Assembly: GCA_002238685.1 (NCBI GenBank)
Contig: MPMV01000002.1
Coordinates: 1 to 64,000, forward strand
Direction of reading: 5' to 3'
Source: a bacterium EF100-94H03 bin56
Lineage (GTDB): Bacteria > Pseudomonadota > Alphaproteobacteria > SP197
DNA length: 64,000 nt
Under the pieces are notes generated by a model. The model did not search any database and was not told where the DNA came from. It was given only the letters and a program-made list of their open reading frames with translations. Below, piece after piece: positions 1-64,000 of the stretch; the stretch's first letter is position 1, and each line of letters opens with the position of its first letter. A program made the position numbers and the translations under genes.

Positions 1-58
1 CTCGGCGACCGCGAGCGCACAACACCGCTGTCTGACATGAAACTCTCCCTTCGCGCGT

Positions 59-1180
59 GTGACAAAACGCCAAGGGATACCGCGACTGATCAGGAGCTCA
101 ACACCGTCCCAGAATGACCGGATACAGATTGCCGGCACATCCCGAATCGAAGGAGCCGACTTCACCGAGCGCGAGTTTGAAGACGCAGTCTCTGCGGATG
201 CCCCTGATGAACACTTCAGCAGGTCGCAACGACAGGCTCGAGCAGCCATCAATACATACCGTTGGATAGGGAAACTCCCAAATGACAGACCAATCGATGA
301 GGAATTTGTCAGAGAGTTACACAGAAGGATTGTAACCGGTTGTGATGATGATCACTGTCCGCCAGGACAGTATCGAGGCGATGGCCACAACGTCAGCTTT
401 GGCCGTCCTCGTCATCGCGGTGTTGAAGGCGGTTCTGAATGCAGCAGAGCTATTCGACTCCTCATCGAGGCGGTAAACCGGGAGTTCCAAGGACACGACA
501 CTCTGATACAGGCGTTGGCTCTGCATTACCATATGGGCGCCATGCACCCATTCCTCGACGGCAATGGGCGAACGGCTCGCGCGCTTGAAGCTTTTCTTCT
601 CAGGAGCGCTTACCTAAAAGATACATTGTTCGTCGCAATGTCCAACTACTATTATGATGAAAAGGACGCATACCTTGCTTGTCTAAGTGAAGTCAGGGAG
701 CGAAACCATGATTTAACGCCGTTCCTCAAATTCGGCCTTAGAGGTATATTTGTGCAGTGCCAAAGGTTACTTAGAGAGATCAGAATTCATGTGCAAAGAA
801 CCTTGTTTCGCGACGTGATGGCACAAATGTATGGGCGGCTGCGATCAACGCGCAAGCGGGCACTGGCCCAAAGACAATATGAGATATTGAACAAACTCCT
901 CGATATGGACAATGAGATTGAATTTCGCGATCTCTTTGGTCTATTGGAGAAACAGTACGACAGTCTAAAGACACCGGATAGAGCGTATGTGCGAGACTTG
1001 AATCACTTGTCAGGACTAGGAGCCATCAGGGTACGTAAAACAAAAGTTCAAAACCCGGAACCTGCAAGATTCTTTGTCTCTGTTCGATTGGACTGGGCAA
1101 CGGAAATCACAGAGACGGCATTCTACCGGCAGATCAACCAGTTGCCTGAAGCAAAAACACGCCTCATTACTTCGGGCTAG
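59..1180 (+). CDS. Fic family protein (probable AMP transferase)
   Basis: 373 residues from a GTG start; a stop lies in frame just upstream (38-40), so this is the only good start. The Fic core HPFLDGNGR is at about residues 163-171, with catalytic His163. Near the N-terminus T27-SRI-E31-G32 fits the class II inhibitory-helix motif [S/T]xxxE[G/N], so the protein probably restrains its own activity. The C-terminal third (about 230-370) looks like a winged-helix type extension, as in Fic/DOC proteins of the Fic_N-Fic-wHTH type. Fic enzymes transfer AMP, or occasionally another nucleotide moiety, to hydroxyl groups of target proteins. Base composition is clearly lower in GC than the flanking genes, suggesting transfer. 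The target is unknown. Confidence 0.9.
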   Translation: MTKRQGIPRLIRSSTPSQNDRIQIAGTSRIEGADFTEREFEDAVSADAPDEHFSRSQRQARAAINTYRWIGKLPNDRPIDEEFVRELHRRIVTGCDDDHCPPGQYRGDGHNVSFGRPRHRGVEGGSECSRAIRLLIEAVNREFQGHDTLIQALALHYHMGAMHPFLDGNGRTARALEAFLLRSAYLKDTLFVAMSNYYYDEKDAYLACLSEVRERNHDLTPFLKFGLRGIFVQCQRLLREIRIHVQRTLFRDVMAQMYGRLRSTRKRALAQRQYEILNKLLDMDNEIEFRDLFGLLEKQYDSLKTPDRAYVRDLNHLSGLGAIRVRKTKVQNPEPARFFVSVRLDWATEITETAFYRQINQLPEAKTRLITSG

Positions 1181-1400
1181 GAGGACCACCACTTCGCAGC
1201 GGCCCGCTGCGCAATCTCGGGACGCTGCTCAGGGGTGAGGCTCCTGGCACGAGTTCGGCTGTCTTTCGCGCCCAGTGCCTTGGGGCGGTGTCCTTGCCAT
1301 CGCCTTCCTACTTTTCCTCGCCGGTGGTGATGCCCATGATCTTGATGGCGTTGCCGACCACATCAGCAGAGCGCTTCTGGCCTTCTGGGCCTCCGGGCAT
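1177..1400 (-). pseudogene. Decayed small accessory gene (KRSADVVGNAxKIMxITTGE type)
   Basis: Reading the minus strand from an ATG at 1400 gives GQKRSADVVGNAIKIMGITT, then GEEK and an in-frame TAG. A shifted frame continues as SLTPEQRPEIAQRAAAKWW up to a TAG at 1177-1179. From memory, these two pieces are the N- and C-terminal parts of a small basic protein common beside mobile elements in rhizobia and relatives (pattern KRPADVIGNAV..IATGE ... TPEQRAEIARKAAAKRW). At least one stop and one frameshift break it. Its end overlaps the last bases of the fic gene on the opposite strand. The family function is not known to me. Confidence 0.55.
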
Positions 1401-1660
1401 GTCACCCTCTCTTGCTTCACGCCAGGCACTTGGAATGTGGGTACAGTCGGCGACGGGGCAGATTTCAAACTGAGACACTCGCGAACTGCAGGCCGGCGCA
1501 CGCATCGAGACTGCCGTGGAGCATTGGTCACTATCCGGCGGGTGACGAACCTATAGGCCCGCACAAGATCGTCACGAATGACGCCAGGACGATTGACTGA
1601 AGGCAACGGCAATGTCTGTTGCGATTGACATTGAGATCACCATTGTTGTCGGAAGAATAA
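1401..1660. other. Gene-poor stretch
   Basis: No convincing coding potential on either strand. It holds the upstream remains of the decayed gene before it and the leader of the HipB-like gene that follows, whose GGAAG at about 1650 is a plausible ribosome binding site. Confidence 0.5.
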
Positions 1661-1998
1661 ATGCTGAGACCAACGATGATCGGTGGGTCTCCCCCGGCCG
1701 CTGTCGAGGAGTCGCTGGGGCGGTTGGGTTCGAACATCCGAACGGCTCGACTGCGCCGCACGCTCTCGCATTCCGAGCTGGCAGAGAGAATGGGCGTCTC
1801 CCGGTTCGTGATCGCCGACATCGAAAGAGGCAAGCCGACAACCGGTGTTGCGACCTGTTTGGGCGCGCTGTGGGTGTTGGGACTGCTCGATCACATGCGC
1901 GAGGTGGCCGATCCCGATCGCGATGACGAAGGCAAGACCCTGGAGAGAGCGTTGCCCGAGGAGGGCAGGCCGCCGTCGGGCGCTGAGCGACGACCTCT
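1661..1998 (+). pseudogene. HipB-like XRE antitoxin/regulator, reading frame lost at 3' end
   Basis: From ATG 1661 the frame encodes a helix-turn-helix of the XRE/HipB type: LGSNIRTARLRRTLSHSELA, then ERMGVSRFVIADIERGKPTT and a short helical tail (ALWVLGLLDHMREVADPD). Conserved sequence stops around 1985. After that the frame stays open only because it runs antisense through the next gene, so the natural stop has been lost. In intact modules of this kind hipB overlaps hipA, and a piece of hipA follows here. It may still make a DNA-binding protein with a foreign tail. Confidence 0.65.
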
Positions 1999-2043
1999 GA
2001 GCGCGAGTGCTACGTCTACATCGTGCTGTCAGGCGCAGCGGAG
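1987..2043 (+). pseudogene. HipA N-terminal fragment
   Basis: One frame over from the HipB-like gene, SERECYVYIVLSGAAEV matches the start of short HipA-type kinases (pattern ECFVYITLPG..EPV). The similarity ends after about 19 codons, and the frame hits TGA at 2101-2103. The rest of hipA is absent; a TauD-type gene on the other strand follows at once. So a hipBA toxin-antitoxin module was truncated here by the junction with the neighbouring gene. Confidence 0.5.
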
Positions 2044-2077
2044 GTGCGTTCCCGGGCGAGCCGCGCCGGGTGGACTC

Positions 2078-2992
2078 CTAGAATGGCCGTTCGCCTTCGA
2101 TGACGATGCGTCTCAGGTGGCGGCGGTGGCCTGGATAGTCGCTGTGGGCGTAGTGGAGGCAGCAGCGATTGTCCCAGATCGCCAGGGACTTCGGTTTCCA
2201 GCTCAGCCTGCATGTGAATTCGGGGATGATGGAGTGCCTCCAGAGACGGCGCAGCAGCGAGAGGCTCTCCTGCTGCGATCTTCCCTCGAAGCGGGCGGTG
2301 AAGGCGTCATTGGTGTAGAGCGCCTTGGCGCCCGTGACCGGGTGCGTGCGGCAGATGGGGTGCAGGACCTCGTTGAACTGGACTTCGGAGTAGAGGATGG
2401 GCGTCGCCGTGTTGCCGGTCACTTCCTGATCGATCGAAGAGGTGCCATACCCCAGCGCCGAGGAATTGACGCAGCGCACGCCGGCGAGTTCGGTCTTCAG
2501 CGCTTCGTCGAGCGTTTCCCAGGCGAGGTACTGGTTGGAGAAGGCCGTGTCTCCTCCGAGGGGCGGACAGGCGATGGCGTAGGCCATCGTGTATTTCGGC
2601 GGACGTTCGAAGTTGCATGAGTCCGAATGCCAGCTGCCGCCGAAGGCATACTTGTCTTCAGGTTCCTGGATGAGTTCGGTGATCTCCGGATAGCCCTCCA
2701 TCTTCCGCGCATAGGGCCATGGCAGCGGCCTGCCGAGACGCCGCGCCAGTCTCACCTGGTCGGCTGGTTCGAGATCCTGGTCGCGAATCATGAGGGCGAT
2801 GTGATCGATGAGCGCCCGTTCGAGTTCACCGATCGCCTCGTCGGAGGCCTTCGCCAGAGCGATGCCCTCGATCACCGCGCCGATCGCGCCCGTGGCCGGG
2901 GTCACGGTGAAGTGCCGGTAGGTGGCGGGAGAGAACTGCGGCGCATGGGATACGGCAGCCTGGTAGGAGAATGTGGCGACGTAGCCAGCCAT
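2078..2992 (-). CDS. TauD/TfdA-type Fe(II)/2-oxoglutarate dioxygenase
   Basis: About 304 residues. The preferred start is the ATG at 2992, preceded by GAGGGG; an upstream ATG at 3037 is in frame but has no good ribosome site. The iron-binding facial triad is visible as HSD within GSWHSDSCNF and a distal His in CLHYAHSDYPGHRRHLRR, whose last arginines would bind 2-oxoglutarate. GGDTAFSNQYLAWETL is the usual segment of this fold. Family members hydroxylate taurine, 2,4-D or other small organic acids; the substrate here cannot be read from sequence. It stands alone, divergent from kdsD. Confidence 0.9.
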   Translation of the reverse strand: MAGYVATFSYQAAVSHAPQFSPATYRHFTVTPATGAIGAVIEGIALAKASDEAIGELERALIDHIALMIRDQDLEPADQVRLARRLGRPLPWPYARKMEGYPEITELIQEPEDKYAFGGSWHSDSCNFERPPKYTMAYAIACPPLGGDTAFSNQYLAWETLDEALKTELAGVRCVNSSALGYGTSSIDQEVTGNTATPILYSEVQFNEVLHPICRTHPVTGAKALYTNDAFTARFEGRSQQESLSLLRRLWRHSIIPEFTCRLSWKPKSLAIWDNRCCLHYAHSDYPGHRRHLRRIVIEGERPF

Positions 2993-3091
2993 GACCCGGC
3001 ACCCCTCTTCAACACGAAGCGGGCCCACTATAGGCAAGCCGGAGCCCTTGCTCCATGGCCCGGTGACGCGCCCTTGTTCGCGGCGCCCAGA

Positions 3092-3120
3092 TTGGCCCCG
3101 GATTGCGTGGCGTCTATACT
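3092..3120 (+). promoter_or_regulatory. Candidate sigma70-type promoter of kdsD
   Basis: TTGGCC at 3092-3097 and TATACT at 3115-3120 are separated by 17 bases, and transcription would start some 30-35 bases before the kdsD ATG at 3160. The -10 box stands out in this GC-rich context. Confidence 0.5.
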
Positions 3121-3159
3121 GTCGCCCTCACAGGGTTCCCGGGAGTGCGGGTTGCGGAC

Positions 3160-4203
3160 ATGGACGACCTCTCCAGGCACACCCTGGCCCCGGCCTCCCT
3201 CGCCACACCGCTTGATGCGGCGCGCGAGGTTCTGAACGAAGCGGCCACGTGTCTGGGCGCGGCGGCAACAGCCCTCGGTCCGGACTTCCTCGCCACGGCC
3301 GAAGCGCTCGGCGCAGCGGAGAGCCGCACGGTGGTGCTCGGTGTCGGCAAGTCCGGTCACATCGCCACGAAGTTCGTCGCCAGTCTGGTGTCGACCGGCC
3401 ATCGCGCCGCCTTCATCCATCCCCAGGAAGCGCTCCACGGTGATCTCGGGCAGGCACGGGACGCGACACTCGCCGTGCTGCTCACGCACTCCGGAGCGAC
3501 CGACGAGCTGCGCATCCTCACCCCGTACCTGAAGGATTTCGGTGCGCGCATTGCCACCATCACGGCCTTCAGGGACTGCCTCCTCGCCGAACACAGCGAC
3601 TGGGTGATCGAGACCAGGGTCAAGGCCGAGGCCGGGCTGCACCGACTGGCGCCCACATCGTCTTCGACCACCACGCTCTCCCTGTGTGATGCGCTGATGA
3701 CCGCCAGTCTCACGATTCGCGGGTTCACCCCGGAACAGTTTCGTGGCCTCCATCCAGGAGGCCTTCTCGGCCGCGGCCTGATGACGGTCCGCGACGTCAT
3801 GCTGGAGGCGTCCACACTGCCCTGGCTGAAACCCGGTTCCTCGATCTGGGAGGTTCTCGATGTCGTCACGACCGGCGCCCGCGGCTTTGCCGTGGTCTGC
3901 GAGTCGGACCCCGCCACCGCACCGCCTGTCGGTTCAGTCGGCGTCATCTCCGACGGCGACATCCGCCGGGCGCTTGCCGACCGCTCGGGATTTGACGCGC
4001 TCACCGCGGACTCCATCATGACCGCCTCGCCCATGGCGATTGCCACCGATGCGCTGATGTTCGATGCCCTGCGGCTGATGGAGGAGAACCGCTTCACCTT
4101 CCTCGTGTGCGAGGATGGCGGCCGCCTCCGGGGCGCCGTTCACATGCACGAAATCCTGGCGCGTGATCTCGGTGTTCCGGTGCGCCGTGACCGCCTGCCC
4201 TGA
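3160..4203 (+). CDS. kdsD: Arabinose-5-phosphate isomerase (KdsD/KpsF type)
   Basis: Interconverts ribulose-5-phosphate and arabinose-5-phosphate, the first committed step towards Kdo and lipopolysaccharide, in the cytoplasm. 347 residues from ATG 3160; in-frame TTG and GTG codons upstream lack ribosome sites. The SIS domain (about residues 40-190) carries GVGKSGHIATKFVASLVSTG, HGDLGQARD, LTHSGATDEL and LAPTSSSTTTLSLCDAL, and HPGGLLGRGL closes it. Two CBS repeats follow (about 205-340). The usual NSGET-like loop is HSGAT here. It is transcribed alone and convergent with secB. Confidence 0.93.
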   Translation: MDDLSRHTLAPASLATPLDAAREVLNEAATCLGAAATALGPDFLATAEALGAAESRTVVLGVGKSGHIATKFVASLVSTGHRAAFIHPQEALHGDLGQARDATLAVLLTHSGATDELRILTPYLKDFGARIATITAFRDCLLAEHSDWVIETRVKAEAGLHRLAPTSSSTTTLSLCDALMTASLTIRGFTPEQFRGLHPGGLLGRGLMTVRDVMLEASTLPWLKPGSSIWEVLDVVTTGARGFAVVCESDPATAPPVGSVGVISDGDIRRALADRSGFDALTADSIMTASPMAIATDALMFDALRLMEENRFTFLVCEDGGRLRGAVHMHEILARDLGVPVRRDRLP

Positions 4204-4215
4204 TGACCCGCGCGG

Positions 4216-4698
4216 TCAGTCGTTCTCGGTTTCCCTGTCCTGCTCCTGGCGGGCGAGGGCGTGCTGGCGATAGAGACCGACAAAGTCGACCGGCTCCATG
4301 AGGAGCGGCGGGAAACCGCCATCGCGCACGACATCGGCAATGATCCGCCTGGCGAAGGGGAAAAGCATCCTCGGACCCTCGATCAGGAGCATGGGCGCGC
4401 GCGCCTGGTCATCGACATCGGCGAGAGAGAACACACCCCGGTAGTCGAGTTCGACCAGGAACCAGGGCTCTTCCTCCCTTGTCGCATTGACCGTGATCCT
4501 CACCGCCACCTCGTAGAACGCTTCCTGGAGCTGGCGCGAGTCGATGTTGAGGTTGACCTCGACCTCGGGCTTGCTGTCCGCTGCCGCGGCAACGCTCGCC
4601 GCACCACGGGGACTCTCGAAAGAGAGGTCCTGCAGGAACTGCGTGTGCAGCCGCAGCTTGGCCTGTATCCGTTCCGCGGCAGCGGTTTCCTCAGCCAT
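4216..4698 (-). CDS. secB: Protein-export chaperone SecB
   Basis: 160 residues, full length for SecB. It keeps presecretory proteins unfolded and delivers them to SecA. The N-terminal FLQDLSFESPRG and the core VEVNLNIDSRQLQEAFYEV, YRGVFSL and LLIEGPRMLFPFARRIIADV are typical of alphaproteobacterial SecB, and the FPPLLMEPVDFVGLYRQ tail segment is complete. Start ATG 4698. In related genomes secB lies beside fxsA and dnaQ; here about 4.5 kb of accessory DNA separates it from fxsA. Confidence 0.96.
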   Translation of the reverse strand: MAEETAAAERIQAKLRLHTQFLQDLSFESPRGAASVAAAADSKPEVEVNLNIDSRQLQEAFYEVAVRITVNATREEEPWFLVELDYRGVFSLADVDDQARAPMLLIEGPRMLFPFARRIIADVVRDGGFPPLLMEPVDFVGLYRQHALARQEQDRETEND

Positions 4699-5154
4699 GC
4701 TTCGACACTCCCGGTTGCGCTGGAGGCCCGTTCATAGCCGATTGTCGGCCGAAGGGCGACACGGGCCGTGCGGGTTCGGCCCGAATGCCGGCGCCAGCAT
4801 CGTGCCGCCGCACTCCACGGCCCGGTTTCGCAGACGGAGTGTCGAGGTCGGCCCGCACGTGCGGCGTTCACCTCGTCCTTGATGAGATCGATGAATTCCT
4901 GTTGGCCGGAGGCGCTTGCACGGTCCCCGGCGCGGGCGATGGCGGCGGCGGGGTCATGATCCCCGACGACCTGCGTCTGCGCCAGTGCCCAGGGACACGA
5001 ACCGGTTCGAAGATGGGAGGCGGGAGGCGGCCTGGTTCGAGGGCATGCTCGCGTGGGACCAGCCCGGGGTGGCGCTGGCCGGGCTGCGGCGGGAGTCTCC
5101 GGTTCCCCTCCATGATCGGGCGGTGACCGCGATGTTGGTCTGGCCCGACCTGTC
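4699..5154. other. Accessory intergenic stretch, no assignable gene
   Basis: Open frames exist on both strands but none is recognisable. A plus-strand stretch around 4998-5155 reads FEDGRREAAWFEGMLAWDQP and a minus-strand one around 4840-4990 reads QEFIDLIKDEVNAARAG; either may be a fragment of a lost gene. The 3' edge is the junction with an IS630-like transposase tail. Confidence 0.35.
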
Positions 5155-5262
5155 GTGGAGAACTACAATGCGAAGGCACGTCCGTTCGTCTGGGTCGCAA
5201 CCGCAGAATCAATCCTCGCCAAGATCGAGAGACCTTGTTCAGTTATCTCCGGGACACAACAC
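5155..5262 (+). mobile_element. IS630-family transposase C-terminal remnant
   Basis: The 36 codons from GTG 5155 encode NYNAKARPFVWVATAESILA followed by KIER and ISGTQH. This matches the conserved end of IS630-type transposases (HHNENPKPFVWTATADSILEKVAR...). Normally a stop would follow; here the frame reads TGG and continues into the desaturase. Nothing upstream of about 5150 resembles the rest of a transposase, so only the tail survives. Confidence 0.65.
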
Positions 5263-5274
5263 TGGGACGGAATC

Positions 5275-6249
5275 TTGGGCGAAGGCGTTCTCACTCCCCA
5301 GACCCAGGCGTTTCACGGCACGGCGCCGCTTGCGCGGCGGGAGCTGAAGACGCTGATGCGGCGCTCCGATCTCCCGGCCCTGACCCGCCTTCCGCTATGG
5401 TACGGCGTGCTGGCCTCCACGGCCCTGCTGGTGTGGACGGCGCTCGGCACCTGGTGGCTCGTTCCCGCCATGTTCGTCCACGGGGTGGTTCTGGTCCATC
5501 ACTTCTCGCTGCAGCACGAGTGCACGCACTTCACCGCGTTCCGCACGCGACGGATCAACGAGTGGGCCGCGGCATGGTGCGGCTTCTGGATTTGCGTCCC
5601 GCCCGTCTTCTTTCGCTACGAACACTGCGATCACCACACGCACACCCAGATCGTGGGTCGCGATCCCGAGCTGATTTTCCTGTCCGGTTCCGTATGGGGA
5701 CACCTTGCCTATGTGTCGTCCCTGCCCTACTGGCGCGGCATGCTTGGCGGCCTTCTCAACCACGCATGGGGACGCCTGAGCGCAGCCGAGAGGCGCTTCG
5801 TACCCCCTGAGGAGCGAAGGGCTGTCGCCGTCGAAGCGCGCGTGTTCCTCGCCCTCTATCTCGCCGTTTCTGTGGCCATGGTCGCCTTCGACTGGTGGGC
5901 GCCGCTCTGGTTCTGGTGGCTGCCGGTTTTCCTGGGCGAACCCGTCATGCGTTCCATCCGCATGACGGAACACGTCGGCCGGCCCAACGTGCGCGACATG
6001 ACGACCAACACGCGCACCACCCTGGTGTCCTGGCCCTGGCGCTTCCTGGCATGGAACATGCCGTTCCATGCGGAACATCATTTCGCTCCGTCGGTTCCGT
6101 TCCATGCCCTGCCCGCGCTTCACGAGAAACTGAAGGGGCGCCTGCACGTCGAAGCCGGCGGCTATCTTGGCGTCCACCGGGGCATCGTCGGCCAGATCAC
6201 GGGCCGCTCCGCGCGCCTCGGCGACCCTGCAGGCACCGATGAGCGATGA
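5275..6249 (+). CDS. Membrane fatty acid desaturase family protein
   Basis: Three histidine boxes of the di-iron membrane desaturase/hydroxylase fold are present: HECTH, HCDHH (in EHCDHHTHTQ) and HAEHH. Hydrophobic segments flank them (LWYGVLASTALLVWTALGTW; ALYLAVSVAMVAFDWWAPLW). The frame is open from 5155, but its first 36 codons are a transposase tail, so I place the start at TTG 5275; ATG 5356 would still keep all boxes. The reaction is oxygen-dependent C-H oxidation of a lipid or isoprenoid chain, with the substrate unknown. The next gene overlaps and encodes a Rieske ferredoxin, a probable electron donor. Confidence 0.85.
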   Translation: MGEGVLTPQTQAFHGTAPLARRELKTLMRRSDLPALTRLPLWYGVLASTALLVWTALGTWWLVPAMFVHGVVLVHHFSLQHECTHFTAFRTRRINEWAAAWCGFWICVPPVFFRYEHCDHHTHTQIVGRDPELIFLSGSVWGHLAYVSSLPYWRGMLGGLLNHAWGRLSAAERRFVPPEERRAVAVEARVFLALYLAVSVAMVAFDWWAPLWFWWLPVFLGEPVMRSIRMTEHVGRPNVRDMTTNTRTTLVSWPWRFLAWNMPFHAEHHFAPSVPFHALPALHEKLKGRLHVEAGGYLGVHRGIVGQITGRSARLGDPAGTDER

Positions 6250-6556
6250 TCACTGGCGCGACCTGATCGCCGTCTCCCGTCTCGATCGCGCAGACGTGAC
6301 GCCCGCGCTTCTCGATGGCCGACGTCTGGCCGTCTACGACACGCCGGGCGGCATCCACGTCACGTCGGCCCGCTGCAGCCATGGCGGCGCAGATCTGTGC
6401 GACGGCTATCTCGACGGTTTCCGGATCGAATGCCCGCTGCACCAGGGGTGTTTCGATATCCGCACCGGCAAGGCCACCGGCCGTCCGGCGACGCGGCCCA
6501 TCAGGGCCTACGCCTGCCGGGTTGTCGACGGGATGGTGCAGGTCGACTGGACCTGA
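6239..6556 (+). CDS. Rieske [2Fe-2S] ferredoxin
   Basis: 105 residues with the cluster ligands CSH (in ARCSHGGADLC) and CPLH (in IECPLHQGCFD), the CxH...CxxH pattern of small soluble Rieske ferredoxins, followed by a typical GKATGRPATRPIRAY strand. ATG 6239 lies inside the end of the desaturase gene (overlap 11 bases), implying translational coupling. It most likely passes electrons to that desaturase. No reductase gene is adjacent. Confidence 0.9.
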   Translation: MSDDHWRDLIAVSRLDRADVTPALLDGRRLAVYDTPGGIHVTSARCSHGGADLCDGYLDGFRIECPLHQGCFDIRTGKATGRPATRPIRAYACRVVDGMVQVDWT

Positions 6557-6663
6557 AGCACGACGCATCCGCGTGCACACAGGGCATCAGGAACAATCTC
6601 GCATCCCGGCTCGCGCGGCGCTTCGGGGCTGGGCGAGCCCCCGCGCTTCAGGCCAAGCAAGAA

Positions 6664-6688
6664 GGGCCCGGCGAACGCCGGGCCCTTT
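6664..6688. terminator. Bidirectional hairpin terminator
   Basis: GGGCCCGGC (6664-6672), loop GAAC, GCCGGGCCC (6677-6685), then TTT. The nine base pairs are perfect. It lies between the convergent ferredoxin gene and the substrate-binding protein gene, so it can serve both. Confidence 0.75.
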
Positions 6689-6707
6689 GCATCGGTACCG
6701 GGAACGA

Positions 6708-8352
6708 TCAGACGGTGCCTTCAGCGAACCACCAGCGTTCCGGTGCGCGGTTGCCGTCGAGGGACCACTCGCCCGACACGCTCTCGGTGTGCCGCACGTT
6801 GGTCGCGGTAGCCCAGATGTAGTTGCGGAAGAACGGCACGATCGTGCCGCCGTCGTCGCGCACGAGCCGCTGCATCTCCGAGTACATCTCCGCGCGGAGA
6901 TTGTCGTCGAGTTCGGCACGAGCCTGGATCAACAGCTCGTCGAAACGCCCGTTCTGCCAATGCGCGTCGTTCCACGGCGCGGGACCGTAGTAGCCCAGTG
7001 AGAAGATCATGTCGGGAGTCGGGCGCGGGCCCCAACCGCACAGGACGAAGGGGGTTGAGGGGCGGAACGGGGTCGACGCACACGACGAAGGGCTTGACGA
7101 GCCAGACGTTCGACCAGTAGCCGTCTTCCGCCTCGCGAATGACGTTGACGTCGATGCCCGCGGCCTTGGCCGTCTCCTGGTAGAAGACCGAGAAGTTGAC
7201 GCCGCCGACGAACGGCACCTCCGAGGTCGAGAAGTCGACGGCGAGGCTGTCCATGCCAGCCTGCTTGAGGTGCCACTTGGCCTTGTCGGGGTCATACACC
7301 CGCTGCTCGATGCCGGGATCGTGGTACGGCAACGTCGGGGAGATGGGATGGTCGTTGCCGACCGTGCCATGACCGTGCAGCACGACGTCCAGCGCACCCT
7401 CGCGATCGAGGGCGTACTTGAGGGCCAGGCGGACGTTGACATCGTCGAACGGCGCCACGTCCGTGTGCATCGGCATGCTGGCGTGCTGGCCGGTCGCGAT
7501 CTCCTCGACGATCACGTCCTCGTTCTGGGCGAGGAGATTCGCGGTCTTCGGGTCGGCCTCGATCATGGCGTCGAACTGGCCGGTCTGCACACCCGCCTCG
7601 CGCGCCACCACATCGGTCACCTGAGAGATCTCGACGGCGTCGAAGTTTGCCTTGCCCTCCTTGAAGTAGTTGGGGTTCCTCGAACCGATGGCCACGATGC
7701 CGGGCTCGAACTCCTCCAGCACATAGCCGCCCAGGCCGACTCCGCTCCAGTCGATGCTGCCCTCGCCGTCGGACGGGAACATGACGAAATGATAGTCGGT
7801 CATGATGAAGGGCAGGTCGGCGTTGCCGGTCTCGAGATCGATTCGCACCGTGTGGGCGTCCTCGGCCCTGATGTCGGTGACGGTCGAGAGAAGCGCCGAG
7901 CCGCCCGAGGTCGAATTCTCGCCGCGGTGATGGTTGAGCGAGGCAACCACGTCGTCGGCCGTGAAACTCTTGCCGTTGTGGAATTCCACGCCCTTGCGCA
8001 GCTTGAAGGTCCAGCTGCCGGCGTCAGGCGTCGCTTCCCAGCTTTCGGCGGCATCGGGGCCCAACTCGTTGTCGGGCGTGATCTCGGTCAGGTTGTTGGT
8101 GATCATCCGCGGCAGGAAAATCTGGAAGGTCGACTCGTAGGTCGCCGGATCCAGGCTGTCGGTGGTGTTGCCGTCGTCCACCGCGATACGGAACGTGCCG
8201 CCCCTTTGCGGAGTTTCCGCCAGCGCGGCGCTGTCGGCGAACGTGGCAGCCGCGGCCGCCGTGACGCCGAGCGCGGTCGCCTGCTGGATGAAATCGCGGC
8301 GGTTGATGCGGCCGTCAAGCGCCACACGCTCCAGATCTTTCAATGTGGTCAT
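6708..8352 (-). pseudogene. Family 5 peptide/opine-type ABC substrate-binding protein, frameshifted
   Basis: ATG 8352 follows a strong GGGAGG. A Tat signal (NRRDFIQQATALGVTAAAAA) leads to a periplasmic SBP_bac_5 protein of the DppA/OppA class: RGGTFRIAVDDGN, SLDPATYEST, WTFKLRKGVEFHNGKSFTAD, VRLALKYALDREG. The frame breaks near 7070. One frame ends in VKPFVVCVDPV and the correct C-terminal part (CGWGPRPTPDMIFSLGYYG through RWWFAEGTV) resumes in another, because about 40 extra bases are present. Without them the length would be about 535 residues. No permease or ATPase genes adjoin it. If the insertion is an assembly error the gene is intact. Confidence 0.85.
7037..7090. repeat. Imperfect 40-bp direct duplication breaking the SBP gene
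   Basis: CGCACAGGACGAAG (7037-7050) and CGCACACGACGAAG (7077-7090) are 13/14 identical and exactly 40 bases apart. Their flanks also align loosely, with many G/C exchanges. Removing one repeat unit restores the reading frame and a normal protein (VKPFVV-CGWGPRPTP). The same kind of lesion occurs in mltA and in the SBP gene at 60 kb. Confidence 0.7.
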
Positions 8353-8594
8353 GATACCTCCCTCGGTCTGGTTCCAGTCCCAGGCGCATGACCGCCCCCT
8401 TGAGACTGGAGACAGGTTACTTCCGATCTTGATCCGCCGCAAAGCTTCCTGCCACCGGGCTGCAGGCGGAGAGCAGCCAGCCGTGATTGACGCCGGGCGA
8501 GACCAGTCCGGCGGCCGGTCCGCGCCGAAGCGGGTGGCCTGTTCGAAAGTGTGGACAATGCGCAGGGCTCTGCCGCGGTTCCCGGGAAGCCCGA

Positions 8595-8898
8595 CAGTAC
8601 GGCTGCATGTCGGCGCCGTGTCGGTGTGGGAGATGCGCCTCAAACACGACGCGCGCTACCGGTCAGGGGCGCGCAAGGGTCCCTTTGATCCGAATGCTGT
8701 TCTAACCGTGCTGGAGAATCAGGAGTTGGTGTTCGTTCCGATGACCATGCGGCATGCGGCGCGGGCACTCGACGTCCCTCTCGGTCATCGCGATCCGTTC
8801 GACGAATTGCTCCTGGAGCAGGCACAGGAAGAGGCCTCCAGTTGCTCACGGCGGATCACCATCAAGGGGCGGGCGTGAGCTTGCCGCCAGGTTCCTGA
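8595..8898 (+). pseudogene. VapC-type PIN toxin, 5'-truncated and frameshifted
   Basis: The frame reads LHVGAVSVWEMRLKHDARYR, FDPNAVLTVLENQELVFVPM and LDVPLGHRDPFDELLLEQAQ, the middle and end of a PIN-domain ribonuclease (pattern VSAVSVWEI ... HHRDPFDRLLIAQA). The N-terminal LDTHVLLW segment with the first acidic residue is missing. After QEE the frame shifts: GLQLLTADHH, the expected end, lies one frame over and stops at 8896-8898. No antitoxin gene precedes it. It is non-functional. Confidence 0.7.
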
Positions 8899-9220
8899 TT
8901 CAGGGGAACCCCTCCCACCTCATCCGGCTTTCAGCCCACACCACCCTCGCACAAGAACCCGGCATGCTGATTGGTCAGACCGAGGCGTCGCGCCGTCAGA
9001 CCGGCAGGAGCGCGCCCGAGGTCCTCATGGACGGTGCGGAGGAACTCTGCGGATCCGCCCCGTGCATCTTCGCGACCGCGCAGGCAGACATCGAGGACGG
9101 GCCCGAAGAGGGTTCCGTTCCGGACATGAACCAGCCGGTTCGATGTGCTCTCGCAGGCGTGGGACGCCCCCTCCACTCCCTGCCGCATGGCAGCCGTGGT
9201 GAAGACGTTGCTTTCGGGGT
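8899..9220. other. No recognisable gene
   Basis: Open on both strands, with a minus-strand stretch (about 8935-9175) reading TVHEDLGRAPAGLTARRLGL that might be a decayed helical DNA-binding segment, but nothing can be assigned. It separates the vapC remnant from the end of fxsA. Confidence 0.35.
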
Positions 9221-9667
9221 TCAGGGGCGGTCCAGGCGGCCGTTCGGGGGATCGTCGACGGGTTCCCACTCGCCTTCGATGGTGCGGCCGCCGGGACGCG
9301 ACTGTGCGGCGGCGACGTGGATGAAGCGGCCGAGAGCGAGAGCCAGGATGCCACGGAACGGGGGCAGGAGGAGCAGGAACCCTGCCGCATCGCTGAAGAA
9401 TCCCGGAACCAGGAGCATCACGCCGGCCACGAGGATGCAGGCGCCGGCGAACATGTCGCCCAGCGGCATCCTGCCCTGACGCAGGGTGGTGCGCACCCTT
9501 TCGAGGGTCGAGCGTCCCTGGTGGCGCACGAGGGCGGCGCCGGCAACCGCCGTCGCGACACACAGGCCGACCGTCCACCAGGCGCCGACGAGACCACCGA
9601 CCTCGACGAGCAGCCACACTTCGACGAGGGGAAGGCCGATGAAGAGAGCAAGGAAAAGGAGGGGCAT
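9221..9667 (-). CDS. fxsA: FxsA family membrane protein
   Basis: 148 residues from ATG 9667 (MPLLFLALFIGLPLVEVWLL), which matches the family start; an in-frame ATG 45 bases upstream lacks a ribosome site. Three to four hydrophobic segments are visible, then a proline-rich acidic tail. Conserved features include RHQGRSTLERVRTTLRQGRM and LLVPGFFSDAAGFLLLLPPF. E. coli FxsA overproduction blocks exclusion of phage T7 by the F plasmid; its normal role is unknown. It is divergent from the Tim44-like gene, as in many alphaproteobacteria. Confidence 0.92.
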   Translation of the reverse strand: MPLLFLALFIGLPLVEVWLLVEVGGLVGAWWTVGLCVATAVAGAALVRHQGRSTLERVRTTLRQGRMPLGDMFAGACILVAGVMLLVPGFFSDAAGFLLLLPPFRGILALALGRFIHVAAAQSRPGGRTIEGEWEPVDDPPNGRLDRP

Positions 9668-9802
9668 GGCGCTCAAGGTCCCTGACCGCTCATCTATAAG
9701 GGTGTTAGCCATGCCGCGCCACTGGCGACTCGACCCCGGCGCGGCAAGGGACTAGATTGCCTGAGGGGCGGCATCATTCATGCGGCCAGACGACGATTCG
9801 AC

Positions 9803-10468
9803 GTGGCGGGCGGATTCGTGGACATTCTGATCTTCGCCGTACTGGCGGCAGTGATCTTCTTCAAGCTGTTCAATGTCCTCGGACGGCGGACCGGGAACGA
9901 ACAGCCGCCGCCAGCACCGATGCCCGGTCCGGTCGCCGACAACGATGATCAGGGAACCGTGCTTCCCTTCAGGCGTGAGGAAGAGGAAGACGGCGCGGCG
10001 GACGAGTCCGGGGATCCGCTGGCCCAGGGGCTCGAGAGGATCAGGCACGCCGATCGCGGCTTCAACGTGGAAGAGTTCCACGCCGGGGCGCGCCAGGCGT
10101 TCGGCATGATCCTCGATGCCTTCCACAAGGGCGACCTCGAACCTGTTGGGGAGTTCCTCGACGACGAGGTCCATCACAGTTTCAGCCAGGCCATCGCCGA
10201 TCGCGACCAGCACGGCACGATGCGGCAGATCGAACTGGTGGCCATCGTCGACTGCGAGATCATCGAAGCCGTCATGAGCGGCCGCCAGGCGAGCGTCACG
10301 GTGCGCTTCCGCTCCAACCAGATCGACGTGGTGAAGGACAGCGAGAACCGGATCATCGCCGGAGATCCGACGAGCACCATCGAGGTGACGGATATCTGGA
10401 CATTCTCCCGCGACACCCGGGCGCGCGATCCCAACTGGCTGCTGGTCGCCACCCGCAGCCCTGCCTGA
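9803..10468 (+). CDS. Tim44/TimA-like domain protein
   Basis: 221 residues. An N-terminal membrane segment (VDILIFAVLAAVIFFKLFNV) is followed by a charged linker and a C-terminal Tim44-like domain (FHAGARQAFGMILDAFHKGD, FLDDEVHHSFSQAI, SVTVRFRSNQIDVVKD, DIWTFSRD). It resembles the bacterial homologue of the mitochondrial import-motor adaptor Tim44 and is probably membrane-anchored with the domain in the cytoplasm or periplasm. GTG start 9803. Its stop is one base from the mltA start, so the two are co-transcribed. Confidence 0.9.
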   Translation: MAGGFVDILIFAVLAAVIFFKLFNVLGRRTGNEQPPPAPMPGPVADNDDQGTVLPFRREEEEDGAADESGDPLAQGLERIRHADRGFNVEEFHAGARQAFGMILDAFHKGDLEPVGEFLDDEVHHSFSQAIADRDQHGTMRQIELVAIVDCEIIEAVMSGRQASVTVRFRSNQIDVVKDSENRIIAGDPTSTIEVTDIWTFSRDTRARDPNWLLVATRSPA

Positions 10469-10469
10469 C

Positions 10470-11608
10470 GTGGCGGGGTTCCGCCGGCTGGCCGTTCCGG
10501 CACTCCTCGGTCTCATGCTCGCCGTCGCCGGGTGCGACCATGCGGGAGACCGCCAACCGGCCTTCGGTCTCAAGGACGCGCGCTTTGCCGACCTCCCCGG
10601 CTGGGACGAGGACGACCATGCGGAAGCCTTCGGCGCTTTCCTGAAGTCCTGCGAGGCCATCGAACGGCAGAATCCGGACGCGTCCCTTCGCCGCACGCCC
10701 GCAAAGGCGAGACTCGGGGCCCCTCCCTGGGCCGCAGGCCCGCCATGGCGACCGTGTCGCTGTGGCAGGAACGATGCCGGCTGGCCCGCAACACCGCTGA
10801 CCGCGACGCGAAGGCCTTCTTCGAGACCTGGTTCCGCCCCTGGCGCGTCACCGGGACCGGCGGCAGTCTCTTCACCGGGTATTTCGAACCCCTCCTGTCG
10901 GGGTCGAGGACACGGGGCGGACCCTGGCGCTGGCCGCTCTACCGAATGCCTGCCGGCCTTTCGCCGCTCCCCGACCGTGCCGCCATCGATGCCGGCGCCC
11001 TTGACGGCATGGGCCTCGAACTCCTCTGGGTCGACGATCCTGTCGATGCCTTCTTCCTGCATGTCCAGGGAAGCGGCAGGGTGCGTCTCGAAGACGGCAG
11101 CGAGATCCTGGTCGGATACGCCGGTGCCAACGGCCATTCCTATACATCGATCGGCAAGGAACTCATCCAGCGCGGCGAGATAGCCGCCGATGACATCTCA
11201 ATGGCGTCGATCCGTTCCTGGCTTGCCTCCCACCCGGGCGACGCGGCCGGCCTCATGGCCGTCAACCGCAGTTATGTCTTCTTCCACGAGCTCGAGGGCG
11301 AGGGACCGGTGGGGGCCCAGGGCGTACCCCTGACGCCGGGGCGCAGTCTCGCCGTGGACGACGCGTTCCTCGCCTACGGGGTGCCCGTCTGGCTGGAGAC
11401 GACATTGCCCGATGGCGCGCCGTGGCGGCGTCTCATGATCGCCCAGGACACCGGCAGCGCCATCACCGGCGCGGTGCGCGGCGATATCTTCTTCGGCGCC
11501 GGCGACTGGGCCGCCTCGATGGCAGGCGCCCTGAAATCCCCGGGACGCTCCTGGGTCCTGCTGCCGGCGACGATCGCGGTATCGCTCATGGCCGCCGCCG
11601 AACCATGA
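10470..11608 (+). pseudogene. mltA: Membrane-bound lytic murein transglycosylase A, frameshifted near its start
   Basis: GTG 10470 starts a lipoprotein signal (ALLGLMLAVAGC, lipobox AVAGC) and the frame continues to KSCEAIERQNPDAS. The rest (SLGRRPAMATVSLWQERCRL, FFETWFRPW, TGYFEPLL, FLHVQGSGRV, GYAGANGHSYTSIGKEL, and the catalytic Asp in IAQDTGSAITGAVRGD) lies in another frame. The frames are joined at an imperfect 41-bp duplication (10683-10751). MltA cleaves peptidoglycan with 1,6-anhydro product formation at the outer membrane. Deleting one repeat would give a normal protein of about 365 residues, so either the gene is newly broken or the sequence carries an artefact. lldE overlaps its stop. 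Confidence 0.88.
10683..10751. repeat. Imperfect 41-bp direct duplication in mltA
   Basis: 10683-10710 and 10724-10751 match at 23 of 28 positions with an offset of 41 bases; most mismatches are transversions. Because 41 is not a multiple of three it shifts the mltA frame. It is the same type of lesion as at 7.04 kb and 60.0 kb. Confidence 0.7.
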
Positions 11609-12366
11609 GCGATACCCGCCCCCGCGTGGCGCTTCTCGTCACCTGTCTCGTCGATCTCTTCCGTCCCTCGGTCGGGTTTGCCGCCGTGCGCCTGCTCGAG
11701 GATGCCGGGTGCGATGTCGAGGTGCCGGCGCAGTCGTGCTGCGGGCAGCCCGCCTACAATTCCGGCGAGCGGCACCTTGCCATGAAGGTCGCCCGGACCA
11801 TGCTCGATGCGCTGGAGCCCTTTGACTACGTGGTCGCACCCTCGGGCTCATGCACCGGAATGGTGACACGGCACTACCCCACCCTCTTCCACGGAACCCC
11901 TGATGAGGAGCGCGCCTGCGCCCTCGCGCGGCGGACATTCGAGCTCACCCGCTTTCTCGTTGAGGTCCGGGGCGTCGCGACCACCGGAAGCCGCTTCGAT
12001 GCGTCGGTCACCTGGCACGATTCATGTTCGTGCCTGCGCGAGGCCGGCACCAGGCAGGCCCCGAGAACCCTGCTGGGCGCTGTCGAGGGCACGGTCATCA
12101 AGGAGGCGGGAGACCGTGAAGTCTGCTGCGGATTCGGCGGAACCTTCGCCGTCAAGTACCCGGCCATCTCCACCGCCATGGCGCAGGACAAGGCGGCCCG
12201 GCTCGAGGAAACAGGCGCCGACACGGTTCTCTCGGCCGATCTCGGTTGCCTGCTCAACATTGCCGGCGTCCTGCGGCGCCAGGGTTCGCCCATGAAGGTG
12301 CGGCACGTGGCCGAGGTGCTGGCCGGCGAAACGGCGGGTCCTGCCATCGGCGAGCCGGATCCGTGA
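11605..12366 (+). CDS. lutA: LutA/LldE-type (Fe-S) oxidoreductase subunit
   Basis: 253 residues; ATG 11605 overlaps the mltA stop (ATGA). Two cysteine-rich CCG domains are seen: PAQSCCGQPAYNSG with the later SGSCTGMV, and WHDSCSCLREAG with EVCCGFGGTFAVKYPAIS. This is the LutA (YvfV/LldE) component of the NAD-independent L-lactate utilisation complex, which passes electrons from lactate oxidation to the respiratory chain. lutB and lutC follow with overlaps, so a complete lutABC set is present. No lactate permease or lutR/lldR-like regulator is adjacent. Confidence 0.93.
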   Translation: MSDTRPRVALLVTCLVDLFRPSVGFAAVRLLEDAGCDVEVPAQSCCGQPAYNSGERHLAMKVARTMLDALEPFDYVVAPSGSCTGMVTRHYPTLFHGTPDEERACALARRTFELTRFLVEVRGVATTGSRFDASVTWHDSCSCLREAGTRQAPRTLLGAVEGTVIKEAGDREVCCGFGGTFAVKYPAISTAMAQDKAARLEETGADTVLSADLGCLLNIAGVLRRQGSPMKVRHVAEVLAGETAGPAIGEPDP

Positions 12367-13787
12367 CGCTCCACCGGCTGACGAGCGAACGGTTTCGCGA
12401 AGGCGCCGACGAGGCGCTCGCGGATGCCGAGTTGCAGGCCAATCTCGCCAGGCTCAGAGGCAATTTTCTGGCGAGACGGGCCCGTGCCCGGGACTCGTTG
12501 CCGGAGTTCGACGAGCTTGTCGACGAGGCGGTCGGCATCAAGAACCACGTGCTGGAGCACCTCGATACCTATCTCGTCGCCTTCGAGGAGGCCGTCGAGG
12601 CATCGGGGGGCACAGTCCACTGGGCACGTGACGACGCCGAGGCACGCCGGATCGTGCTGAACATCTGCCGCGACGCCGGGGCGTCGACCGTCACCAAGGG
12701 AAAGACCATGGTGAGCGAGGAGATCGGTCTCAACGCCTGGCTCGAACAGGCCGGGATCGAGGCGGTGGAGACCGATCTTGGCGAATACATCGTGCAACTC
12801 GCCGGCGAGACGCCCAGCCACATCATCGCCCCCGCCATCCACAAGAACCGCCGCCAGATCAGCGCCCTCTTCAACCACCACCACACGAACCTCGAGGACC
12901 GTGAATCCGACGACCTGGACGGACTTCTCGCCGATGCGCGGCAGATGCTGCGGGGCCGCTTCCTGGCGGCCGACGTCGGAATCACCGGCGCCAACTTCCT
13001 GGTCGCCGAAACCGGTCAGACGGTGATCGTGACCAACGAGGGCAACGGGGACCTCACGCAGCTTCTCTGCGGTGTCCATGTGGTGCTGGCAGGGATCGAG
13101 AAGATCGTCCCGACCCTGGAGGACGCCTCCACCCTGTTGCGCCTTCTCGCCCGTTCGGCGACCGGCCAGGACATGACGTCCTACACGACCTTTTCGGCCG
13201 GACCCCGACGCGGTGAGGACCATGACGGTCCCGAGGCCTTTCATGTCGTCCTGGTCGACAACGGGCGCACAGGTCTCCTGGCCGGGCCGAATCGCGATCT
13301 CCTGCGCTGCATCCGTTGCGGCTGCTGTCTCAATGCCTGCCCGGTCTACGCCAAGGTTGGCGGGCATGCCTACGGCTCTCCCTATTCCGGTCCCGTCGGC
13401 GCCGCCCTGACGCCGTCCCTCGCCGGACTCGCCCGCACCTCCCACCTGCCCAACGCCTCGTCGCTGTGCGGACGCTGCGAGGAAGTCTGCCCGATGAGGA
13501 TTCCCTTGCCTGGCATCCTGCGCCGCCTGCGCGACGAGGAGGCGCAGCGCGGCGCGTCGCCACCGGTCATGCGCACCGGCCTTCAGCTCTGGTCCGTGAT
13601 TGCCGCCAGGCCATGGCTCTACCACCCCCTCACCTCGCTGACGACACGCCTCCTCGCCCTCATGGGGCGCCGCCGGGGGCACCTGCCGCATCTGCCCTTC
13701 ACGGGTGCGTGGACACGGACAAGGGACCTCGCAAGCCCTGCCGGAGCAACCTTCCAGAGTCGGTGGAAGGCAGGGGAACGTCCATGA
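12363..13787 (+). CDS. lutB: LutB/LldF-type iron-sulfur protein
   Basis: 474 residues; GTG 12363 overlaps the lutA stop. It has an N-terminal LUD domain (KNHVLEHLDTYLVAFEEAVE, STVTKGKTMVSEEIGLNAWL, GANFLVAETGQTVIVTNEGN) followed by two [4Fe-4S] motifs, CIRCGCCLNACPVY and CGRCEEVCPM, and a C-terminal helical tail. It is the electron-transferring subunit of the LutABC L-lactate (or related 2-hydroxyacid) oxidising complex. The length is normal. Confidence 0.94.
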   Translation: MTLHRLTSERFREGADEALADAELQANLARLRGNFLARRARARDSLPEFDELVDEAVGIKNHVLEHLDTYLVAFEEAVEASGGTVHWARDDAEARRIVLNICRDAGASTVTKGKTMVSEEIGLNAWLEQAGIEAVETDLGEYIVQLAGETPSHIIAPAIHKNRRQISALFNHHHTNLEDRESDDLDGLLADARQMLRGRFLAADVGITGANFLVAETGQTVIVTNEGNGDLTQLLCGVHVVLAGIEKIVPTLEDASTLLRLLARSATGQDMTSYTTFSAGPRRGEDHDGPEAFHVVLVDNGRTGLLAGPNRDLLRCIRCGCCLNACPVYAKVGGHAYGSPYSGPVGAALTPSLAGLARTSHLPNASSLCGRCEEVCPMRIPLPGILRRLRDEEAQRGASPPVMRTGLQLWSVIAARPWLYHPLTSLTTRLLALMGRRRGHLPHLPFTGAWTRTRDLASPAGATFQSRWKAGERP

Positions 13788-14452
13788 GTGACGCCCGCCG
13801 GTTCATTCTGTCACGCATCCGCGAGACCACCGCGCCCGGTCGGGAAGGCGTCGCAACAGCAAGGCTCAGTCAGCATGGGCGCAACCTGCAACCAGGGTGC
13901 GCCCGGTCATCGGGCAGCGATCTCATCGACCTCTTCACCCGGAAGGCCGAGGCTGTCCAGGCGAGCGTGGCTCGCGTGTCAGGCCTTGAGGACGTGCCGT
14001 CGGAGGTGTCCCGCTACCTTCGCGGGCGCAATCTTCCCGCGCACGTCGCCGTCGCCCCCCATGGCGATCTCGAAACCATGGACTGGACGGCGATGGCCAT
14101 CACCGCCGAACAGCGCAAACCCGTCGACAGCGATGGCTGTGGGGTCAACCGGGCCTTCTGTGCAGTCGCCGAAACGGGCACGCTCATCATGGCCTCGGGC
14201 CCCGACAGCCCGTCCACGATGAACTTTCTGCCGGAGACGCATATTGCCGTCCTGAAGGAAAGCGATATAGTCGGCGCCGCCGAGGACGTCTGGGACCGGC
14301 TCAGAGCCTCCGGTCGTGCCTCGGCAGGGTCCCTGCCCCGTACCGTCAACATGATCACCGGCGTCAGCCGCACCGGTGACATCGAGCAGATCATCCAGAC
14401 CGGTGTGCACGGACCGCGACACCTTCACATTGTTCTCGTGAAGGAGACGTGA
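13784..14452 (+). CDS. lutC: LutC/YkgG-type LUD domain protein
   Basis: 222 residues, starting inside the lutB stop (ATGA). A single LUD domain carries CGVNRAFCAVAETGTLIMAS, SPSTMNFLPETHIAVL and, near the C-terminus, ITGVSRTGDIEQIIQTGVHG, which ends in the family's GP.RL.I.L strand. It completes the LutABC complex. The next gene, a Rieske oxygenase, overlaps its stop by four bases, which is not the usual arrangement for lut operons. Confidence 0.93.
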   Translation: MSDARRFILSRIRETTAPGREGVATARLSQHGRNLQPGCARSSGSDLIDLFTRKAEAVQASVARVSGLEDVPSEVSRYLRGRNLPAHVAVAPHGDLETMDWTAMAITAEQRKPVDSDGCGVNRAFCAVAETGTLIMASGPDSPSTMNFLPETHIAVLKESDIVGAAEDVWDRLRASGRASAGSLPRTVNMITGVSRTGDIEQIIQTGVHGPRHLHIVLVKET

Positions 14453-15585
14453 CAGCCGTCGGAGACCCGCCCTTCATGCCCGGTATCGACGATCTTCTGG
14501 CCTCTGTCGCCCGCACCGCAGCACGGCCCTTCGAGGATGCCGTGACATTGCCCCGCGAGGCCTACGTCGATCCGGACTTCGCCGCCCTCGAGACCCGCCG
14601 GCTGTTCCTCCGAGACTGGGTCTGTGTTGGCCGCCTGGACGAGATCCCCGATGCCGGCGACTACCTCACCCATCGTATCGTCGACACACCCGTGGCCGTG
14701 ATCCGCCAGCGGGATGGCACGTTGCGTGCCCTGGTCAACATCTGCCGGCATCGCGGGACCGGACTTCTTGACGGGTGCGGTCACGCCGAACGGATTGTCT
14801 GCCCCTACCACGCCTGGACCTATGACCTCACGGGAACCCTGCTCGGCGCGCCGTTCAGCGGCGACAGGGTCGATCTCTCATCCATTGCGCTGCCGCGGTT
14901 GCGGATCGACATCTGGGAGGGATGGATCTACGTCACGCTCGATGACGACGTGGCGCCGGTGTCGTCGAGGCTTGGCGGCCTGTCGTCGCGGATCGCCGCA
15001 TGGTATCCGGCGGATCATGTCATGGTCTGGCGGGCCAGCGAGGTCTGGGCCTGCAACTGGAAGACACTTGCCGAGAACTTCACGGAGAGCTACCACCTCT
15101 TCTCGAGTCACCGGGAGACCCTGCAACCCCACACCCCGACCCAGGGGGTGCATTGCGAACCGGGAGAAGCGGACTGGAACATCCACTGGATGGAGACCAC
15201 CCGGCCGGCGGCCAAGACCCGGCCCGAGGCCAGCGACGAGGCCCGCCGGCGCTTTCCCCTCATGCACATCTATCCCGGTCACGTGGTGTCCACCGGCCTG
15301 GCGCGTGGCTTCTGGATGTCGTTGCAGCCCGAAGGCATCGATCACGTCCGCGTGCTCTGGGGCGTGACGGCCGCGCGATCCATGGTCCCGGCGGATGACG
15401 ACGGGTATGCCGCGTTCCGGGATGACATGAGAAAAACATTCGAGGCGGTGAATCTCGAGGACAGGCGGATCGTCGAATCGATCGCCCGCAATCTGAAGAG
15501 TGATCACTACCGACCAGGCCCCCTGTGCCCCAAGGAAAGGACCCTGTGGGAGTTCTGGCGCTATCTCGCCAGGAGGCTGGCATGA
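14449..15585 (+). CDS. Rieske ring-hydroxylating-type oxygenase, alpha subunit
   Basis: 378 residues from GTG 14449, overlapping lutC. The N-terminal Rieske domain has CRHRG and CPYHAWTYDLTG ligands. The catalytic domain has NWKTLAENFTESYHLFSSHR, which supplies the bridging acidic residue and the two mononuclear-iron histidines. It belongs to the aromatic ring-hydroxylating/quaternary-amine demethylating oxygenase class; this length suits homotrimeric alpha-only enzymes (carnitine, betaine or stachydrine oxygenase type). No reductase gene is adjacent. Co-translation with lutABC suggests that its product feeds a 2-hydroxyacid oxidation, but this is inference. Confidence 0.88.
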   Translation: MTAVGDPPFMPGIDDLLASVARTAARPFEDAVTLPREAYVDPDFAALETRRLFLRDWVCVGRLDEIPDAGDYLTHRIVDTPVAVIRQRDGTLRALVNICRHRGTGLLDGCGHAERIVCPYHAWTYDLTGTLLGAPFSGDRVDLSSIALPRLRIDIWEGWIYVTLDDDVAPVSSRLGGLSSRIAAWYPADHVMVWRASEVWACNWKTLAENFTESYHLFSSHRETLQPHTPTQGVHCEPGEADWNIHWMETTRPAAKTRPEASDEARRRFPLMHIYPGHVVSTGLARGFWMSLQPEGIDHVRVLWGVTAARSMVPADDDGYAAFRDDMRKTFEAVNLEDRRIVESIARNLKSDHYRPGPLCPKERTLWEFWRYLARRLA

Positions 15586-16106
15586 ACAGCGACGATGACA
15601 ACGCCGTGTGGAGCCGGGTGACACGTTCGGTGACGCCACTGAAAGGCCGCTCGCCGGTTACCGTCCCGCCACGCGATGAGACCCGGCCGGCCGCCGCCAC
15701 CGGCAACCGGCAACCGACAGACAACCCGCCCCGCAAGACGGTTGCCAGGCCGCTTGCTCCCGGTGTCATCGACGGGCTCGACCGCCGACAGGCGGATCGC
15801 TTCAGGCGTGGCCAGCTGGCCATCGAGAACCGCCTCGATCTCCATGGTCTCACCCGGCGCGAGGCCCATGCGGAACTTCAGGCCTTTCTTGCCCACTCCC
15901 AGGGACAGAGCCACCGGGTCGTCCTCCTGATCACCGGCAAGGGACAAAAAGGTCCGCTCGAGGAGCGCACCGGTGTTCTCCGCCGCCTGGTTCCCGAATG
16001 GCTCAACGAACCCGCCATGCGCCGGCACATCATCGCCCTGGCGCCGGCGAGGCCCCAGCACGGGGGCGATGGCGCCTACTATCTCTACCTGAAGAAACTG
16101 CGTTGA
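15582..16106 (+). CDS. Smr/MutS2 C-terminal domain protein
   Basis: 174 residues; ATG 15582 overlaps the oxygenase stop. A disordered, proline/arginine-rich N-terminus (about 1-85) precedes the Smr domain: LDLHGLTRREAHAELQAFLA, VLLITGKGQKG, GVLRRLVPEWL and GAYYLYLKK. The LDLHG and TGKG motifs are the signature of Smr nucleases (endonuclease/RNase activity in studied homologues). In related genomes this gene directly follows mltA; here four genes have been inserted between them. Confidence 0.92.
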   Translation: MNSDDDNAVWSRVTRSVTPLKGRSPVTVPPRDETRPAAATGNRQPTDNPPRKTVARPLAPGVIDGLDRRQADRFRRGQLAIENRLDLHGLTRREAHAELQAFLAHSQGQSHRVVLLITGKGQKGPLEERTGVLRRLVPEWLNEPAMRRHIIALAPARPQHGGDGAYYLYLKKLR

Positions 16107-16122
16107 CAGGCAACGTGGCGCC

Positions 16123-18057
16123 TTGATCGCGGAAACCGGTCATTTTGCACTGATCCTGGCCCTGTGCCTTGCCCTTGTTCAGGGCACGCTGCCTCTTGCC
16201 GGCGCGGCCCGCGGCCACGAGGCGTGGATGAAGCTGGCGACCGGGGCCGCGCTTGCCCAGGCGGCCATGACGATGATCGCCTTCGCCGCCCTCACCCTGG
16301 CCTACATCCACTCGGACTTTTCCCTGCGCAACGTCTTCGAGAACTCCCACTCCCTCAAGCCGATGCTCTACAAGGTGACCGGCGTGTGGGGCAATCACGA
16401 GGGCTCCCTCGTCCTCTGGGTCCTGATCCTTGCCCTCTTTGCCCTCGCCGTCGCCCTTCGCGGGGGCCTGCCCCTGGAGACGAAGGCACGGGTCCTTGGT
16501 GTCCTGGGCCTCATCGCCGCAGGCTTCCTCGCGTTTTCCCTCTTCACCTCCAATCCCTTCGAACGCCTCGATCCGCCGCCGGTGGACGGCCGCGATCTCA
16601 ACCCCATCCTCCAGGACCCCGGTCTCGCCTTCCATCCGCCGTTTCTCTATCTCGGCTATGTCGGTCTTTCCGTGACCTTCGCCTTTGCCGTGGCGGCCCT
16701 CATCGAGGGCCGGGTCGACCGGCGCTGGGCCCAGTGGGTGCGCCCCTTCACGCTCGCCTCATGGACCTTTCTCACCACGGGAATCGCGCTGGGAAGCTGG
16801 TGGGCCTACTACGAGCTCGGATGGGGTGGATGGTGGTTCTGGGATCCCGTGGAGAATGCCTCCTTCATGCCCTGGCTGGCAGCCACCGCCCTGCTCCATT
16901 CCACGATCGTGACCGGCAAGCGCGACGCCCTGAAGAGCTGGACCATCCTGCTGGCAATCCTCGCGTTCTCGCTCAGCCTGCTCGGCACGTTCCTGGTGCG
17001 CTCCGGCGTCCTCACCTCCATCCATGCCTTCGCCGTCGATCCGGCGCGCGGCGTTTTCATTCTCGCCATCCTGACGGCGGCCATCGGCGGCGCCCTGACG
17101 CTCTATGCGGTGCGGGCGCCGTCGCTGCGGCCAGGCGGCTTCTTCGCTCCGGTGAGCCGCGAGGGCGCGCTGGTCCTCAACAATCTCTTTCTCGCCGCAG
17201 GCTGCTTCACGGTGCTCACCGGGACCCTCTACCCGCTGCTCCTCGACGTCGTCACCGGCGCCAGCGTTTCCGTCGGACCGCCCTATTACGAGATCGTCTT
17301 CGTCCCCCTCATGGTTCCCCTCCTGCTCCTCGTTGCGCTGGGCATGATGGCGCCCTGGAAGCGGGCCGATCTCGCCGGCGTGCTGTCGCGTCTCAAGCTG
17401 CTGGCGCTCGTCTCGGTCGCGACCTGGGGGATCGCGTGGTGGTGGACACTGCAGGCGTCGCCCCTGCCTGCCTTCGGTATAGCCCTTTCGGTCTGGATTG
17501 CCGGGTCGGTGATCCTCGAGTACGGGGAGCGGATCAGGATCTTCAGGTGCCCCTTGAGGCAGAGCTGGCGACGTGCACGGCAACTGCCGGCAGCATCCCA
17601 TGCGATGAGTCTCGCCCATCTCGGCGTGGCGGTGTTCGTCGCCGGCGTGACGGCGTCATCGGCGTGGCAGACGGAGATCATCCGCACCATGGCACCAGGC
17701 GATCGCCAGGACATCGCCGGGTACACGCTTGTCTTCGAAGGAGCGGGGATGGTTGCAGGGCCCAACTACGATGCCGAACGCGGGACATTCGTGGTGACGG
17801 CAGACGGCCGCCACATCACCCGCCTCGAACCGGAACGGCGCTCCTACCTCGTCCAGGCGACGCGGACGACGGAAGCCGCCATTCACACCACGCTCTTCGC
17901 CGATCTCTACGTCGTCCTCGGCGATGCCGCCGGCGAGGGCGCCCATGTCGTGCGCCTCTACCACAACCCCCTGGTCCCGTGGATCTGGGGCGGTGCCTTG
18001 CTGATGGCGGCAGGCGGCGCCATCGGTCTCGTCCGCCGGAAAACGGGACCACCATGA
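16123..18057 (+). CDS. ccmF: Cytochrome c maturation heme lyase subunit CcmF
   Basis: 644 residues and about 15 membrane segments. The periplasmic heme-handling WWD motif is present as GWGGWWFWDPVENASFMPWL, together with HNxxL-like GVWGNHEGSLVLWVLI and GSWWAYYELGWG. TTG 16123 is the only usable start, 16 bases after the smr stop. With CcmH and CcmI it attaches heme to apocytochrome c. The order F-H-I matches the cycKL/cycH arrangement of rhizobia; no ccmE precedes it and no ccmG lies between F and H. Confidence 0.95.
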   Translation: MIAETGHFALILALCLALVQGTLPLAGAARGHEAWMKLATGAALAQAAMTMIAFAALTLAYIHSDFSLRNVFENSHSLKPMLYKVTGVWGNHEGSLVLWVLILALFALAVALRGGLPLETKARVLGVLGLIAAGFLAFSLFTSNPFERLDPPPVDGRDLNPILQDPGLAFHPPFLYLGYVGLSVTFAFAVAALIEGRVDRRWAQWVRPFTLASWTFLTTGIALGSWWAYYELGWGGWWFWDPVENASFMPWLAATALLHSTIVTGKRDALKSWTILLAILAFSLSLLGTFLVRSGVLTSIHAFAVDPARGVFILAILTAAIGGALTLYAVRAPSLRPGGFFAPVSREGALVLNNLFLAAGCFTVLTGTLYPLLLDVVTGASVSVGPPYYEIVFVPLMVPLLLLVALGMMAPWKRADLAGVLSRLKLLALVSVATWGIAWWWTLQASPLPAFGIALSVWIAGSVILEYGERIRIFRCPLRQSWRRARQLPAASHAMSLAHLGVAVFVAGVTASSAWQTEIIRTMAPGDRQDIAGYTLVFEGAGMVAGPNYDAERGTFVVTADGRHITRLEPERRSYLVQATRTTEAAIHTTLFADLYVVLGDAAGEGAHVVRLYHNPLVPWIWGGALLMAAGGAIGLVRRKTGPP

Positions 18058-18518
18058 CCGGCCGTCACCGACGCCGGGCCTCCGGAGGTGGCTGGCTCTC
18101 GATGCTGCGCCCCCTCCTTCTTCCCGGTCTGCTGCTCCTCGCCCTGCCGGGACCTCTTCATGGCGTGGAGCCGGACGAGATCCTCGCCGACCCGGCCATG
18201 GAAGCGCGTGCCCGCGACCTGGGGCGCGAACTGCGCTGCCTGGTCTGCCAGAACCAGTCGATCGAGGATTCCGATGCGCCTCTGGCACGTGATCTGAGGG
18301 TGATCCTGCGCCAGCGCATCGAGGCGGGGGACAGCGACGAGGCGGCCGTCGACTGGATTGTCGAGCGCTACGGCGATTACGTCCTTCTCAAGCCACCGTT
18401 GCGCGGTGACACGGCAATGCTCTGGGGAGCGCCCCTGGTGGCGCTCGCGGCGGGCGCCCTGGTGGTCGCATTCGCCCTGCGCCGCAACCGGCATGCCGGG
18501 AAGGGGGACGGACCATGA
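18054..18518 (+). CDS. ccmH: Cytochrome c maturation protein CcmH (CycL)
   Basis: 154 residues; ATG 18054 overlaps the ccmF stop. A signal peptide (LLLPGLLLLALPGPLHG) is followed by the thioredoxin-like motif LRCLVCQNQSIEDSDAPLA, with the redox pair CVxC-type LVCQNQS characteristic of CcmH. A C-terminal membrane anchor (LVALAAGALVVAFAL) keeps it in the periplasmic membrane face. It reduces or presents the apocytochrome CxxCH cysteines to the heme lyase. Confidence 0.94.
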   Translation: MTGRHRRRASGGGWLSMLRPLLLPGLLLLALPGPLHGVEPDEILADPAMEARARDLGRELRCLVCQNQSIEDSDAPLARDLRVILRQRIEAGDSDEAAVDWIVERYGDYVLLKPPLRGDTAMLWGAPLVALAAGALVVAFALRRNRHAGKGDGP

Positions 18519-19609
18519 TCCATCTGGCGATTGCCAACATCATCGCTGTGGCCATCGTCCTGCTGACGCTGCCCCTTCTCTCACCAAGCGATGGCCTGCG
18601 ACGCCGCGGCCTCCTCGTCGCGGCTTCCCTTGCCGTCATCGCCGGAGCGATCGCCATCTATGCCGCAATCGGGTCGCCGCATCTTGGAGACCGGCCCCTT
18701 GCCGAACGCGAAGTCGCCACCGCCAATCCCGAGATCGCCGGTCTCCTTGAGCGCGCCCGAAGCCGCCTGGTCGAGGAGCCGACGGATATCGATGCCTGGA
18801 TCTGGATCGCCAATGCCGAGGGTCTTTCCCGGCGCTACGGCGAGGCGGCGCTCGCCATGGCCGAGGCGGCCGTCCTCGATCCCGGGAATGCGGAACATCT
18901 CGCCCGACAGGGTGAATTCATCGTGCTCGCCCACGACGGACTGGTGACTCCCGCGGCCCGGCTCCTGTTCGCGCAATCCCTGGCCATCGACGCCAGTCAG
19001 CCGGTGGCGCGCTTCTATGGCGGCGTTGCCCTGGCGCAGGCGGGCGACACGACGGGCGCGCTGGTTGTCTGGCGCGACCTTCTCGCCGATTCGCCCGTAG
19101 ATGCGCCGTGGATCGGCGAACTGCGCCGTCACATCTCGGATGCCGGGGAGGCGGCAGGTGACTCCGGCGACGACACCCTTGACATGATCACAGGCATGGT
19201 CGAGGGCCTCGCCCGGCGGCTCGCCGATGAGCCGGACGATCTCGAGGGATGGAAGCGCCTCGCCCACTCCTACACCGTGCTGGAAGACTGGCCGAAGGCG
19301 CGCCACGCCTACGAGCGGGCCCTCGAACTCGCGCCCGGCGACAGCGATCTCATGGACGGCTTCGCGGCCGCGGTTGCCGCGCCCGTCGACCGGACGACAG
19401 GCGTTTCCGCCACCGTTCTTGCCGACATGGAACGGGTGCTCGAGACCCGGCCCGACAACCCCCATGCCCTCTACGTCACCGGTCTCGCGGCGGCGCTGCG
19501 CGGCGATAACGGCGGCGCCCGCGAACAGTGGACGCGCCTGCGGGATCTCTTCGAGCCGTCCACCAGCGAGTACTCACGCGTCGGGATGCTCCTGGAGAGT
19601 ATCGAGTGA
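18515..19609 (+). CDS. ccmI: Cytochrome c maturation protein CcmI (CycH)
   Basis: 364 residues, starting in the ccmH stop. Two N-terminal membrane segments (about 1-20 and 33-50) are followed by TPR-like helical repeats (DAWIWIANAEGLSRRYGEAA; WKRLAHSYTVLEDWPKARHA; HALYVTGLAAALRGDNGGAR). It is a chaperone for apocytochrome c that hands it to CcmF/CcmH. It closes the ccmFHI operon and converges with the DAO oxidoreductase 14 bases downstream. Confidence 0.9.
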   Translation: MIHLAIANIIAVAIVLLTLPLLSPSDGLRRRGLLVAASLAVIAGAIAIYAAIGSPHLGDRPLAEREVATANPEIAGLLERARSRLVEEPTDIDAWIWIANAEGLSRRYGEAALAMAEAAVLDPGNAEHLARQGEFIVLAHDGLVTPAARLLFAQSLAIDASQPVARFYGGVALAQAGDTTGALVVWRDLLADSPVDAPWIGELRRHISDAGEAAGDSGDDTLDMITGMVEGLARRLADEPDDLEGWKRLAHSYTVLEDWPKARHAYERALELAPGDSDLMDGFAAAVAAPVDRTTGVSATVLADMERVLETRPDNPHALYVTGLAAALRGDNGGAREQWTRLRDLFEPSTSEYSRVGMLLESIE

Positions 19610-19623
19610 GAGGCTGACCTTGC

Positions 19624-20952
19624 CTACTTCTCGTGCCGGTTGAACCAGACTTCCCCGGTCAGGCGCAGCTTGACGGCAAGACGCGTGAGGAAGGCGGGGG
19701 GAAGCGCCTGGGGACTCCCGAGGCTCTCCATGTAGGAGATGAGGTCGTTGTCGCGCCCGCTCGCCATGTCGGCGGCGAGCAGCCCGCCGATGGTGCCCTT
19801 GGTGACGCCGACCGCGTTCTGGCAGACGGCGGCCCAGACATTGCCGGCGACCTGGCCAAAGCCCGGCGCACCGTTGCGTGACAGGCACACGAACCCGGTC
19901 CAGGTATGCTCCATCGTCACATCGCCCAGCATGGGGAACCGGGAGCGGAAACAGGCCTCGTGGTCGCGCCGCGCCGCCATCTGCTCGGCTCTTGAGACCC
20001 GGAACTCCGGTGCGTAGCGGAACCCCTGGCGAATCAGGATCCGGTGATCCCTGGTGAACCGCATGGTAACGCCGGCAATGGCATTGGCCGGCGTAATGCC
20101 CCAGTCGTCCTTGCCTCCCAGCGCCCGCCGCTCCGTCTCGTTCAGGGCACGCGTCAGACTGGCATGGGCGGCGATCGGCACGAGATTGTGCCGGAAGAAC
20201 CCGAACTCGCGGGCAAATCCGTTGGTGGCGAGGATCATGCCCGCCGCCCGCACGCTGCCTCCCGGTGTCGCAAGTTCCACCCCGTTTCTCAACGTCATCG
20301 ACGTGACGGGCGTGTTCTCGAACAGGCTAACGCTCCCGGGAAGGTGGTCGGCCAGACCGCGGGTCAGCGCCGCGGGGTTGAAGAGAACGCAGCCTGGCGT
20401 ATGGACCGCCGCGTGGTAGGCCGGCGTTCCGACCTCGCCCACGAGCGCATCCCGGTCCAGCCAGCGGAAGGGCTCGCCCAATGCCTCGAGTTCGCGGGCG
20501 AAGGGCTCGAGTATCTCCCGCTTGCCGCGCTCCGATCGGGCGGCATGGTACTTGCCTCGCCGGCTCCAGTCGCAGGCGATGTCATGGCATCTGACGGCCT
20601 CGTCGAGATGACCGATGGCGGCGCGCGCCAGGGCCATGAAGCGATGGCTGCCATCGAGTTCGGCCAGCGAATCGCCGACGTTGTGGGGAAGGTCGATGGC
20701 AAAACCGCTGTTGCGTCCCGAGGCGTTCTCCCCCGCCTCGCCGGCGTCGAGAAGGACGATGCTGTCCGCCGGCCTGTTTTCGGCGAGGCGGCGCGCCGCT
20801 GCCAGCCCCGCCCATCCCGCTCCCACGACCACCCAGTCGGCCGTCACATCCCCGGCAAGCGGGGAGCGCGGCGTCCGCAGTCCGAGAATGCGGCTCCAGC
20901 CGTTGGTGGCGTCATTGACCGGCAAAATCCCGATCTTTCGTGTATCCGGCAT
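19624..20952 (-). CDS. FAD-dependent oxidoreductase, DAO family
   Basis: 442 residues from ATG 20952, preceded by AGGAGAGG. The dinucleotide-binding motif VVVGAGWAGLAAARRLAEN lies near residue 40, followed by LLDAGEAGENASGRNSGFAI, the flavin-binding stretch typical of PuuB/OrdL-type glycine or gamma-glutamylputrescine oxidases. A C-terminal WTGFVCLSRNGAPGFG segment closes the active site. Oxidation of a secondary or primary amine is likely; the substrate is unknown. It is monocistronic here. Confidence 0.88.
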   Translation of the reverse strand: MPDTRKIGILPVNDATNGWSRILGLRTPRSPLAGDVTADWVVVGAGWAGLAAARRLAENRPADSIVLLDAGEAGENASGRNSGFAIDLPHNVGDSLAELDGSHRFMALARAAIGHLDEAVRCHDIACDWSRRGKYHAARSERGKREILEPFARELEALGEPFRWLDRDALVGEVGTPAYHAAVHTPGCVLFNPAALTRGLADHLPGSVSLFENTPVTSMTLRNGVELATPGGSVRAAGMILATNGFAREFGFFRHNLVPIAAHASLTRALNETERRALGGKDDWGITPANAIAGVTMRFTRDHRILIRQGFRYAPEFRVSRAEQMAARRDHEACFRSRFPMLGDVTMEHTWTGFVCLSRNGAPGFGQVAGNVWAAVCQNAVGVTKGTIGGLLAADMASGRDNDLISYMESLGSPQALPPAFLTRLAVKLRLTGEVWFNRHEK

Positions 20953-21305
20953 CGCCCGGCCTCTCCTTTCAGCCCCGCGATCTTTCGCGAACGGCCGGCA
21001 TAGTCAACACGACCCTGAAGAAGCGCACTCGAAAAATGCCGTGACGCCTTCCATCCGACGATACGCGCGCCACACACCAGGGGCTTGTGCATCCCTGTGC
21101 GATCGTGAGGCGGGGTGTCAATTGGGACTGAAGAGTTCTCACTTTGAGCGTGGGTTCGTCCTCGGGCGCTCGGTGAAGCTGTGGGTAACTGGCCCGCCGC
21201 AGCGACCGCCAAGGCTGAGCGGGCGACCTCCATCGAAGCCGTGTTTGTTGCCTTTCGCTCTGATGGACCCCTGCTCGCCCCTCCGGAAACGGGAGTCTGG
21301 CGACC
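20953..21305. other. Intergenic stretch without a clear gene
   Basis: Between the start of the DAO gene and the 3' end of the SDR gene. A short plus-strand frame (about 21146-21308) reads KAERATSIEAVFVAFRSDGP and stops before the hairpin that follows; it looks protein-like but is only about 53 codons with no start, so it may be a gene fragment. Confidence 0.3.
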
Positions 21306-21371
21306 CTGAGCCGGGCCTCCCCTTGTCTGCGTCCGTGGCAGTGTGCCAGTAGCGACGGATGCCCGGCTCAG
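21306..21371. ncRNA. Branched hairpin element at the 3' end of the SDR gene
   Basis: CTGAGCCGGGC (21306-21316) pairs perfectly with GCCCGGCTCAG (21361-21371). Inside it, TCCGT (21332-21336) pairs with ACGGA (21355-21359), and TGGCA (21336-21340) can pair with TGCCA (21344-21348); the last two share a base, so one end pair would open. On the minus strand the structure begins at the SDR stop codon. There is no U-run, so it is more likely a 3' stabiliser, an attenuator or a small structured RNA than a simple terminator. Confidence 0.4.
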
Positions 21372-22144
21372 AGTACGCCGGCCTGGCTTTCGGGAAGGAC
21401 CTGGCCGCCGTCAACGACGATGGTCTGGCCGGTCACGTAGCGCGCTTCGTCACTGGCCAGGTAGAGCGCCGCATACGCGATGTCTTCGGGCATGCCGAGT
21501 TCACCCATGGGAATCGCGGGAACCATCGCCTCCTCGTGCTCACGCGCTTCGCGCGAGCCAGGGCGCCGGATCAGGATGTTGCCGGGTTCGACGGCGTTGA
21601 TCGTGACACCTTGCCGGGCGACTTCCAGGGCCGCTGCCTTGATGAAGCCGTTCACACCGGCCTTCGAGGCGCAGTAGTGGCTCCACCCGGGCATGGCCAC
21701 CCGCGGGCCCGAGATCGATGACGTCACGACGATCCGCCCGTAACCGCGGCGCACCATGTGGGGCAGGACGGCCTTCGTGATCACAAAGAGGCTCTTGAGG
21801 TTCGTATCAAGCACGTGATCCCACTCGGCCTCCTTCATCCTCGAGATCGTCGATGACGGGAAAACGCCGGCGTTGTGGGCGACGATGTCGATCGAGCCGA
21901 GGCGTTTGCGAGCCTCGGAGACCATCGCCCGGACCTGGTCCGTATCCGCGACATCGGTTGCCATCGCCGAGGCCTCCCCGCCAGCCTTCGAGATCCCCCG
22001 GGCGACCGCCGCTCCGCGGCTCACGGTGCGCGTCGCGATCAGGACTCGCGCACCCTCAGCAGCGAAGACCCTGGCGATGCCGGCTCCGATACCGCGTCCT
22101 CCCCCGGTCACAAGCGCGGTCTTGCCGTCCAGCCGTCCACCCAT
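21368..22144 (-). CDS. Short-chain dehydrogenase/reductase (FabG-like)
   Basis: 258 residues from ATG 22144, which follows GGGAAGGGGA. The Rossmann motif TGGGRGIG, NAG (in AHNAGVF), the catalytic SSISGPRVAMPGWSHYCASK (Ser, Tyr, Lys) and a C-terminal ARYVTGQTIVVDGGQVLPES are all in place. It is a classical NAD(P)(H)-dependent SDR; the substrate is not deducible. It stands alone. An inverted repeat 86 bases upstream (22230-22255) could be an operator. Confidence 0.92.
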   Translation of the reverse strand: MGGRLDGKTALVTGGGRGIGAGIARVFAAEGARVLIATRTVSRGAAVARGISKAGGEASAMATDVADTDQVRAMVSEARKRLGSIDIVAHNAGVFPSSTISRMKEAEWDHVLDTNLKSLFVITKAVLPHMVRRGYGRIVVTSSISGPRVAMPGWSHYCASKAGVNGFIKAAALEVARQGVTINAVEPGNILIRRPGSREAREHEEAMVPAIPMGELGMPEDIAYAALYLASDEARYVTGQTIVVDGGQVLPESQAGVL

Positions 22145-22593
22145 GGTGCGTCCCCTTCCCTGGCACTGCCGCACAAGTCTGGGCGAAGAAACGGAGCACG
22201 GCAATCCGGGGGAATCGCGCCTGCTCACTCGACGAGGGGCCGTCGTCCCTCGTCGGGTTGTGAGGCTGTTCCATTCGGCGGGCGACCGGACAGAACGCGG
22301 CACATTGATGACTTCGGGATCGAAGCCAGGTGACGGTTCGGCGGGGTGTCACGCCGATGCGAAGTGGTGATCCTCCGGTCGCCCGGCGGTCCAGGACGCC
22401 TGCCGGACAAGCCGGCGAACGCAGCGATCGTCAACTCGAGGTGACGACCGTTCGCCAGGAAGAAGATCTGATCCCACCGGCACGACTCTCCGGAGATCAC
22501 GCTTGTCACGATGGAAACCGCCTGGCGACGGTGCCGCTCTCGCCACTGGCCGGAACACCGGCGAGGGTCAAGGCGCACATGGGCTCGCTCGCA
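22145..22593. other. Intergenic region between SDR and fic genes
   Basis: No gene assigned. It contains the SDR ribosome site and a perfect 9-bp inverted repeat, CGACGAGGG (22230-22238) with CCCTCGTCG (22247-22255) and an 8-base loop, upstream of the SDR gene. The remainder holds only incidental frames. Confidence 0.4.
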
Positions 22594-24129
22594 TCAGTCT
22601 TCGCCGAAGACCTCTTCGCATATGGCCTCGATGTACGCCGTCTCTTCATCGCTCAGAGCCCGGAACTCCCTCTCGCGGCGCCGTTTCGGAAGTTTTCCGC
22701 CGTTCTGCCGGATGAACATGATCAGGTCCTGTGCCAGTCGGTCGGGCATCTCCACCATCTCCATGATGCGCCTTCGCGCTTCGTCGTGGCGGCGCAGGCA
22801 ATCGATCTCCTTCGGCAGGTCGTGTTCGACCGTGCGGGCCACGCAGGCATAGAGAAACTCGGCTTCAGCCGTGCAATCGAAGTACCGGTACAATTCGCTC
22901 GTATCGTTGGTGACCTCGACATTCCGGCTCGCCGTCGACCGCCAGTCGATGAAAGGCATCAGCGGCCCGGAATGATTTTCCAGTGCGCGGCGGTAATCGT
23001 CGATCCGGTCCCGCATCACCGCGGAAACCGGGAAGACCATGCCCGGCGGTGTGAAGCCCCGTTCCGCCAGCACATGATGGATCAGGCAGCGGTGCAGACG
23101 GCCGTTTCCATCCTGATAGGGATGGATGTAGACGAAGCCGAATGCTGTGGCGGTCGCCTGAAGCACGGGATCGATCGCGCTCGCGGTCATCCGCCTGTTG
23201 GCTGCGAGCAGGCCTTCGATCAGGCGCGGCAGGTCTTCCGGCCGTGCGCCGACGAATTCCGGCAGGGGGTCGCCGTTGTGATCGCGCTCGCCGAGGAATA
23301 CGCCGTCGGGGCGCAGGCCGGCCCTGATGAAGCGGGTATCCTCGATGAGGACACCGTGCAGGCGGTTGAGCTCATCGAGTGTCAATCGATTCCTGCCGGC
23401 CTGGAGGACCGCGCGCGCCCAGCGCTCAAGCCGGTTGCGCGGCGGACGCTCGCCTTCGATCTCGAAGCTGGCACGGCTGTCTGCCAGCAACAGAAGGCTC
23501 GCGGCCCGGGAAATCAGGTGCCCGCCGGTTCGGCCAACGGTTTGGGCAGCTTTGTCGGCGAGGCGGCGTTCCAGATAGTTTTCGAGGGCCCTGGTGCGGC
23601 GAATGACCGGGCACCATTCGCCCGTGCCGAGCAGGTTGTCCCGCACGCGGTGGCGTTTCGATAGCGCGGCATTCCCGGTCACATATCTCCTGGGATCGAG
23701 GGCGTCGACAGCCGTCACGGTCGGCGCGTCTTCAATCGGCAGTCGCCGACCAGTCATGATTTCATAGAAGAACCAGACCCGGCGGGCAGCCCTCCCGGTC
23801 GGCGCATCGAGCACGAAGGCCGAAATCGTGTCCGGGTCCACAGCGTCCAGCACGCGCTTCGCCACGAGCGGATCGAACCACTCGTGGCGAAGGGCGAAAC
23901 TGAAATGATCCGTCACATGACGGCCCGGCCAGTACCGCTTGTCGAAAACGGTCCAGCCGTCTTCCTCACGCTGGCTGCCCTTGATGTAACCGCCGGCAAC
24001 GACGCTCGCTGCCGGGACCGGGGCCGCGATCCCGAGGCCATGAACCAGCGCGGCCCAACCGGCCAGCCTTGTCTCCTTCGGGACAGGGTGATCCTGGAAC
24101 GTCGGGGGAGTTTCGAGGGTCAGCTCCAT
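22594..24129 (-). CDS. Large Fic domain protein
   Basis: 511 residues from ATG 24129. An N-terminal region (about 1-215) of the DUF4172/Fic-associated kind leads to an inhibitory motif S221-FEI-E225-G226, and then the Fic core HPYQDGNGR at 336-344. A C-terminal helical extension follows. The motif order (inhibitory helix N-terminal to Fic) is class II. It probably AMPylates a cellular target; genes of this size occur alone in accessory regions. Its leader contains five TTTCGAC repeats on the coding strand and is much richer in A/T than the surroundings, suggesting autoregulation and horizontal origin. Confidence 0.9.
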   Translation of the reverse strand: MELTLETPPTFQDHPVPKETRLAGWAALVHGLGIAAPVPAASVVAGGYIKGSQREEDGWTVFDKRYWPGRHVTDHFSFALRHEWFDPLVAKRVLDAVDPDTISAFVLDAPTGRAARRVWFFYEIMTGRRLPIEDAPTVTAVDALDPRRYVTGNAALSKRHRVRDNLLGTGEWCPVIRRTRALENYLERRLADKAAQTVGRTGGHLISRAASLLLLADSRASFEIEGERPPRNRLERWARAVLQAGRNRLTLDELNRLHGVLIEDTRFIRAGLRPDGVFLGERDHNGDPLPEFVGARPEDLPRLIEGLLAANRRMTASAIDPVLQATATAFGFVYIHPYQDGNGRLHRCLIHHVLAERGFTPPGMVFPVSAVMRDRIDDYRRALENHSGPLMPFIDWRSTASRNVEVTNDTSELYRYFDCTAEAEFLYACVARTVEHDLPKEIDCLRRHDEARRRIMEMVEMPDRLAQDLIMFIRQNGGKLPKRRREREFRALSDEETAYIEAICEEVFGED

Positions 24130-24131
24130 TG

Positions 24132-24251
24132 GTCGAAATTCTTTCACTGAAGTCGAAAAAAAGCCGTTTTCTGTAAGTATCGTCGAAATATACCATACAC
24201 CGACGCCATCGAAAGTCGAAACAGTATTCAAGTTCGTTCCACGGGTCGAAA
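24132..24251 (-). promoter_or_regulatory. Array of five TTTCGAC (GTCGAAA) heptamers before the fic gene
   Basis: On the plus strand GTCGAAA occurs exactly at 24132, 24152, 24182, 24215 and 24245, with a near copy ATCGAAA at 24208. Spacings are 20, 30, 33 and 30 bases, close to whole helical turns, and all are in the same orientation. The array covers the leader and promoter region of the large fic gene; TATATT on the minus strand lies between copies. This looks like a multi-site operator for one protein. Confidence 0.6.
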
Positions 24252-24498
24252 ACCGTCAGGAATTGCCCGCGGCAGATCTCATCACGATGGTCGCAGGATC
24301 GATGCGCGTGAAAGATTGTTGATCGGACTCCTTGTGGCAGGGCGCTTGCACGCCATGGTGATGATGGCCCGCCCACGGGTTGGCTGATTGACGGGCGACG
24401 TCAGGCGCCGGAAGAGGAGGGCCGTCACATGGCCTCCCGGCGGATCAACCGCATCGCGAAGTTGTGCTATGCATGACGGATTGTGCGGATCCCGGCCC

Positions 24499-26538
24499 AT
24501 GAATGACCCCCTGCTGCAACCCTACCGCCTCAAGAATCTCGAACTGAAGAACCGGATCATGTCGACGGCGCATGAACCGGGCTACACCGAGGACGGTCTC
24601 GTGGGAGAGCGCTACGTGCGCTACCACGAGGAGAAGGCAAGGGGCGGCATCGCGCTCACCATGATCGCCGGCTCCACCGTGGTCTCGAAGGATTCCGCCC
24701 AGGCCTTCATGAACGTCCAGGCGTGGAAGGACGAGGTGGTGGAGGGGCTGCGCCGGCTCGTGCAAGCCTGCCACGACCACGGCGCGGCGGTGATGATCCA
24801 GCTCACCCATCTCGGGCGGCGGACCAACTGGAACAAGGAACACTGGCTCCCCGTCCTGGCGCCCTCCATGGTGCGCGAACCCGCCCATCGCGCCTTTCCC
24901 AAGGAAATGGAGGACTGGGACATCGAGAGGGTCGTGCGGGACTATGGACTGGCCGCCGCGCGCATGGCCGAAGCGGGGCTCGACGGTATCGAGTTCGAGG
25001 CCTACGGTCACCTGATGGACCAGTTCTGGTCCCCCGCCACCAACCGGCGCAGCGATCAGTGGGGCGGCAGTCTCGACAACCGGTTGCGCTTCGCCATGGC
25101 GGTGCTCGACGAGGTGCGCGGCGCCGTCGGCCCCGACTTCATCGTCGGCATCCGCATGTCCCTGGACGAGGACTGGCGCAAGGGATACGAGCGCGCGACG
25201 GGCCTCGAGATCGCCCGGCGATTCATCGCCACGGGCAAGATCGATTTCCTGAACGTCATCAAGGGCCATATCGACCACGACCGGGCCCTCACCGACATCA
25301 TTCCGGTGGCCGGCATGGCGGCATCGCCCCATCTCGCTTTCGCCGGCGACATCCGCAGCGAGACCCGGTTTCCGGTGTTCCACGCCAACAAGATCGCCGA
25401 CATCGCCACGGCGCGCCACGCCATCGCCACCGGCCAGCTCGACATGGTGGGCATGACCCGGGCGCACATCGCCGATCCCCATATCGTCAACCGCATCGCC
25501 GAGGGGCGCGAGGACGACATCCGGCCCTGCGTCGGCGCCACCTACTGCCTCGAGAGCGTCTATGCGGGAACCGGCGCGCTCTGCGTCCACAATCCCTCGA
25601 CCGGCCGCGAAACCTCGCTGCCGCAACTGGTGGAACCGCGTTCGGGGTCCGCCCGGCGCATCGTCGTGGTGGGTGCCGGACCGGCCGGCCTCGAAGCCGC
25701 CCGCGTCGCCGGCGAACGCGGACACGACGTCGTCGTTCTGGAGGCGGCGGCGAGGCCCGGCGGGCAGATTCTCCTGGCGGCGCGCACGCCCAACCGCAAG
25801 GACCTGATCGGCATCGTCGACTGGCGCCTTGCCCGCCTGACGCGGCTGGGTATCGACGTGCGTTGCAACATGCTGGCGGGGGTCGACGACGTGCTCGCCC
25901 TCGACCCCGACGTCGTTCTTGTCTGTACCGGCGGTGTGCCCAACAAGGAGATCCTCGACACAGGTTCCGGTCTTGCCGTCAGTTCCTGGGACCTGCTTGC
26001 CGGGACCGTTGCTCCGGCGGCGGAGGTCCTGGTCTTCGACGACAACGGCCATCAGCCGGGCATGCAGGCCGCCTGGCTGGCGGCCGACGCCGGATCAAGG
26101 GTGGAGATCGTCTCGCCGGAGCGCACGTTCGCGCCCGAGCTGGGAGCGCTCACCCATGCGCCCTATGCCGAGTTCTTCCAGGAGCACGGCGTCACCGTCA
26201 CCATCAACACCAGGGTCTCGAGGCTTGAGCGCAGGGGCAACCGCCTGCGGGCGACGCTGTTCAGCGAATTCACCGGAGGCGACATCGGCGAACGCCTGGT
26301 CGATCAGGTCGTGATCGAGCACGGCACCCTTCCCGCCGATGATCTCTACTTCGAACTGCGCGATCTGTCGGTCAATCGCGGAGAGGTGGACTACGAGGCG
26401 CTGATCGGGCGCCGGCCCCAGGAGATCCGCAGCAATCCCGTGGGCACTTTCCGGCTCTTCCGTCTCGGCGATGCCGTCGAGAGCCGCAACATTCATGCTG
26501 CGGTCTATGACGCCGTGCGCCTCGTGGGCATCATGTAG
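24499..26538 (+). CDS. Trimethylamine dehydrogenase-like FMN/Fe-S/FAD oxidoreductase
   Basis: 679 residues from ATG 24499 (an ATG 30 bases upstream is also possible). The N-terminal old-yellow-enzyme TIM barrel (about 1-375) includes MIQLTHLGRRTNW, EFEAYGHLMDQFWSPATNRR and GGSLDNRLRFAM. The cluster segment RPCVGATYC...LCVHNP follows, then an NAD/FAD-binding half with VVVGAGPAGLEAARVAGERG. This is the layout of TMADH, histamine dehydrogenase and the DgcA/stachydrine demethylase group. One of the four usual cluster cysteines is alanine here. Oxidative N-demethylation or deamination of a small amine is likely. The neighbouring Amt and ligase genes fit a nitrogen-scavenging role. Confidence 0.88.
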   Translation: MNDPLLQPYRLKNLELKNRIMSTAHEPGYTEDGLVGERYVRYHEEKARGGIALTMIAGSTVVSKDSAQAFMNVQAWKDEVVEGLRRLVQACHDHGAAVMIQLTHLGRRTNWNKEHWLPVLAPSMVREPAHRAFPKEMEDWDIERVVRDYGLAAARMAEAGLDGIEFEAYGHLMDQFWSPATNRRSDQWGGSLDNRLRFAMAVLDEVRGAVGPDFIVGIRMSLDEDWRKGYERATGLEIARRFIATGKIDFLNVIKGHIDHDRALTDIIPVAGMAASPHLAFAGDIRSETRFPVFHANKIADIATARHAIATGQLDMVGMTRAHIADPHIVNRIAEGREDDIRPCVGATYCLESVYAGTGALCVHNPSTGRETSLPQLVEPRSGSARRIVVVGAGPAGLEAARVAGERGHDVVVLEAAARPGGQILLAARTPNRKDLIGIVDWRLARLTRLGIDVRCNMLAGVDDVLALDPDVVLVCTGGVPNKEILDTGSGLAVSSWDLLAGTVAPAAEVLVFDDNGHQPGMQAAWLAADAGSRVEIVSPERTFAPELGALTHAPYAEFFQEHGVTVTINTRVSRLERRGNRLRATLFSEFTGGDIGERLVDQVVIEHGTLPADDLYFELRDLSVNRGEVDYEALIGRRPQEIRSNPVGTFRLFRLGDAVESRNIHAAVYDAVRLVGIM

Positions 26539-26544
26539 AAAACG

Positions 26545-26574
26545 AAGGGCAGCCGGCCGAAACCGGCTGCCCTT
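26545..26574. terminator. Bidirectional hairpin terminator
   Basis: AAGGGCAGCCGG (26545-26556) pairs perfectly over 12 bases with CCGGCTGCCCTT (26563-26574) around a 6-base loop. It lies between the convergent flavoprotein gene and the 62-residue membrane protein gene. Confidence 0.75.
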
Positions 26575-26585
26575 CGGACAAGAGG

Positions 26586-26774
26586 CTACTTCTGTTCCTC
26601 GAGAAGACGCGCCGCTTGCGCCTCTGCTCGGTTCTCCACGACGATCGACGTGACGATCGTGCCGACGCACAGGAGAACCGAAATCCACAGGAAGAGATGG
26701 ACACCACCGGACCCGGCATAACTGTAGATCGCCGTGGCTCCTTCCCAGGACTCGATCGGACTTCCACCAAACAT
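26586..26774 (-). CDS. Small single-span membrane protein next to Amt
   Basis: 62 residues; ATG 26774 follows AGGAGA with a 6-base gap. One membrane segment (GVHLFLWISVLLCVGTIVTS, about residues 24-43) is flanked by a short outer N-terminus (MFGGSPIESWEGATAIYSYA) and a charged C-terminal helix (ENRAEAQAARLLEEQK). It lies 37 bases downstream of amt and is surely co-transcribed with it. I do not recognise a named family. Its place suggests a small accessory subunit or regulator of the ammonium transporter, in the position where GlnK is often found. Confidence 0.8.
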   Translation of the reverse strand: MFGGSPIESWEGATAIYSYAGSGGVHLFLWISVLLCVGTIVTSIVVENRAEAQAARLLEEQK

Positions 26775-26811
26775 GATTGTTCTCCTTTCAGATAACCTGC
26801 CCTAACGCAGC

Positions 26812-28113
26812 TCAGCCGCGCCAGTGAAGTTGTGAGGTGATCTCCTCGGGATAGGCAGGAGACGGAATCTCCAGATCCATGCCGACCTGCTGGATTTCAT
26901 CGCTTGCACGCAGGATGCCCAGCATCTTGAGAATCAGCGACAGCACGTAGCCCGGCACGAAGCCGATGAGCACCATGACCACACAGCCGACAAGCTGACC
27001 CCAGAAGGTAATGCCCGGTATGGACTCCGAGACGGCCGGATAACCGTCAAGGAAGATACCGCAGGCCAGGACACCGAGGATTCCGCAGAAACCGTGCACC
27101 GACACGGCGCCGACAGCATCGTCGATCTGCATCTTCTCGAGGAAGCGCTGGCCATAGGGGATCAGGACACCGCCGGCAAAGCCAAGAGCGAAGGCCAGTG
27201 GCGGATAGTAGAGATCGAGCCCTGCCGCGGCCGCGAAGATGCCGCCGAGCGCTCCGGACATCATCCAGAAGGGATCACGGGTGACCGCGTAGGCACCGAT
27301 GATTCCACCGCCGAAGCTCATCAGCAGGTTGAAACTCCACGCCGACAGTGTCGTCGGACCGCCGTAGATGTTCCCCCATTGGCCGGTGCCGGTGTAGAGC
27401 AGGCAGGCGCCCATGAAGCCGACGAAACCGATGATGATGATCATCAGCCCGGCAATCGTCATCGGCACGCTGTGGCCCTGGAGATTGTTGATCTCGCCAT
27501 TGGGACCGAACTTGCCGATGCGCGGACCGAGATTGATCAGCACACCGAGGGCAAAGAACCCGGAGATGATGTGCACCACGCCGGACGCACCGACGTCGTG
27601 GTAGCCGAACTCGGTGACGAGCCAGCCTTCCGGATGCCATCCCCACGAGGCGCCAATCAGCCACGCGAAGGACCCCAGAGCCACGGCAAGGATGATGAAC
27701 GCCCCCATGCGGATGCGTTCGATGACGGAACCGGACATGATCGAGGCGGTGGTGGCCGAGAACAGCACGAAGGCGCCCCAGATGACACCGGTGATGTTGT
27801 CCTCGAGATTGGGACCCATGTACTCGTTCCACGGTTCCCCGAACAATCCGTATTCCATGTTGGGAACGATGCCGTGGGGGAAGGCGAGGTAGACCCACCA
27901 GCCGAACATGAACATCGTCGGAATGATGAAGGCGAAGGCGAGAATGTTCTTGCAGCCTGACGCCAGCGTGTTCTTCACCCGCGAGGCTCCCATCTCGTAC
28001 ATCAGGAATCCCGCATGAATGGCGACCATGAGACCGATTGCCCACCAGTAGTACGCTTCGGCACTGACCTTCGTCGACCACTCGATGGCGGCTTGAAGTT
28101 CTTCAGGAGTCAT
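26812..28113 (-). CDS. amt: Ammonium transporter (Amt/MEP family)
   Basis: 433 residues from ATG 28113 (MTPEELQAAIEWSTKVSAEA). About eleven membrane spans. The Amt pore signature appears as YDVGASGVVHIISGFFALGV-like sequence (here FGYHDVGASGVVHIISGF) and as the conserved second His in AVSVHGFCGILG. The absence of a long signal peptide and the N-terminal start resemble short bacterial Amt1-type proteins. It imports ammonium or methylammonium. The gene sits between a glutamine-synthetase-like ligase and a small membrane protein, so captured ammonium or amine could be ligated at once to glutamate. Confidence 0.95.
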   Translation of the reverse strand: MTPEELQAAIEWSTKVSAEAYYWWAIGLMVAIHAGFLMYEMGASRVKNTLASGCKNILAFAFIIPTMFMFGWWVYLAFPHGIVPNMEYGLFGEPWNEYMGPNLEDNITGVIWGAFVLFSATTASIMSGSVIERIRMGAFIILAVALGSFAWLIGASWGWHPEGWLVTEFGYHDVGASGVVHIISGFFALGVLINLGPRIGKFGPNGEINNLQGHSVPMTIAGLMIIIIGFVGFMGACLLYTGTGQWGNIYGGPTTLSAWSFNLLMSFGGGIIGAYAVTRDPFWMMSGALGGIFAAAAGLDLYYPPLAFALGFAGGVLIPYGQRFLEKMQIDDAVGAVSVHGFCGILGVLACGIFLDGYPAVSESIPGITFWGQLVGCVVMVLIGFVPGYVLSLILKMLGILRASDEIQQVGMDLEIPSPAYPEEITSQLHWRG

Positions 28114-28192
28114 GTAGTTGAACCCTCTTTCCAGTGTTGAACGCTCCCTTTCCGGCTCCTCCTCGGAACAGCCGGCCGCCGGGCCGCGGATG

Positions 28193-29572
28193 TCAGAAGA
28201 AGCGCAGGTAGCGGTCACGCTCCCAGTCGCTGACATGGTTGAGATAGGCCAGCCACTCGTCCCGCTTGTAGGCGAGCCAGGCCTCGAACATGGTGTCCCC
28301 GAAGGTCTTGCGCGCCAGGTCGCTCAGCGCAAAGGCATCGAGAGCCTCGCCGAGCGTGCGCGGCAGGGTGCCGACGCCGGCCTTCCGGCGTTCCTCCTCA
28401 CTGGTGACATAGAGGTTCTCGCGGTGCGGTTCGCCGGGATCGAGCTCCTCACGAATGCCCTCCAGGCCGGCCGCCAGGACCATCGCGGCGCCGAGATAGG
28501 GGTTGCTGGACGAGTCGGCGAGGCGCAGTTCGACGCGTCCACCGCCACCGGGAATGCGGATGGTGTTGGTGCGGTTGTTGTTGCCGTACGAACAGAAGAC
28601 GGGCGCCCAGGTGAACCCCGAGTTGCTGCCCTTGAGGATGAGACGCTTGTAACTGTTGACGGTCGGCGCCACCACCGCCGATATGGCGGGCAGGTGGCGC
28701 AGCAGTCCGGCAACGAAGTGATAGCCCGGCGCCGAGAGGCCACAGTCCCGGGGGTCGTCGTCCGCAACAAACAGGTTGGCGCCGGTCGCCGTGTCGTAGA
28801 GCGACATGTTGAAGTGCGCGCCGCTTCCGGCGTAGTCGCCGAAGGGCTTGGGCATGAACGAGGCAAAGCCGCCATGACGTCTCGCGATCTCGCCCGCCAT
28901 GCGGCGGAAGAAGACGACACGATCGGTCATGGTCATGACGTCGGCATAGGAAAAGTCGATCTCGAACTGGCCGATGCCGTCCTCGTGATCGAAGCTGTAG
29001 ACGTCCCAGCCCAGCGCATTCATGGCGTCGACGAGTTCGCCCATCCAGCCGATGTTGTCGAGCAGCCGCGAGGTATCGTAGGCGGGCTTGTCGAGATTGT
29101 GCCGCGGGCTCATCGGCTGGCACAGCGAACCATCGTCACGGAACACGAAAAACTCCGTCTCGACACCGAGATTCATGCCGAGACCGAGGGATTCGGCCTC
29201 GCCGGCGACACGGCCGAGGATGTTCCGGCTGCATGGTTCGAAGGGTTTTCCCTCACACCACAGATCGCTGGCGAACCACGCGACATCGGGCATCCACGGC
29301 TGGATCGTGCATGAGGCGGGATCCGGATGGGCCGCCACTTCCTCGTCGCTGATGTCCTGGGGCACGCCCTCCACCGCCGCGCCGGTGCACAGCTCCGAGC
29401 CGGCCATGGCCCGGTCGAAGTGGCTCATGGGCACCATCTTCGACTTCGACACGCCGTGCATGTCGACATAGGAAGGGAGCAGAAACCTCACGCCGGAATC
29501 GATCAGGAGCGATTTCAGGTCGTCAAGACTACTCGTCTGGAAAAGGGAAACGGTCTTCTCCACGCCTCTCAC
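28193..29572 (-). CDS. Glutamine synthetase-like ligase (GlnT/GlnIII or gamma-glutamylmethylamide synthetase type)
   Basis: 459 residues from GTG 29572, with GGAG six bases upstream. The GS catalytic fold is complete: LGVETEFFVF, SFDHEDGIGQFEIDFSYADV, GSGAHFNMSLYD, NSYKRLILKGSNSGFTWAPV, NNRTNTIRIP and RVELRLADSSSNPYLGAAMV. HRENLYVTSEEE corresponds to the loop that carries the adenylylation Tyr in type I enzymes. The LLPSYVDMHGVSKSKMVP start is typical of the GlnT branch, which includes enzymes that join methylamine to glutamate. Which amine is used here is unknown. It heads a unit with amt and the small membrane gene. Confidence 0.9.
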   Translation of the reverse strand: MRGVEKTVSLFQTSSLDDLKSLLIDSGVRFLLPSYVDMHGVSKSKMVPMSHFDRAMAGSELCTGAAVEGVPQDISDEEVAAHPDPASCTIQPWMPDVAWFASDLWCEGKPFEPCSRNILGRVAGEAESLGLGMNLGVETEFFVFRDDGSLCQPMSPRHNLDKPAYDTSRLLDNIGWMGELVDAMNALGWDVYSFDHEDGIGQFEIDFSYADVMTMTDRVVFFRRMAGEIARRHGGFASFMPKPFGDYAGSGAHFNMSLYDTATGANLFVADDDPRDCGLSAPGYHFVAGLLRHLPAISAVVAPTVNSYKRLILKGSNSGFTWAPVFCSYGNNNRTNTIRIPGGGGRVELRLADSSSNPYLGAAMVLAAGLEGIREELDPGEPHRENLYVTSEEERRKAGVGTLPRTLGEALDAFALSDLARKTFGDTMFEAWLAYKRDEWLAYLNHVSDWERDRYLRFF

Positions 29573-29589
29573 TCAACTCCGGCTGGCGC

Positions 29590-29618
29590 ACAACAGCCGC
29601 AATTGTCCGCAATGTCAA
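29590..29618 (-). promoter_or_regulatory. Candidate promoter of the ligase-amt operon
   Basis: On the minus strand TTGACA (29613-29618) and TGTTGT (29590-29595) are 17 bases apart and lie just before the GTG start at 29572. The -35 box is perfect; the -10 is weak, which would suit activator control. Confidence 0.45.
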
Positions 29619-29661
29619 GGCACGGTAAACCGCCTGCTCCCACCGGCGCGCCTTGTTTGCC

Positions 29662-30525
29662 ATGAATGACCAGCCCGGACTTGCCATTGCCTCGGTAATC
29701 GCCGGCATGTGCCTGCTCACCGTCTGCGACGTCCTCGCCAAGACGGTGACGCAGGACATCGATCCCTTCAGCTTCATTCTGCTGAGAAGCTGCGTCGCCT
29801 TCCTGCCGGTCTTCGTCGCGCTCTCGGTCAGCCGCACCTGGCGTTATCTCAAGACCCGGCGCCCGTGGGGGCAGGCCTGCCGCGGAATGGCCATGGCGAT
29901 GGCCTATACCTTCTACCTGAGGGCCATCCTGGAACTCCCCATCGCCGATGCCACCGCCGTCACGATGTCGGCGCCCTTCATCGTGGCGAGCCTGAGCGGC
30001 ATCTTCTTGGGTGAAAGGGTCACGCTGATCCGCTGGGCGGCGATCTCACTCGGTTTCGCAGGCGCCCTCGTCATCGTGCAGCCGGGCAGCGACGCCTTCC
30101 GGCCGGCGGCACTGTGGGGCATTGGCGCCGCCATCTCGGTGGCTGTCACGGCGCTTCTGGCTCGCCGCCTGGGAATGACCGAACCGGCGTCGGTGACCGC
30201 CTTCTACACCACCATCGCCTTTGCCCTGGCAGGCCTCGTGCCGATTCTGATCGTCCCCGGCACCTGGCAGATGGCCGAAGGAATCAACCTCTGGTTCATC
30301 GTTCTCGCCGGACTGCTCGCCGGTTCCGCCCACTTCCTCATCATCCTCGCCTATCGCAAGGGAGAGGCGAGCTTCGTCGTCCCCTTCGAGTACTCTTCCC
30401 TCGTGGTGGCGGTGGTCCTGGGCTACCTCGTCTTCGGCGACATCCCGACCGTCATGGTGGCCACAGGCATGATGCTGATCGCCCTTGCCGGAATCATCCT
30501 CGCACGCCGCGGATCGCGCCCCTGA
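29662..30525 (+). CDS. EamA/DMT-family transporter
   Basis: 287 residues from ATG 29662, with ten membrane segments in two EamA repeats (about 1-140 and 150-285). Visible spans include IASVIAGMCLLTVCDVLAKT, MAMAMAYTFYLRAILELPIA, and the second-repeat LVVAVVLGYLVFGDIPTVMV. It is a drug/metabolite exporter or permease with unknown cargo; relatives move amino acids, nucleosides or riboflavin. It is divergent from the ligase-amt operon. Confidence 0.9.
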   Translation: MNDQPGLAIASVIAGMCLLTVCDVLAKTVTQDIDPFSFILLRSCVAFLPVFVALSVSRTWRYLKTRRPWGQACRGMAMAMAYTFYLRAILELPIADATAVTMSAPFIVASLSGIFLGERVTLIRWAAISLGFAGALVIVQPGSDAFRPAALWGIGAAISVAVTALLARRLGMTEPASVTAFYTTIAFALAGLVPILIVPGTWQMAEGINLWFIVLAGLLAGSAHFLIILAYRKGEASFVVPFEYSSLVVAVVLGYLVFGDIPTVMVATGMMLIALAGIILARRGSRP

Positions 30526-30714
30526 GCGCGATGGCGTCCGGCACCCGTTCGTCACAGCGCCGCAAGGACGCCCGCCTCCGGCGCCGTGTTCTCACGTGCA
30601 GTCGGCCTGATGAAACATCATGCCTCGGGGCCACCCCGGACTGCAGGACCAGGCTCCCGGACTTGCGCGCGGGCACTGCTGGCCCGAAGCTCGCGCCTTG
30701 ACCGGGAGTGCTCC

Positions 30715-32346
30715 ATGGCAAGCCATGACTACGTCATCATCGGCGCCGGCTCGGCGGGCTGCGTACTGGCCAACAAGCTCAGCGCCGATGGCCGCCATTC
30801 CGTCCTGGTGCTCGAGGCGGGCCCGATGGACCGCGATCTGATGATCCACATCCCGGCGGGCGTCTACAAGGCGCACCGCGATCCGCGGATCAACTGGAAC
30901 TACATGACCGAGGACGAGCCGGAACTCCTCGGCCGCCAGGTCGTGATGCCACGCGGCAAGGTGGTGGGCGGTTCATCGTCGATCAACTCCATGGTCTACA
31001 TGCGCGGCCAGCCGCAGGACTACGACCGCTGGGCCGATGAACTTGGTCTCGCCGAATGGCGCTACGCCAACTGCCTGCCCTACTTCAAGGCGGGCGAGAC
31101 CAGCGACCGGGGCGCCAGCGACTGGCGTGGCGGCAGCGGCCCGCTCGGCGTCACGCGGGGCGCGACGGAAAACCCGCTCTACGACGCCTTCGTCGAGGCC
31201 GGCGGTCAAGCCGGACAAGGCACGACCGACGATCCCAACGGCTACCAGCCCGAAGGCGTCACAAGGCTCGATGCGACCAAGCGCAACGGCCGTCGGTGCA
31301 GCGCGGCAGTGGCGCATCTGAGGCCATCTCTGTCGCGCCCGAATCTCACTCTCAAGACGTGTGCCATGGTTCAGCGCCTCGTGATCGACGGCAACCGCGC
31401 CTCGGGCGTCGTCTTCTCCCAGGGTGGCGAGACACACACGGTCGAAGCCGAAAGGGAGGTCATCCTGTCAGGCGGGGCGATCAACTCCCCGCAGACACTG
31501 ATGCTTTCGGGTATCGGCCCTGCCAGTCACCTGCGCGAACACGGCATCGAGGTGCGCTGCGACCTGCCCGGCGTCGGGCAGAACCTCCAGGACCACGCCA
31601 GCCTTGCGGTGACGGTGTCGTGTACGCGTTCGTTTCCGATGCACCGGGTCGACCGTCCGCTCAACAAGCTCATGGCAGGCGCCCGATGGTTCCTCACGCG
31701 CGGCGGGCCTGCCGCTTCGAACGTCTGGGAGGCCGGCGGCCTGATCCGCGGCAACGACCACGTCCCCTATCCGAACCTTCAGTACCACTTCGGGCCCACG
31801 GGCTACGAGTACGACGGCGCCAGGATCATGCTGAAGCAGGCCTTCATGCTGCAGGTCGACCAGCTGCGCCCGGGCAGCCACGGGCACATCGCGCTCAAGT
31901 CCGCAGACCCGGCCATGAAACCCGCGATGTTCTTCCGCTACCTCAGCGACTCCGAAGACCTCCGTGAACTGGTCGAGGGCGTGAAGAAGATGCGCGATCT
32001 GATCGCCCAGCCGGCCTTCGACGGCCTGCGCGGCGTCGAGCTCACTCCGGGACCCGATGTCAGGACGGACAAGGAGATTGAAGAGGCCGTGAGGGCGCTG
32101 ACCTCCACGGATTTTCATCCCTGCGGCACCTGCGCGATGGGCCTCGGAAGCGATGCGGTCGTCGATTCCGAGCTCAGGGTCCACGGTATGGAAGCCCTGC
32201 GCGTGGTCGACGCCTCGGTCATGCCGAGGGTAATCAGCGCCAACCTCAACGCGCCGACCCAGATGATCGCCTCACGCGCCGCCGACTGGATCCTCGGCAA
32301 GCCCCAGATCGAGCCATTCGAGGCACGGTTCGCGTTTCAGGAATAG
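30715..32346 (+). CDS. GMC-family oxidoreductase (choline dehydrogenase-like)
   Basis: 543 residues from ATG 30715, preceded by GGGAG. The FAD-binding N-terminus VIIGAGSAGCVLANKLS is followed by the GMC signature GKVVGGSSSINSMVYMRGQP and the second signature GGAINSPQTLMLSGIGP. The catalytic histidine lies in DFHPCGTCAMG, and the partner Asn in ISANLNAPTQM. It oxidises an alcohol group on a small polar or lipid-like substrate. With the nearby amine enzymes a choline-type or polyol substrate is possible but unproven. Confidence 0.93.
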   Translation: MASHDYVIIGAGSAGCVLANKLSADGRHSVLVLEAGPMDRDLMIHIPAGVYKAHRDPRINWNYMTEDEPELLGRQVVMPRGKVVGGSSSINSMVYMRGQPQDYDRWADELGLAEWRYANCLPYFKAGETSDRGASDWRGGSGPLGVTRGATENPLYDAFVEAGGQAGQGTTDDPNGYQPEGVTRLDATKRNGRRCSAAVAHLRPSLSRPNLTLKTCAMVQRLVIDGNRASGVVFSQGGETHTVEAEREVILSGGAINSPQTLMLSGIGPASHLREHGIEVRCDLPGVGQNLQDHASLAVTVSCTRSFPMHRVDRPLNKLMAGARWFLTRGGPAASNVWEAGGLIRGNDHVPYPNLQYHFGPTGYEYDGARIMLKQAFMLQVDQLRPGSHGHIALKSADPAMKPAMFFRYLSDSEDLRELVEGVKKMRDLIAQPAFDGLRGVELTPGPDVRTDKEIEEAVRALTSTDFHPCGTCAMGLGSDAVVDSELRVHGMEALRVVDASVMPRVISANLNAPTQMIASRAADWILGKPQIEPFEARFAFQE

Positions 32347-32666
32347 GACGCGGAGCCCCACACGCCGCCTTCCCAGCCCGTCATGTCCCGACGTGACCCG
32401 CGGGTGTCCGGTCTTGCTGAACCTCGATCATGGAATCGCACCAGCAAAGCCACCCCCGCCCGCGGGAGATCCCGCCGTTGACGGCGCTCCGAAATCGTCC
32501 GTGTCGAATCACGTCGAAGGCCACTGGCATGTCGCCCGCTGCTGCGCCATTTCGCTGGCGGGAAGTTGGTCAGGTTCCGGCCTGGTCCCGTAGTGTTGGC
32601 GTCGAGCAGCACCGTGACACTCTCCTGGAGACATGGCATGGGTACCTTGACGCTTGAGAGCGAACC
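32347..32666. other. Gene-poor accessory stretch
   Basis: No recognisable gene. A DUF4160 gene, the usual partner of DUF2442, would be expected upstream of the next gene but I do not see one. Confidence 0.4.
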
Positions 32667-32912
32667 GTGGCGGTCGATGTTGTCTTCTCCGCCGATTCGT
32701 TCCTGGTGACCATTGATGATGGTCGCGAACTGTCCGTCCCCCTGGCATGGTTTCCCCGTCTTCTGCATGGCACCCCGGAGCAACGGGACCAATGGGAGCT
32801 CATCGGACGGGGCGAGGGGCTTCATTGGGAGGCGCTGGATGAAGATATCTCGGTTGCCGGCCTCCTGGCCGGTCGCGGAGATCAGAACCGCACCCGGCCA
32901 CAGGCTGCATAG
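32667..32912 (+). CDS. DUF2442 domain protein
   Basis: 81 residues from GTG 32667 with GAGAG upstream. The sequence ELSVPLAWFPRLLHGTPEQR, WELIGRGEGLHWEALDEDIS and VAGLLAGRGDQNRT is the full DUF2442 signature. These small proteins often pair with DUF4160 in what are thought to be toxin-antitoxin-like modules; here the partner is missing. The role is unknown. Confidence 0.85.
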   Translation: MAVDVVFSADSFLVTIDDGRELSVPLAWFPRLLHGTPEQRDQWELIGRGEGLHWEALDEDISVAGLLAGRGDQNRTRPQAA

Positions 32913-32929
32913 CCAGACTCAGGATGGGG

Positions 32930-33110
32930 CGAGTCATGCTTTCCTCGCCCCTTCTCAAGGTCCTCGTTCGACCGCCGGGGAAGTATTTGCAGAGTGTGGC
33001 TCTTGATACGCCGAAACGGCGGGCCACCTCAGTGGCCGGGATCGAGGGACCCCGCACGTGTCGGGCGCGGTCGTCTCCGGCTGTGCGTCAGCCAACCGGC
33101 CGGCAGGACC
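32930..33110 (-). pseudogene. Resolvase/invertase C-terminal HTH remnant
   Basis: The minus strand reads PSIPATEVARRFGVSRATLC followed by KYFPGGRTRTLRRGEES. TEVARRFGVSRATL matches the DNA-recognition helix-turn-helix at the end of serine recombinases of the Hin/Tn3 resolvase kind. No catalytic domain remains, and stops interrupt the upstream part of the frame. It marks an old mobile-element insertion next to the DUF2442 gene. Confidence 0.45.
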
Positions 33111-33128
33111 GTGCTCATGGGCGTCCCT

Positions 33129-33551
33129 TCATTGGATGCCGTTGGCGCGCTGGAGTTCGCGGATATAGGCGATGATCTCCGCCACGTCGCTGCGGCTCAG
33201 ACCCTCGACCGGCGGCATGTCGCCGAAGGGCCAGTGATGGGCCCGCACACCGAGGGCGACTGCGCGCTGAAACGACTCGTCGCCATGGTGACCGGGCTCG
33301 TAGATGATGTGGACCAGGGGCGGAGCGAGCCCGTCCTGTCCCGCCGCATTGCCGCCGTGGCAGGACGCGCAGTTGGCTTCGTAGGTTTTCTGCCCGGCCT
33401 GCGCCCGCGCCGAGAGCGTTGCCGGCACGCTGACCGCCACGATCGGAGGTCCACTGCCGACAGGGTTGTCGCTCTTGCCGAAATGGACGTAGCCGGCGAT
33501 GCCGACGCCGGCCACCAGGACGAGCAGGATCGCGGCCCGCTTCAATGACAT
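33129..33551 (-). CDS. Membrane-anchored class I cytochrome c
   Basis: 140 residues from ATG 33551 (MSLKRAAILLVLVAGVGIAG), an N-terminal signal or anchor. The heme site is CASCHGG, and the sixth ligand is probably the Met in WPFGDMPPVEGLS. Length and motifs fit a single-heme periplasmic cytochrome. It lies downstream of and on the same strand as the molybdenum hydroxylase cluster and could accept electrons from it, but 160 bases and a hairpin intervene. Confidence 0.9.
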   Translation of the reverse strand: MSLKRAAILLVLVAGVGIAGYVHFGKSDNPVGSGPPIVAVSVPATLSARAQAGQKTYEANCASCHGGNAAGQDGLAPPLVHIIYEPGHHGDESFQRAVALGVRAHHWPFGDMPPVEGLSRSDVAEIIAYIRELQRANGIQ

Positions 33552-33590
33552 GCCTTGCCGGGCGCCTGCAGCCGCCAGCAGGGCAGCGGA

Positions 33591-33620
33591 GTTCGATGGC
33601 TCATTGTTCGATGGCTCATT
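33591..33620. repeat. Two tandem copies of a 15-mer
   Basis: GTTCGATGGCTCATT is repeated exactly at 33591-33605 and 33606-33620, just upstream of the cytochrome c start. It may be a slippage product or a paired binding site. Confidence 0.6.
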
Positions 33621-33633
33621 GCATGATTGCGGA

Positions 33634-33652
33634 GGCGGTTGTCGCAACCGCC
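33634..33652. terminator. Hairpin after the molybdenum hydroxylase operon
   Basis: GGCGGTTG (33634-33641), loop TCG, CAACCGCC (33645-33652): eight perfect pairs. It is downstream of the fusion gene on the minus strand. No U-run follows, so terminator activity is uncertain. Confidence 0.35.
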
Positions 33653-33713
33653 GGTTCGGGTGACCTCGATCGGCGTGGAACTCCGGGATGCCGCTGGCCC
33701 GGCCGAGGGGGCC

Positions 33714-34721
33714 TCATGACGTCTCCGCCGGCAACGCCATGGCCGCATCGAGCATGTCCATGTGGTCGCTGCCGAAGTAGAGCTTGCCGCGGAAGATGAA
33801 GGCGGGGACGCCGAAGAGGCCGGCCTCGGCGGCTTCGCGGGTGTTGGCGGCAATGACCTCCCGGTAGTGAGGATCGGAGGCAATCTCCGCCATGGGCCGG
33901 GGACCGAGATTCACCCGGTCCGCCATCTCCTGGAGAACGTCCGGATCGGTGATGTCCGCGCCTTTCGCCCAGTAGTCGCGCATCACCTGTTCGACGAAGG
34001 GTTCCGCAAGCCCCATGTCGGCGGCATGGGCCATGCAGCGCAGCGCCCGTGAAGGCCTCATCGGCTGCCCGGCATGCGGATGATAGGGCAGTCCCGCTGC
34101 GGCCATGCGATCCTCGATGTCCTGGAGATACCAGGCGCGACGCCGCGGATTCTGTTCCATGGGCCTCATGCCGTCGACCGCGTTCATGAGATTGCCGAGA
34201 TGGAGCGGACGCCAGTCAACGCCGACACCCCGGCGTCGCGCCAGTCCGGCAATGGTGAGCGAGGCGAGGTAGGACCAGGGGGAGATGACGTCGAACCAGA
34301 AGGAGACCCGTTCGCCTGTCGCCGGCGGCACGGACCGGGAGCCGCCGGAGCCCTCGAGGAACTGCGCCAGCGGGACGACAACCCTGTGGTGCTCCCCCTT
34401 CATCACCTCCTGGCCGTCCTGGCTGGCGGCAACGGCGAAGGTGATCCTGCGTCCATCGACCGCCGTGATCCTGGCCTCGACGGAGACCGGCCTTGCCTCC
34501 CGCGCCGGGCCGGTGTGATCGACGGCAACCCGCGCGCCGACGGATGCCTCGCCGTCCTCGAGCGCCGGGCGCAGGAGATCGCCGCACACCTCTTCGACCC
34601 AGAGAATCAGTGTCACGGTCGCCACCACGTCGACCCCGGCGTTGCCGACGGCCGCGGCGGTATCGTCCGCGTCGGGCGTGAAGAGGCGGACCCGGCCCTC
34701 ACCTGCGGTCAGACGACGCAC
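33714..34721 (-). CDS. Fusion: hotdog thioesterase domain + DsbA-family 2-hydroxychromene-2-carboxylate isomerase
   Basis: 335 residues; GTG 34721 overlaps the PhyH gene by 13 bases. Residues about 1-125 resemble fluoroacetyl-CoA-type thioesterases (VVATVTLILWVEEVCGDLLR, ASVGARVAVDHTGPAREARP, KGEHHRVVVPLAQFL). Residues about 138-335 form a DsbA-like HCCA isomerase domain (FWFDVISPWSYLASLTIAGL, DWRPLHLGNLMNAV, LFGVPAFIFRGKLYFGSDHM, DMLDAAM). HCCA isomerases are GST-kappa-like and act in naphthalene-type degradation. A single chain of both suggests sequential steps on a CoA-linked or ring-opened intermediate. The continuous frame shows no sign of error. Confidence 0.85.
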   Translation of the reverse strand: MRRLTAGEGRVRLFTPDADDTAAAVGNAGVDVVATVTLILWVEEVCGDLLRPALEDGEASVGARVAVDHTGPAREARPVSVEARITAVDGRRITFAVAASQDGQEVMKGEHHRVVVPLAQFLEGSGGSRSVPPATGERVSFWFDVISPWSYLASLTIAGLARRRGVGVDWRPLHLGNLMNAVDGMRPMEQNPRRRAWYLQDIEDRMAAAGLPYHPHAGQPMRPSRALRCMAHAADMGLAEPFVEQVMRDYWAKGADITDPDVLQEMADRVNLGPRPMAEIASDPHYREVIAANTREAAEAGLFGVPAFIFRGKLYFGSDHMDMLDAAMALPAETS

Positions 34722-35539
34722 GATGCCCTGGACCAGCAGAGCGGAAACTCGGGCGCGATCATTTCGGCGCCCGGGTCGAGGGTGACGCCCCGGAAGGGCG
34801 GGGATGTCGGGCCGGCCCGCACCGCAAAGCGCGCATCGTCACCGATCCATCGCATCGAGATGGCCCGCCTCGGCGTCACGGGGGAACGGTTGGCAGGTGC
34901 GCCATGGACCGTCAGGAAGTGGAAGCAGACGGCATCGCCCGGTTCAAGATCGAAACCCCGGATGTCGAATGCCGAACGGTCGGCGTCGACATCGGGCAGG
35001 GGCTCGTGGTCGTCGCCGTCTCCATAGAGCGGCTGGCCGCTGAACCGCTCGGGCGTGAAGGTGCGCTGCCAGTGATGCGAGCCGGCAATGAACTCCGGGC
35101 TGGTGTCGCGCGCCACCGGGTCCACCGGCACCCACATGGAGACATTCTGCCGGCCATCGACGCAATAATAGGGCTGATCGTGGTGCCATGGCGTCCCGAG
35201 GTCGGCGCCGGCCTCCTTGACGAGCACGTGCTCGTGGAAGAAGCGGACCGTGGCGGAGCCCATGAGTTCAGCCGCGATCCTGGCGCCGGGCGCCTGTCGC
35301 GCGAAGGTCTCGTATTCCGGAATTCTCTGCCAGTTGCAGTAGTCGCTCATGAACAGCCTGCCGTCATCGTCGCGGTAAAGCTTCGCGTCCGCTCCCGGTT
35401 CGTCGAGGTTCTTCTCGATCCCCAGGCGGAGCATGTCGACCCACTCGGCGAAGACACCGCGCAGACAGACGACACCGTCCCTGCGGAACGCCTCCAGCGA
35501 ACACTCTCCTCCCGGCGTGACAGGATCATGGATCGCCAC
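34709..35539 (-). CDS. PhyH-type Fe(II)/2-oxoglutarate dioxygenase
   Basis: 276 residues from GTG 35539, two bases after the ThiS/MoaD-like gene. The metal triad is visible as HHD in TPWHHDQPYYCVDGRQNVSM and a distal His in HFLTVHGAPANRS, whose following Arg would bind 2-oxoglutarate. DTSPEFIAGSHHW is the usual PhyH strand. Family members hydroxylate phytanoyl-CoA, ectoine, mitomycin precursors and many others. Its place in a molybdenum hydroxylase operon points to two successive oxygenations of the same compound class, by inference. Confidence 0.88.
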   Translation of the reverse strand: MAIHDPVTPGGECSLEAFRRDGVVCLRGVFAEWVDMLRLGIEKNLDEPGADAKLYRDDDGRLFMSDYCNWQRIPEYETFARQAPGARIAAELMGSATVRFFHEHVLVKEAGADLGTPWHHDQPYYCVDGRQNVSMWVPVDPVARDTSPEFIAGSHHWQRTFTPERFSGQPLYGDGDDHEPLPDVDADRSAFDIRGFDLEPGDAVCFHFLTVHGAPANRSPVTPRRAISMRWIGDDARFAVRAGPTSPPFRGVTLDPGAEMIAPEFPLCWSRASCVV

Positions 35540-35541
35540 GA

Positions 35542-35787
35542 CTACCCTCCGGCGACACGTGGCATGAGATAGACCTCCGCACCGTCAGGCACGGGCTGCA
35601 ACAGCGAATCCCGATAGATGCGGCCATCGATGGCAACCGCCACACCCCGGTGGAGCACCGGCGAAAGTTCAGGATAGGCGCCCTGGAGACGCTTCAGCAC
35701 CTGCCCGACCGTGCCGGCTTCGACTGGAAACGACTCCCGTCCACCCGCCATGGAACGCAGCGTTGCACCGAGCCGGACGTCAATCAT
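35542..35787 (-). CDS. ThiS/MoaD-like sulfur carrier
   Basis: 81 residues of the beta-grasp fold, ending in the required diglycine (PRVAGG). GTVGQVLKRLQGAYPEL and GVAVAIDGRIYRD are the typical helix and strand. ATG 35787 overlaps the stop of the large molybdenum hydroxylase subunit. As a dedicated copy in this operon it may help make molybdopterin for, or sulfurate, the adjacent enzyme, or serve as a sulfur donor in the pathway. No MoaE or adenylyltransferase gene is nearby. Confidence 0.85.
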   Translation of the reverse strand: MIDVRLGATLRSMAGGRESFPVEAGTVGQVLKRLQGAYPELSPVLHRGVAVAIDGRIYRDSLLQPVPDGAEVYLMPRVAGG

Positions 35788-38060
35788 GGCGCCTGGTCGA
35801 TGGCCGCAAGAATGCGCGGAGGCGACATCGGGGTCTCGGTCATGCGCTGGCCGATAGCACGCGACACGGCATTGGCCACCGCCGCAAGGGGTGGCACGAT
35901 CGGTGTTTCGCCAACGCCACGCACGCCATAGGGATGGCCGGGATTGGGCACCTCGACGATGACGGTGTCGATCATCGGCAGATCGGAGGCAACGGGAATG
36001 CGGTAATCGAGAAAGCCCGGGTTCTGCAGAATCCCGTCGCTGCCGTAGATGTATTCCTCGTTGAGAGCCCAGCCGATGCCCTGGGCGACCCCGCCCTGGT
36101 ACTGGCCCTCGACATAGTCGGGATGGATGGCCTTGCCCGCATCCTGAACCGCGAGGTAGCGCAGGACGGTGACCCGCCCGGTTTCCGGGTCCACCTCGAG
36201 ATCGCAGACATGCACGGCAAAGCTCGCGCCGGCACCCTCGGCATTGATTTCCGCATGACCGGCGATCGGCCCACCGGTGGCAGGCGCCATGGCGGCGATC
36301 GCATCGAAGGTCAGCGGTTCGTGGTCACCGGCATTCGCCCCCGAGGGACGCACGCATCCCTGGTCCCAGACCACGGCGTCGACATCGATGTCCCACACGG
36401 CGGCGGCGCGCCGCTTCATGGTGTCGATGACCTTGCGCGATGCCGCGATGGTGGCGAGGCCGGCCGAATGGGTGACCCTGCTGCCGCCGGTGGTGTCGTT
36501 GTGTCCGAGAGCACTGGTATCGGCGATGATCGCCTTCACCCTCTCATAGGGAATCTGGAGTTCTTCGGCGGCCATCAGGCACATGCTGGCGCGGCTGCCG
36601 CCGATGTCGGGCGTGCCCAGCGACACGAGAACGGTGCCGTCGTTGTTGACGTTGACCGTCACGCTCGTCTGGCCACCGTAGTTCGGCCAGAAACCGGCCG
36701 CGATTCCCCTCGCCTGGTTGGGCCCGGGAGCGGCCTCGAGCGAAGGATGGTCCCGCGCCGCCTCGAGGCACTCCACGAATCCGATGGTTCCGAAGGTCGG
36801 GCCATAGACGGAGCTCGCACCTTCCTTCACGGCATTCCTCAAGCGCAGTTCGACAGGATCGATGTCCAGCTTGCAGGCGATCTCATCGAGGAGGGACTCG
36901 ATGGCGAAAGCGGCCATCGGCGCGCCCGGCGCGCGGTAGGCGGCGGCCTTGGGGCGGTTCACCACCACGTCATAGCAGTGCAGGTCCACGTTCGGACAGT
37001 CATAGGGAGCCATGCCGCACACGGCTCCGTAGCCCACCGGTGAACCGGCGAATGCGCCTCCCTGGTATCTGAAGGAGGCGTCGCAGGCCGTGATCCGGCC
37101 ATCACGGGTGGCGCCGATCCGGGCGGTGATGCTCGTCGAGGACGTGGGCCCGGATGCCCGGAAGACCTCGTCCCGGCTCATCGTCATCTTGACCGGCCGG
37201 CCGGACTGACGTGACAGGAGGAGGGCCACAGGCTCGAGAAAAACGGTGGTCTTGCCGCCGAACCCGCCGCCAATCTCCGACGACGTCACGCGCAGGCTCG
37301 CGAGATCCATGCCCAGGATGTTGGCGCACATGTCGCGCACGGAGAAGTGACCCTGGGTGCAGCACCACAACTCGGCGACGCCGTCCTCGGAAGCCGAAGC
37401 CACGCAGGCATGGGGCTCGATATAGCCCTGGTGGGCGGCCTCGGTCCGGAAGGTCTGCTCGACGACGACATCGGCAGCGGCGAATCCGGCTTCGATGTCG
37501 CCCATTTCGATCCTGGTGTACTCGGCGATGTTGGACGGCTCTTCGGGCGCCGGATCCATGCCGGCGGTGATCATGTCCTCGTGCACCAGGGGCGCGCCGG
37601 GCCTCATGGCCTCGTCGACATCCGTGACATGGGGAAGCACCTGCCAGGTGATGTCGATGAGCTTGAGCGCCTGACGGGCGACCGCCGTCGATGTCGCCGC
37701 AACGGCGGCAACCGCATGACCCTCGTAGAGCGCCTTGTCCCTCGCCATGACGTTGCGGGCCACATCCCACAGGTTTTCCTCGACCTCCCCTTTCACCGTT
37801 CCCTCGGGGCCGATGTCCGGAAAGTCGTCGCGGGTGACGACCGCCTTGACACCCGGCAGGGCTCGCGCCCTGGAGGTGTCGATGGCCAGGATACGGGCGT
37901 GTGCGTGGGGGCTGCGCAGCACCTTGCCGACAAGCATGTCGGCGCCGGCGAGATCGGCGCCATAGAGCGCCCGGCCAGTGACCTTGTCGGTGCCGTCTGG
38001 GCGGGGCGGACGGGTTCCGACCTTGTCGAATGTCGTCCGGGTGGTGAATTCGAGTTCCAT
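35784..38060 (-). CDS. Xanthine dehydrogenase-family molybdopterin-binding subunit
   Basis: 758 residues, the large subunit of a three-part molybdenum hydroxylase (CoxL/HcrA/XdhB class). Recognisable segments are VTGRALYGADLAGADMLVGK, RSPHAHARI, YIEPHACVA, SSEIGGGFGGKTTVFLEPVA, AAYRAPGAPMAAFAIESLLD and the C-terminal GVRGVGETPIVPP with the catalytic Glu. The overall form is nearer 4-hydroxybenzoyl-CoA reductase and nicotinate or aldehyde dehydrogenase subunits than carbon monoxide dehydrogenase (no AYRCSFR loop). It hydroxylates a carbon centre with water-derived oxygen. The substrate is unknown. Confidence 0.92.
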   Translation of the reverse strand: MELEFTTRTTFDKVGTRPPRPDGTDKVTGRALYGADLAGADMLVGKVLRSPHAHARILAIDTSRARALPGVKAVVTRDDFPDIGPEGTVKGEVEENLWDVARNVMARDKALYEGHAVAAVAATSTAVARQALKLIDITWQVLPHVTDVDEAMRPGAPLVHEDMITAGMDPAPEEPSNIAEYTRIEMGDIEAGFAAADVVVEQTFRTEAAHQGYIEPHACVASASEDGVAELWCCTQGHFSVRDMCANILGMDLASLRVTSSEIGGGFGGKTTVFLEPVALLLSRQSGRPVKMTMSRDEVFRASGPTSSTSITARIGATRDGRITACDASFRYQGGAFAGSPVGYGAVCGMAPYDCPNVDLHCYDVVVNRPKAAAYRAPGAPMAAFAIESLLDEIACKLDIDPVELRLRNAVKEGASSVYGPTFGTIGFVECLEAARDHPSLEAAPGPNQARGIAAGFWPNYGGQTSVTVNVNNDGTVLVSLGTPDIGGSRASMCLMAAEELQIPYERVKAIIADTSALGHNDTTGGSRVTHSAGLATIAASRKVIDTMKRRAAAVWDIDVDAVVWDQGCVRPSGANAGDHEPLTFDAIAAMAPATGGPIAGHAEINAEGAGASFAVHVCDLEVDPETGRVTVLRYLAVQDAGKAIHPDYVEGQYQGGVAQGIGWALNEEYIYGSDGILQNPGFLDYRIPVASDLPMIDTVIVEVPNPGHPYGVRGVGETPIVPPLAAVANAVSRAIGQRMTETPMSPPRILAAIDQAP

Positions 38061-38063
38061 GGA

Positions 38064-38540
38064 TCACTGTCCCCTCAGGTCGGCGGCGGTTTCCAGGACC
38101 GCGCGAATGATCTTGTCGTAGCCGGTGCAGCGGCACAGGTTGCCGGCGAGCCAGTAGCGCACCTCGGTCTCGTCGGGATCGGGGTTTTCCTCCAGCAGCG
38201 CCTTCGCGGCAACGAGGAACCCCGGCGTGCAGACACCGCACTGGAGGGCACCGAGTTCGAGGAACTTCGTCTGCAGCGGATGGAGTTCCCCGGTTCCGGC
38301 CATGCCCTCGATGGTCTCGACCTTGCGGCCGTCGGCTTCCGCCGCCAGCACCAGGCAGGCACACACCAGGCGGCCGTCAAACATCACCGAACAGGCGCCG
38401 CAGTCACCCGAGGCGCACCCTTCCTTCGATCCCGTGAGACCGAGGCGATCGCGCAAGGCATCGAGCAGGGTCTCCATGGTATCGCACAGGAACTCCGCCC
38501 TATCACCGTTCACCGTCGTCGTGACATGCTGAAGACTCAT
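38064..38540 (-). CDS. Molybdenum hydroxylase [2Fe-2S] subunit
   Basis: 158 residues. The plant-type cluster motif GCASGDCGACSVMFDGRLVC lies N-terminally and the second cluster motif (QCGVCTPGFL, LCRCTGY) C-terminally, as in CoxS, HcrC and XdhA-small subunits. ATG 38540 overlaps the FAD subunit stop, and the stop is 3 bases from the large subunit start, so the three are translated together. It carries electrons from the molybdenum site to FAD. Confidence 0.94.
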   Translation of the reverse strand: MSLQHVTTTVNGDRAEFLCDTMETLLDALRDRLGLTGSKEGCASGDCGACSVMFDGRLVCACLVLAAEADGRKVETIEGMAGTGELHPLQTKFLELGALQCGVCTPGFLVAAKALLEENPDPDETEVRYWLAGNLCRCTGYDKIIRAVLETAADLRGQ

Positions 38541-39403
38541 CGATTCTCTCCGGCTCGCGTACCGGCGATGCGCGCCGCCCGGCGGGCGAGCACTCCGGCA
38601 ACTTTCCTGCGGTAGGGCACGGTACCGCGCTTGTCGTCGATCGGCCGCGCCGCTGCCGAGGCCGCCGCCTCGAGCGCCGCCAGGGAGTCATCATCGAGGG
38701 TCGTGCCGATGATGGCCGCGGCGCCATCCTCCACCACCAGGGCCCGGGGACCGACGGCGCCGAGCACCACTTTCGCTGCCGCGCAGCAACCGCCGTCATC
38801 CAGCGTCAGGCTGACCGCGGCGCCGACCACGGCAATGTCCATCTCGGTTCGCGGAATGAGTCGAAGATAGGCGTCCCCGGACCGCGCCGGGGCTTCCGGC
38901 AGGAAGATCGACGCCACCAGTTCACCCGGAGCGAGCGAGGTCACTCCGGGGCCGGTTGCCACATCGCCGACCGGAACGTCGCGCTCCTTGCCGTCCGGTC
39001 CGGCAATGCGCGCCAGGGCGCCTGCCGCCATCATCGCCGGCACGCTGTCGGCCGCCGGGGAGGCATTGCAGAGGTTCCCGACCATGGTGGCGCGGCCCTG
39101 GATCTGCGTCGAACCGATCAGCTCCACCGCCTCGACAACGCCAGGCCAGGCGCGGCACACACCGTCATGGCGCCCCAGCGCCGCTCCCGGAACCGCGGCG
39201 CCGACACGCCAGCCGCCGTCCTCGGCAACGATCTCCGCCATCCCCGGGATACGCTTGATGTCGACGACGAGTTCCGGCTCCACGAAACCGGACCGCAGGG
39301 CGACGAGAAGATCGGTGCCGCCGGCGAGGACCCGCGCCACGCCCTGGCACGATGCCAGCATCCCGGTGGCATCGCCGAGTGTTCGCGGTGCTTCGTACCG
39401 CAT
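38537..39403 (-). CDS. Molybdenum hydroxylase FAD-binding subunit
   Basis: 288 residues (CoxM/HcrB class). FAD-contact segments are ARVLAGGTDLLVALRSG and TMVGNLCNASPAADSVPAM, and the C-terminal CO_deh_flav_C domain spans about 175-285. ATG 39403 is the first gene of the minus-strand operon FAD subunit - Fe-S subunit - large subunit - ThiS/MoaD - PhyH - fusion. The promoter should be in 39404-39599, shared with the divergent deiminase gene. Confidence 0.92.
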   Translation of the reverse strand: MRYEAPRTLGDATGMLASCQGVARVLAGGTDLLVALRSGFVEPELVVDIKRIPGMAEIVAEDGGWRVGAAVPGAALGRHDGVCRAWPGVVEAVELIGSTQIQGRATMVGNLCNASPAADSVPAMMAAGALARIAGPDGKERDVPVGDVATGPGVTSLAPGELVASIFLPEAPARSGDAYLRLIPRTEMDIAVVGAAVSLTLDDGGCCAAAKVVLGAVGPRALVVEDGAAAIIGTTLDDDSLAALEAAASAAARPIDDKRGTVPYRRKVAGVLARRAARIAGTRAGENR

Positions 39404-39599
39404 GTCAGACCTTCTCCCACATCTTCAGATCGAGGGGGATCATTCCAGAGAAGGGGACACTTGGGCAACTTTCATTTGTCGCGACACTGCCGGACATGCG
39501 GTTTCATCCCCGGCGCGCCCTCGCCCGTCACGGCACTTGACCGGATGCCGGTCGGCGGGTGAGAAAGACCATACACCCCAGGACAACCGGACCGGCACC

Positions 39600-40592
39600 A
39601 TGACGAGCATCTACGGCCAGACCATCAAGCTCTTCGGCTCGCACCCGGAGCCTGCCTTCGAGAGCGAGGCCGGGCAGACGTCCGTGTGGGGCCGGCAGTG
39701 GGGATGCGACAACGATGTCGGCACCCTGCGCGTCTGCCTCATGCACCGTCCCGGCACCGAGATGGAGATCGTCGACCGCAACCGGCGGATCGAGGAGATC
39801 GGTTCGTTTGGAGACCTCGACAGGGGCTGGTACTTCCAGAGCGACGTGGTTCCCGACTGGGACGAGTTCCGCGCCCAGCACGACGGCCTGGTCCGCACAC
39901 TGCAGGGCGAAGGTGTCGAGGTGGTCTTTCTGGACAGCATCGAGCCCGATGGCCTGAAATCCATCTACACCCGCGATTCGTCATTCGCCATCAAGGGAGG
40001 CAGCGTGATCTGCCGCCTGGCGCGCTCGATCCGGCGAGGCGAGGAGGCTCACGTCACGAAGACGATCGCCGGTCTCGGCATGCCGGTCCTGCGCACCATC
40101 CACGGCACGGGCATGGTGGAAGGCGGCAGTTTCGCCTGGCTCAATCACCGGACAGCCGTCATCGGCCGGTCCATCTGCGTCAACGAGGAGGGCGCGCGCC
40201 AGCTCGAGGAAGTGCTCGCCTGGCAGGGCGTCGAACTGCTGCGCGTCGATCTGACGGGCTATTCCATCCACATCGACGGCGCCATGACGATGATCGACGT
40301 CGACGTCGCCATCATCGATCCCGACATGCTTCCTTTCGCCTTTCTCGAGAAACTGAAGGAACTCGGCATCCGCACCGTCGAGATCACGGCGCAGGACAGC
40401 CACGCCATCATCAACTGCCTTGCGGTCCGGCCCGGCCGTGTCATCATGCCGCGCGGCATCTCCAACCGGACAGCCGACACCCTCGCCTCGATGAACATCG
40501 AGATCATCGAAATCGACTACGACAAGGTCTATCTCAACGGTGGCGGCATCCACTGCTCCACCTGCCCGCTGGTCCGCGATTCCGTGCACTGA
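39600..40592 (+). CDS. Arginine deiminase/amidinotransferase-superfamily protein
   Basis: 330 residues from ATG 39600. The guanidine-modifying fold is shown by YTRDSSFAIKGGSVICRLA, GTGMVEGGSFAWLN (acidic residue), GYSIHIDGAMTMID (His) and the C-terminal catalytic loop NGGGIHCSTCPLVRD (Cys). The set is nearer DDAH/ADI-like enzymes than agmatine deiminases. Reaction: hydrolysis or transfer at a guanidino or amidino carbon via a Cys-amidino intermediate. It leads a short plus-strand unit with two quinone oxidoreductase genes and faces away from the molybdenum hydroxylase operon. Confidence 0.88.
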   Translation: MTSIYGQTIKLFGSHPEPAFESEAGQTSVWGRQWGCDNDVGTLRVCLMHRPGTEMEIVDRNRRIEEIGSFGDLDRGWYFQSDVVPDWDEFRAQHDGLVRTLQGEGVEVVFLDSIEPDGLKSIYTRDSSFAIKGGSVICRLARSIRRGEEAHVTKTIAGLGMPVLRTIHGTGMVEGGSFAWLNHRTAVIGRSICVNEEGARQLEEVLAWQGVELLRVDLTGYSIHIDGAMTMIDVDVAIIDPDMLPFAFLEKLKELGIRTVEITAQDSHAIINCLAVRPGRVIMPRGISNRTADTLASMNIEIIEIDYDKVYLNGGGIHCSTCPLVRDSVH

Positions 40593-40615
40593 CGCCACCA
40601 CCCAAGGAGAAACTC

Positions 40616-41587
40616 ATGACACGTGCCGTGCGTATCCACAGGACCGGTGGCCCCGAGGTCCTGACCCTCGAGACGGTCGACACCGGTCAGCCCGGGCAAG
40701 GCGAGGTGCTGGTCCGCCAGACCGCCATCGGCCTCAACTTCATCGACACCTACCAGCGTTCGGGCCTCTATCCCCTCTCCCTGCCGGCGACCCTGGGCAT
40801 GGAGGCCGCAGGAATCGTCGAGGCGATCGGTCCCGGCGTCACGGATCCCGGCATTGGCGAGAGGGTTGCCTACCCGATGACCGCCGGCTCCTACGCCGGC
40901 GAGCGCATCATGCCGGCGGACCGCCTGGTCAGGATCCCCGACGGGGTATCGGACGAGACCGCCGCCGCCATGATGCTGAAGGGCATGACCGCGGAGTACC
41001 TGCTCATGCGGACCTTCCCCGTTCAGGAAGGGCAGACCATTCTCTTTCACGCCGCGGCCGGCGGCGTCGGTCTCATCGCCTGCCAGTGGGCCCGCGCCCT
41101 GGGCGCCCGGGTGATCGGAACCGTGTCGACCGAAGAAAAGGCGGCTCTCGCATCCGCCCACGGATGCCACCATCCGGTCGTGACGTCCAGCGAGGATATC
41201 GTCGCAAGGGTGAAGGAAATCACCGGCGGCAAGGGTGTTCCGGTCGTCTATGATTCGGTCGGCAGGGACACCTTCGATGCATCGCTGGCGGTGCTGGCGC
41301 CGCGCGGCACCCTGGTCTCCTTCGGCCAGTCCTCCGGCGCGGTCGAGAACTTCAATCCGGCGCGCCTTGCCGCCGGCGGCTCGCTCTACTACACGCGGCC
41401 CGGCCTCGCCAATTACATCGCCAGCCGCGAGGAACTCGAGCTTTCGGCCAAACGCCTCTTCTCCATGGTCGACTCGGGCGAGGTGCGCATCGAGGTCAAC
41501 CAGACCTATCCTCTCGACGATATCGAGCGAGCCCATCGCGATCTCGAGGGCCGTCGGACGACGGGTTCGACGGTTCTCCTCCCGTGA
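40616..41587 (+). CDS. Quinone oxidoreductase-like MDR protein (copy 1)
   Basis: 323 residues; ATG 40616 follows AAGGAGA. It is a zinc-free medium-chain reductase of the Qor class: TAIGLNFIDTYQRSGLYPLS, the NADPH site LFHAAAGGVGLIACQWARAL, and a C-terminal YPLDDIERAHRDLEGRRTTG. It reduces quinones or activated alkenes. The next gene is a close paralogue starting inside its stop codon. Confidence 0.93.
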   Translation: MTRAVRIHRTGGPEVLTLETVDTGQPGQGEVLVRQTAIGLNFIDTYQRSGLYPLSLPATLGMEAAGIVEAIGPGVTDPGIGERVAYPMTAGSYAGERIMPADRLVRIPDGVSDETAAAMMLKGMTAEYLLMRTFPVQEGQTILFHAAAGGVGLIACQWARALGARVIGTVSTEEKAALASAHGCHHPVVTSSEDIVARVKEITGGKGVPVVYDSVGRDTFDASLAVLAPRGTLVSFGQSSGAVENFNPARLAAGGSLYYTRPGLANYIASREELELSAKRLFSMVDSGEVRIEVNQTYPLDDIERAHRDLEGRRTTGSTVLLP

Positions 41588-42564
41588 GCGCCACCACAAG
41601 GGCCGTGCGCCTCACGCGCTGTGGCGGCCCGGAAGTCCTGGAACTCGCCGACACGGTCCTCGATCCTCCCGGCGCCGGCGAGGTGCGGGTGCGCAACACC
41701 GCGATCGCTCTCAATTTCTACGACATCTACGAACGCAGGGGCCTCTATCCCATCGACCTTCCCGTCACGCCCGGCTCGGAGTCGGCAGGCGTGGTGGAGG
41801 CGCTCGGCGCCGGCGTCCAGCACCTCGCCGTGGGTGACCGTGTCGTCGTTCTCTCGGGCCCGGGGAACTGCGCCGAGGCGATGAACGCCGATGCATCCCG
41901 GGTGGTGCGTCTGCCCGGGGACATAGACGAGACCGTTGCCGCCGCCATGATGACGAAGGCGATGACGGTCGAGTACCTGCTGGAACGCTGCGTTCCCGTG
42001 CGCCGCGGCCAGACCGTCGTCTTCCATGCGGCGGCAGGCGGTGTCGGTCTCATTGCCTGCCAGTGGGCCCGTGCCCTGGGCGCCCGGGTGATCGGCACGG
42101 TCTCCAGCGACGCCAAGGCGCGCCTCGCACGCATGAACGGCTGTCACGTCCCTGTCATATGGGGTCAGGACACGCTCGAGGACGTGGTGAGGACCGAAAC
42201 CGGCGGCAAGGGCGTTCCGGTGGTCTTCGATTCGATTGGCCGGACGAGTTTCGAGACCAGTCTCGCCTGCCTCGCCCGACGCGGCACCCTGGTGTCCTTC
42301 GGCCAGTCCTCGGGCGAGCCGGAGCCCTTCCGCATGCTGTTGCTGGCGGCCACGGGCTCGATCTTCATGACCCGGCCGACACTCGACGACTACACGGCAA
42401 CGCGCCTCGAACTCGAAGCCAGCGCCCGGCGCGTCTTCGACATGGTGGGAACCGGAAAGCTGAAGGTCACCATCGGCCAGACCTTCGACCTCGCCGACAT
42501 CGCAAAGGCCCACGAACTGATGGAGAGCCGCCACACGACCGGATCCACGGTCCTCGTCCCCTGA
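41584..42564 (+). CDS. Quinone oxidoreductase-like MDR protein (copy 2)
   Basis: 326 residues; GTG 41584 overlaps copy 1 by four bases. Long identical stretches with copy 1 (HAAAGGVGLIACQWARALGA, RVIGTVS, RGTLVSFGQSSG) show a tandem duplication, while the first half, which forms the substrate pocket, has diverged (NFYDIYERRGLYPIDLPVTP). The two may form a heterodimer or serve different substrates. Confidence 0.93.
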   Translation: MSATTRAVRLTRCGGPEVLELADTVLDPPGAGEVRVRNTAIALNFYDIYERRGLYPIDLPVTPGSESAGVVEALGAGVQHLAVGDRVVVLSGPGNCAEAMNADASRVVRLPGDIDETVAAAMMTKAMTVEYLLERCVPVRRGQTVVFHAAAGGVGLIACQWARALGARVIGTVSSDAKARLARMNGCHVPVIWGQDTLEDVVRTETGGKGVPVVFDSIGRTSFETSLACLARRGTLVSFGQSSGEPEPFRMLLLAATGSIFMTRPTLDDYTATRLELEASARRVFDMVGTGKLKVTIGQTFDLADIAKAHELMESRHTTGSTVLVP

Positions 42565-42636
42565 TGGCAGGGGGACGCTCAGCGCCCGGCACTGACGACA
42601 ATCCCGCTGCGACGGGCTCCGTCTCGAAGAACCGCA

Positions 42637-42906
42637 TCATTCCATCGGGATGCGTATGACGACGACGCCGGCCTCAAGGGCGTGGCGGGGCGAACACCTG
42701 TGGCGATCGTGGCATGCAACGCAGACTTTGACCACCGCGTGGACGGGAAACACTGCGGCAAAGTGCTCCGATGCGGTGAGCCTTTGCACCACCATGCGGG
42801 ACTGCGCGGACATCACGCGCCAGAGCATGTCGGCAATCTGGTGGAACGCAATCCCTCGGTCCGAGCCGCGGTCGCGACCGCAAGGCAGGCAGCCTCCCTG
42901 TTTCAT
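42637..42906 (-). pseudogene. Fragment with a c-type heme motif
   Basis: The minus strand reads FHQIADMLWRVMSAQSRMVV, then VFPVHAVVKVCVACHDRHRC and SPRHALEAGVVVIRIPME to a stop. CVACH is a heme-binding motif and the pattern resembles the end of small cytochrome-like sensory or secreted domains. A start near 42906 lacks a signal peptide, so it appears to be the 3' part of a lost gene. Confidence 0.4.
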
Positions 42907-42982
42907 CAGGGTTGTCCGTCGAACGTGTGCACCGCGGCGATCGCCGGCCGGGGGGGGCCGCCGGCACCCGCCGCGGCGGCGC

Positions 42983-43198
42983 TCAGATCCGCAGCCTGAA
43001 ATCGAGCCTGAGCGCGTGTTCGGGCCCGCCCACGCCACCTGGCATGGCGCTCGCCCGCAAGCTCCACGCCAAACGCCGTGTGCGTCGCCTCGAACCGGGT
43101 GCCGAGCCGGAGCCGACGGCCGCCAGGACCGTCTCCGCGAACGGCGTCAGCAGCCCGTAGGACGCCACATCGAAACCGCAGCCGACGCGCGGGACCAT
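42983..43198 (-). pseudogene. C-terminal beta-barrel fragment of an outer-membrane/autotransporter-like protein
   Basis: The minus strand reads DVASYGLLTPFAETVLAAV and ends GGPEHALRLDFRLRI before the stop. Alternating strands with YGLLTPFA...RLG...PEHALRLDLRLRW are how large autotransporter or adhesin-type proteins end in alphaproteobacteria. Only about 70 codons remain. A run of eight G at about 42950 marks further disturbance. Confidence 0.45.
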
Positions 43199-43647
43199 TG
43201 CTCAGGCGTTGTGTCGTCTCGACACTGATAGCCTCCGCGATGTCGCCTCATGCTCCGGCCTCCTGTTGCGCACTGTGCCGCGTATGGTAAACAGTTTTCT
43301 GTAATTGTGGTGTGTGCAATTTGGGCGTTATGATGTCGATTTGATGAATTTTGTTCTAGATAGGCCAACCGACTGTCGCGGCGCCGACGCAAGCCGCCGT
43401 TCCGGCATCCCGGCAACCCCGATTCGCACCGGCTCCCGGGAACCGACCCCACAGCGCCCCGTTTCCGGCCTGCGTTCCGGCCTCGGGGGCCGGAATCGCC
43501 AGGGTCGTACCACTCCGGATAGGCCTTCTCGTGTCGTATGCCGTATGCGGTTTGTTGTTAATTGTGCGTGTGGTAAGTGGACTTCAAGCTGTTGATCATA
43601 TTAACATCGAGGCGCGAATCCCGTCATGCGAACGAAGGAGACCCCGA
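43199..43647. other. Relatively AT-rich leader region before the histidine kinase
   Basis: No gene on either strand. From 43285 to 43370 and 43545 to 43615 it is clearly richer in A/T than its surroundings and probably holds promoter and operator sites for the kinase gene (for example TATTAA-like boxes near 43598), but no pair of boxes is convincing. The ribosome site AAGGAG lies at 43635. Confidence 0.4.
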
Positions 43648-45969
43648 TTGTCTGAGTCCGGCGACCTGAAGCGGGAGAACGAGGCGCTGCGCGCGCGCAT
43701 TGCCACGCTCAATGCGGCCATCCTCAAGATCAACGCGAGCCTCGACCTCGACACCGTGCTCGGCGAGGTGGTGGAGAGCGCCCGCGCGCTCACCAGCGCC
43801 CGCTGGGGCGTCATCGCCACCGTCGACGAGACCGGCGCGCCCGGGGACTTCGTGTTCCTGGGCTTCACACCCGAAGAACAGCTTGAGCTCTACACCTGGC
43901 CCGAGCACGCCCGTCTGTTCGAACACTTCCGCGGCCTGCCCGGACCGTTGCGCCTCGACGACCTCTCGGCCTACGTCCGCGCTCTCGGCATCGAGCCGGT
44001 CCCGGCGTTCTCGCGTACCTTCCAGGGCACGCCGATGCGCCACCACGGCGTCGACGTGGGCAGCTTCTTCCTCGCCGACAAGGCCGACGGCGAGGCGTTC
44101 AGCGACGAGGACGAGGAGGTGCTGACGCTGTTCGCCTCCCAGGCCGCCGCCGCGATCGTGAATGCGCGCACCCACCGCGACGAGCGCCACGCCCGGGCCG
44201 ACCTCGAGGCCCTGGTCGACACCTCCCCGGTCGGGGTGCTGGTGCTGGATGCGACGAGCGGCCGGGTGTTGTCGGTCAACCGCGAGGCGAGGCGGATCGG
44301 AGAGAGCCTGCGCACACCCGGCCATCCGTCCGAGCAGCTGCTGGAGGTGATGTCCCTGCGCCTCGCCGACGGGCGCGAGATATCCTTGAGCGAGTTCCCC
44401 ATCGCGGAGCAGCTCAACACCGGTGAAACCCTGCGCGCCGAGGAGGTCGTGCTCTCCGTCCCCGACGGGCGCAGCATCCGGACGCTGATCAACGTCACGC
44501 CGATCCGCGCGGAAGGACGCGATGTCCGGTCGGTGGTCGTGACCCTTCAGGACCTCGCGCCGCTCGACGAGATCGAACGGCTGCGCACCGAGTTCCTCGG
44601 CCTGGTCGGCCACGAGCTGCGCGAGCCGCTGGCCGCCATCAGGGGCTCGGCGGTGACGCTGCTGGAGGACGCGGCGGCGCTCGACCCGGCCGAGATGCGC
44701 GAGTTCCACCGCATCATCGTCGAGCAGTCCGGCCACATGCGGGGCCTGATCGGCGACCTGCTGGATGCGGGCCGCCTGGACTCGGGCACGCTTTCAGTCT
44801 CGCCCGAGCCCTCGGAGCTGGCCGAACTGGTGGAGCGGGCGCGGAACACGTTCGGCGGCGGCGGCGGGCGCCAGGGCATCCTCGTCGACCTTCCCGTCGA
44901 CCTGCCGCGCGCGATGGCCGACCGCCGGCGCATCGTGCAGGTGCTCAACAACCTCCTCGCCAACGCCGCCCGGCATGCCCCGGAGTCGTCCTCCATACGG
45001 GTCTCCGCGGTGCGCGAGGACGCTCTTGTCGCGGTCTCGATCGCCGACGAGGGGCGCGGGATCGCGCCGGAGCTGCTGTCGCACATCTTCGACAAGCACG
45101 CCGGAGCGACGGCCGGCTACGGCCTCGGGCTCGCCATCTGCAAGGGGCTGGTGGAAGCCCATGGCGGGCGCATCCGGGCCCAGAGCGACGGTCCGGGCCG
45201 GGGCACCACCGTCACCTTCACCCTGCCCGTGGCCGGCGAGCCCGGCGCCGAGGCGGCAACCGAACCGCCCCCGGGCCGGCAACCGGCCGAGAAGAAGCGC
45301 ATCCTGGTGGTCGACGACGACCCGCGCATGCTGCGCTCCGTGCGCGACACGCTCGCCGGGGCCGGCTACGCCCCGCTGGTGACCGGCGAGCCGGGTGATC
45401 TCGCGCAGATCATCCGCAGCGAGAAGCCCCGGCTGGTGCTGCGCGACCTGGTGCTGCCCGGGCGGAACGGCATCGAGCTGATGGAGAGCGTGCCTGAGCT
45501 CTCCGACCTGCCGGTGATCTTCATCTCGGGCTACGGCCGCGACGAGACCGTCGCCGCGGCGCTCGAAGCGGGCGCGGCCGATTACATCGTCAAGCCGTTC
45601 TCGCCGACCGAACTGGTGGCCCGGGTCCGCGCCGCGCTGCGCCGACACGAGGCGCCCGAGCCCTTCACCCTCGGCGCGCTCGCCATCGACTACGACCGGC
45701 GCCGGGTCACGGTCGAGGACGAACCGGTCACCCTCACCGCCACCGAGTTCGAACTCCTGCGCGTCCTCGCGCTCAACGCGGGACGGGTGTTGACCTACGA
45801 CACGCTGCTGCGCCGGGTCTGGGGCTCGCGCAACGGCGCCGATGCCAACCTGGTGCGCATCTTCGTGCGCAACCTCCGCCTCAAGCTCGGCGACGACGCG
45901 GCAAGTCCCACGTACGTCTTCAACGAACGCGGTGTCGGATACCGCATGGTCGGACCGGGGGACGAATGA
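43648..45969 (+). CDS. Single-chain two-component system: GAF-PAS histidine kinase fused to REC and OmpR-type DNA-binding domain
   Basis: 773 residues from TTG 43648 (AAGGAG eight bases before; no ATG or GTG in frame with a ribosome site). A short coiled coil (about 1-35), GAF (about 35-180, FGFTPEEQ-like region), PAS (about 190-310), HisKA with phospho-His in LVGHELREPLAAIRG, HATPase (NNLLANAARHAPE, DEGRGIAP, GYGLGLAICKGLVEAHGG), REC with ILVVDDDP and the acceptor Asp in RDLVLPGRNG, then a winged helix (TATEFELLRVLALNAGRVLT, FVRNLRLKLGDD). No membrane span, so it senses inside the cell. The output being on the kinase chain is the odd feature. Confidence 0.92.
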   Translation: MSESGDLKRENEALRARIATLNAAILKINASLDLDTVLGEVVESARALTSARWGVIATVDETGAPGDFVFLGFTPEEQLELYTWPEHARLFEHFRGLPGPLRLDDLSAYVRALGIEPVPAFSRTFQGTPMRHHGVDVGSFFLADKADGEAFSDEDEEVLTLFASQAAAAIVNARTHRDERHARADLEALVDTSPVGVLVLDATSGRVLSVNREARRIGESLRTPGHPSEQLLEVMSLRLADGREISLSEFPIAEQLNTGETLRAEEVVLSVPDGRSIRTLINVTPIRAEGRDVRSVVVTLQDLAPLDEIERLRTEFLGLVGHELREPLAAIRGSAVTLLEDAAALDPAEMREFHRIIVEQSGHMRGLIGDLLDAGRLDSGTLSVSPEPSELAELVERARNTFGGGGGRQGILVDLPVDLPRAMADRRRIVQVLNNLLANAARHAPESSSIRVSAVREDALVAVSIADEGRGIAPELLSHIFDKHAGATAGYGLGLAICKGLVEAHGGRIRAQSDGPGRGTTVTFTLPVAGEPGAEAATEPPPGRQPAEKKRILVVDDDPRMLRSVRDTLAGAGYAPLVTGEPGDLAQIIRSEKPRLVLRDLVLPGRNGIELMESVPELSDLPVIFISGYGRDETVAAALEAGAADYIVKPFSPTELVARVRAALRRHEAPEPFTLGALAIDYDRRRVTVEDEPVTLTATEFELLRVLALNAGRVLTYDTLLRRVWGSRNGADANLVRIFVRNLRLKLGDDAASPTYVFNERGVGYRMVGPGDE

Positions 45970-46265
45970 CAGGCCCTGCGCCGAAAACGGAGATGCGTTG
46001 CCGTAGCCGACCGGAGTGACATCCGCCGGATCGAAGGCTTCAGCGTCCTGACGGAACCGTCCACGCCAACGACCGGACCGGCGAATCCCATGCGCTCGCG
46101 CCTCCATGCTTTCCCTTGATCGCACCGTTGTTTTGCGTCGTCGCATGACCGCTCCGGATTGAAGTCGATCGACACATCGCCGGGTCCGGCGTGTCTGCGA
46201 TGTGCGCCCGAAGAGCAGACAAGGTGGCCTCGGATGGTCGGACAACCGGTCAACGAGTGTTCCGT
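45970..46265. other. Intergenic, nothing assigned
   Basis: No gene seen. It may contain the lost 5' part of the methyltransferase remnant that follows. Confidence 0.4.
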
Positions 46266-46776
46266 AGCGGGATGGGGGAATACGGCCGACTGGTGGAGTT
46301 CCACCGCGGAGACTTCATGGATCTGCCGTTTGCGGACGCCTGCTTCGATGCGGTCCTGAACCAGGATCCCTTCTGCCCTGCGATCGACAAACCGCCCTGT
46401 CTTCGGGGCGTTGGCAGGCCCTGGACGGGGGGCTTTCTTGAACAGCACCCCGCTGCCGGACGAACAGCGGGCCTTTATCGAGGCCGTGGAGCGAAACTGG
46501 CGCCTGGCGCCGATGAGTCCGCGGCGCGATGCACTCACGACGCTGGAACAAGCGGATTTCGAGGAAATCGAGGAACCGGACCTCTCCGCAACGGCAATCC
46601 GCTCGACAGGGGAAATCCACCGGACATATCTGACGATTTCGTTCCTGAACCCGCATTTCGACAAGACCAATCCGGGTTTCCAGGAGTTCATGGACGCATC
46701 CGTCTCCTACGCCTCAGGCCTGTCGCAAGGCCTGTTCACCTACCGCTTCATTTCCGGAAGGCGACCGGCACAATGA
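46266..46776 (+). pseudogene. Degenerate SAM-dependent methyltransferase
   Basis: Two frames carry successive pieces. The first reads RLVEFHRGDFMDLPFADACF with DAVLNQDPFC, which is motif II/III of a class I methyltransferase. The second begins after about 46440 with FLNSTPLPDEQRAFIEAVER, then TLEQADFEEIEEPDL and KTNPGFQEFMDA, the C-terminal cap. The SAM-binding glycine-rich motif I and the start are missing and at least one frameshift separates the pieces. It is a decayed gene. Confidence 0.6.
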
Positions 46777-47285
46777 CAGGGTGAAGGATTCGCTCCCCGA
46801 GGAGCGCAGCGTCGATCGGTCATTGCCCCTTGCACTGATGATCACCTTCTCCCTGGCATCGGGCGATGGACCTGGTTGGCGGGCGCCCTCGATCAGCCGG
46901 CGCCTGGACAACGTCCGGCTCGCAGGCGACGCGGTACGGGCCACAGTCAATCAGGAAATATCGTACAAACCAGGCACATAATCGTTTCATGGCCTTGAAT
47001 GCCTCGTTTCTTGCCACTCGCTGACCAGGCCATTGTCGATTGCATCGTGGTTCACCCGGGCGGGAGGCTATCAAGTTCCATGTCCCCCCGGAAACCAGTG
47101 CGCCGACCATGTGGCGCGCCCTCAGGCGGCTTGTCGCGGAGTGGGGGTCGAGCGACCACTGCCGACTCCTGATCACTGTTGATCCGGTGCAAGGGAGGCG
47201 TACCGGACAGAGGTTCCGATGATGACATGGGCCGGACTCACGCCGACCGGGCCCGATGGTCTGTCAGCATTGACGGACCGCGGCT
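46777..47285. other. Gene-poor stretch
   Basis: Only unrecognised open frames. A minus-strand stretch around 46940-47060 (RNEAFKAMKRLCAWFVRYFL) is less GC-rich than the surroundings but cannot be tied to a family. Confidence 0.35.
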
Positions 47286-47921
47286 TCAGTAGAGCCTGGT
47301 CTGCTCGGCGTTCCTCATGGAGGCATCGGCCTCGGTCGCCGTCACCTTGAGCTTCGCCTGGGCAACGATCGCCGCACCGAAACTCTGCATGCCGGAGGTG
47401 TCGGGCCATGCCTCGGGCTTCCACAGGTTCGATCGAACCATGCACTTCGTGCAATGGAAGAAGGCGCGTTCCACGTGAACGATCATGACGAGACGGGGAA
47501 CCTTCCCCTGTTCGATCATGGAGCGGCGCAGGGCCTCGTCGGCCACGATCTCGGCACGGCCGGCGACCCTCAGCGTGTCCTTGCGCCCGGGAACCAGGAA
47601 AATGAGGGCCACCCCGGGGTTCTCGAGCACATTGAAGAACGTATCCATGCGGGCGTTGCCCGGCCTGTCGGGAATGGCGAGGGTCGTCCCGTCTATGACC
47701 CTCACGAACCCTGCGGGATCACCTTTCGGCGAGACATCAACATCGCGTGGACCGCCGCCTGAACCGATGACGAAGAATGGCGCGTGACGGATGAAATCGA
47801 TGCAGTACGCGTCAAGGTGATCGATCACCTTGGTGACCGCAGCCGGATAGACATCGCCCACGATCTCCCGCAGTTCGCCCGACGTCGTCACAACGTCACG
47901 GAAACGTCCGGATCTCTCCAT
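47286..47921 (-). CDS. PPOX-class FMN-dependent flavoprotein
   Basis: 211 residues from ATG 47921 with AGGA upstream. It is of the pyridoxamine-phosphate-oxidase-like split-barrel class (MSMEG_1061-like group): FIRHAPFFVIGSGGGPRDVD, VSPKGDPAGFVRVIDGTTLA, IPDRPGNARMDTFFNVLENP and RVAGRAEIVADEAL, with the C-terminal HCTKCMVRSNLWKPEAWPD. Such proteins bind FMN or F420 and reduce diverse small molecules. The true substrate is unknown. Confidence 0.9.
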   Translation of the reverse strand: MERSGRFRDVVTTSGELREIVGDVYPAAVTKVIDHLDAYCIDFIRHAPFFVIGSGGGPRDVDVSPKGDPAGFVRVIDGTTLAIPDRPGNARMDTFFNVLENPGVALIFLVPGRKDTLRVAGRAEIVADEALRRSMIEQGKVPRLVMIVHVERAFFHCTKCMVRSNLWKPEAWPDTSGMQSFGAAIVAQAKLKVTATEADASMRNAEQTRLY

Positions 47922-48335
47922 CGTTCCTGATCCCGGGATTGTGGCAATGCACCCGGACAGTAAAGCGGGATCCTGCTTCCGGCAATCTCGCACCGGCTCT
48001 AGCCTGTTTCGCCAGCGCGCCGTTGAAGGACTGTTGGCACACCTCGGCCAGGAGACGGCCCGACAAGCCTGTCGTCGTCGGGCGCATGCTCGGAGCACCC
48101 GGCGGTCCGGTCCCTTGCGAAGATCACCTCTGGAAACCGCTGGCGCGGGGAGAGCTCTGGATCCATGGCGGCAACCTCCACTTCTCGCGTTTCCGCCCCA
48201 GGCTCCTCCCACATCGGCTCAGGAGGCCATTCCGAATCCCGGCCATCGACGCGCGCCGGCACTGCCGACTGGCCAGCGAGATCAAGGGCAAACTGAAGAC
48301 GCCAGCATCCGGCGAACGGTGGCAAGCTCAGACCT
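47922..48335. other. No recognisable gene
   Basis: Open frames on both strands, none recognised. A plus-strand frame (about 48080-48260) reads CEDHLWKPLARGELWIHGGN and could be a fragment. Confidence 0.3.
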
Positions 48336-48728
48336 TCAGGTCTTGGGCCGCCTTGCGGTTGTGTCCGATGCAGCAAGTGGCACCATCTTTGACTGCCGGA
48401 TGATGCGGTCCCGGGTGATCAGCGGTACGTTGTGAATGATGCTGGTCGCGGCGATGATTTCGTCTGCTGGATCACCTCTGAAGTCGAGGTCTACGGACAT
48501 TCTGGCGACGTCGAGGTCGACTGGCCAGACATGCAGACGATTCAAGACACGGGCAATCTGGCGGTCGTCGAGGTCCATGTCCACCCGCCCAAGCTGGATG
48601 AGCTTTGCCAGTTCCCACAACACGATCGCGGAAATCGACCACCTCGTTTCGCTCAATGCCTCACGTTCCCCGTCTCGCAACGCGCCGGCGAGAGAAAAGA
48701 TGAGGATGTGCGTGTCAAGATTGAGCAT
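48336..48728 (-). CDS. vapC: PIN-domain toxin (VapC family)
   Basis: 130 residues from ATG 48728, inside the end of the antitoxin gene (14-base overlap). The PIN acidic residues are seen in LNLDTHILIFSL, IVLWELAKLIQLG and DFRGDPADEIIAATSIIH, followed by VPLITRDRIIR. It is a ribonuclease toxin whose target RNA cannot be read from sequence. It is intact, unlike the remnant at 8.6 kb. Confidence 0.9.
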   Translation of the reverse strand: MLNLDTHILIFSLAGALRDGEREALSETRWSISAIVLWELAKLIQLGRVDMDLDDRQIARVLNRLHVWPVDLDVARMSVDLDFRGDPADEIIAATSIIHNVPLITRDRIIRQSKMVPLAASDTTARRPKT

Positions 48729-48939
48729 CCGCGTCCCAATCGGCCCCGGTGGCAAGGATATCGCCGCGAACAACGATCTTGTCTCGCAAACTGCCGATCA
48801 ATGCGGCGTCGTGGTGCTCCAGCGGGAGCAGGCGGGCAACGGGCCTGCCGCGCTTGGTGATAATCAGGCCCTCGTCGCCCAGATTATCGAGCAGCGCCAG
48901 GCATTGTTCCTTGAACTTTGCCGCACCGATCACCTCCAT
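48715..48939 (-). CDS. Phd/YefM-type antitoxin
   Basis: 74 residues from ATG 48939, after GAGAGGGGG. AAKFKEQCLALLDNLGDEGL, IITKRGRPVARLLPL is the Phd/YefM DNA-binding fold, and the acidic tail (RGDILATGADWDADAQS) should wrap the PIN toxin. Like others it probably represses its own promoter; two inverted repeats lie just upstream. Confidence 0.9.
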   Translation of the reverse strand: MEVIGAAKFKEQCLALLDNLGDEGLIITKRGRPVARLLPLEHHDAALIGSLRDKIVVRGDILATGADWDADAQS

Positions 48940-48961
48940 CGCATCACCCCCTCTCGATATA

Positions 48962-48996
48962 GTCAGATAATATGACTGGACACTTGGCATGTCCAG
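48962..48996 (-). promoter_or_regulatory. Promoter/operator of the Phd-PIN operon
   Basis: CTGGACA (48976-48982), spacer CTTGGCA, TGTCCAG (48990-48996) is a perfect 7-bp inverted repeat. It abuts a second one, GTCA (48962-48965) and TGAC (48973-48976), which encloses ATAATA; on the minus strand this gives TATTAT as a -10 box. The antitoxin ATG is about 25 bases downstream. Confidence 0.6.
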
Positions 48997-49175
48997 ACCT
49001 TAGGCGGTCCGACGGACTGCGATTCGATCAGTCAGACGAAGACGAACCTGTCTTCGATGCGCCTTCCCGTCACCCGCCCGTCGCCCGGCGATATGGTGGG
49101 AGACGGACAAGGGTGACGGTCACCGTCGGCATTGCCGACGTCGCCATGGAAGAGCGATGCGCACCATGGCCTGTG

Positions 49176-49888
49176 TCATGAGCGCAGCCAGATCGGATCC
49201 TTGACGTGCTTGCGCAGGAAGGCCTCGTGGCGGGCGATCTCTTGCGCCGTGGCCTCGTGGGGGCGGGGAGGACGGAAGGTGCGGGGAGAACCGCCGGATG
49301 CCGCGGTCAGGAGGGAGCCCTCGGGGGCCGTGAAGTCGAGGGCCGACTGGCGGCCGCCGACCAGTTCGAGATAGACCTCCGCCAGCAGTCGCGCGTCGAC
49401 AAGGGCGCCGTGGGCCTCCTGGCGGGTCGAGGCGTCGATGCGAAAGCGCCGCATCAGGGCATCGAGACTGTTCTGTTCGCCGGGAAACTTCCGCCGCGCC
49501 AGGGCCAGGGTGTCGATCGCGCGGTCGGAATCGATCGGGCCGAGACCGCATCGTTCAAGCTCGCTGTTGAGAAACCCCAGATCGAACTCGGCGTTGTGGA
49601 TGACGAGGCGGCTGTCTGCCAGGAATTCCAGGAATTCTTCGGCCTTGTCCCGGAACGAGGGCTGTCGGGCGAGGGAGGGGGGGGGCGGTCTGGGGGGAGG
49701 AGGGCGGGGGTCAGTCCGTGAACGACGAGAGCCGCTTCCTCGCTGTCGCGTCCGGGGTTGAGATAGGTGCTCCAGGAACGTCCCGTGGGGACGTGGTTCG
49801 CGAGTTCGACGCAGCCGATCTCGACGACGCGATGGCCGGCAGTGTGATCGAGCCCTGTGGTTTCGGTGTCGAGGACAACTTCACGCAT
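49176..49888 (-). pseudogene. dnaQ: DNA polymerase III epsilon subunit, frameshifted
   Basis: ATG 49888 begins MREVVLDTETTGLD (Exo I) and runs to VVHGLT. The rest, SFRDKAEEFLEFLADSRLVI then HNAEFD (Exo II), EAHGALVDARLLAEVYLELV (Exo III) and a C-terminal tail ending in HEAFLRKHVKDPIWL, is in another frame. The break is in a C-rich low-complexity stretch with a nine-C run (49672-49680 region onward), which also adds about 26 bases compared with the family. The C-terminal tail is the part that binds the polymerase alpha subunit. If the lesion is real, proofreading rests on the second copy, which lacks the tail. An artefact is likely. Confidence 0.85.
49670..49711. repeat. G-rich low-complexity tract in dnaQ
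   Basis: On the plus strand runs of nine, six, and five G within 42 bases (consisting of little but G, with A, C and T at intervals). It coincides with the dnaQ frameshift. It may be a slippage-prone tract or an assembly problem. Confidence 0.7.
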
Positions 49889-50405
49889 GATCTTCCCGGT
49901 GCTTGAGGAGTGCGATGTAGACGGCGGCCAGCAACCTGGCATCGGAGAGGGCGCGATGGGTGCGCCCGGGGACGATCTCGATGCCGAGGCGCTGTGCCAG
50001 GGCGCCAAGATCGTTGGCCCTTCCAGGGAAGGTGCTGCGCGCCATGCTGAGCGTGTCTGTGGCCCTGGAGCCACGGATCGGCTCCATGCCTTCCAGAACC
50101 AGTTCGTTGTTGAGGAAGGCGAGATCGAACGCCGCATTGTGCATGACCAGGCGGCTGGAGGCGAGAAAGCTCATCAGATCCTTCGCCCTCTCCCTGAACA
50201 GCGGCTGCTTTCTGAGGAAGGCGTCGGGCAGCCTGTGGATGTCGAAGGCCTCGGCATGGTTGCAGCGCCGGGGATTGAGGAAGGTGTTCCAGGTTCGACC
50301 GGTCACCGCACGGTCCACAAGTTCGACACAGCCGATCTCGACAAGCCTGTGACCATCCATGATGTCAAGGCCGGTGGTTTCCGTATCGAGAACGATCTCG
50401 CGCAT
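49881..50405 (-). CDS. Second DnaQ-like 3'-5' exonuclease
   Basis: 174 residues from ATG 50405. All DEDDh motifs are present: VLDTETTGLD, HNAAFDLAFLN and HRALSDARLL. It closely matches the following dnaQ (TGxxWNTFLNP, IRGSRATDTLSMAR-like) and overlaps it by eight bases, so this is a tandem duplication. It stops right after the exonuclease domain and has no alpha-binding tail, so it may be a free or helper exonuclease. Confidence 0.9.
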   Translation of the reverse strand: MREIVLDTETTGLDIMDGHRLVEIGCVELVDRAVTGRTWNTFLNPRRCNHAEAFDIHRLPDAFLRKQPLFRERAKDLMSFLASSRLVMHNAAFDLAFLNNELVLEGMEPIRGSRATDTLSMARSTFPGRANDLGALAQRLGIEIVPGRTHRALSDARLLAAVYIALLKHREDHA

Positions 50406-50504
50406 GACGATCGACGGGCAGGAGACCGGCATCGTATCCCGTCGGCACCCGGAAATCGACAAGCCCCGGGCCCCGCTCATCAACAGGCACCGACGAACCG
50501 GGCC

Positions 50505-51128
50505 CTATGGTGGCCAGATTCTCCCCTGGCGGACCGAAAGTCGGCGCCACAGGCTGTGAACGCGTGCCCGGGTATGGCCCTTGGCGAGGCCGGTCATCAC
50601 GACGTGGTCCGCCCGCCGCAGCTTGTCCCGGTCCGGCATCTGGTGGCGGCGGATGTCCTCGAGGATCGCTCGTGTCATGCCGGGACGGCGCAGCACCCGC
50701 GCGGCCTGGATGAACGGCGGTGCATGGACCACGCAGGTGGCGTCGACCAGCGATTCGCCGCCGGTCTCGAAGAGCAGGGGCACATCGAACACCACGAGGC
50801 GGCAGCCGTTCCGGGCGGCTCGCCTCAAGAAGCGGGCCTGATCCCGGCGCACCAGGGGATGGACCAGCGATTCAAGGCGGGCGAGCGCCCCTGCATCACC
50901 GAGTACACGGCCGCCGAGGCGCTGACGGTCGATGCGGGCTCCCCGTCCCTCACCGGTCACCACCCCGGGAAAGGCGCTGCCGACAGGCCCGACAGCGGCG
51001 CCGCCTGGACCGTAGAGCCGGTGCACACAGTGATCGGCGTCGTGAATGCGGGCTCCACAGCCGGCAAGCATGGCGGCAACGGTGGACTTTCCCATGCCGA
51101 TCGAACCTGTCAGGCCGAGCACGAACAC
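50505..51128 (-). CDS. coaE: Dephospho-CoA kinase
   Basis: 207 residues, GTG start 51128. P-loop GLTGSIGMGKST, the DADH acceptor segment (RIHDADHCVHRLYG), LVVFDVPLLFETGGE and the lid Arg residues are typical. It phosphorylates the 3'-OH of dephospho-CoA, the last step of CoA synthesis. The order aroE-coaE-dnaQ is conserved in alphaproteobacteria, but here an RHH/nucleotidyltransferase pair has entered between aroE and coaE. Confidence 0.94.
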   Translation of the reverse strand: MFVLGLTGSIGMGKSTVAAMLAGCGARIHDADHCVHRLYGPGGAAVGPVGSAFPGVVTGEGRGARIDRQRLGGRVLGDAGALARLESLVHPLVRRDQARFLRRAARNGCRLVVFDVPLLFETGGESLVDATCVVHAPPFIQAARVLRRPGMTRAILEDIRRHQMPDRDKLRRADHVVMTGLAKGHTRARVHSLWRRLSVRQGRIWPP

Positions 51129-51364
51129 CGTTCCTGTTCCCCGATCCCGTCACCCAACGATCGTGCAGGATTCGGAGCGTGGCAACAAGCTCGGAGGGCA
51201 CGTCATCAGGTTGTTCCGGCCCTGACAGGTGAAGGCCTATGCCAGGGACCGGGAAGCACGGCCTGCTGACGCCACCGGATCATGTCGACGGGTTTCGTCA
51301 TGGGTCGACACGTTGTCATGACGGTGTATTGACATTCTTCTATCACAGGGTCAGGTCACGTGCC

Positions 51365-51856
51365 GTGCCAAAGACCGAGCAGCTTCAGATTCGTGTCAGT
51401 CCGGCGGAAAAGTCGCTTGTACGCACTCGGGCGACCCTGGCTGGCATGGGCATGTCGGACTGGGTGCTGCTTCAGCTGTTTCCACAGGTCGAGGTACGGT
51501 TCCGGGAGTGCGTCGAGGCCCTGGTGGCGGACCCCGGCAGGGCCTCGTTCACTCTTGCTGCGATTCATGACCTTCTGGCCGGCCTCAACGGGCGGCAGAT
51601 CACGCATGAACTTCGCAATCCGCCGGGGGTCAGCCTGCCACCCGTCGAGGCAAACTATGTGGCGGCGATGACCGAGTTTGCAGCCATGAAACACGGGGTG
51701 CCGCCCCCGGCGTGGACGGGAACTGTTCCACCGCTGGATCGGCCCTGGTTCGGCACGGATCTCATGAGTTTGCGGTTGTATCTTCTGACACATTCGCCTG
51801 CCGTGTTCCGGCGGCGCAACATCTTCATCGATACGTCTGTCGGCGGGCGTGTCTGA
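51365..51856 (+). CDS. RHH-type antitoxin-like protein of a nucleotidyltransferase pair
   Basis: 163 residues from GTG 51365. The N-terminus PKTEQLQIRVSPAEKSLVRT and ATLAGMGMSDWVLLQLFP look like a ribbon-helix-helix DNA-binding domain, then a conserved extension ends in SPAVFRRRNIFIDTSVGGRV. I recall this C-terminal signature (RRNIFVDSSVGDRV) in proteins always paired with a DUF6036-type nucleotidyltransferase. The next gene shares one base with it (TGATG), as in toxin-antitoxin modules. It faces opposite to coaE. Confidence 0.8.
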   Translation: MPKTEQLQIRVSPAEKSLVRTRATLAGMGMSDWVLLQLFPQVEVRFRECVEALVADPGRASFTLAAIHDLLAGLNGRQITHELRNPPGVSLPPVEANYVAAMTEFAAMKHGVPPPAWTGTVPPLDRPWFGTDLMSLRLYLLTHSPAVFRRRNIFIDTSVGGRV

Positions 51857-52413
51857 TGGAGGAACTTTCCGAGCGGGATATCCGGCATCTCTTTGATCGG
51901 CTGAATGCAGAACTTGCACGCACCGGAATCGTCGGCGACGTCTACCTGGTCGGCGGCGCAGTCATGTGCCTTGTCTTCGAAGCGCGTCTCACGACGAAGC
52001 ATGTGGACGCCGTCTTCCGCCCGGCTCGGGAGGTGAGGGAGGCGGCCCGGCGTGTCAACTTCGGGACCGACTGGCTCAACGACGCCGTCAAGGGATACTT
52101 GAGCGAACGGGGAGAATTTCACCCTTTCCTTGAGTTGCCGAACCTGAGAGTCCTCACCGCAGCCCCGGAGTACCTTCTGGCCATGAAGTGCATGGCGATG
52201 CGCATAGGATACGAATTCCACGACATCGACGATGTGCGCTTCCTCTTGCGCTACCTCAACCTGACGGAGCTTGATGCCGCCCTCGAGATCATAGGCCGCT
52301 ACTACCCCGTCGAACGAATACCGCATAAGACGATCCATGCGCTCGAGGAAATGTTCACCGGGACCGCACCCGAACTCAGGGACACAATCCCCCGGCTGAC
52401 GTCACCGGCATAG
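51856..52413 (+). CDS. DUF6036-like nucleotidyltransferase (putative toxin)
   Basis: 185 residues. Visible parts are VYLVGGAVMCLVFEARLTTK, then HVDAVFRP, WLNDAVKGYLSERGEF, LPNLRVLTAAPEYLLAMKCM and FHDIDDVRFLLRYLNL. GGA...TKxVDAVF is the nucleotidyltransferase core, but where the family has DxD (TKDVDAVF) this protein has HVD, a single-base change (CAT for GAT). The rest of the fold is kept. It could be inactive, attenuated, or use the second Asp. It sits inside the conserved aroE-coaE junction, showing recent insertion. Confidence 0.82.
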   Translation: MEELSERDIRHLFDRLNAELARTGIVGDVYLVGGAVMCLVFEARLTTKHVDAVFRPAREVREAARRVNFGTDWLNDAVKGYLSERGEFHPFLELPNLRVLTAAPEYLLAMKCMAMRIGYEFHDIDDVRFLLRYLNLTELDAALEIIGRYYPVERIPHKTIHALEEMFTGTAPELRDTIPRLTSPA

Positions 52414-52621
52414 CGCCGGAACAAGGCGGAGTCGCCATCGCCACCGAAGGCTCCGAAAGTGACTGACACCCCGAACTCCGCAGCCAGGGGATCCCGGTTC
52501 CACGGCGCTGACCGCGCCAATTCAAGAAAGCGGTGCAAGACGGGCGATGCCGGATGATCGCCGGTACTGCGGGAGACGATGGCCGGCGCGGATGGTCCAG
52601 GCAGGGCCGGGAGCGGACTCG
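52414..52621. other. Short stretch downstream of aroE
   Basis: Minus-strand frame HRFLELARSAPWNRDPLAAE starts at the aroE stop (GTGA) but resembles nothing I know and runs into the nucleotidyltransferase gene from the opposite side. No gene is called. Confidence 0.3.
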
Positions 52622-53461
52622 TCACAGTCCCCGTGACACCAGGGAGCGAAGCTCCTCCGTCACGGGTGGATCAAAGCCGAACCATGCTGCAAAACCGGGC
52701 CGCGCCTGGTGCAGCAGCATGCCGAGACCATCGACCGTGACGTGTCCGCGCTGCCGGGCGCGTTGCAGGAGATCCGTGACCAGCGGCGCATAGACGAGAT
52801 CGCAGACCACCGCCTCGCCGTCCAGGCGGTCGAGTGCGAGATCGAGCGCCGGTTGTCCGGTCATGCCGAGCTGGGTGGTGTTGACCACCAGGCCGACGCC
52901 GTCGGCGGCCGCGGCCCGTTCCTCCCAGTTGACGGCTGTCACCGAAGGCCCGAACCGTTCACCGAGCGCCGCGGCGCGCTCGAGGGTCCGGTTGGCGACA
53001 CGCACCTCCCGGACGCCGGCATCGAGGAGAGCGACGATGACGGCGCGGCTCGACCCACCGGCTCCCAGCACCAGGGCCGGCCGGTCTGCCCGCCACCCGG
53101 GCGCCCGGCTCTTCAGGTTCTCGAGGAATCCGAAGGCATCCGTGTTGCTTGCCGCGAGAGCGCCGTCATCGCCGACAACGATCGTGTTGGCAGCGCCGAT
53201 CCGCTGGCTGAGATCGTCGACACTGTCGGCGAGTTCCAGGGCCTTCTCCTTGTGCGGCAACGTCACGTTGCAGCCCCTGAAACCGAGAAACGGCAAGGCC
53301 CTGAAGGCGGCCTCGAAACGGTGCGGCGGCACGGCCAGGGGCACATAGGCGCCGTCTATGCCACAGGTCTCGAGCCAGTGGCCGTGCAGGAGGGGAGATC
53401 GTGAGTGGGCCACCGGCCAGCCCATGACTCCGGCGATGCGCGCACTTCCTGTCAGTCCCAC
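52622..53461 (-). CDS. aroE: Shikimate dehydrogenase
   Basis: 279 residues. GWPVAHSRSPLLHGHWLE, the catalytic Lys in NVTLPHKEKAL, AANTIVV, NTDAFGF, VLGAGGSSRAVIVALLDAG and the C-terminal GLGMLLHQARPGFAAWFG are the AroE signatures. It reduces 3-dehydroshikimate with NADPH in aromatic amino acid synthesis. It overlaps maf by ten bases. Confidence 0.95.
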   Translation of the reverse strand: MGLTGSARIAGVMGWPVAHSRSPLLHGHWLETCGIDGAYVPLAVPPHRFEAAFRALPFLGFRGCNVTLPHKEKALELADSVDDLSQRIGAANTIVVGDDGALAASNTDAFGFLENLKSRAPGWRADRPALVLGAGGSSRAVIVALLDAGVREVRVANRTLERAAALGERFGPSVTAVNWEERAAAADGVGLVVNTTQLGMTGQPALDLALDRLDGEAVVCDLVYAPLVTDLLQRARQRGHVTVDGLGMLLHQARPGFAAWFGFDPPVTEELRSLVSRGL

Positions 53462-54090
53462 GGTCCGAGCGCCCCCCTCGCGTCGAGTTCATTGAGAACG
53501 GCGAGAAGCGGCAGCCCGATGATGGCATGCCAGTCGCCCTCGATCCGTTCGAACAGCCTGATTCCGCGCCCCTCGACCTGGTAGCAGCCCACGCTGGCAA
53601 GAATGCGTTCTCCGGCAGCGGCAATATAGGCCGTCAGCGATTCCTCATCGAGGGAGCGCATCGTCAGCGCGGCGGTTGCCGTGTGATGCCATCTGCGTTC
53701 GCCGTTGGCCACCAGAACGGTGGCGGTCACGAGCCTGTGGGTCCGTCCCTGGAGGGCCTCGAGATGCCGGCGGGCCTCGGCCATGTCCGCCGCCTTGTCA
53801 AGGCGGCGCCCGTCGCATTCGAGCATCTGGTCGGCCCCGAGAACGAGGGAATCGGGCTCATCACGGCTGACGGAAAGAGCCTTCTCGCACGCCAGAGCCA
53901 GGGCCATGTCGGCGAGAGGCATCGCGCCCGCATCGAGGTCCCGGCGCAGCGCCGCCTCGTCAACGGCCGACGGCACGACCCGGAATCGCACGCCGGCGTC
54001 AAGCAGCAGCTGCCGTCTTGACGGACTCGCAGAGGCGAGGACGAGTGGCGCCGTTTCAGGTGGCAAGGGTCGGCCGGCGGTGGTGGACAT
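53452..54090 (-). CDS. maf: Maf-like nucleoside triphosphate pyrophosphatase
   Basis: 212 residues from ATG 54090. LVLASASPSRRQLLLDAG near the N-terminus, then VLGADQMLECDGR and GCYQVEGRGIRLFERIEGDW with IIGLPLLAVLNEL are Maf/YhdE signatures. It hydrolyses non-canonical dTTP/UTP-type or modified pyrimidine nucleotides, preventing their incorporation. The start overlaps the end of the amidase gene by 35 bases, which links this housekeeping pair to the transporter operon. Confidence 0.93.
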   Translation of the reverse strand: MSTTAGRPLPPETAPLVLASASPSRRQLLLDAGVRFRVVPSAVDEAALRRDLDAGAMPLADMALALACEKALSVSRDEPDSLVLGADQMLECDGRRLDKAADMAEARRHLEALQGRTHRLVTATVLVANGERRWHHTATAALTMRSLDEESLTAYIAAAGERILASVGCYQVEGRGIRLFERIEGDWHAIIGLPLLAVLNELDARGALGPWD

Positions 54091-55711
54091 CGAACAGGCG
54101 TTCCAGGGATTCACCGACATGGAGAAGGTGCGATTCGTGGAAGAGCCCGGCCCACAGCGAAAGACCGCGGGGCACGGTGAATGTGCGTTCCGACGCCGTC
54201 GCATGGCCGAGTTCGAGCCGCCCTTCGGCCAGCGAGAGTTCCGAGCGGGTCGCCAGGTCCTCGAAACCGCACCTCAAGTGCAGGCAGGGATGGCCGGTGA
54301 AGTTGCTCGCCACCAGCATCGGACCGGTCGAGAACGGCCCGACGAGCACGTCGACCTCCATGAACAGCCTGTCGAGGGCCTCCATCGCCAGGCGGCGCAG
54401 ACGGTCGAACTGTACATGGTCCACCGCCGAAAGAAACCGCGCCTTGCGGAACGCATTCGGCCAGGCGCCCTCGTCCTGGCGTGTCAGCGTGTCATCGATA
54501 TCGTCGAGCGTGAGGTTCTCGAAGGCCGCAGCGGCTTCCGCGTAGAGCACGGCAATCAGGGTGTCGTAGGGTAGGTCGGGCAGGCCCACCTCGCGAATGG
54601 AAGGGAAGAGCGAACGCACGGCATCCAGGGCCTGGCGGTCGACATCCGTCACATCGTCGCCCTCGTAGGCTTCCGGCAACCAGCCGAGACGCAGACCCTG
54701 CGGCGGCTGTGTCGCGTCGTGGTTGAACGGCATGTCGATGGAACCCGGGTCTGCCGCATCGCCGCCGTTGAGGGCCGCCAGAACGAAGCCGGTGTCCTCG
54801 ACGGTGCGGCAGATCGGCCCCACCTTGTCGAGCGACCAGCACAATGCCATCCCGCCGGCGCGCGAGACGCGGCCGAAGGTGGGTCTCAGCCCCGTCGTGC
54901 CGCAGCGCTCGGAGGGCGAGGTGATGGAGCCCAGAGTCTCCGTGCCGATGGAAAAGGCGCACAGCCCGGCGGCGGTCGCCGCTGCCGAACCGGCACTCGA
55001 ACCGCTCGCTCCCTCGTTGAGGTTCCAGGGGTTGCGGGTCTTGCCGGCGAACCAGATGTCGCCGTACGCCAGGGCGCCGACGGTCGACTTGCCGAGCAGC
55101 ACGGCGCCGGCCTGACGCAGTCTCGTCACCACTGCGGCATCATCTGTTGCAATCCGTTCCTGGAAAGGCTCGGCTCCCCAGGTCGTCCGTGTCTCGCGCG
55201 CATCGAAGAGATCCTTCAGCGCATAGGGGATGCCGTGAAGCGGTCCCTGCCAGTGTCCGGCGCGCGTCATGGCATCCATGGCATCGGCCTCGGCGAGCGC
55301 CCGGTCGCCCGTGACCGTGACGAAACACTCGAGGGGCCCGGCCAGGCGCTCGATCCGGTCAAGACAGATCCCCACCAGCCGCCGGCTGGTGAGGACGCCT
55401 GACCGGATCCACCCCGAGAGCGTGTGAACCGGGGCAAAGGCGATGTCCTCGTGCGAGTCGGGAAGCGGTTGCACAGCGCGGTCCTGCCAGACCGGGGAAG
55501 GCCCGGGCGGCGGCGCCTGGAATCCCGGCAGCCGCGGGTCGAACCTTGTGGCAGGCCCGAGACTGTTGGCAAAGACGAGTGCCCTGCGTCTCCTGGCGTT
55601 CTCGATCTGCGGCGCAAGGTTGTCGCGCATCAGCGTTCGTTCCGACTCGCTGTAGCGCACGCCGAGCACGGCCTCGGCCGCGGCGATGGTCTCGTTGCTG
55701 ATGTCGCTCAT
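54056..55711 (-). CDS. Amidase-signature family hydrolase
   Basis: 551 residues from ATG 55711, sharing a base with the stop of the ATPase gene before it (TGATG). The Ser-cisSer-Lys triad is present: Lys in YALKDLFDARETRTTWGA, cis-Ser and Ser in NEGASGSSAGSAAA and GTETLGSITSP. It cleaves an amide bond, as in GatA, urea or aryl amidases; unlike GatA it is not with gatB. Co-translation with a peptide/opine-type ABC transporter suggests it processes the imported compound. Confidence 0.93.
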   Translation of the reverse strand: MSDISNETIAAAEAVLGVRYSESERTLMRDNLAPQIENARRRRALVFANSLGPATRFDPRLPGFQAPPPGPSPVWQDRAVQPLPDSHEDIAFAPVHTLSGWIRSGVLTSRRLVGICLDRIERLAGPLECFVTVTGDRALAEADAMDAMTRAGHWQGPLHGIPYALKDLFDARETRTTWGAEPFQERIATDDAAVVTRLRQAGAVLLGKSTVGALAYGDIWFAGKTRNPWNLNEGASGSSAGSAAATAAGLCAFSIGTETLGSITSPSERCGTTGLRPTFGRVSRAGGMALCWSLDKVGPICRTVEDTGFVLAALNGGDAADPGSIDMPFNHDATQPPQGLRLGWLPEAYEGDDVTDVDRQALDAVRSLFPSIREVGLPDLPYDTLIAVLYAEAAAAFENLTLDDIDDTLTRQDEGAWPNAFRKARFLSAVDHVQFDRLRRLAMEALDRLFMEVDVLVGPFSTGPMLVASNFTGHPCLHLRCGFEDLATRSELSLAEGRLELGHATASERTFTVPRGLSLWAGLFHESHLLHVGESLERLFDVHHRRPTLAT

Positions 55712-56529
55712 CACTGCCTCGCTACCGGTTGCGTCTTCTTCCCCGAAACCTCGGGCGCCGACCTGATCAGCGCCCGGGTATATGCCGACACCGGGTTGCC
55801 GATCACGTTCGCCGTCGCGCCCCTTTCGACCACCTCTCCCGACTTCATGACGAGGAGATGGTCGCACATGAAACCGACGACCGGGAGATCGTGGGTGACG
55901 AGAATGAGGGAAAAACCATAGCGCCGGCGCAGATCCTTGAAGAGGTTCAGGACCTGCGCCTGGACCGACACGTCGAGGGCGGACGTCGGCTCATCGAGCA
56001 GCAGAAGGTCCGGCCTGACTGCCAGCGCACGGGCGATGGCGGCACGCTGCCGCTGGCCTCCTGAGAGCTCGTGCGGCAGCGTCCGCTCCAGATCGGGATC
56101 GAGGCCGACGTCGTCGAGAAGCCTTCTCACCTCCTCCCTGATGTCCTGACGCCGGTGTTCTCCCAAGAGTTCGAAACCCAAAGCGATCGACGAGCCGATG
56201 GAGAACCGCGGATTGAACGTCGCATAGGGATCCTGGAAGACCGGCTGGACGCGGCGCCGCAGATCCTTCAGAGCCGCGCCGGAGAGCGTGGCGATCTCGG
56301 CGCCGTCGAATGCGAGACTCCCCGAATCATAGGGCGTGAGGCGCAGGATGGCGCGCAACAGGGTTGACTTGCCGGACCCCGACTCGCCGACGATGCCCAG
56401 GGTCTGGTTCTTCGCCAGGCTGAAGGAGACCTGTCTCAAGGCCCGGACATCGCCGCCCCGTCGCAGGAGGCCACGGCCCCGGAAGGTCCTGGAGAGGTTC
56501 CTTGCAACGAGAAGCATCGCGTCAGGCAT
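55711..56529 (-). CDS. Peptide-type ABC transporter ATP-binding protein (DppF-like)
   Basis: 272 residues. Walker A GESGSGKSTLL, signature LSGGQRQRAAIARALAV and Walker B LLLLDEPTSALD are intact. Length and C-terminus fit DppF/OppF. I choose ATG 56529, which overlaps the DppD gene by eight bases; ATG 56517 is an alternative. It pairs with the DppD-like ATPase. Confidence 0.93.
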   Translation of the reverse strand: MPDAMLLVARNLSRTFRGRGLLRRGGDVRALRQVSFSLAKNQTLGIVGESGSGKSTLLRAILRLTPYDSGSLAFDGAEIATLSGAALKDLRRRVQPVFQDPYATFNPRFSIGSSIALGFELLGEHRRQDIREEVRRLLDDVGLDPDLERTLPHELSGGQRQRAAIARALAVRPDLLLLDEPTSALDVSVQAQVLNLFKDLRRRYGFSLILVTHDLPVVGFMCDHLLVMKSGEVVERGATANVIGNPVSAYTRALIRSAPEVSGKKTQPVARQ

Positions 56530-57496
56530 ACCAACAGCGAAACGCATGATCACCGTCCGCCGTGTCGAGGCGCGGCGCTTCCCCACACGCGGCACCGGCC
56601 TCGGGGCATCGCTCACGGAACCGGCATCCGCGGATCTCCTCGTGGGGCTGGGGAATCCGTCCCGGGATCGTCGGCAGCCTCTCCGGATTGCCGGCAAGGC
56701 GCGGCGCGGCGCCGATGAGCGCCCGTGTGTAGGGATGGCGGGTGTGGCTGAAGATGGCGTCCCTCGTCCCGCTCTCGACGATCTCCCCGGCATACATGAC
56801 GTAGATCCGGTCACAGAAACTCGAGACCAGCGCCAGATCGTGGGAGATGAAGAGAAAACTGGCCCCGGTGGCATCCCGCAACTCGCCGATGAGATCGATG
56901 ATCTCCGCCTGGATGGTGACATCGAGCGCTGTCGTCGGTTCGTCTGCAAGGATGAGCGGAGGCTCCATCGAGAGCGCCATGGCCGTCAGCGCCCTCTGCT
57001 GCATGCCTCCGGAGAACTGGTGCGGATAATCAACGGCACGGCGCCTCGCATCGGGAATGTGCACGCGCTCGAGAAGGTCCCCGACAACGGTTGCGATGCG
57101 CCGCTGCCGCAGTCCGCCATGCACCTGCAATGGCTCGCCGACCTGCCAGCCGATCGTCTTCACCGGATTGAGCGCATGGAGGGCATCCTGGGGAATGAGG
57201 GCGATGTCCCTGCCGCGCACACGTGCCGGATCCCCGCCATGGAGAAGGTCGCGCCCGCGGAACCGGGCGTGGCCGGAGACCACCTCCATGCGGTCGGGAA
57301 GAAGACCGATCAGTGACTTGGCGGTCATGGTCTTGCCACTGCCCGATTCGCCGATGAGACCGACGATCTCGCCGGCATTCACCCGGAGCGACACATCGCG
57401 GGCAATGGTGGCCGGTGGCCGGTGGCGGTGGCGCAGCACGATGGTGAGGCCTTCGACCTCGAGAAGGCCCTCGCCTGCGTGGCCGTGATCAGTCAT
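56522..57496 (-). CDS. Peptide-type ABC transporter ATP-binding protein (DppD-like)
   Basis: 324 residues. Walker A GESGSGKTMTAKSLIGLLP, signature FSGGMQQRALTAMALSME, Walker B LILADEPTTALD, and the cysteine-rich C-terminal extension CRFRERCPEAGAACGEAP that identifies DppD/OppD. ATG 57496 overlaps the permease gene by eight bases. Confidence 0.94.
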   Translation of the reverse strand: MTDHGHAGEGLLEVEGLTIVLRHRHRPPATIARDVSLRVNAGEIVGLIGESGSGKTMTAKSLIGLLPDRMEVVSGHARFRGRDLLHGGDPARVRGRDIALIPQDALHALNPVKTIGWQVGEPLQVHGGLRQRRIATVVGDLLERVHIPDARRRAVDYPHQFSGGMQQRALTAMALSMEPPLILADEPTTALDVTIQAEIIDLIGELRDATGASFLFISHDLALVSSFCDRIYVMYAGEIVESGTRDAIFSHTRHPYTRALIGAAPRLAGNPERLPTIPGRIPQPHEEIRGCRFRERCPEAGAACGEAPRLDTADGDHAFRCWYA

Positions 57497-58316
57497 GGAG
57501 TCTCGGGTCGAGCACGTCGCGCAACCCGTCCCCTAAGAGATTGAAACTGAACACCGTGACGAAGAGTGCGGCGCCGGGTGCGAGACTGATCCACGGCGCC
57601 TGGTCGATGAAGCCGCGTCCCGTGTTGATCATGTTGCCCCATGACGGCTCCGGAGGCTGGGCGCCCAGACCGAGAAACGACAGTGCCGATTCGAGAAGCA
57701 CGGCATAGGAGAAGGCGACGGCGGCCTCGACCAGGACCGGGCCGATGACATTGGGCAGGATTTCGCGAGTGACGAGGCGCAAGGGCCCCACTCCGAGGCA
57801 GATCGCCGCCTCGAGAAAGGGCTGGCGCTGCACTGTCTGCGCCACGGCCCGGGTCAGCCGCGCAAAGCCGGGGATGAAGATGATGCCGATGGCGAGCATC
57901 GCGTTGAGGACGGACGTCCCCAGGTTGGCCATGAGGATGACGGCCAGGAGGATCGCCGGAAAGCAGAAGACGATCTCCATGAAGCGCATCAGGACGGAGT
58001 CGACGGCACCCCCGAAGTGGGCCGCGAGAACCCCGATGAGGACGCCCCCGGAGGCGCCGATGGCGACGGCGACAAGACCGACGACGATGGAAACGCGCGA
58101 AGCGTGGATGACCCGCGACAGGATGTCGCGCCCCAGTTCGTCGGTGCCCAGGAGATGGTCTGCTCCGGGGCCCTGCAGCATGACGAGAACATCGAGCTCG
58201 AAGGGATCGTAAGGGGCGATAACGGGGGCAAGGGCGGCTGCCAGAAACACCAGCGCCACCACGGGCAGGGTCACGGTGACGAGACCGTAGCGCCGCCAGT
58301 TCAGCCACCGGATCAT
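57489..58316 (-). CDS. Peptide-type ABC transporter permease (DppC-like)
   Basis: 275 residues. About six membrane spans with an N-terminal one (LPVVALVFLAAALAPVIA). The LLGTDELGRDILSRVI segment and the EAA-type loop EAAICLGVGPLRLVTREILP are typical of DppC. It overlaps DppB by four bases (ATGA). Confidence 0.94.
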   Translation of the reverse strand: MIRWLNWRRYGLVTVTLPVVALVFLAAALAPVIAPYDPFELDVLVMLQGPGADHLLGTDELGRDILSRVIHASRVSIVVGLVAVAIGASGGVLIGVLAAHFGGAVDSVLMRFMEIVFCFPAILLAVILMANLGTSVLNAMLAIGIIFIPGFARLTRAVAQTVQRQPFLEAAICLGVGPLRLVTREILPNVIGPVLVEAAVAFSYAVLLESALSFLGLGAQPPEPSWGNMINTGRGFIDQAPWISLAPGAALFVTVFSFNLLGDGLRDVLDPRLHD

Positions 58317-59269
58317 GATCCGTGTCCTGTGCGGACCTGGCGCGGGTCAATCACCTGGGCCGCCAGATCGACGATGAGATTGACGACCAGAACGATGACG
58401 GTAACCGTCATGGCAGCCGCCAGGAGCACCGGATAGTCGCGGTTGATGATCCCCACGAGGACGAGGGAACCGATTCCCGGAATGCGGAACACGTCCTCGA
58501 TGATGACGACGCTGCCGACAAGGAATCCGAACTCGACGGCGCTGACGGTAAAGAACGGGATAAGGGCGTTGCGCAGCACGTGGAAACTGACGAGGCGCAG
58601 GTCGCCGACACCCTTGGAGCGTGCCGTCTCGATGAAATTCGAGGACATCACCTCGATCACCGCGGTCCGCATGATGCGGATGAGGAGGCCTGACGAGACG
58701 ACCCCAAGGGCGATGCACGGCAGCAGCATGCGCTCGAGATTGCCTGCCGGATCCTCGGCAAACCCTATGTAGCCGCCGGTGGGCAGCCAGCCCAGCTGCA
58801 GCGAGAAAAACCAGATCAGCAGCGTGGCCAGCCAGAAGTTCGGCGTCGAGCCGAAGAGAGTGGCCAGTGTCGTCACCACTCCGTCGGCGCCGGTCTGGTG
58901 GCGGAATCCGGCCAGCACGCCCAGGGGAATCGCGAGCACGATGGCCACCACGAAGGCCATCCCCGCCAGCTGCAGGGTGACGGGAATGCGCTTCCTCACC
59001 TCCGGGCCGACCGGCACGGCATTCTGGAACGAGGTGCCGAAATCACCCTGCAGCGCCTTGCCTGCCCACTCCACGTACTGGACGGCAAGGGGCCGGTCGA
59101 GACCGTGCTGGTGCTCGAACCGCTTGAGGGCCTGGGGTGTGGCGTGGATGCCAAGCGCCGACAGCGCCGCCGATCCGGGAACGACGTTGACGGCGACGAA
59201 CAGTATGGCCGACGCCACGATCAGCGTCGGAATGAAGGAGGCGAGCCTCCAGAAGACAAGCGCCAGCAT
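58313..59269 (-). CDS. Peptide-type ABC transporter permease (DppB-like)
   Basis: 318 residues from ATG 59269 (MLALVFWRLASFIPTLIVAS); an ATG 39 bases upstream would place a strong hairpin inside the gene and is less likely. PLAVQYVEWAGKALQGDFGT and the EAA loop ETARSKGVGDLRLVSFHVLR are DppB signatures. With the neighbouring genes it forms a complete importer for peptides or an opine-like compound. Confidence 0.93.
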   Translation of the reverse strand: MLALVFWRLASFIPTLIVASAILFVAVNVVPGSAALSALGIHATPQALKRFEHQHGLDRPLAVQYVEWAGKALQGDFGTSFQNAVPVGPEVRKRIPVTLQLAGMAFVVAIVLAIPLGVLAGFRHQTGADGVVTTLATLFGSTPNFWLATLLIWFFSLQLGWLPTGGYIGFAEDPAGNLERMLLPCIALGVVSSGLLIRIMRTAVIEVMSSNFIETARSKGVGDLRLVSFHVLRNALIPFFTVSAVEFGFLVGSVVIIEDVFRIPGIGSLVLVGIINRDYPVLLAAAMTVTVIVLVVNLIVDLAAQVIDPRQVRTGHGS

Positions 59270-59284
59270 CGGCAGGTGCACCCT

Positions 59285-59308
59285 GTGCCGGCTCGCGTGA
59301 GCCGGCAC
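59285..59308 (-). promoter_or_regulatory. Intercistronic hairpin between the SBP and permease genes
   Basis: GTGCCGGCTC (59285-59294), loop GCGT, GAGCCGGCAC (59299-59308): ten perfect pairs. In ABC operons hairpins in this place commonly protect the upstream message, so that the binding protein is made in excess over the permease. Confidence 0.6.
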
Positions 59309-59327
59309 CGGGGCGCGGGGTTTGCTG

Positions 59328-60901
59328 CTACTCCAGCCAGGCGTCCTTCAGGGTCTTGAGGAACCCGGTCCGCATCGGCTTGAAGTTCTTCAGGCTGTCG
59401 CTGTGCGCCGTCAGCACCCAGCCGTTCACCACGGGTATGACGTCCATGGTGTCGAGGGAGAGCTGCTGCTGTTCGAGATAAAGCGCCTTGCGCTCCTCGA
59501 TGGTGACGGCCGACTTGGCTGCCAGCATGAGATCGTCCATCTCCTGCGAACCGCCGAGCTGCACGTTGACGGCGGATGTCGTGGCGTAGGTGTTGGTCAC
59601 GAAGTCATCCGGATCCGCCAAAGGCGACAGCCAGTACATCACGGTCAGATCGAAGTTGGAGGGACCCCAGACTTCGTCCCAGTAGCGCGGCACCTCCATG
59701 GTGTCGATCGTCGCATTGAAGCCGATCTGCGCCAGGTTGGCCTGGATGATCGGCGCCATCGACATCATCGGAGGCCACGACGACACCATGGTGAGCGAAA
59801 GCGGCGTTCCTTCCGCGACTCCGGCCTCGGCCATCAGCGCCTTCGCCTTTTCGATGTCGCCTTCGGGCGCGAACTCGGCGAGGCCCGCAAAGCCCCAGTT
59901 CCACTCGGGGATCACCCCGCCCACGATGGCTGTCGCCTGGCCGTAGAACGCACCCTGCACGATCGCTGCCCGGTTGAGGGCGTGGGCGATCGCCCCGCGC
60001 ATGTCCGGCCCCGGTGGGGGGCAGGGGCGATGGCCCGGCGCACGAGCGGATTGCCGAGGGGTTCACGGGTATGGTTCGGCACCATCCAGAAATAGCGGGA
60101 TCCCTCGATGGCCGCATCGACCATGTTGTCCTGCGAGACAATGGCGCTCCAGTCCTTGGGCGGTACCTCGTTGGAGAAGTGGATCTCGCCGGACTTCAAC
60201 CCGTTGGAAAGCGCCGTCGGGTCCGAGATGATCCGGTAGACCATGCCATCGAAATAGGGCCGTCCTTCCTCGTAGTAGTCCGCGTTCTTCTCGAAGACGA
60301 TCGAATCGCGGGGCGTGTAGGAGACGAACTTGAAGGGTCCGCTGCCCACCGGATGGGCATTGAGATCCCAGTCGGTTTCCACGAGATCCTTCGGCACGAT
60401 CGATGAACCGGGGAAGGCCATGTAGATCTCGAACGGTCCCGTCACCCGGTTGAGCCGGAATTCGACCGTCAGATCGTCCACCGCCACGACTTCCGCGATG
60501 GTCTCGATCTGTGAACTGTAGGCATAGCCCGAGTCGGGGGCGAGGATGCGCTCGAACGAGAAGACGACATCCTCGGCGGTCAGCGCCTCGCCGTTGTGGA
60601 ACGTCAGGCCATCGCGCAGGGTGAAGGTCCACGACAGTCCATCCTCGGCCTGGGACCAGGATTCGGCGATCCCGGCATAGGGCTGGGCATTCTCGTCCAG
60701 GTTGAGCAGGGTCGAATAGACCTGCTCGATCACCACGTGCGACATGCCGCTCGGGCCGCGGGCCGGATCGAATCCTCCCGGATCGGCCGAGAACGCCGCC
60801 ACCAGCGTGCCCCCGTAGGTCTCTTCCGCCACCGCGGGACATACGAGGCCCGCCGTGGCAACAACCGCCGCACAGCGCAGCATCAATCTTCTGATTTGCA
60901 T
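59328..60901 (-). pseudogene. Family 5 ABC substrate-binding protein, frameshifted
   Basis: ATG 60901 follows GAGGAGGAT. A Sec signal (MLRCAAVVATAGLVCPAVAE) leads to a DppA/OppA-class protein: YGGTLVAAFSADPGGFDPA, WTFTLRDGLTFHNGEALTAE, SYTPRDSIVFEKNADYYEEG. At about 60030 the frame breaks: NPLVRRAIA continues in a second frame as AIAHALNRAAIVQGAFYGQA through LKTLKDAWLE. The join is a 41-bp imperfect duplication. Without it the protein would be about 510 residues and belongs to the dppBCDF-like genes downstream. Confidence 0.88.
59984..60042. repeat. Imperfect 41-bp direct duplication in the SBP gene
   Basis: 59984-60001 and 60025-60042 match at 16 of 18 positions with an offset of 41 bases, both mismatches C/G. 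Deleting one unit restores the frame. It mirrors the lesions at 7.04 and 10.7 kb. Confidence 0.7.
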
Positions 60902-61234
60902 GGTTCCGGTATCCTCCTCAATGAATGGAGCGGCACTCCATGTGGCCGCTTCCAGAACGCCGTGGATGTTAGCGTCAGGCGCCCGACCGCACAAACGCTC
61001 TCACCCCGGTGTGACGAACGACGGTTCCGGGCAAGTGCCGCCCCTGAAGACGGCCGCAAAGCGCGCCGTCATATGTCGTCCAGCATGATCTTCCTTGAGG
61101 CTCGGATCCGGTCCGTATTCGACCTCTGCCGCCCTGCGTACTACGCTCCTGGCGGCAGACTTGAGGAAACCTTCTTCCTCCAGTGTATACGGCGCAGCCT
61201 GACCGATCGCCTTCCTGGCGCTTGCCCCGCCCTT
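60902..61234. other. Accessory stretch, no clear gene
   Basis: Upstream of the SBP gene. A minus-strand frame (about 61080-61200) reads YTLEEEGFLKSAARSVVRRA and might belong to the restriction-enzyme remnant beyond it. Nothing firm is seen on the plus strand. Confidence 0.3.
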
Positions 61235-61345
61235 GCATAAGATCTGCGTCTCACCCCTTTTGCAGGCTGCATCCTTCCGGGATTCGGCGAAAGCGGCGAC
61301 GCGGGCGCGAACCTCGTTCCACGACAGGCGAATCAGGCCGCGCCG
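61235..61345 (-). pseudogene. N-terminal remnant of an MmeI-like type II restriction-modification protein
   Basis: The minus strand reads IRLSWNEVRARVAAFAESRK followed by DAACKRGETQ. This resembles the conserved start of large single-chain methyltransferase/endonucleases (LSWNEIRARAAAFAREW..A.YEKGETQSFYN). After GETQ the similarity ends. Only this piece is left. Confidence 0.4.
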
Positions 61346-61448
61346 TCCGTTTTGAGCCGCGTACCGAACGGCCTTCCGTTGGCTGAAAGCGGATGATGGA
61401 CAGTCGCCAGGACAGTACTCGGTCCAGCCGCGCTGGTGCGACAACCGA

Positions 61449-61763
61449 TCATGCGTGCAGTGCGCCCGCGCCGCGTTCCGCGACAACCCTCTCCCGCCGC
61501 GCCTGTGCAAGCTCGTAGGCAGCTTGCATCCGAAGCCAGTGTTCGGCGGTGCCCCATCCGATATCTTCCAGCGCCAGCGCCATGTTCGCCGACACTCCTG
61601 CCCTGCCGTTCAGCAGGCGGGACAGCGTTCCCCGCTCGCAGCCGAGCCGCGCCGCCGTCTCGGTCACGTTCCAGCCCACATCGTCCATGCTTTCCCGGAT
61701 GAGTTCGCCCAGATGTGGCGGATTCACCATCGGCCCGACGCGATCGCTCGCAATGTCGTTCAT
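61449..61763 (-). CDS. higA: HigA-type XRE antitoxin
   Basis: 104 residues from ATG 61763, preceded by GAGAG (a TTG at 61796 is a less likely start). HPGELIRE-like PPHLGELIRESMDDVGWNVT, ETAARLGCERGTLSRLLNGR and VSANMALALEDIGWGTAEHW are HigA features, followed by a short Arg/Glu-rich tail. It lies 19 bases after higB, the toxin-first order of this family. Confidence 0.92.
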   Translation of the reverse strand: MNDIASDRVGPMVNPPHLGELIRESMDDVGWNVTETAARLGCERGTLSRLLNGRAGVSANMALALEDIGWGTAEHWLRMQAAYELAQARRERVVAERGAGALHA

Positions 61764-61782
61764 GGTCAGTGCTCTCTTTCGG

Positions 61783-62055
61783 TTAGTGGTAGTCAATCAG
61801 GTCCACGTCCACGGCCTCGCCGTCCTCGAAGAGAAACACCACGCGCCAGTTGCCGGTGACGCGAACGCTCCACTGGCCCGCGCGGTCGCCCTTGAGTGGA
61901 TGCAGCCGGAAGCCCGGCGCATCGGCGCTGCCCGGATGCGTTGCCTCTTGAAGACGGAACAGGATACGCCGAAGCCGTGGCACGAAACCGGCGGGAAGCC
62001 GCGCCGCATCGTCGCGGTCGTGCAGTGCCCGCAGTCCCTTGTGCCTGATGCTCAT
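61783..62055 (-). CDS. higB: HigB/RelE-type toxin
   Basis: 90 residues from ATG 62055. HKGLRALHDRDDAARLPAGF, RLRRILFRLQEATHPGSADA, FRLHPLKGDRAGQWSVRVTG and NWRVVFLFEDGEAVDVDLID are the complete HigB (GraT-like) fold. It is a ribosome-dependent mRNA interferase by family. The reading frame is intact. Confidence 0.93.
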   Translation of the reverse strand: MSIRHKGLRALHDRDDAARLPAGFVPRLRRILFRLQEATHPGSADAPGFRLHPLKGDRAGQWSVRVTGNWRVVFLFEDGEAVDVDLIDYH

Positions 62056-62060
62056 GAGTC

Positions 62061-62089
62061 ACTGTAGCGCGTCACGTTACACGCCGCAA
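62061..62089 (-). promoter_or_regulatory. higBA promoter with overlapping operator
   Basis: On the minus strand TTGCGG (62084-62089), 17 bases, then TACAGT (62061-62066). An imperfect inverted repeat TGTAGCG (62063-62069) / CGTTACA (62075-62081) covers the -10 box. The higB ATG at 62055 follows the -10 box after only five bases, so the transcript is probably leaderless or nearly so. Confidence 0.55.
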
Positions 62090-62224
62090 TCACCCGCCGG
62101 GACGCCCGACCGTCGGCAGCGCTGCGGGAACCTCTGCGGTAGAATCGCGTGAGCCCGCACCGGCACCATCGGCGCGAGTCGAGTGAGTGACGCGGCCGAT
62201 GCGGCCGCACCGACGGATTGATCT

Positions 62225-62550
62225 GTGCCCTCAGGCTTCCCAGGCAGACCACCAGTCACCCGACCGATCCGTTCAGCAGCTGTTTCGGCATCTCTGTCGG
62301 CGATGTGGCATAGCGCGGGTCATCGAAGCCTGCCGGTGTCCCGGAAGGCGCGCCACCATCGGTATCGGAATTCCCTGCATGACAACATGAGAGGCAGAGC
62401 TCGTGCAGGCCGTGAAGACGCACATCCTCGATCCCGGCGCGTATGCAAGCGAGGTGCCAGACCGATGGTGTTTGCGATGTGGGCAGGGAAAGGTCATTCG
62501 GCGACGGAAGCACAAATGGGCTATCGGTGTGTCGGTTGAGCCGCTTGATG
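62225..62550 (-). pseudogene. Tyrosine recombinase (integrase) C-terminal remnant
   Basis: Across two frames the minus strand reads SPFVLPSPNDLSLPT, AGIEDVRLHGLHE, VMQGIPIPMVARLPGHRQAS and DDPRYATS. Together this follows a phage-type integrase (VFPS...LDDVRLHDLRHSFAS..VMQGIPLPVVARLLGHRQASMTLRYAH). Frameshifts and a degraded RLHDLRH box make it inactive. It marks an old integrated element that may have brought higBA and the restriction-enzyme fragment. Confidence 0.7.
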
Positions 62551-62592
62551 GCATGATCATCCGCAGTGCAGGGGAGACGGGGAGGACGAGGG

Positions 62593-63012
62593 GTGAGTGA
62601 GGCCACCCTTGTACTGGTGATCCTCGTCGCGATTGCGGCGGTCGAGGACCTGCGCCGGCAGAAGATCCCTGATCCCGTGGTGCTGGCGATTGCCGCCACC
62701 TATGTCCTCGTCGCCATCCTTGACGGCGACCGGGACATCGCCTGGCACCTTGTCTGCGGCGGCGGCATTCTCGTCATCGGCCTCGCTCTCGCATGGGCTG
62801 GATGGCTCGGCGCCGGTGACGCCAAACTGATGGCCGCGGTCGCCTGCTGGACCGGATTCGGCGGCCTCGTCCCCTTCCTTTGCGCCACGGCGCTCTCCGG
62901 CGGTCTCATCGCCCTGGCGCTCGTCCTCACCGGCCGCCGGCACCGCGGCATGCCCTTCGCTCCGGCCATCGCCATCGGCACGCTTGTCGCCTTCCATGTC
63001 CCCGGCGCCTGA
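62593..63012 (+). CDS. cpaA: Single-domain A24 prepilin peptidase (CpaA-type)
   Basis: 139 residues from GTG 62593 after GGAGGACGAGGG. Four membrane spans and both catalytic aspartates: DLRRQKIPD after the first span and GAGDAKLMAAV (GxGD motif). It lacks the N-terminal methyltransferase half of PilD. By family it cleaves Flp-type prepilins. No other pilus gene is in the window. Confidence 0.9.
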   Translation: MSEATLVLVILVAIAAVEDLRRQKIPDPVVLAIAATYVLVAILDGDRDIAWHLVCGGGILVIGLALAWAGWLGAGDAKLMAAVACWTGFGGLVPFLCATALSGGLIALALVLTGRRHRGMPFAPAIAIGTLVAFHVPGA

Positions 63013-63076
63013 CAGCCGGCGGCGGCGGGGACGTACTTGTCGTGGAACGGGTGGCGGACACCACCATGCCCTGCAC

Positions 63077-63589
63077 TCAGGCCTGGACGTGGTCTCCGTC
63101 GGCAGAGGCCACCAGGTCCCAGCGTTCACAGACGACCCGCAGATCTTCCTGCCACGGGATGCCCCAGAGAGCGCACTGGCGGCTGAAGTAGTCCCGATGG
63201 GCATCGCGCCACCACGCCAGGCTGCAATCGCCCTCTCCTTCCACCTCGGCCCAGGACTGCGGGACATCGCTGAACCGGAAGACAAGAACGTCGATGATCC
63301 GGACCAGGTAGAGAGGGGCGCTGTCAAAGTCCACGATGAGCCAGTAGTCGCCGATCGCGCGGCGCGGGACCCCGGTGCGCCCGAAATCGATCTCGAGGTG
63401 GGCCGTGCCGTTCTTCCGGCGGCTTCTGATGAGGCGCGGGTGATCCGACAGGTCAAGGTTCGGTACCGAGGGATCCAGGTACCGCGGGTCAGCCAGCGAG
63501 CATGCATGGTATGCGGATGTTTCGATGTCGAAGTTCTTCCGGCATTGTTGCCAGAAGAGTTCGACGGCCTTCGTCTTCTCACCGATCAT
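63077..63589 (-). CDS. ASCH domain protein (YhfF-like)
   Basis: 170 residues. An N-terminal helix (ELFWQQCRKNFDI), GDYWLIVDFDSAPLYLVRII and the highly typical SLAWWRDAHRDYF followed by VVCERWDLV identify the ASCH fold. ASCH proteins bind RNA or act as ribonucleases/amidohydrolases in studied cases; the role here is unknown. It is transcribed toward the CpaA gene. Confidence 0.88.
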   Translation of the reverse strand: MIGEKTKAVELFWQQCRKNFDIETSAYHACSLADPRYLDPSVPNLDLSDHPRLIRSRRKNGTAHLEIDFGRTGVPRRAIGDYWLIVDFDSAPLYLVRIIDVLVFRFSDVPQSWAEVEGEGDCSLAWWRDAHRDYFSRQCALWGIPWQEDLRVVCERWDLVASADGDHVQA

Positions 63590-63607
63590 CGTTTCCGGTC
63601 CCGTGGG

Positions 63608-64000
63608 TCACATCGCGGTCAGTCCGCCGTCCACGACGACGACCGATCCCGTCATGTAGGACGACTCGTCCGATGCCAGAAACGCGATGACGTTCGCGAT
63701 TTCCTCCGGACGGCCAAGGCGCTTGAGGATCGTGGCATCAAGAAAACCCCGGAGCTCGGCTTGCGGGTCCTCGACACCTTCCACGAACGTGTCGAACAGG
63801 GGTGTCTTCACCGGCCCCGGCGCCACACAGTTGATCCGGATCCCGTCCTGTCCGTGATCGATGGCCATCGACTTCGTGAGCTGGATGATGCCGCCTTTGG
63901 TGGCGGTATAGGCCGCGTTCGTGGCGGCGCCGACCAGCCCCTGCTCCGACGCCACGTTGACGATCACCCCGCGGCGCCGTTGTCGCATCAGCGGAATCAC
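63608..64000 (-). CDS. Short-chain dehydrogenase/reductase, cut by the window edge
   Basis: The last 130 residues of an SDR. SEQGLVGAATNAAYTATKGG has the catalytic Tyr and Lys, RINCVAPGPVKTPLF the usual PG loop, and SSYMTGSVVVVDGGLTAM the conserved end. The N-terminal cofactor half lies beyond position 64000. Confidence 0.9.
   Translation of the reverse strand: MIPLMRQRRRGVIVNVASEQGLVGAATNAAYTATKGGIIQLTKSMAIDHGQDGIRINCVAPGPVKTPLFDTFVEGVEDPQAELRGFLDATILKRLGRPEEIANVIAFLASDESSYMTGSVVVVDGGLTAM

Follow-up and report, generated by a model that had tools for sequence, protein, structure and literature searches.

The 64-kb stretch of DNA analysed here (the window) carries on its minus strand fic, a gene for a Fic protein of 511 amino acids (22594..24129, with its ATG at 24129-24127), and close to its 5' end an array of short direct repeats. 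As the original prediction had it, the heptamer GTCGAAA occurs here in five exact copies, starting at 24132, 24152, 24182, 24215 and 24245, all on the plus strand and spaced by 20, 30, 33 and 30 bp. No other 7-mer in the 64 kb reaches five copies in any 125-bp span. When the 130-bp leader was shuffled 20,000 times with its dinucleotides preserved, GTCGAAA never exceeded three copies. Across the window as a whole its enrichment is not significant (9 found, 6.7 expected), so the signal is one of clustering only. Since fic lies on the minus strand, the unit in the sense of the gene is TTTCGAC, with copies at -122, -92, -59, -29 and -9 and a degenerate TTTCGAT at -85; this last site had been overlooked in the first inventory, and relatives of the window copy also have six sites.

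Numbered towards the gene, all features of the leader lie on the minus strand. S1 (24245..24251) and S2 (24215..24221) are exact copies that retain their distance of 30 bp. S3 (24208..24214) is the degenerate TTTCGAT, which aligns with the S3 sites of four homologous loci (L001, L002, L005 and L013). Compared with its closest relatives in the alignment, the window copy is shorter by exactly 13 bp in the S2-S3 interval, through a deletion that moved S1 and S2 geneward and that, together with the degenerate S3, accounts for the odd spacing of 33 bp. A -10-like box, TATGGT (24192..24197), lies between S3 and S4, where homologues show a conserved TATAnT-like column; a simple consensus scan of the leader found no full sigma-70 promoter and no -35 box. 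S4 (24182..24188), exact and conserved at about -59, lies at the presumed transcription start, and S5 (24152..24158), also exact, is conserved at about -29. Between S5 and S6 column conservation marks a TGARRGRT-type spacer element, TGAAAGAA (24139..24146), which includes a purine-rich stretch that can serve as a ribosome-binding sequence. S6 (24132..24138) lies 2 bp 5' of the start codon; of the 80 homologous loci that we compared, most keep this site, at -8 to -10.

The Fic protein

The protein comprises an N-terminal domain (residues 1-150), a Fic core and a C-terminal helical, wHTH-like tail. PF02661 matches residues 249-354 (E 5.7e-14), and the Fic motif HxFx[D/E]GNGRxxR is present at 336-347 as HPYQDGNGRLHR (consensus HPFQDGNGRLHR), with H336, P337, D340-R344 and R347 invariant across 63 homologues. 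The inhibitory helix of class II enzymes, [S/T]xxxE[G/N], is found N-terminal to this motif as SFEIEG (S221-FEI-E225-G226), and S221, E225 and G226 are equally invariant in the same 63 proteins. By these motifs the protein is a class II Fic AMP-transferase with an active-type motif, and AMPylation is predicted. The PADLOC profile PDC-S24 matches nearly the full length (residues 20-510, E 2.9e-178) and represents this very protein family, which is listed as a phage-defence candidate and which also takes in the sister clades described below. The PADLOC SoFic model matches far less strongly (E 3.3e-16), and the SoFic equivalog NF046030 of NCBIfam scores 25.2 bits over 68 residues, against a curated cut-off of 550.

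The structure predicted for the whole protein (pLDDT 90.6) sets residues 1-150 apart as a domain of their own (pLDDT 91.8). Core and C-terminal tail superpose on known Fic structures, among them CbFic2 (PDB 8cil, over 170-510, Z 24.3), SoFic (PDB 3zcn and 3eqx; Z 23.1 for 3zcn) and 4rgl, and the C-terminal helices follow the SoFic and CbFic2 chains up to residue 510, while no HTH family model matched them. The N-terminal domain of about 150 residues is an addition that the SoFic structures and CbFic2 lack. It gave no confident Pfam match, no confident structural match in the PDB, DNA-binding folds included, and no Foldseek match at E below 0.001. Its best structural match is a weak one to AbiEi (6y8q, Z 5.1 over 115 residues, rmsd 4.7), at a Z that lies within the range of chance. 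AbiEi, the antitoxin of AbiE, is described in PMC7319586 as an autorepressor of its toxin locus with repeated promoter sites; unlike the window Fic it is a separate antitoxin and binds inverted repeats.

The array in homologous loci

The original prediction proposed that the same array be sought upstream of homologous fic genes, and there it is present. The 80 loci compared come from Alpha- and Gammaproteobacteria, Acidobacteria, Desulfuromonadales, Verrucomicrobia, Nitrospina, Nitrospirae, Gemmatimonadetes, Opitutia, Pontiella and others, with many metagenome-assembled genomes among them. In nearly all of these loci TTTCGA(C/T) sites stand 5' of fic in a single orientation. In the 78 loci with enough upstream DNA for site counts, the mean is 4.1 sites per 150 bp, compared with 0.17 in shuffles. 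Complete arrays (for example L019, L034, L059 and L061) have six direct sites at about -137, -107, -87, -59, -29 and -9; their spacings of 30, 20, 28, 30 and 20 amount to two 30/20 triads bracketing the -10-like box. The helical phasing first proposed from the spacings thus holds within a triad, whose spacings of 20 and 30 bp come close to whole turns, and does not extend to the 28-bp link or to the 78-bp offset between triads. Apart from the sites themselves, the conserved columns comprise a TGAATGRT-like element before S3, the TATAnT-like box between S3 and S4 and the TGARRGRT element before S6, which can serve for ribosome binding.

No conserved gene other than fic accompanies the array. 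Clusters of ORFs in the 80 loci consist mainly of ORFs overlapping fic and of lineage-specific neighbours, with no conserved neighbour gene, and short ORFs near fic are not conserved beyond closely related strains. The loci differ in this from that of Sofic, a reported abortive-infection toxin with AS1 encoded downstream (PMC12249575), in that no small conserved antitoxin gene was found at the fic loci examined. Two neighbours of individual loci may be mentioned, a GajA-like ATPase directly 3' of fic (L166:3514-5316) and a type I restriction methylase near fic (L019:4325-6352); they suggest defence-island settings.

Besides the window's genome, six whole genomes were scanned. A triad with zero or one mismatch is confined to the fic locus in the window's genome and in five of these, and the remaining one has an array of the TTTCGAT type. 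When two mismatches were allowed, a scan of 385 genomes of the class returned several chance-like matches, and a reversed control pattern also gave a few. Fifteen triad matches in viral contigs were rejected as candidates, since by blastp none of them lies before a Fic gene, and a relative is encoded on only two viral contigs.

Covariation between residue 50 and the base after the site

A single protein reading all six sites should leave the sites within a locus more like one another than their slots alone would predict. Such agreement is found at position 7 (z 3.7) and above all at position 8, the base that follows TTTCGAC (A, z 7.9; G, z 7.1; C, z 4.6), while it is absent at position -1 (z 0.3-0.4) and scarcely present at position 9 (largest z 2.1). 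Base composition does not fit as the cause, because it would affect all positions alike, including -1 and 9.

Among about 350 variable columns of the protein alignment, residue 50 is the column most strongly associated with base 8 (z 21.9; next column, 11.3). In the window this residue is a lysine (codon at 23980..23982, minus strand, that is, 24129-147 to 24129-149). In averages over protein clusters, Lys50 is paired with C (0.59), Arg50 with A (0.61) and Ser50 or His50 with G (0.57-0.58), and Gly or Leu at this residue accompanies T at position 7. Residue 50 shows no association with bases -1 and 9, and it ranks first for S1-S3 alone and for S4-S6 alone. When whole clusters at 75% identity were left out in turn, it was again the best predictor, at 0.220 bits compared with 0.122 for the next column and a cluster-permuted maximum of 0.089; with clustering at 70%, which leaves 7 clusters and no power, it was still first, but below a permutation maximum of 0.356. 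On a tree built without residues 38-66 the state of residue 50 changes at least 18 times, and sign tests on independent pairs went almost only in the expected direction, each being too small for significance. The code was broadly consistent, and only that, with a small sample of five new loci from which near-duplicates had been excluded.

Sister clades and other recognition words

Sister clades of the Fic protein, at 41-48% identity, have sites of another kind, TTTTCA(T/G)G-like (TTTTCAnG), with z up to 14.9 against shuffles. The six-site template of the TTTCGAC family does not fit them; their grid is 30/20/29/20/29, which is nearly that of the TTTCGAC family, and here the start codon falls inside the fifth site and the sixth lies within the coding sequence. 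The proteins of these clades have three residues deleted exactly at 50-52. The TTTC half is common to both words, and the half in which they differ is the one that residue 50 tracks.

The window's own genome has a second fic gene (L143; contig C51:11853-13346, minus strand) with an array of the TTTTCAnG type on a grid of 28-30/20/29/20/29. By its sequence, this genome would hold two different reader/operator pairs in one cell, a natural orthogonal pair.

Other words were found further afield. TTTCGAT is the word of L149 and L159; at L149, on a Rhizobium plasmid, about nine TTTCGAT-like sites lie between about 22 and 221 bp 5' of fic, an expanded array. A third word, GCGACAT, occurs at L160, also on a Rhizobium plasmid (49.6% identity), between about 75 and 192 bp 5' of fic and with spacings of 30, 20, 37 and 30. 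No array was recognisable at the related loci L141, L152 and L157, and among Fic relatives at 28-38% identity (L119-L140) none stood clearly above shuffles, L118 being marginal.

Discussion

The array is best explained as an operator private to a class II Fic gene that stands alone, has spread horizontally and is autorepressed by its own product through the N-terminal domain, a reading to which we assign a probability of roughly 0.83 on the evidence of sequence comparison. From the covariation we infer that Fic binds its own sites. In this respect the original prediction of a dedicated reader, with Fic itself as a candidate, finds good support in the comparison, since the array accompanies fic across phyla with no other conserved gene, since its word changes with the Fic clade, and since a single Fic residue predicts a single base of the site.

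It could be argued that Fic reads the array through its C-terminal wHTH-like tail, as CccR and CbFic2 do, and that the association of residue 50 is indirect. The published Fic regulators CccR and CbFic2 use a C-terminal HTH on DNA, the tail of the window protein superposes on SoFic and CbFic2 to its residue 510, and for the upstream triad the C-terminal column 466 comes nearly level with residue 50 (0.194 and 0.197). Yet columns 448-511 as a group do no better than the rest of the protein (mean z 2.5, compared with 3.3 for 1-150), residue 50 is far ahead of all others, and the deletion that accompanies the new word of the sister clades sits in the N-terminal loop, all of which makes reading by the tail improbable.

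Direct-repeat operators serve unlinked regulators too, and a host regulator unrelated to fic might in principle bind the array. Against this, the array travels with fic over several phyla, two words specific to different Fic clades occur together in one genome, the low-mismatch triad was not found away from fic in the window's genome and five of the six others, and it is a residue of Fic that predicts base 8; we give such a regulator very little credence. Just as hard to sustain is a role of the sites in the mRNA leader, by translational or riboswitch-like control. S4-S6 do lie inside the predicted leader, with S6 adjoining the start codon, and the ATG of the sister clades falls inside a site, but S1-S3, which are 5' of the -10-like box, share the same word and the same dependence on residue 50, and no Rfam family matched the leader. 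That phased T-tracts merely bend the DNA by intrinsic curvature, with no sequence-specific reader, is barely conceivable, for although tracts of three to five T do come back at intervals of 20 and 30 bp, the CGAC half is conserved equally with the T-tract and the word changes in step with the protein.

Under autorepression through the N-terminal domain, several Fic molecules would bind the array in one orientation by means of residues of about 1-150, and the turn at residues 46-54 would make contact with each heptamer in its 3' half, which it would read. The S1-S3 triad would occupy the promoter and the DNA 5' of it, the S4-S6 triad would cover the transcription start and the ribosome-binding region, and full occupancy of the six sites would shut fic off, a case of negative autoregulation. 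Repression and cooperativity are, like the role of Fic in phage defence, what we infer from this arrangement. The likely purpose would be that an AMP-transferase which may be toxic, and which is a candidate for phage defence, stays scarce for as long as the sites are occupied. A defence role is plausible from the PADLOC listing and from the methylase and GajA-like ATPase neighbours noted above. That the operator DNA also controls AMPylation, and that phage infection releases Fic, is speculation.

Autorepression by a class II Fic protein is feasible, because it has a precedent in CccR of Yersinia pseudotuberculosis, which represses its own promoter by direct DNA binding, with a C-terminal HTH on a single pair of inverted repeats, each of 10 bp and set 26 bp apart (PMC9755527). 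The window protein resembles CccR in being a class II Fic AMP-transferase for which autorepression is predicted, but its operator consists of six direct heptamers on a grid of 30/20/28/30/20, and covariation points to the N-terminal domain. CbFic2 of Coxiella burnetii, a Fic enzyme regulated by DNA binding through a C-terminal HTH, provides an example of how DNA binding can alter Fic activity (PMC10628234); no operator repeats were found in that paper. Our literature search, outside which most subscription journals lay, returned no relevant paper for TTTCGAC, no mention of PDC-S24 by name and nothing on its operator or regulation, and no six-site direct-repeat array, N-terminal reader or one-residue code. 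Fic autorepression is already known, in published form from inverted repeats bound by a C-terminal HTH; this type of operator and its reading domain appear to be new.

A more general proposition, which we regard as evenly balanced, is that these proteins represent a new and re-programmable class of operator and reader. A domain of no recognised fold, fused N-terminally to a Fic enzyme, would use a short turn to read TTTC together with a 3' half that varies, residue 50 serving as a one-residue code (Lys for C, Arg for A, Ser or His for G), and the six sites on their fixed 30/20 grid would load several Fic enzymes in one orientation onto the promoter of their own gene, so that occupancy might gate both transcription and AMPylation in a gene for phage defence. 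The finding as a whole provides the PDC-S24 defence candidates, a large group of Fic proteins that is unstudied, with a concrete and testable mechanism of control, and it points to a DNA-reading domain of unrecognised fold with a one-residue specificity code. The family also offers mutually different pairs of operator and reader, two of them in one genome. Lastly, the array provides a sequence signature by which these fic genes and their decayed remnants can be found. At two loci, L085 and L090, the array is followed by the first codons of fic only and then by unrelated sequence, and these are decayed copies that have retained the operator.
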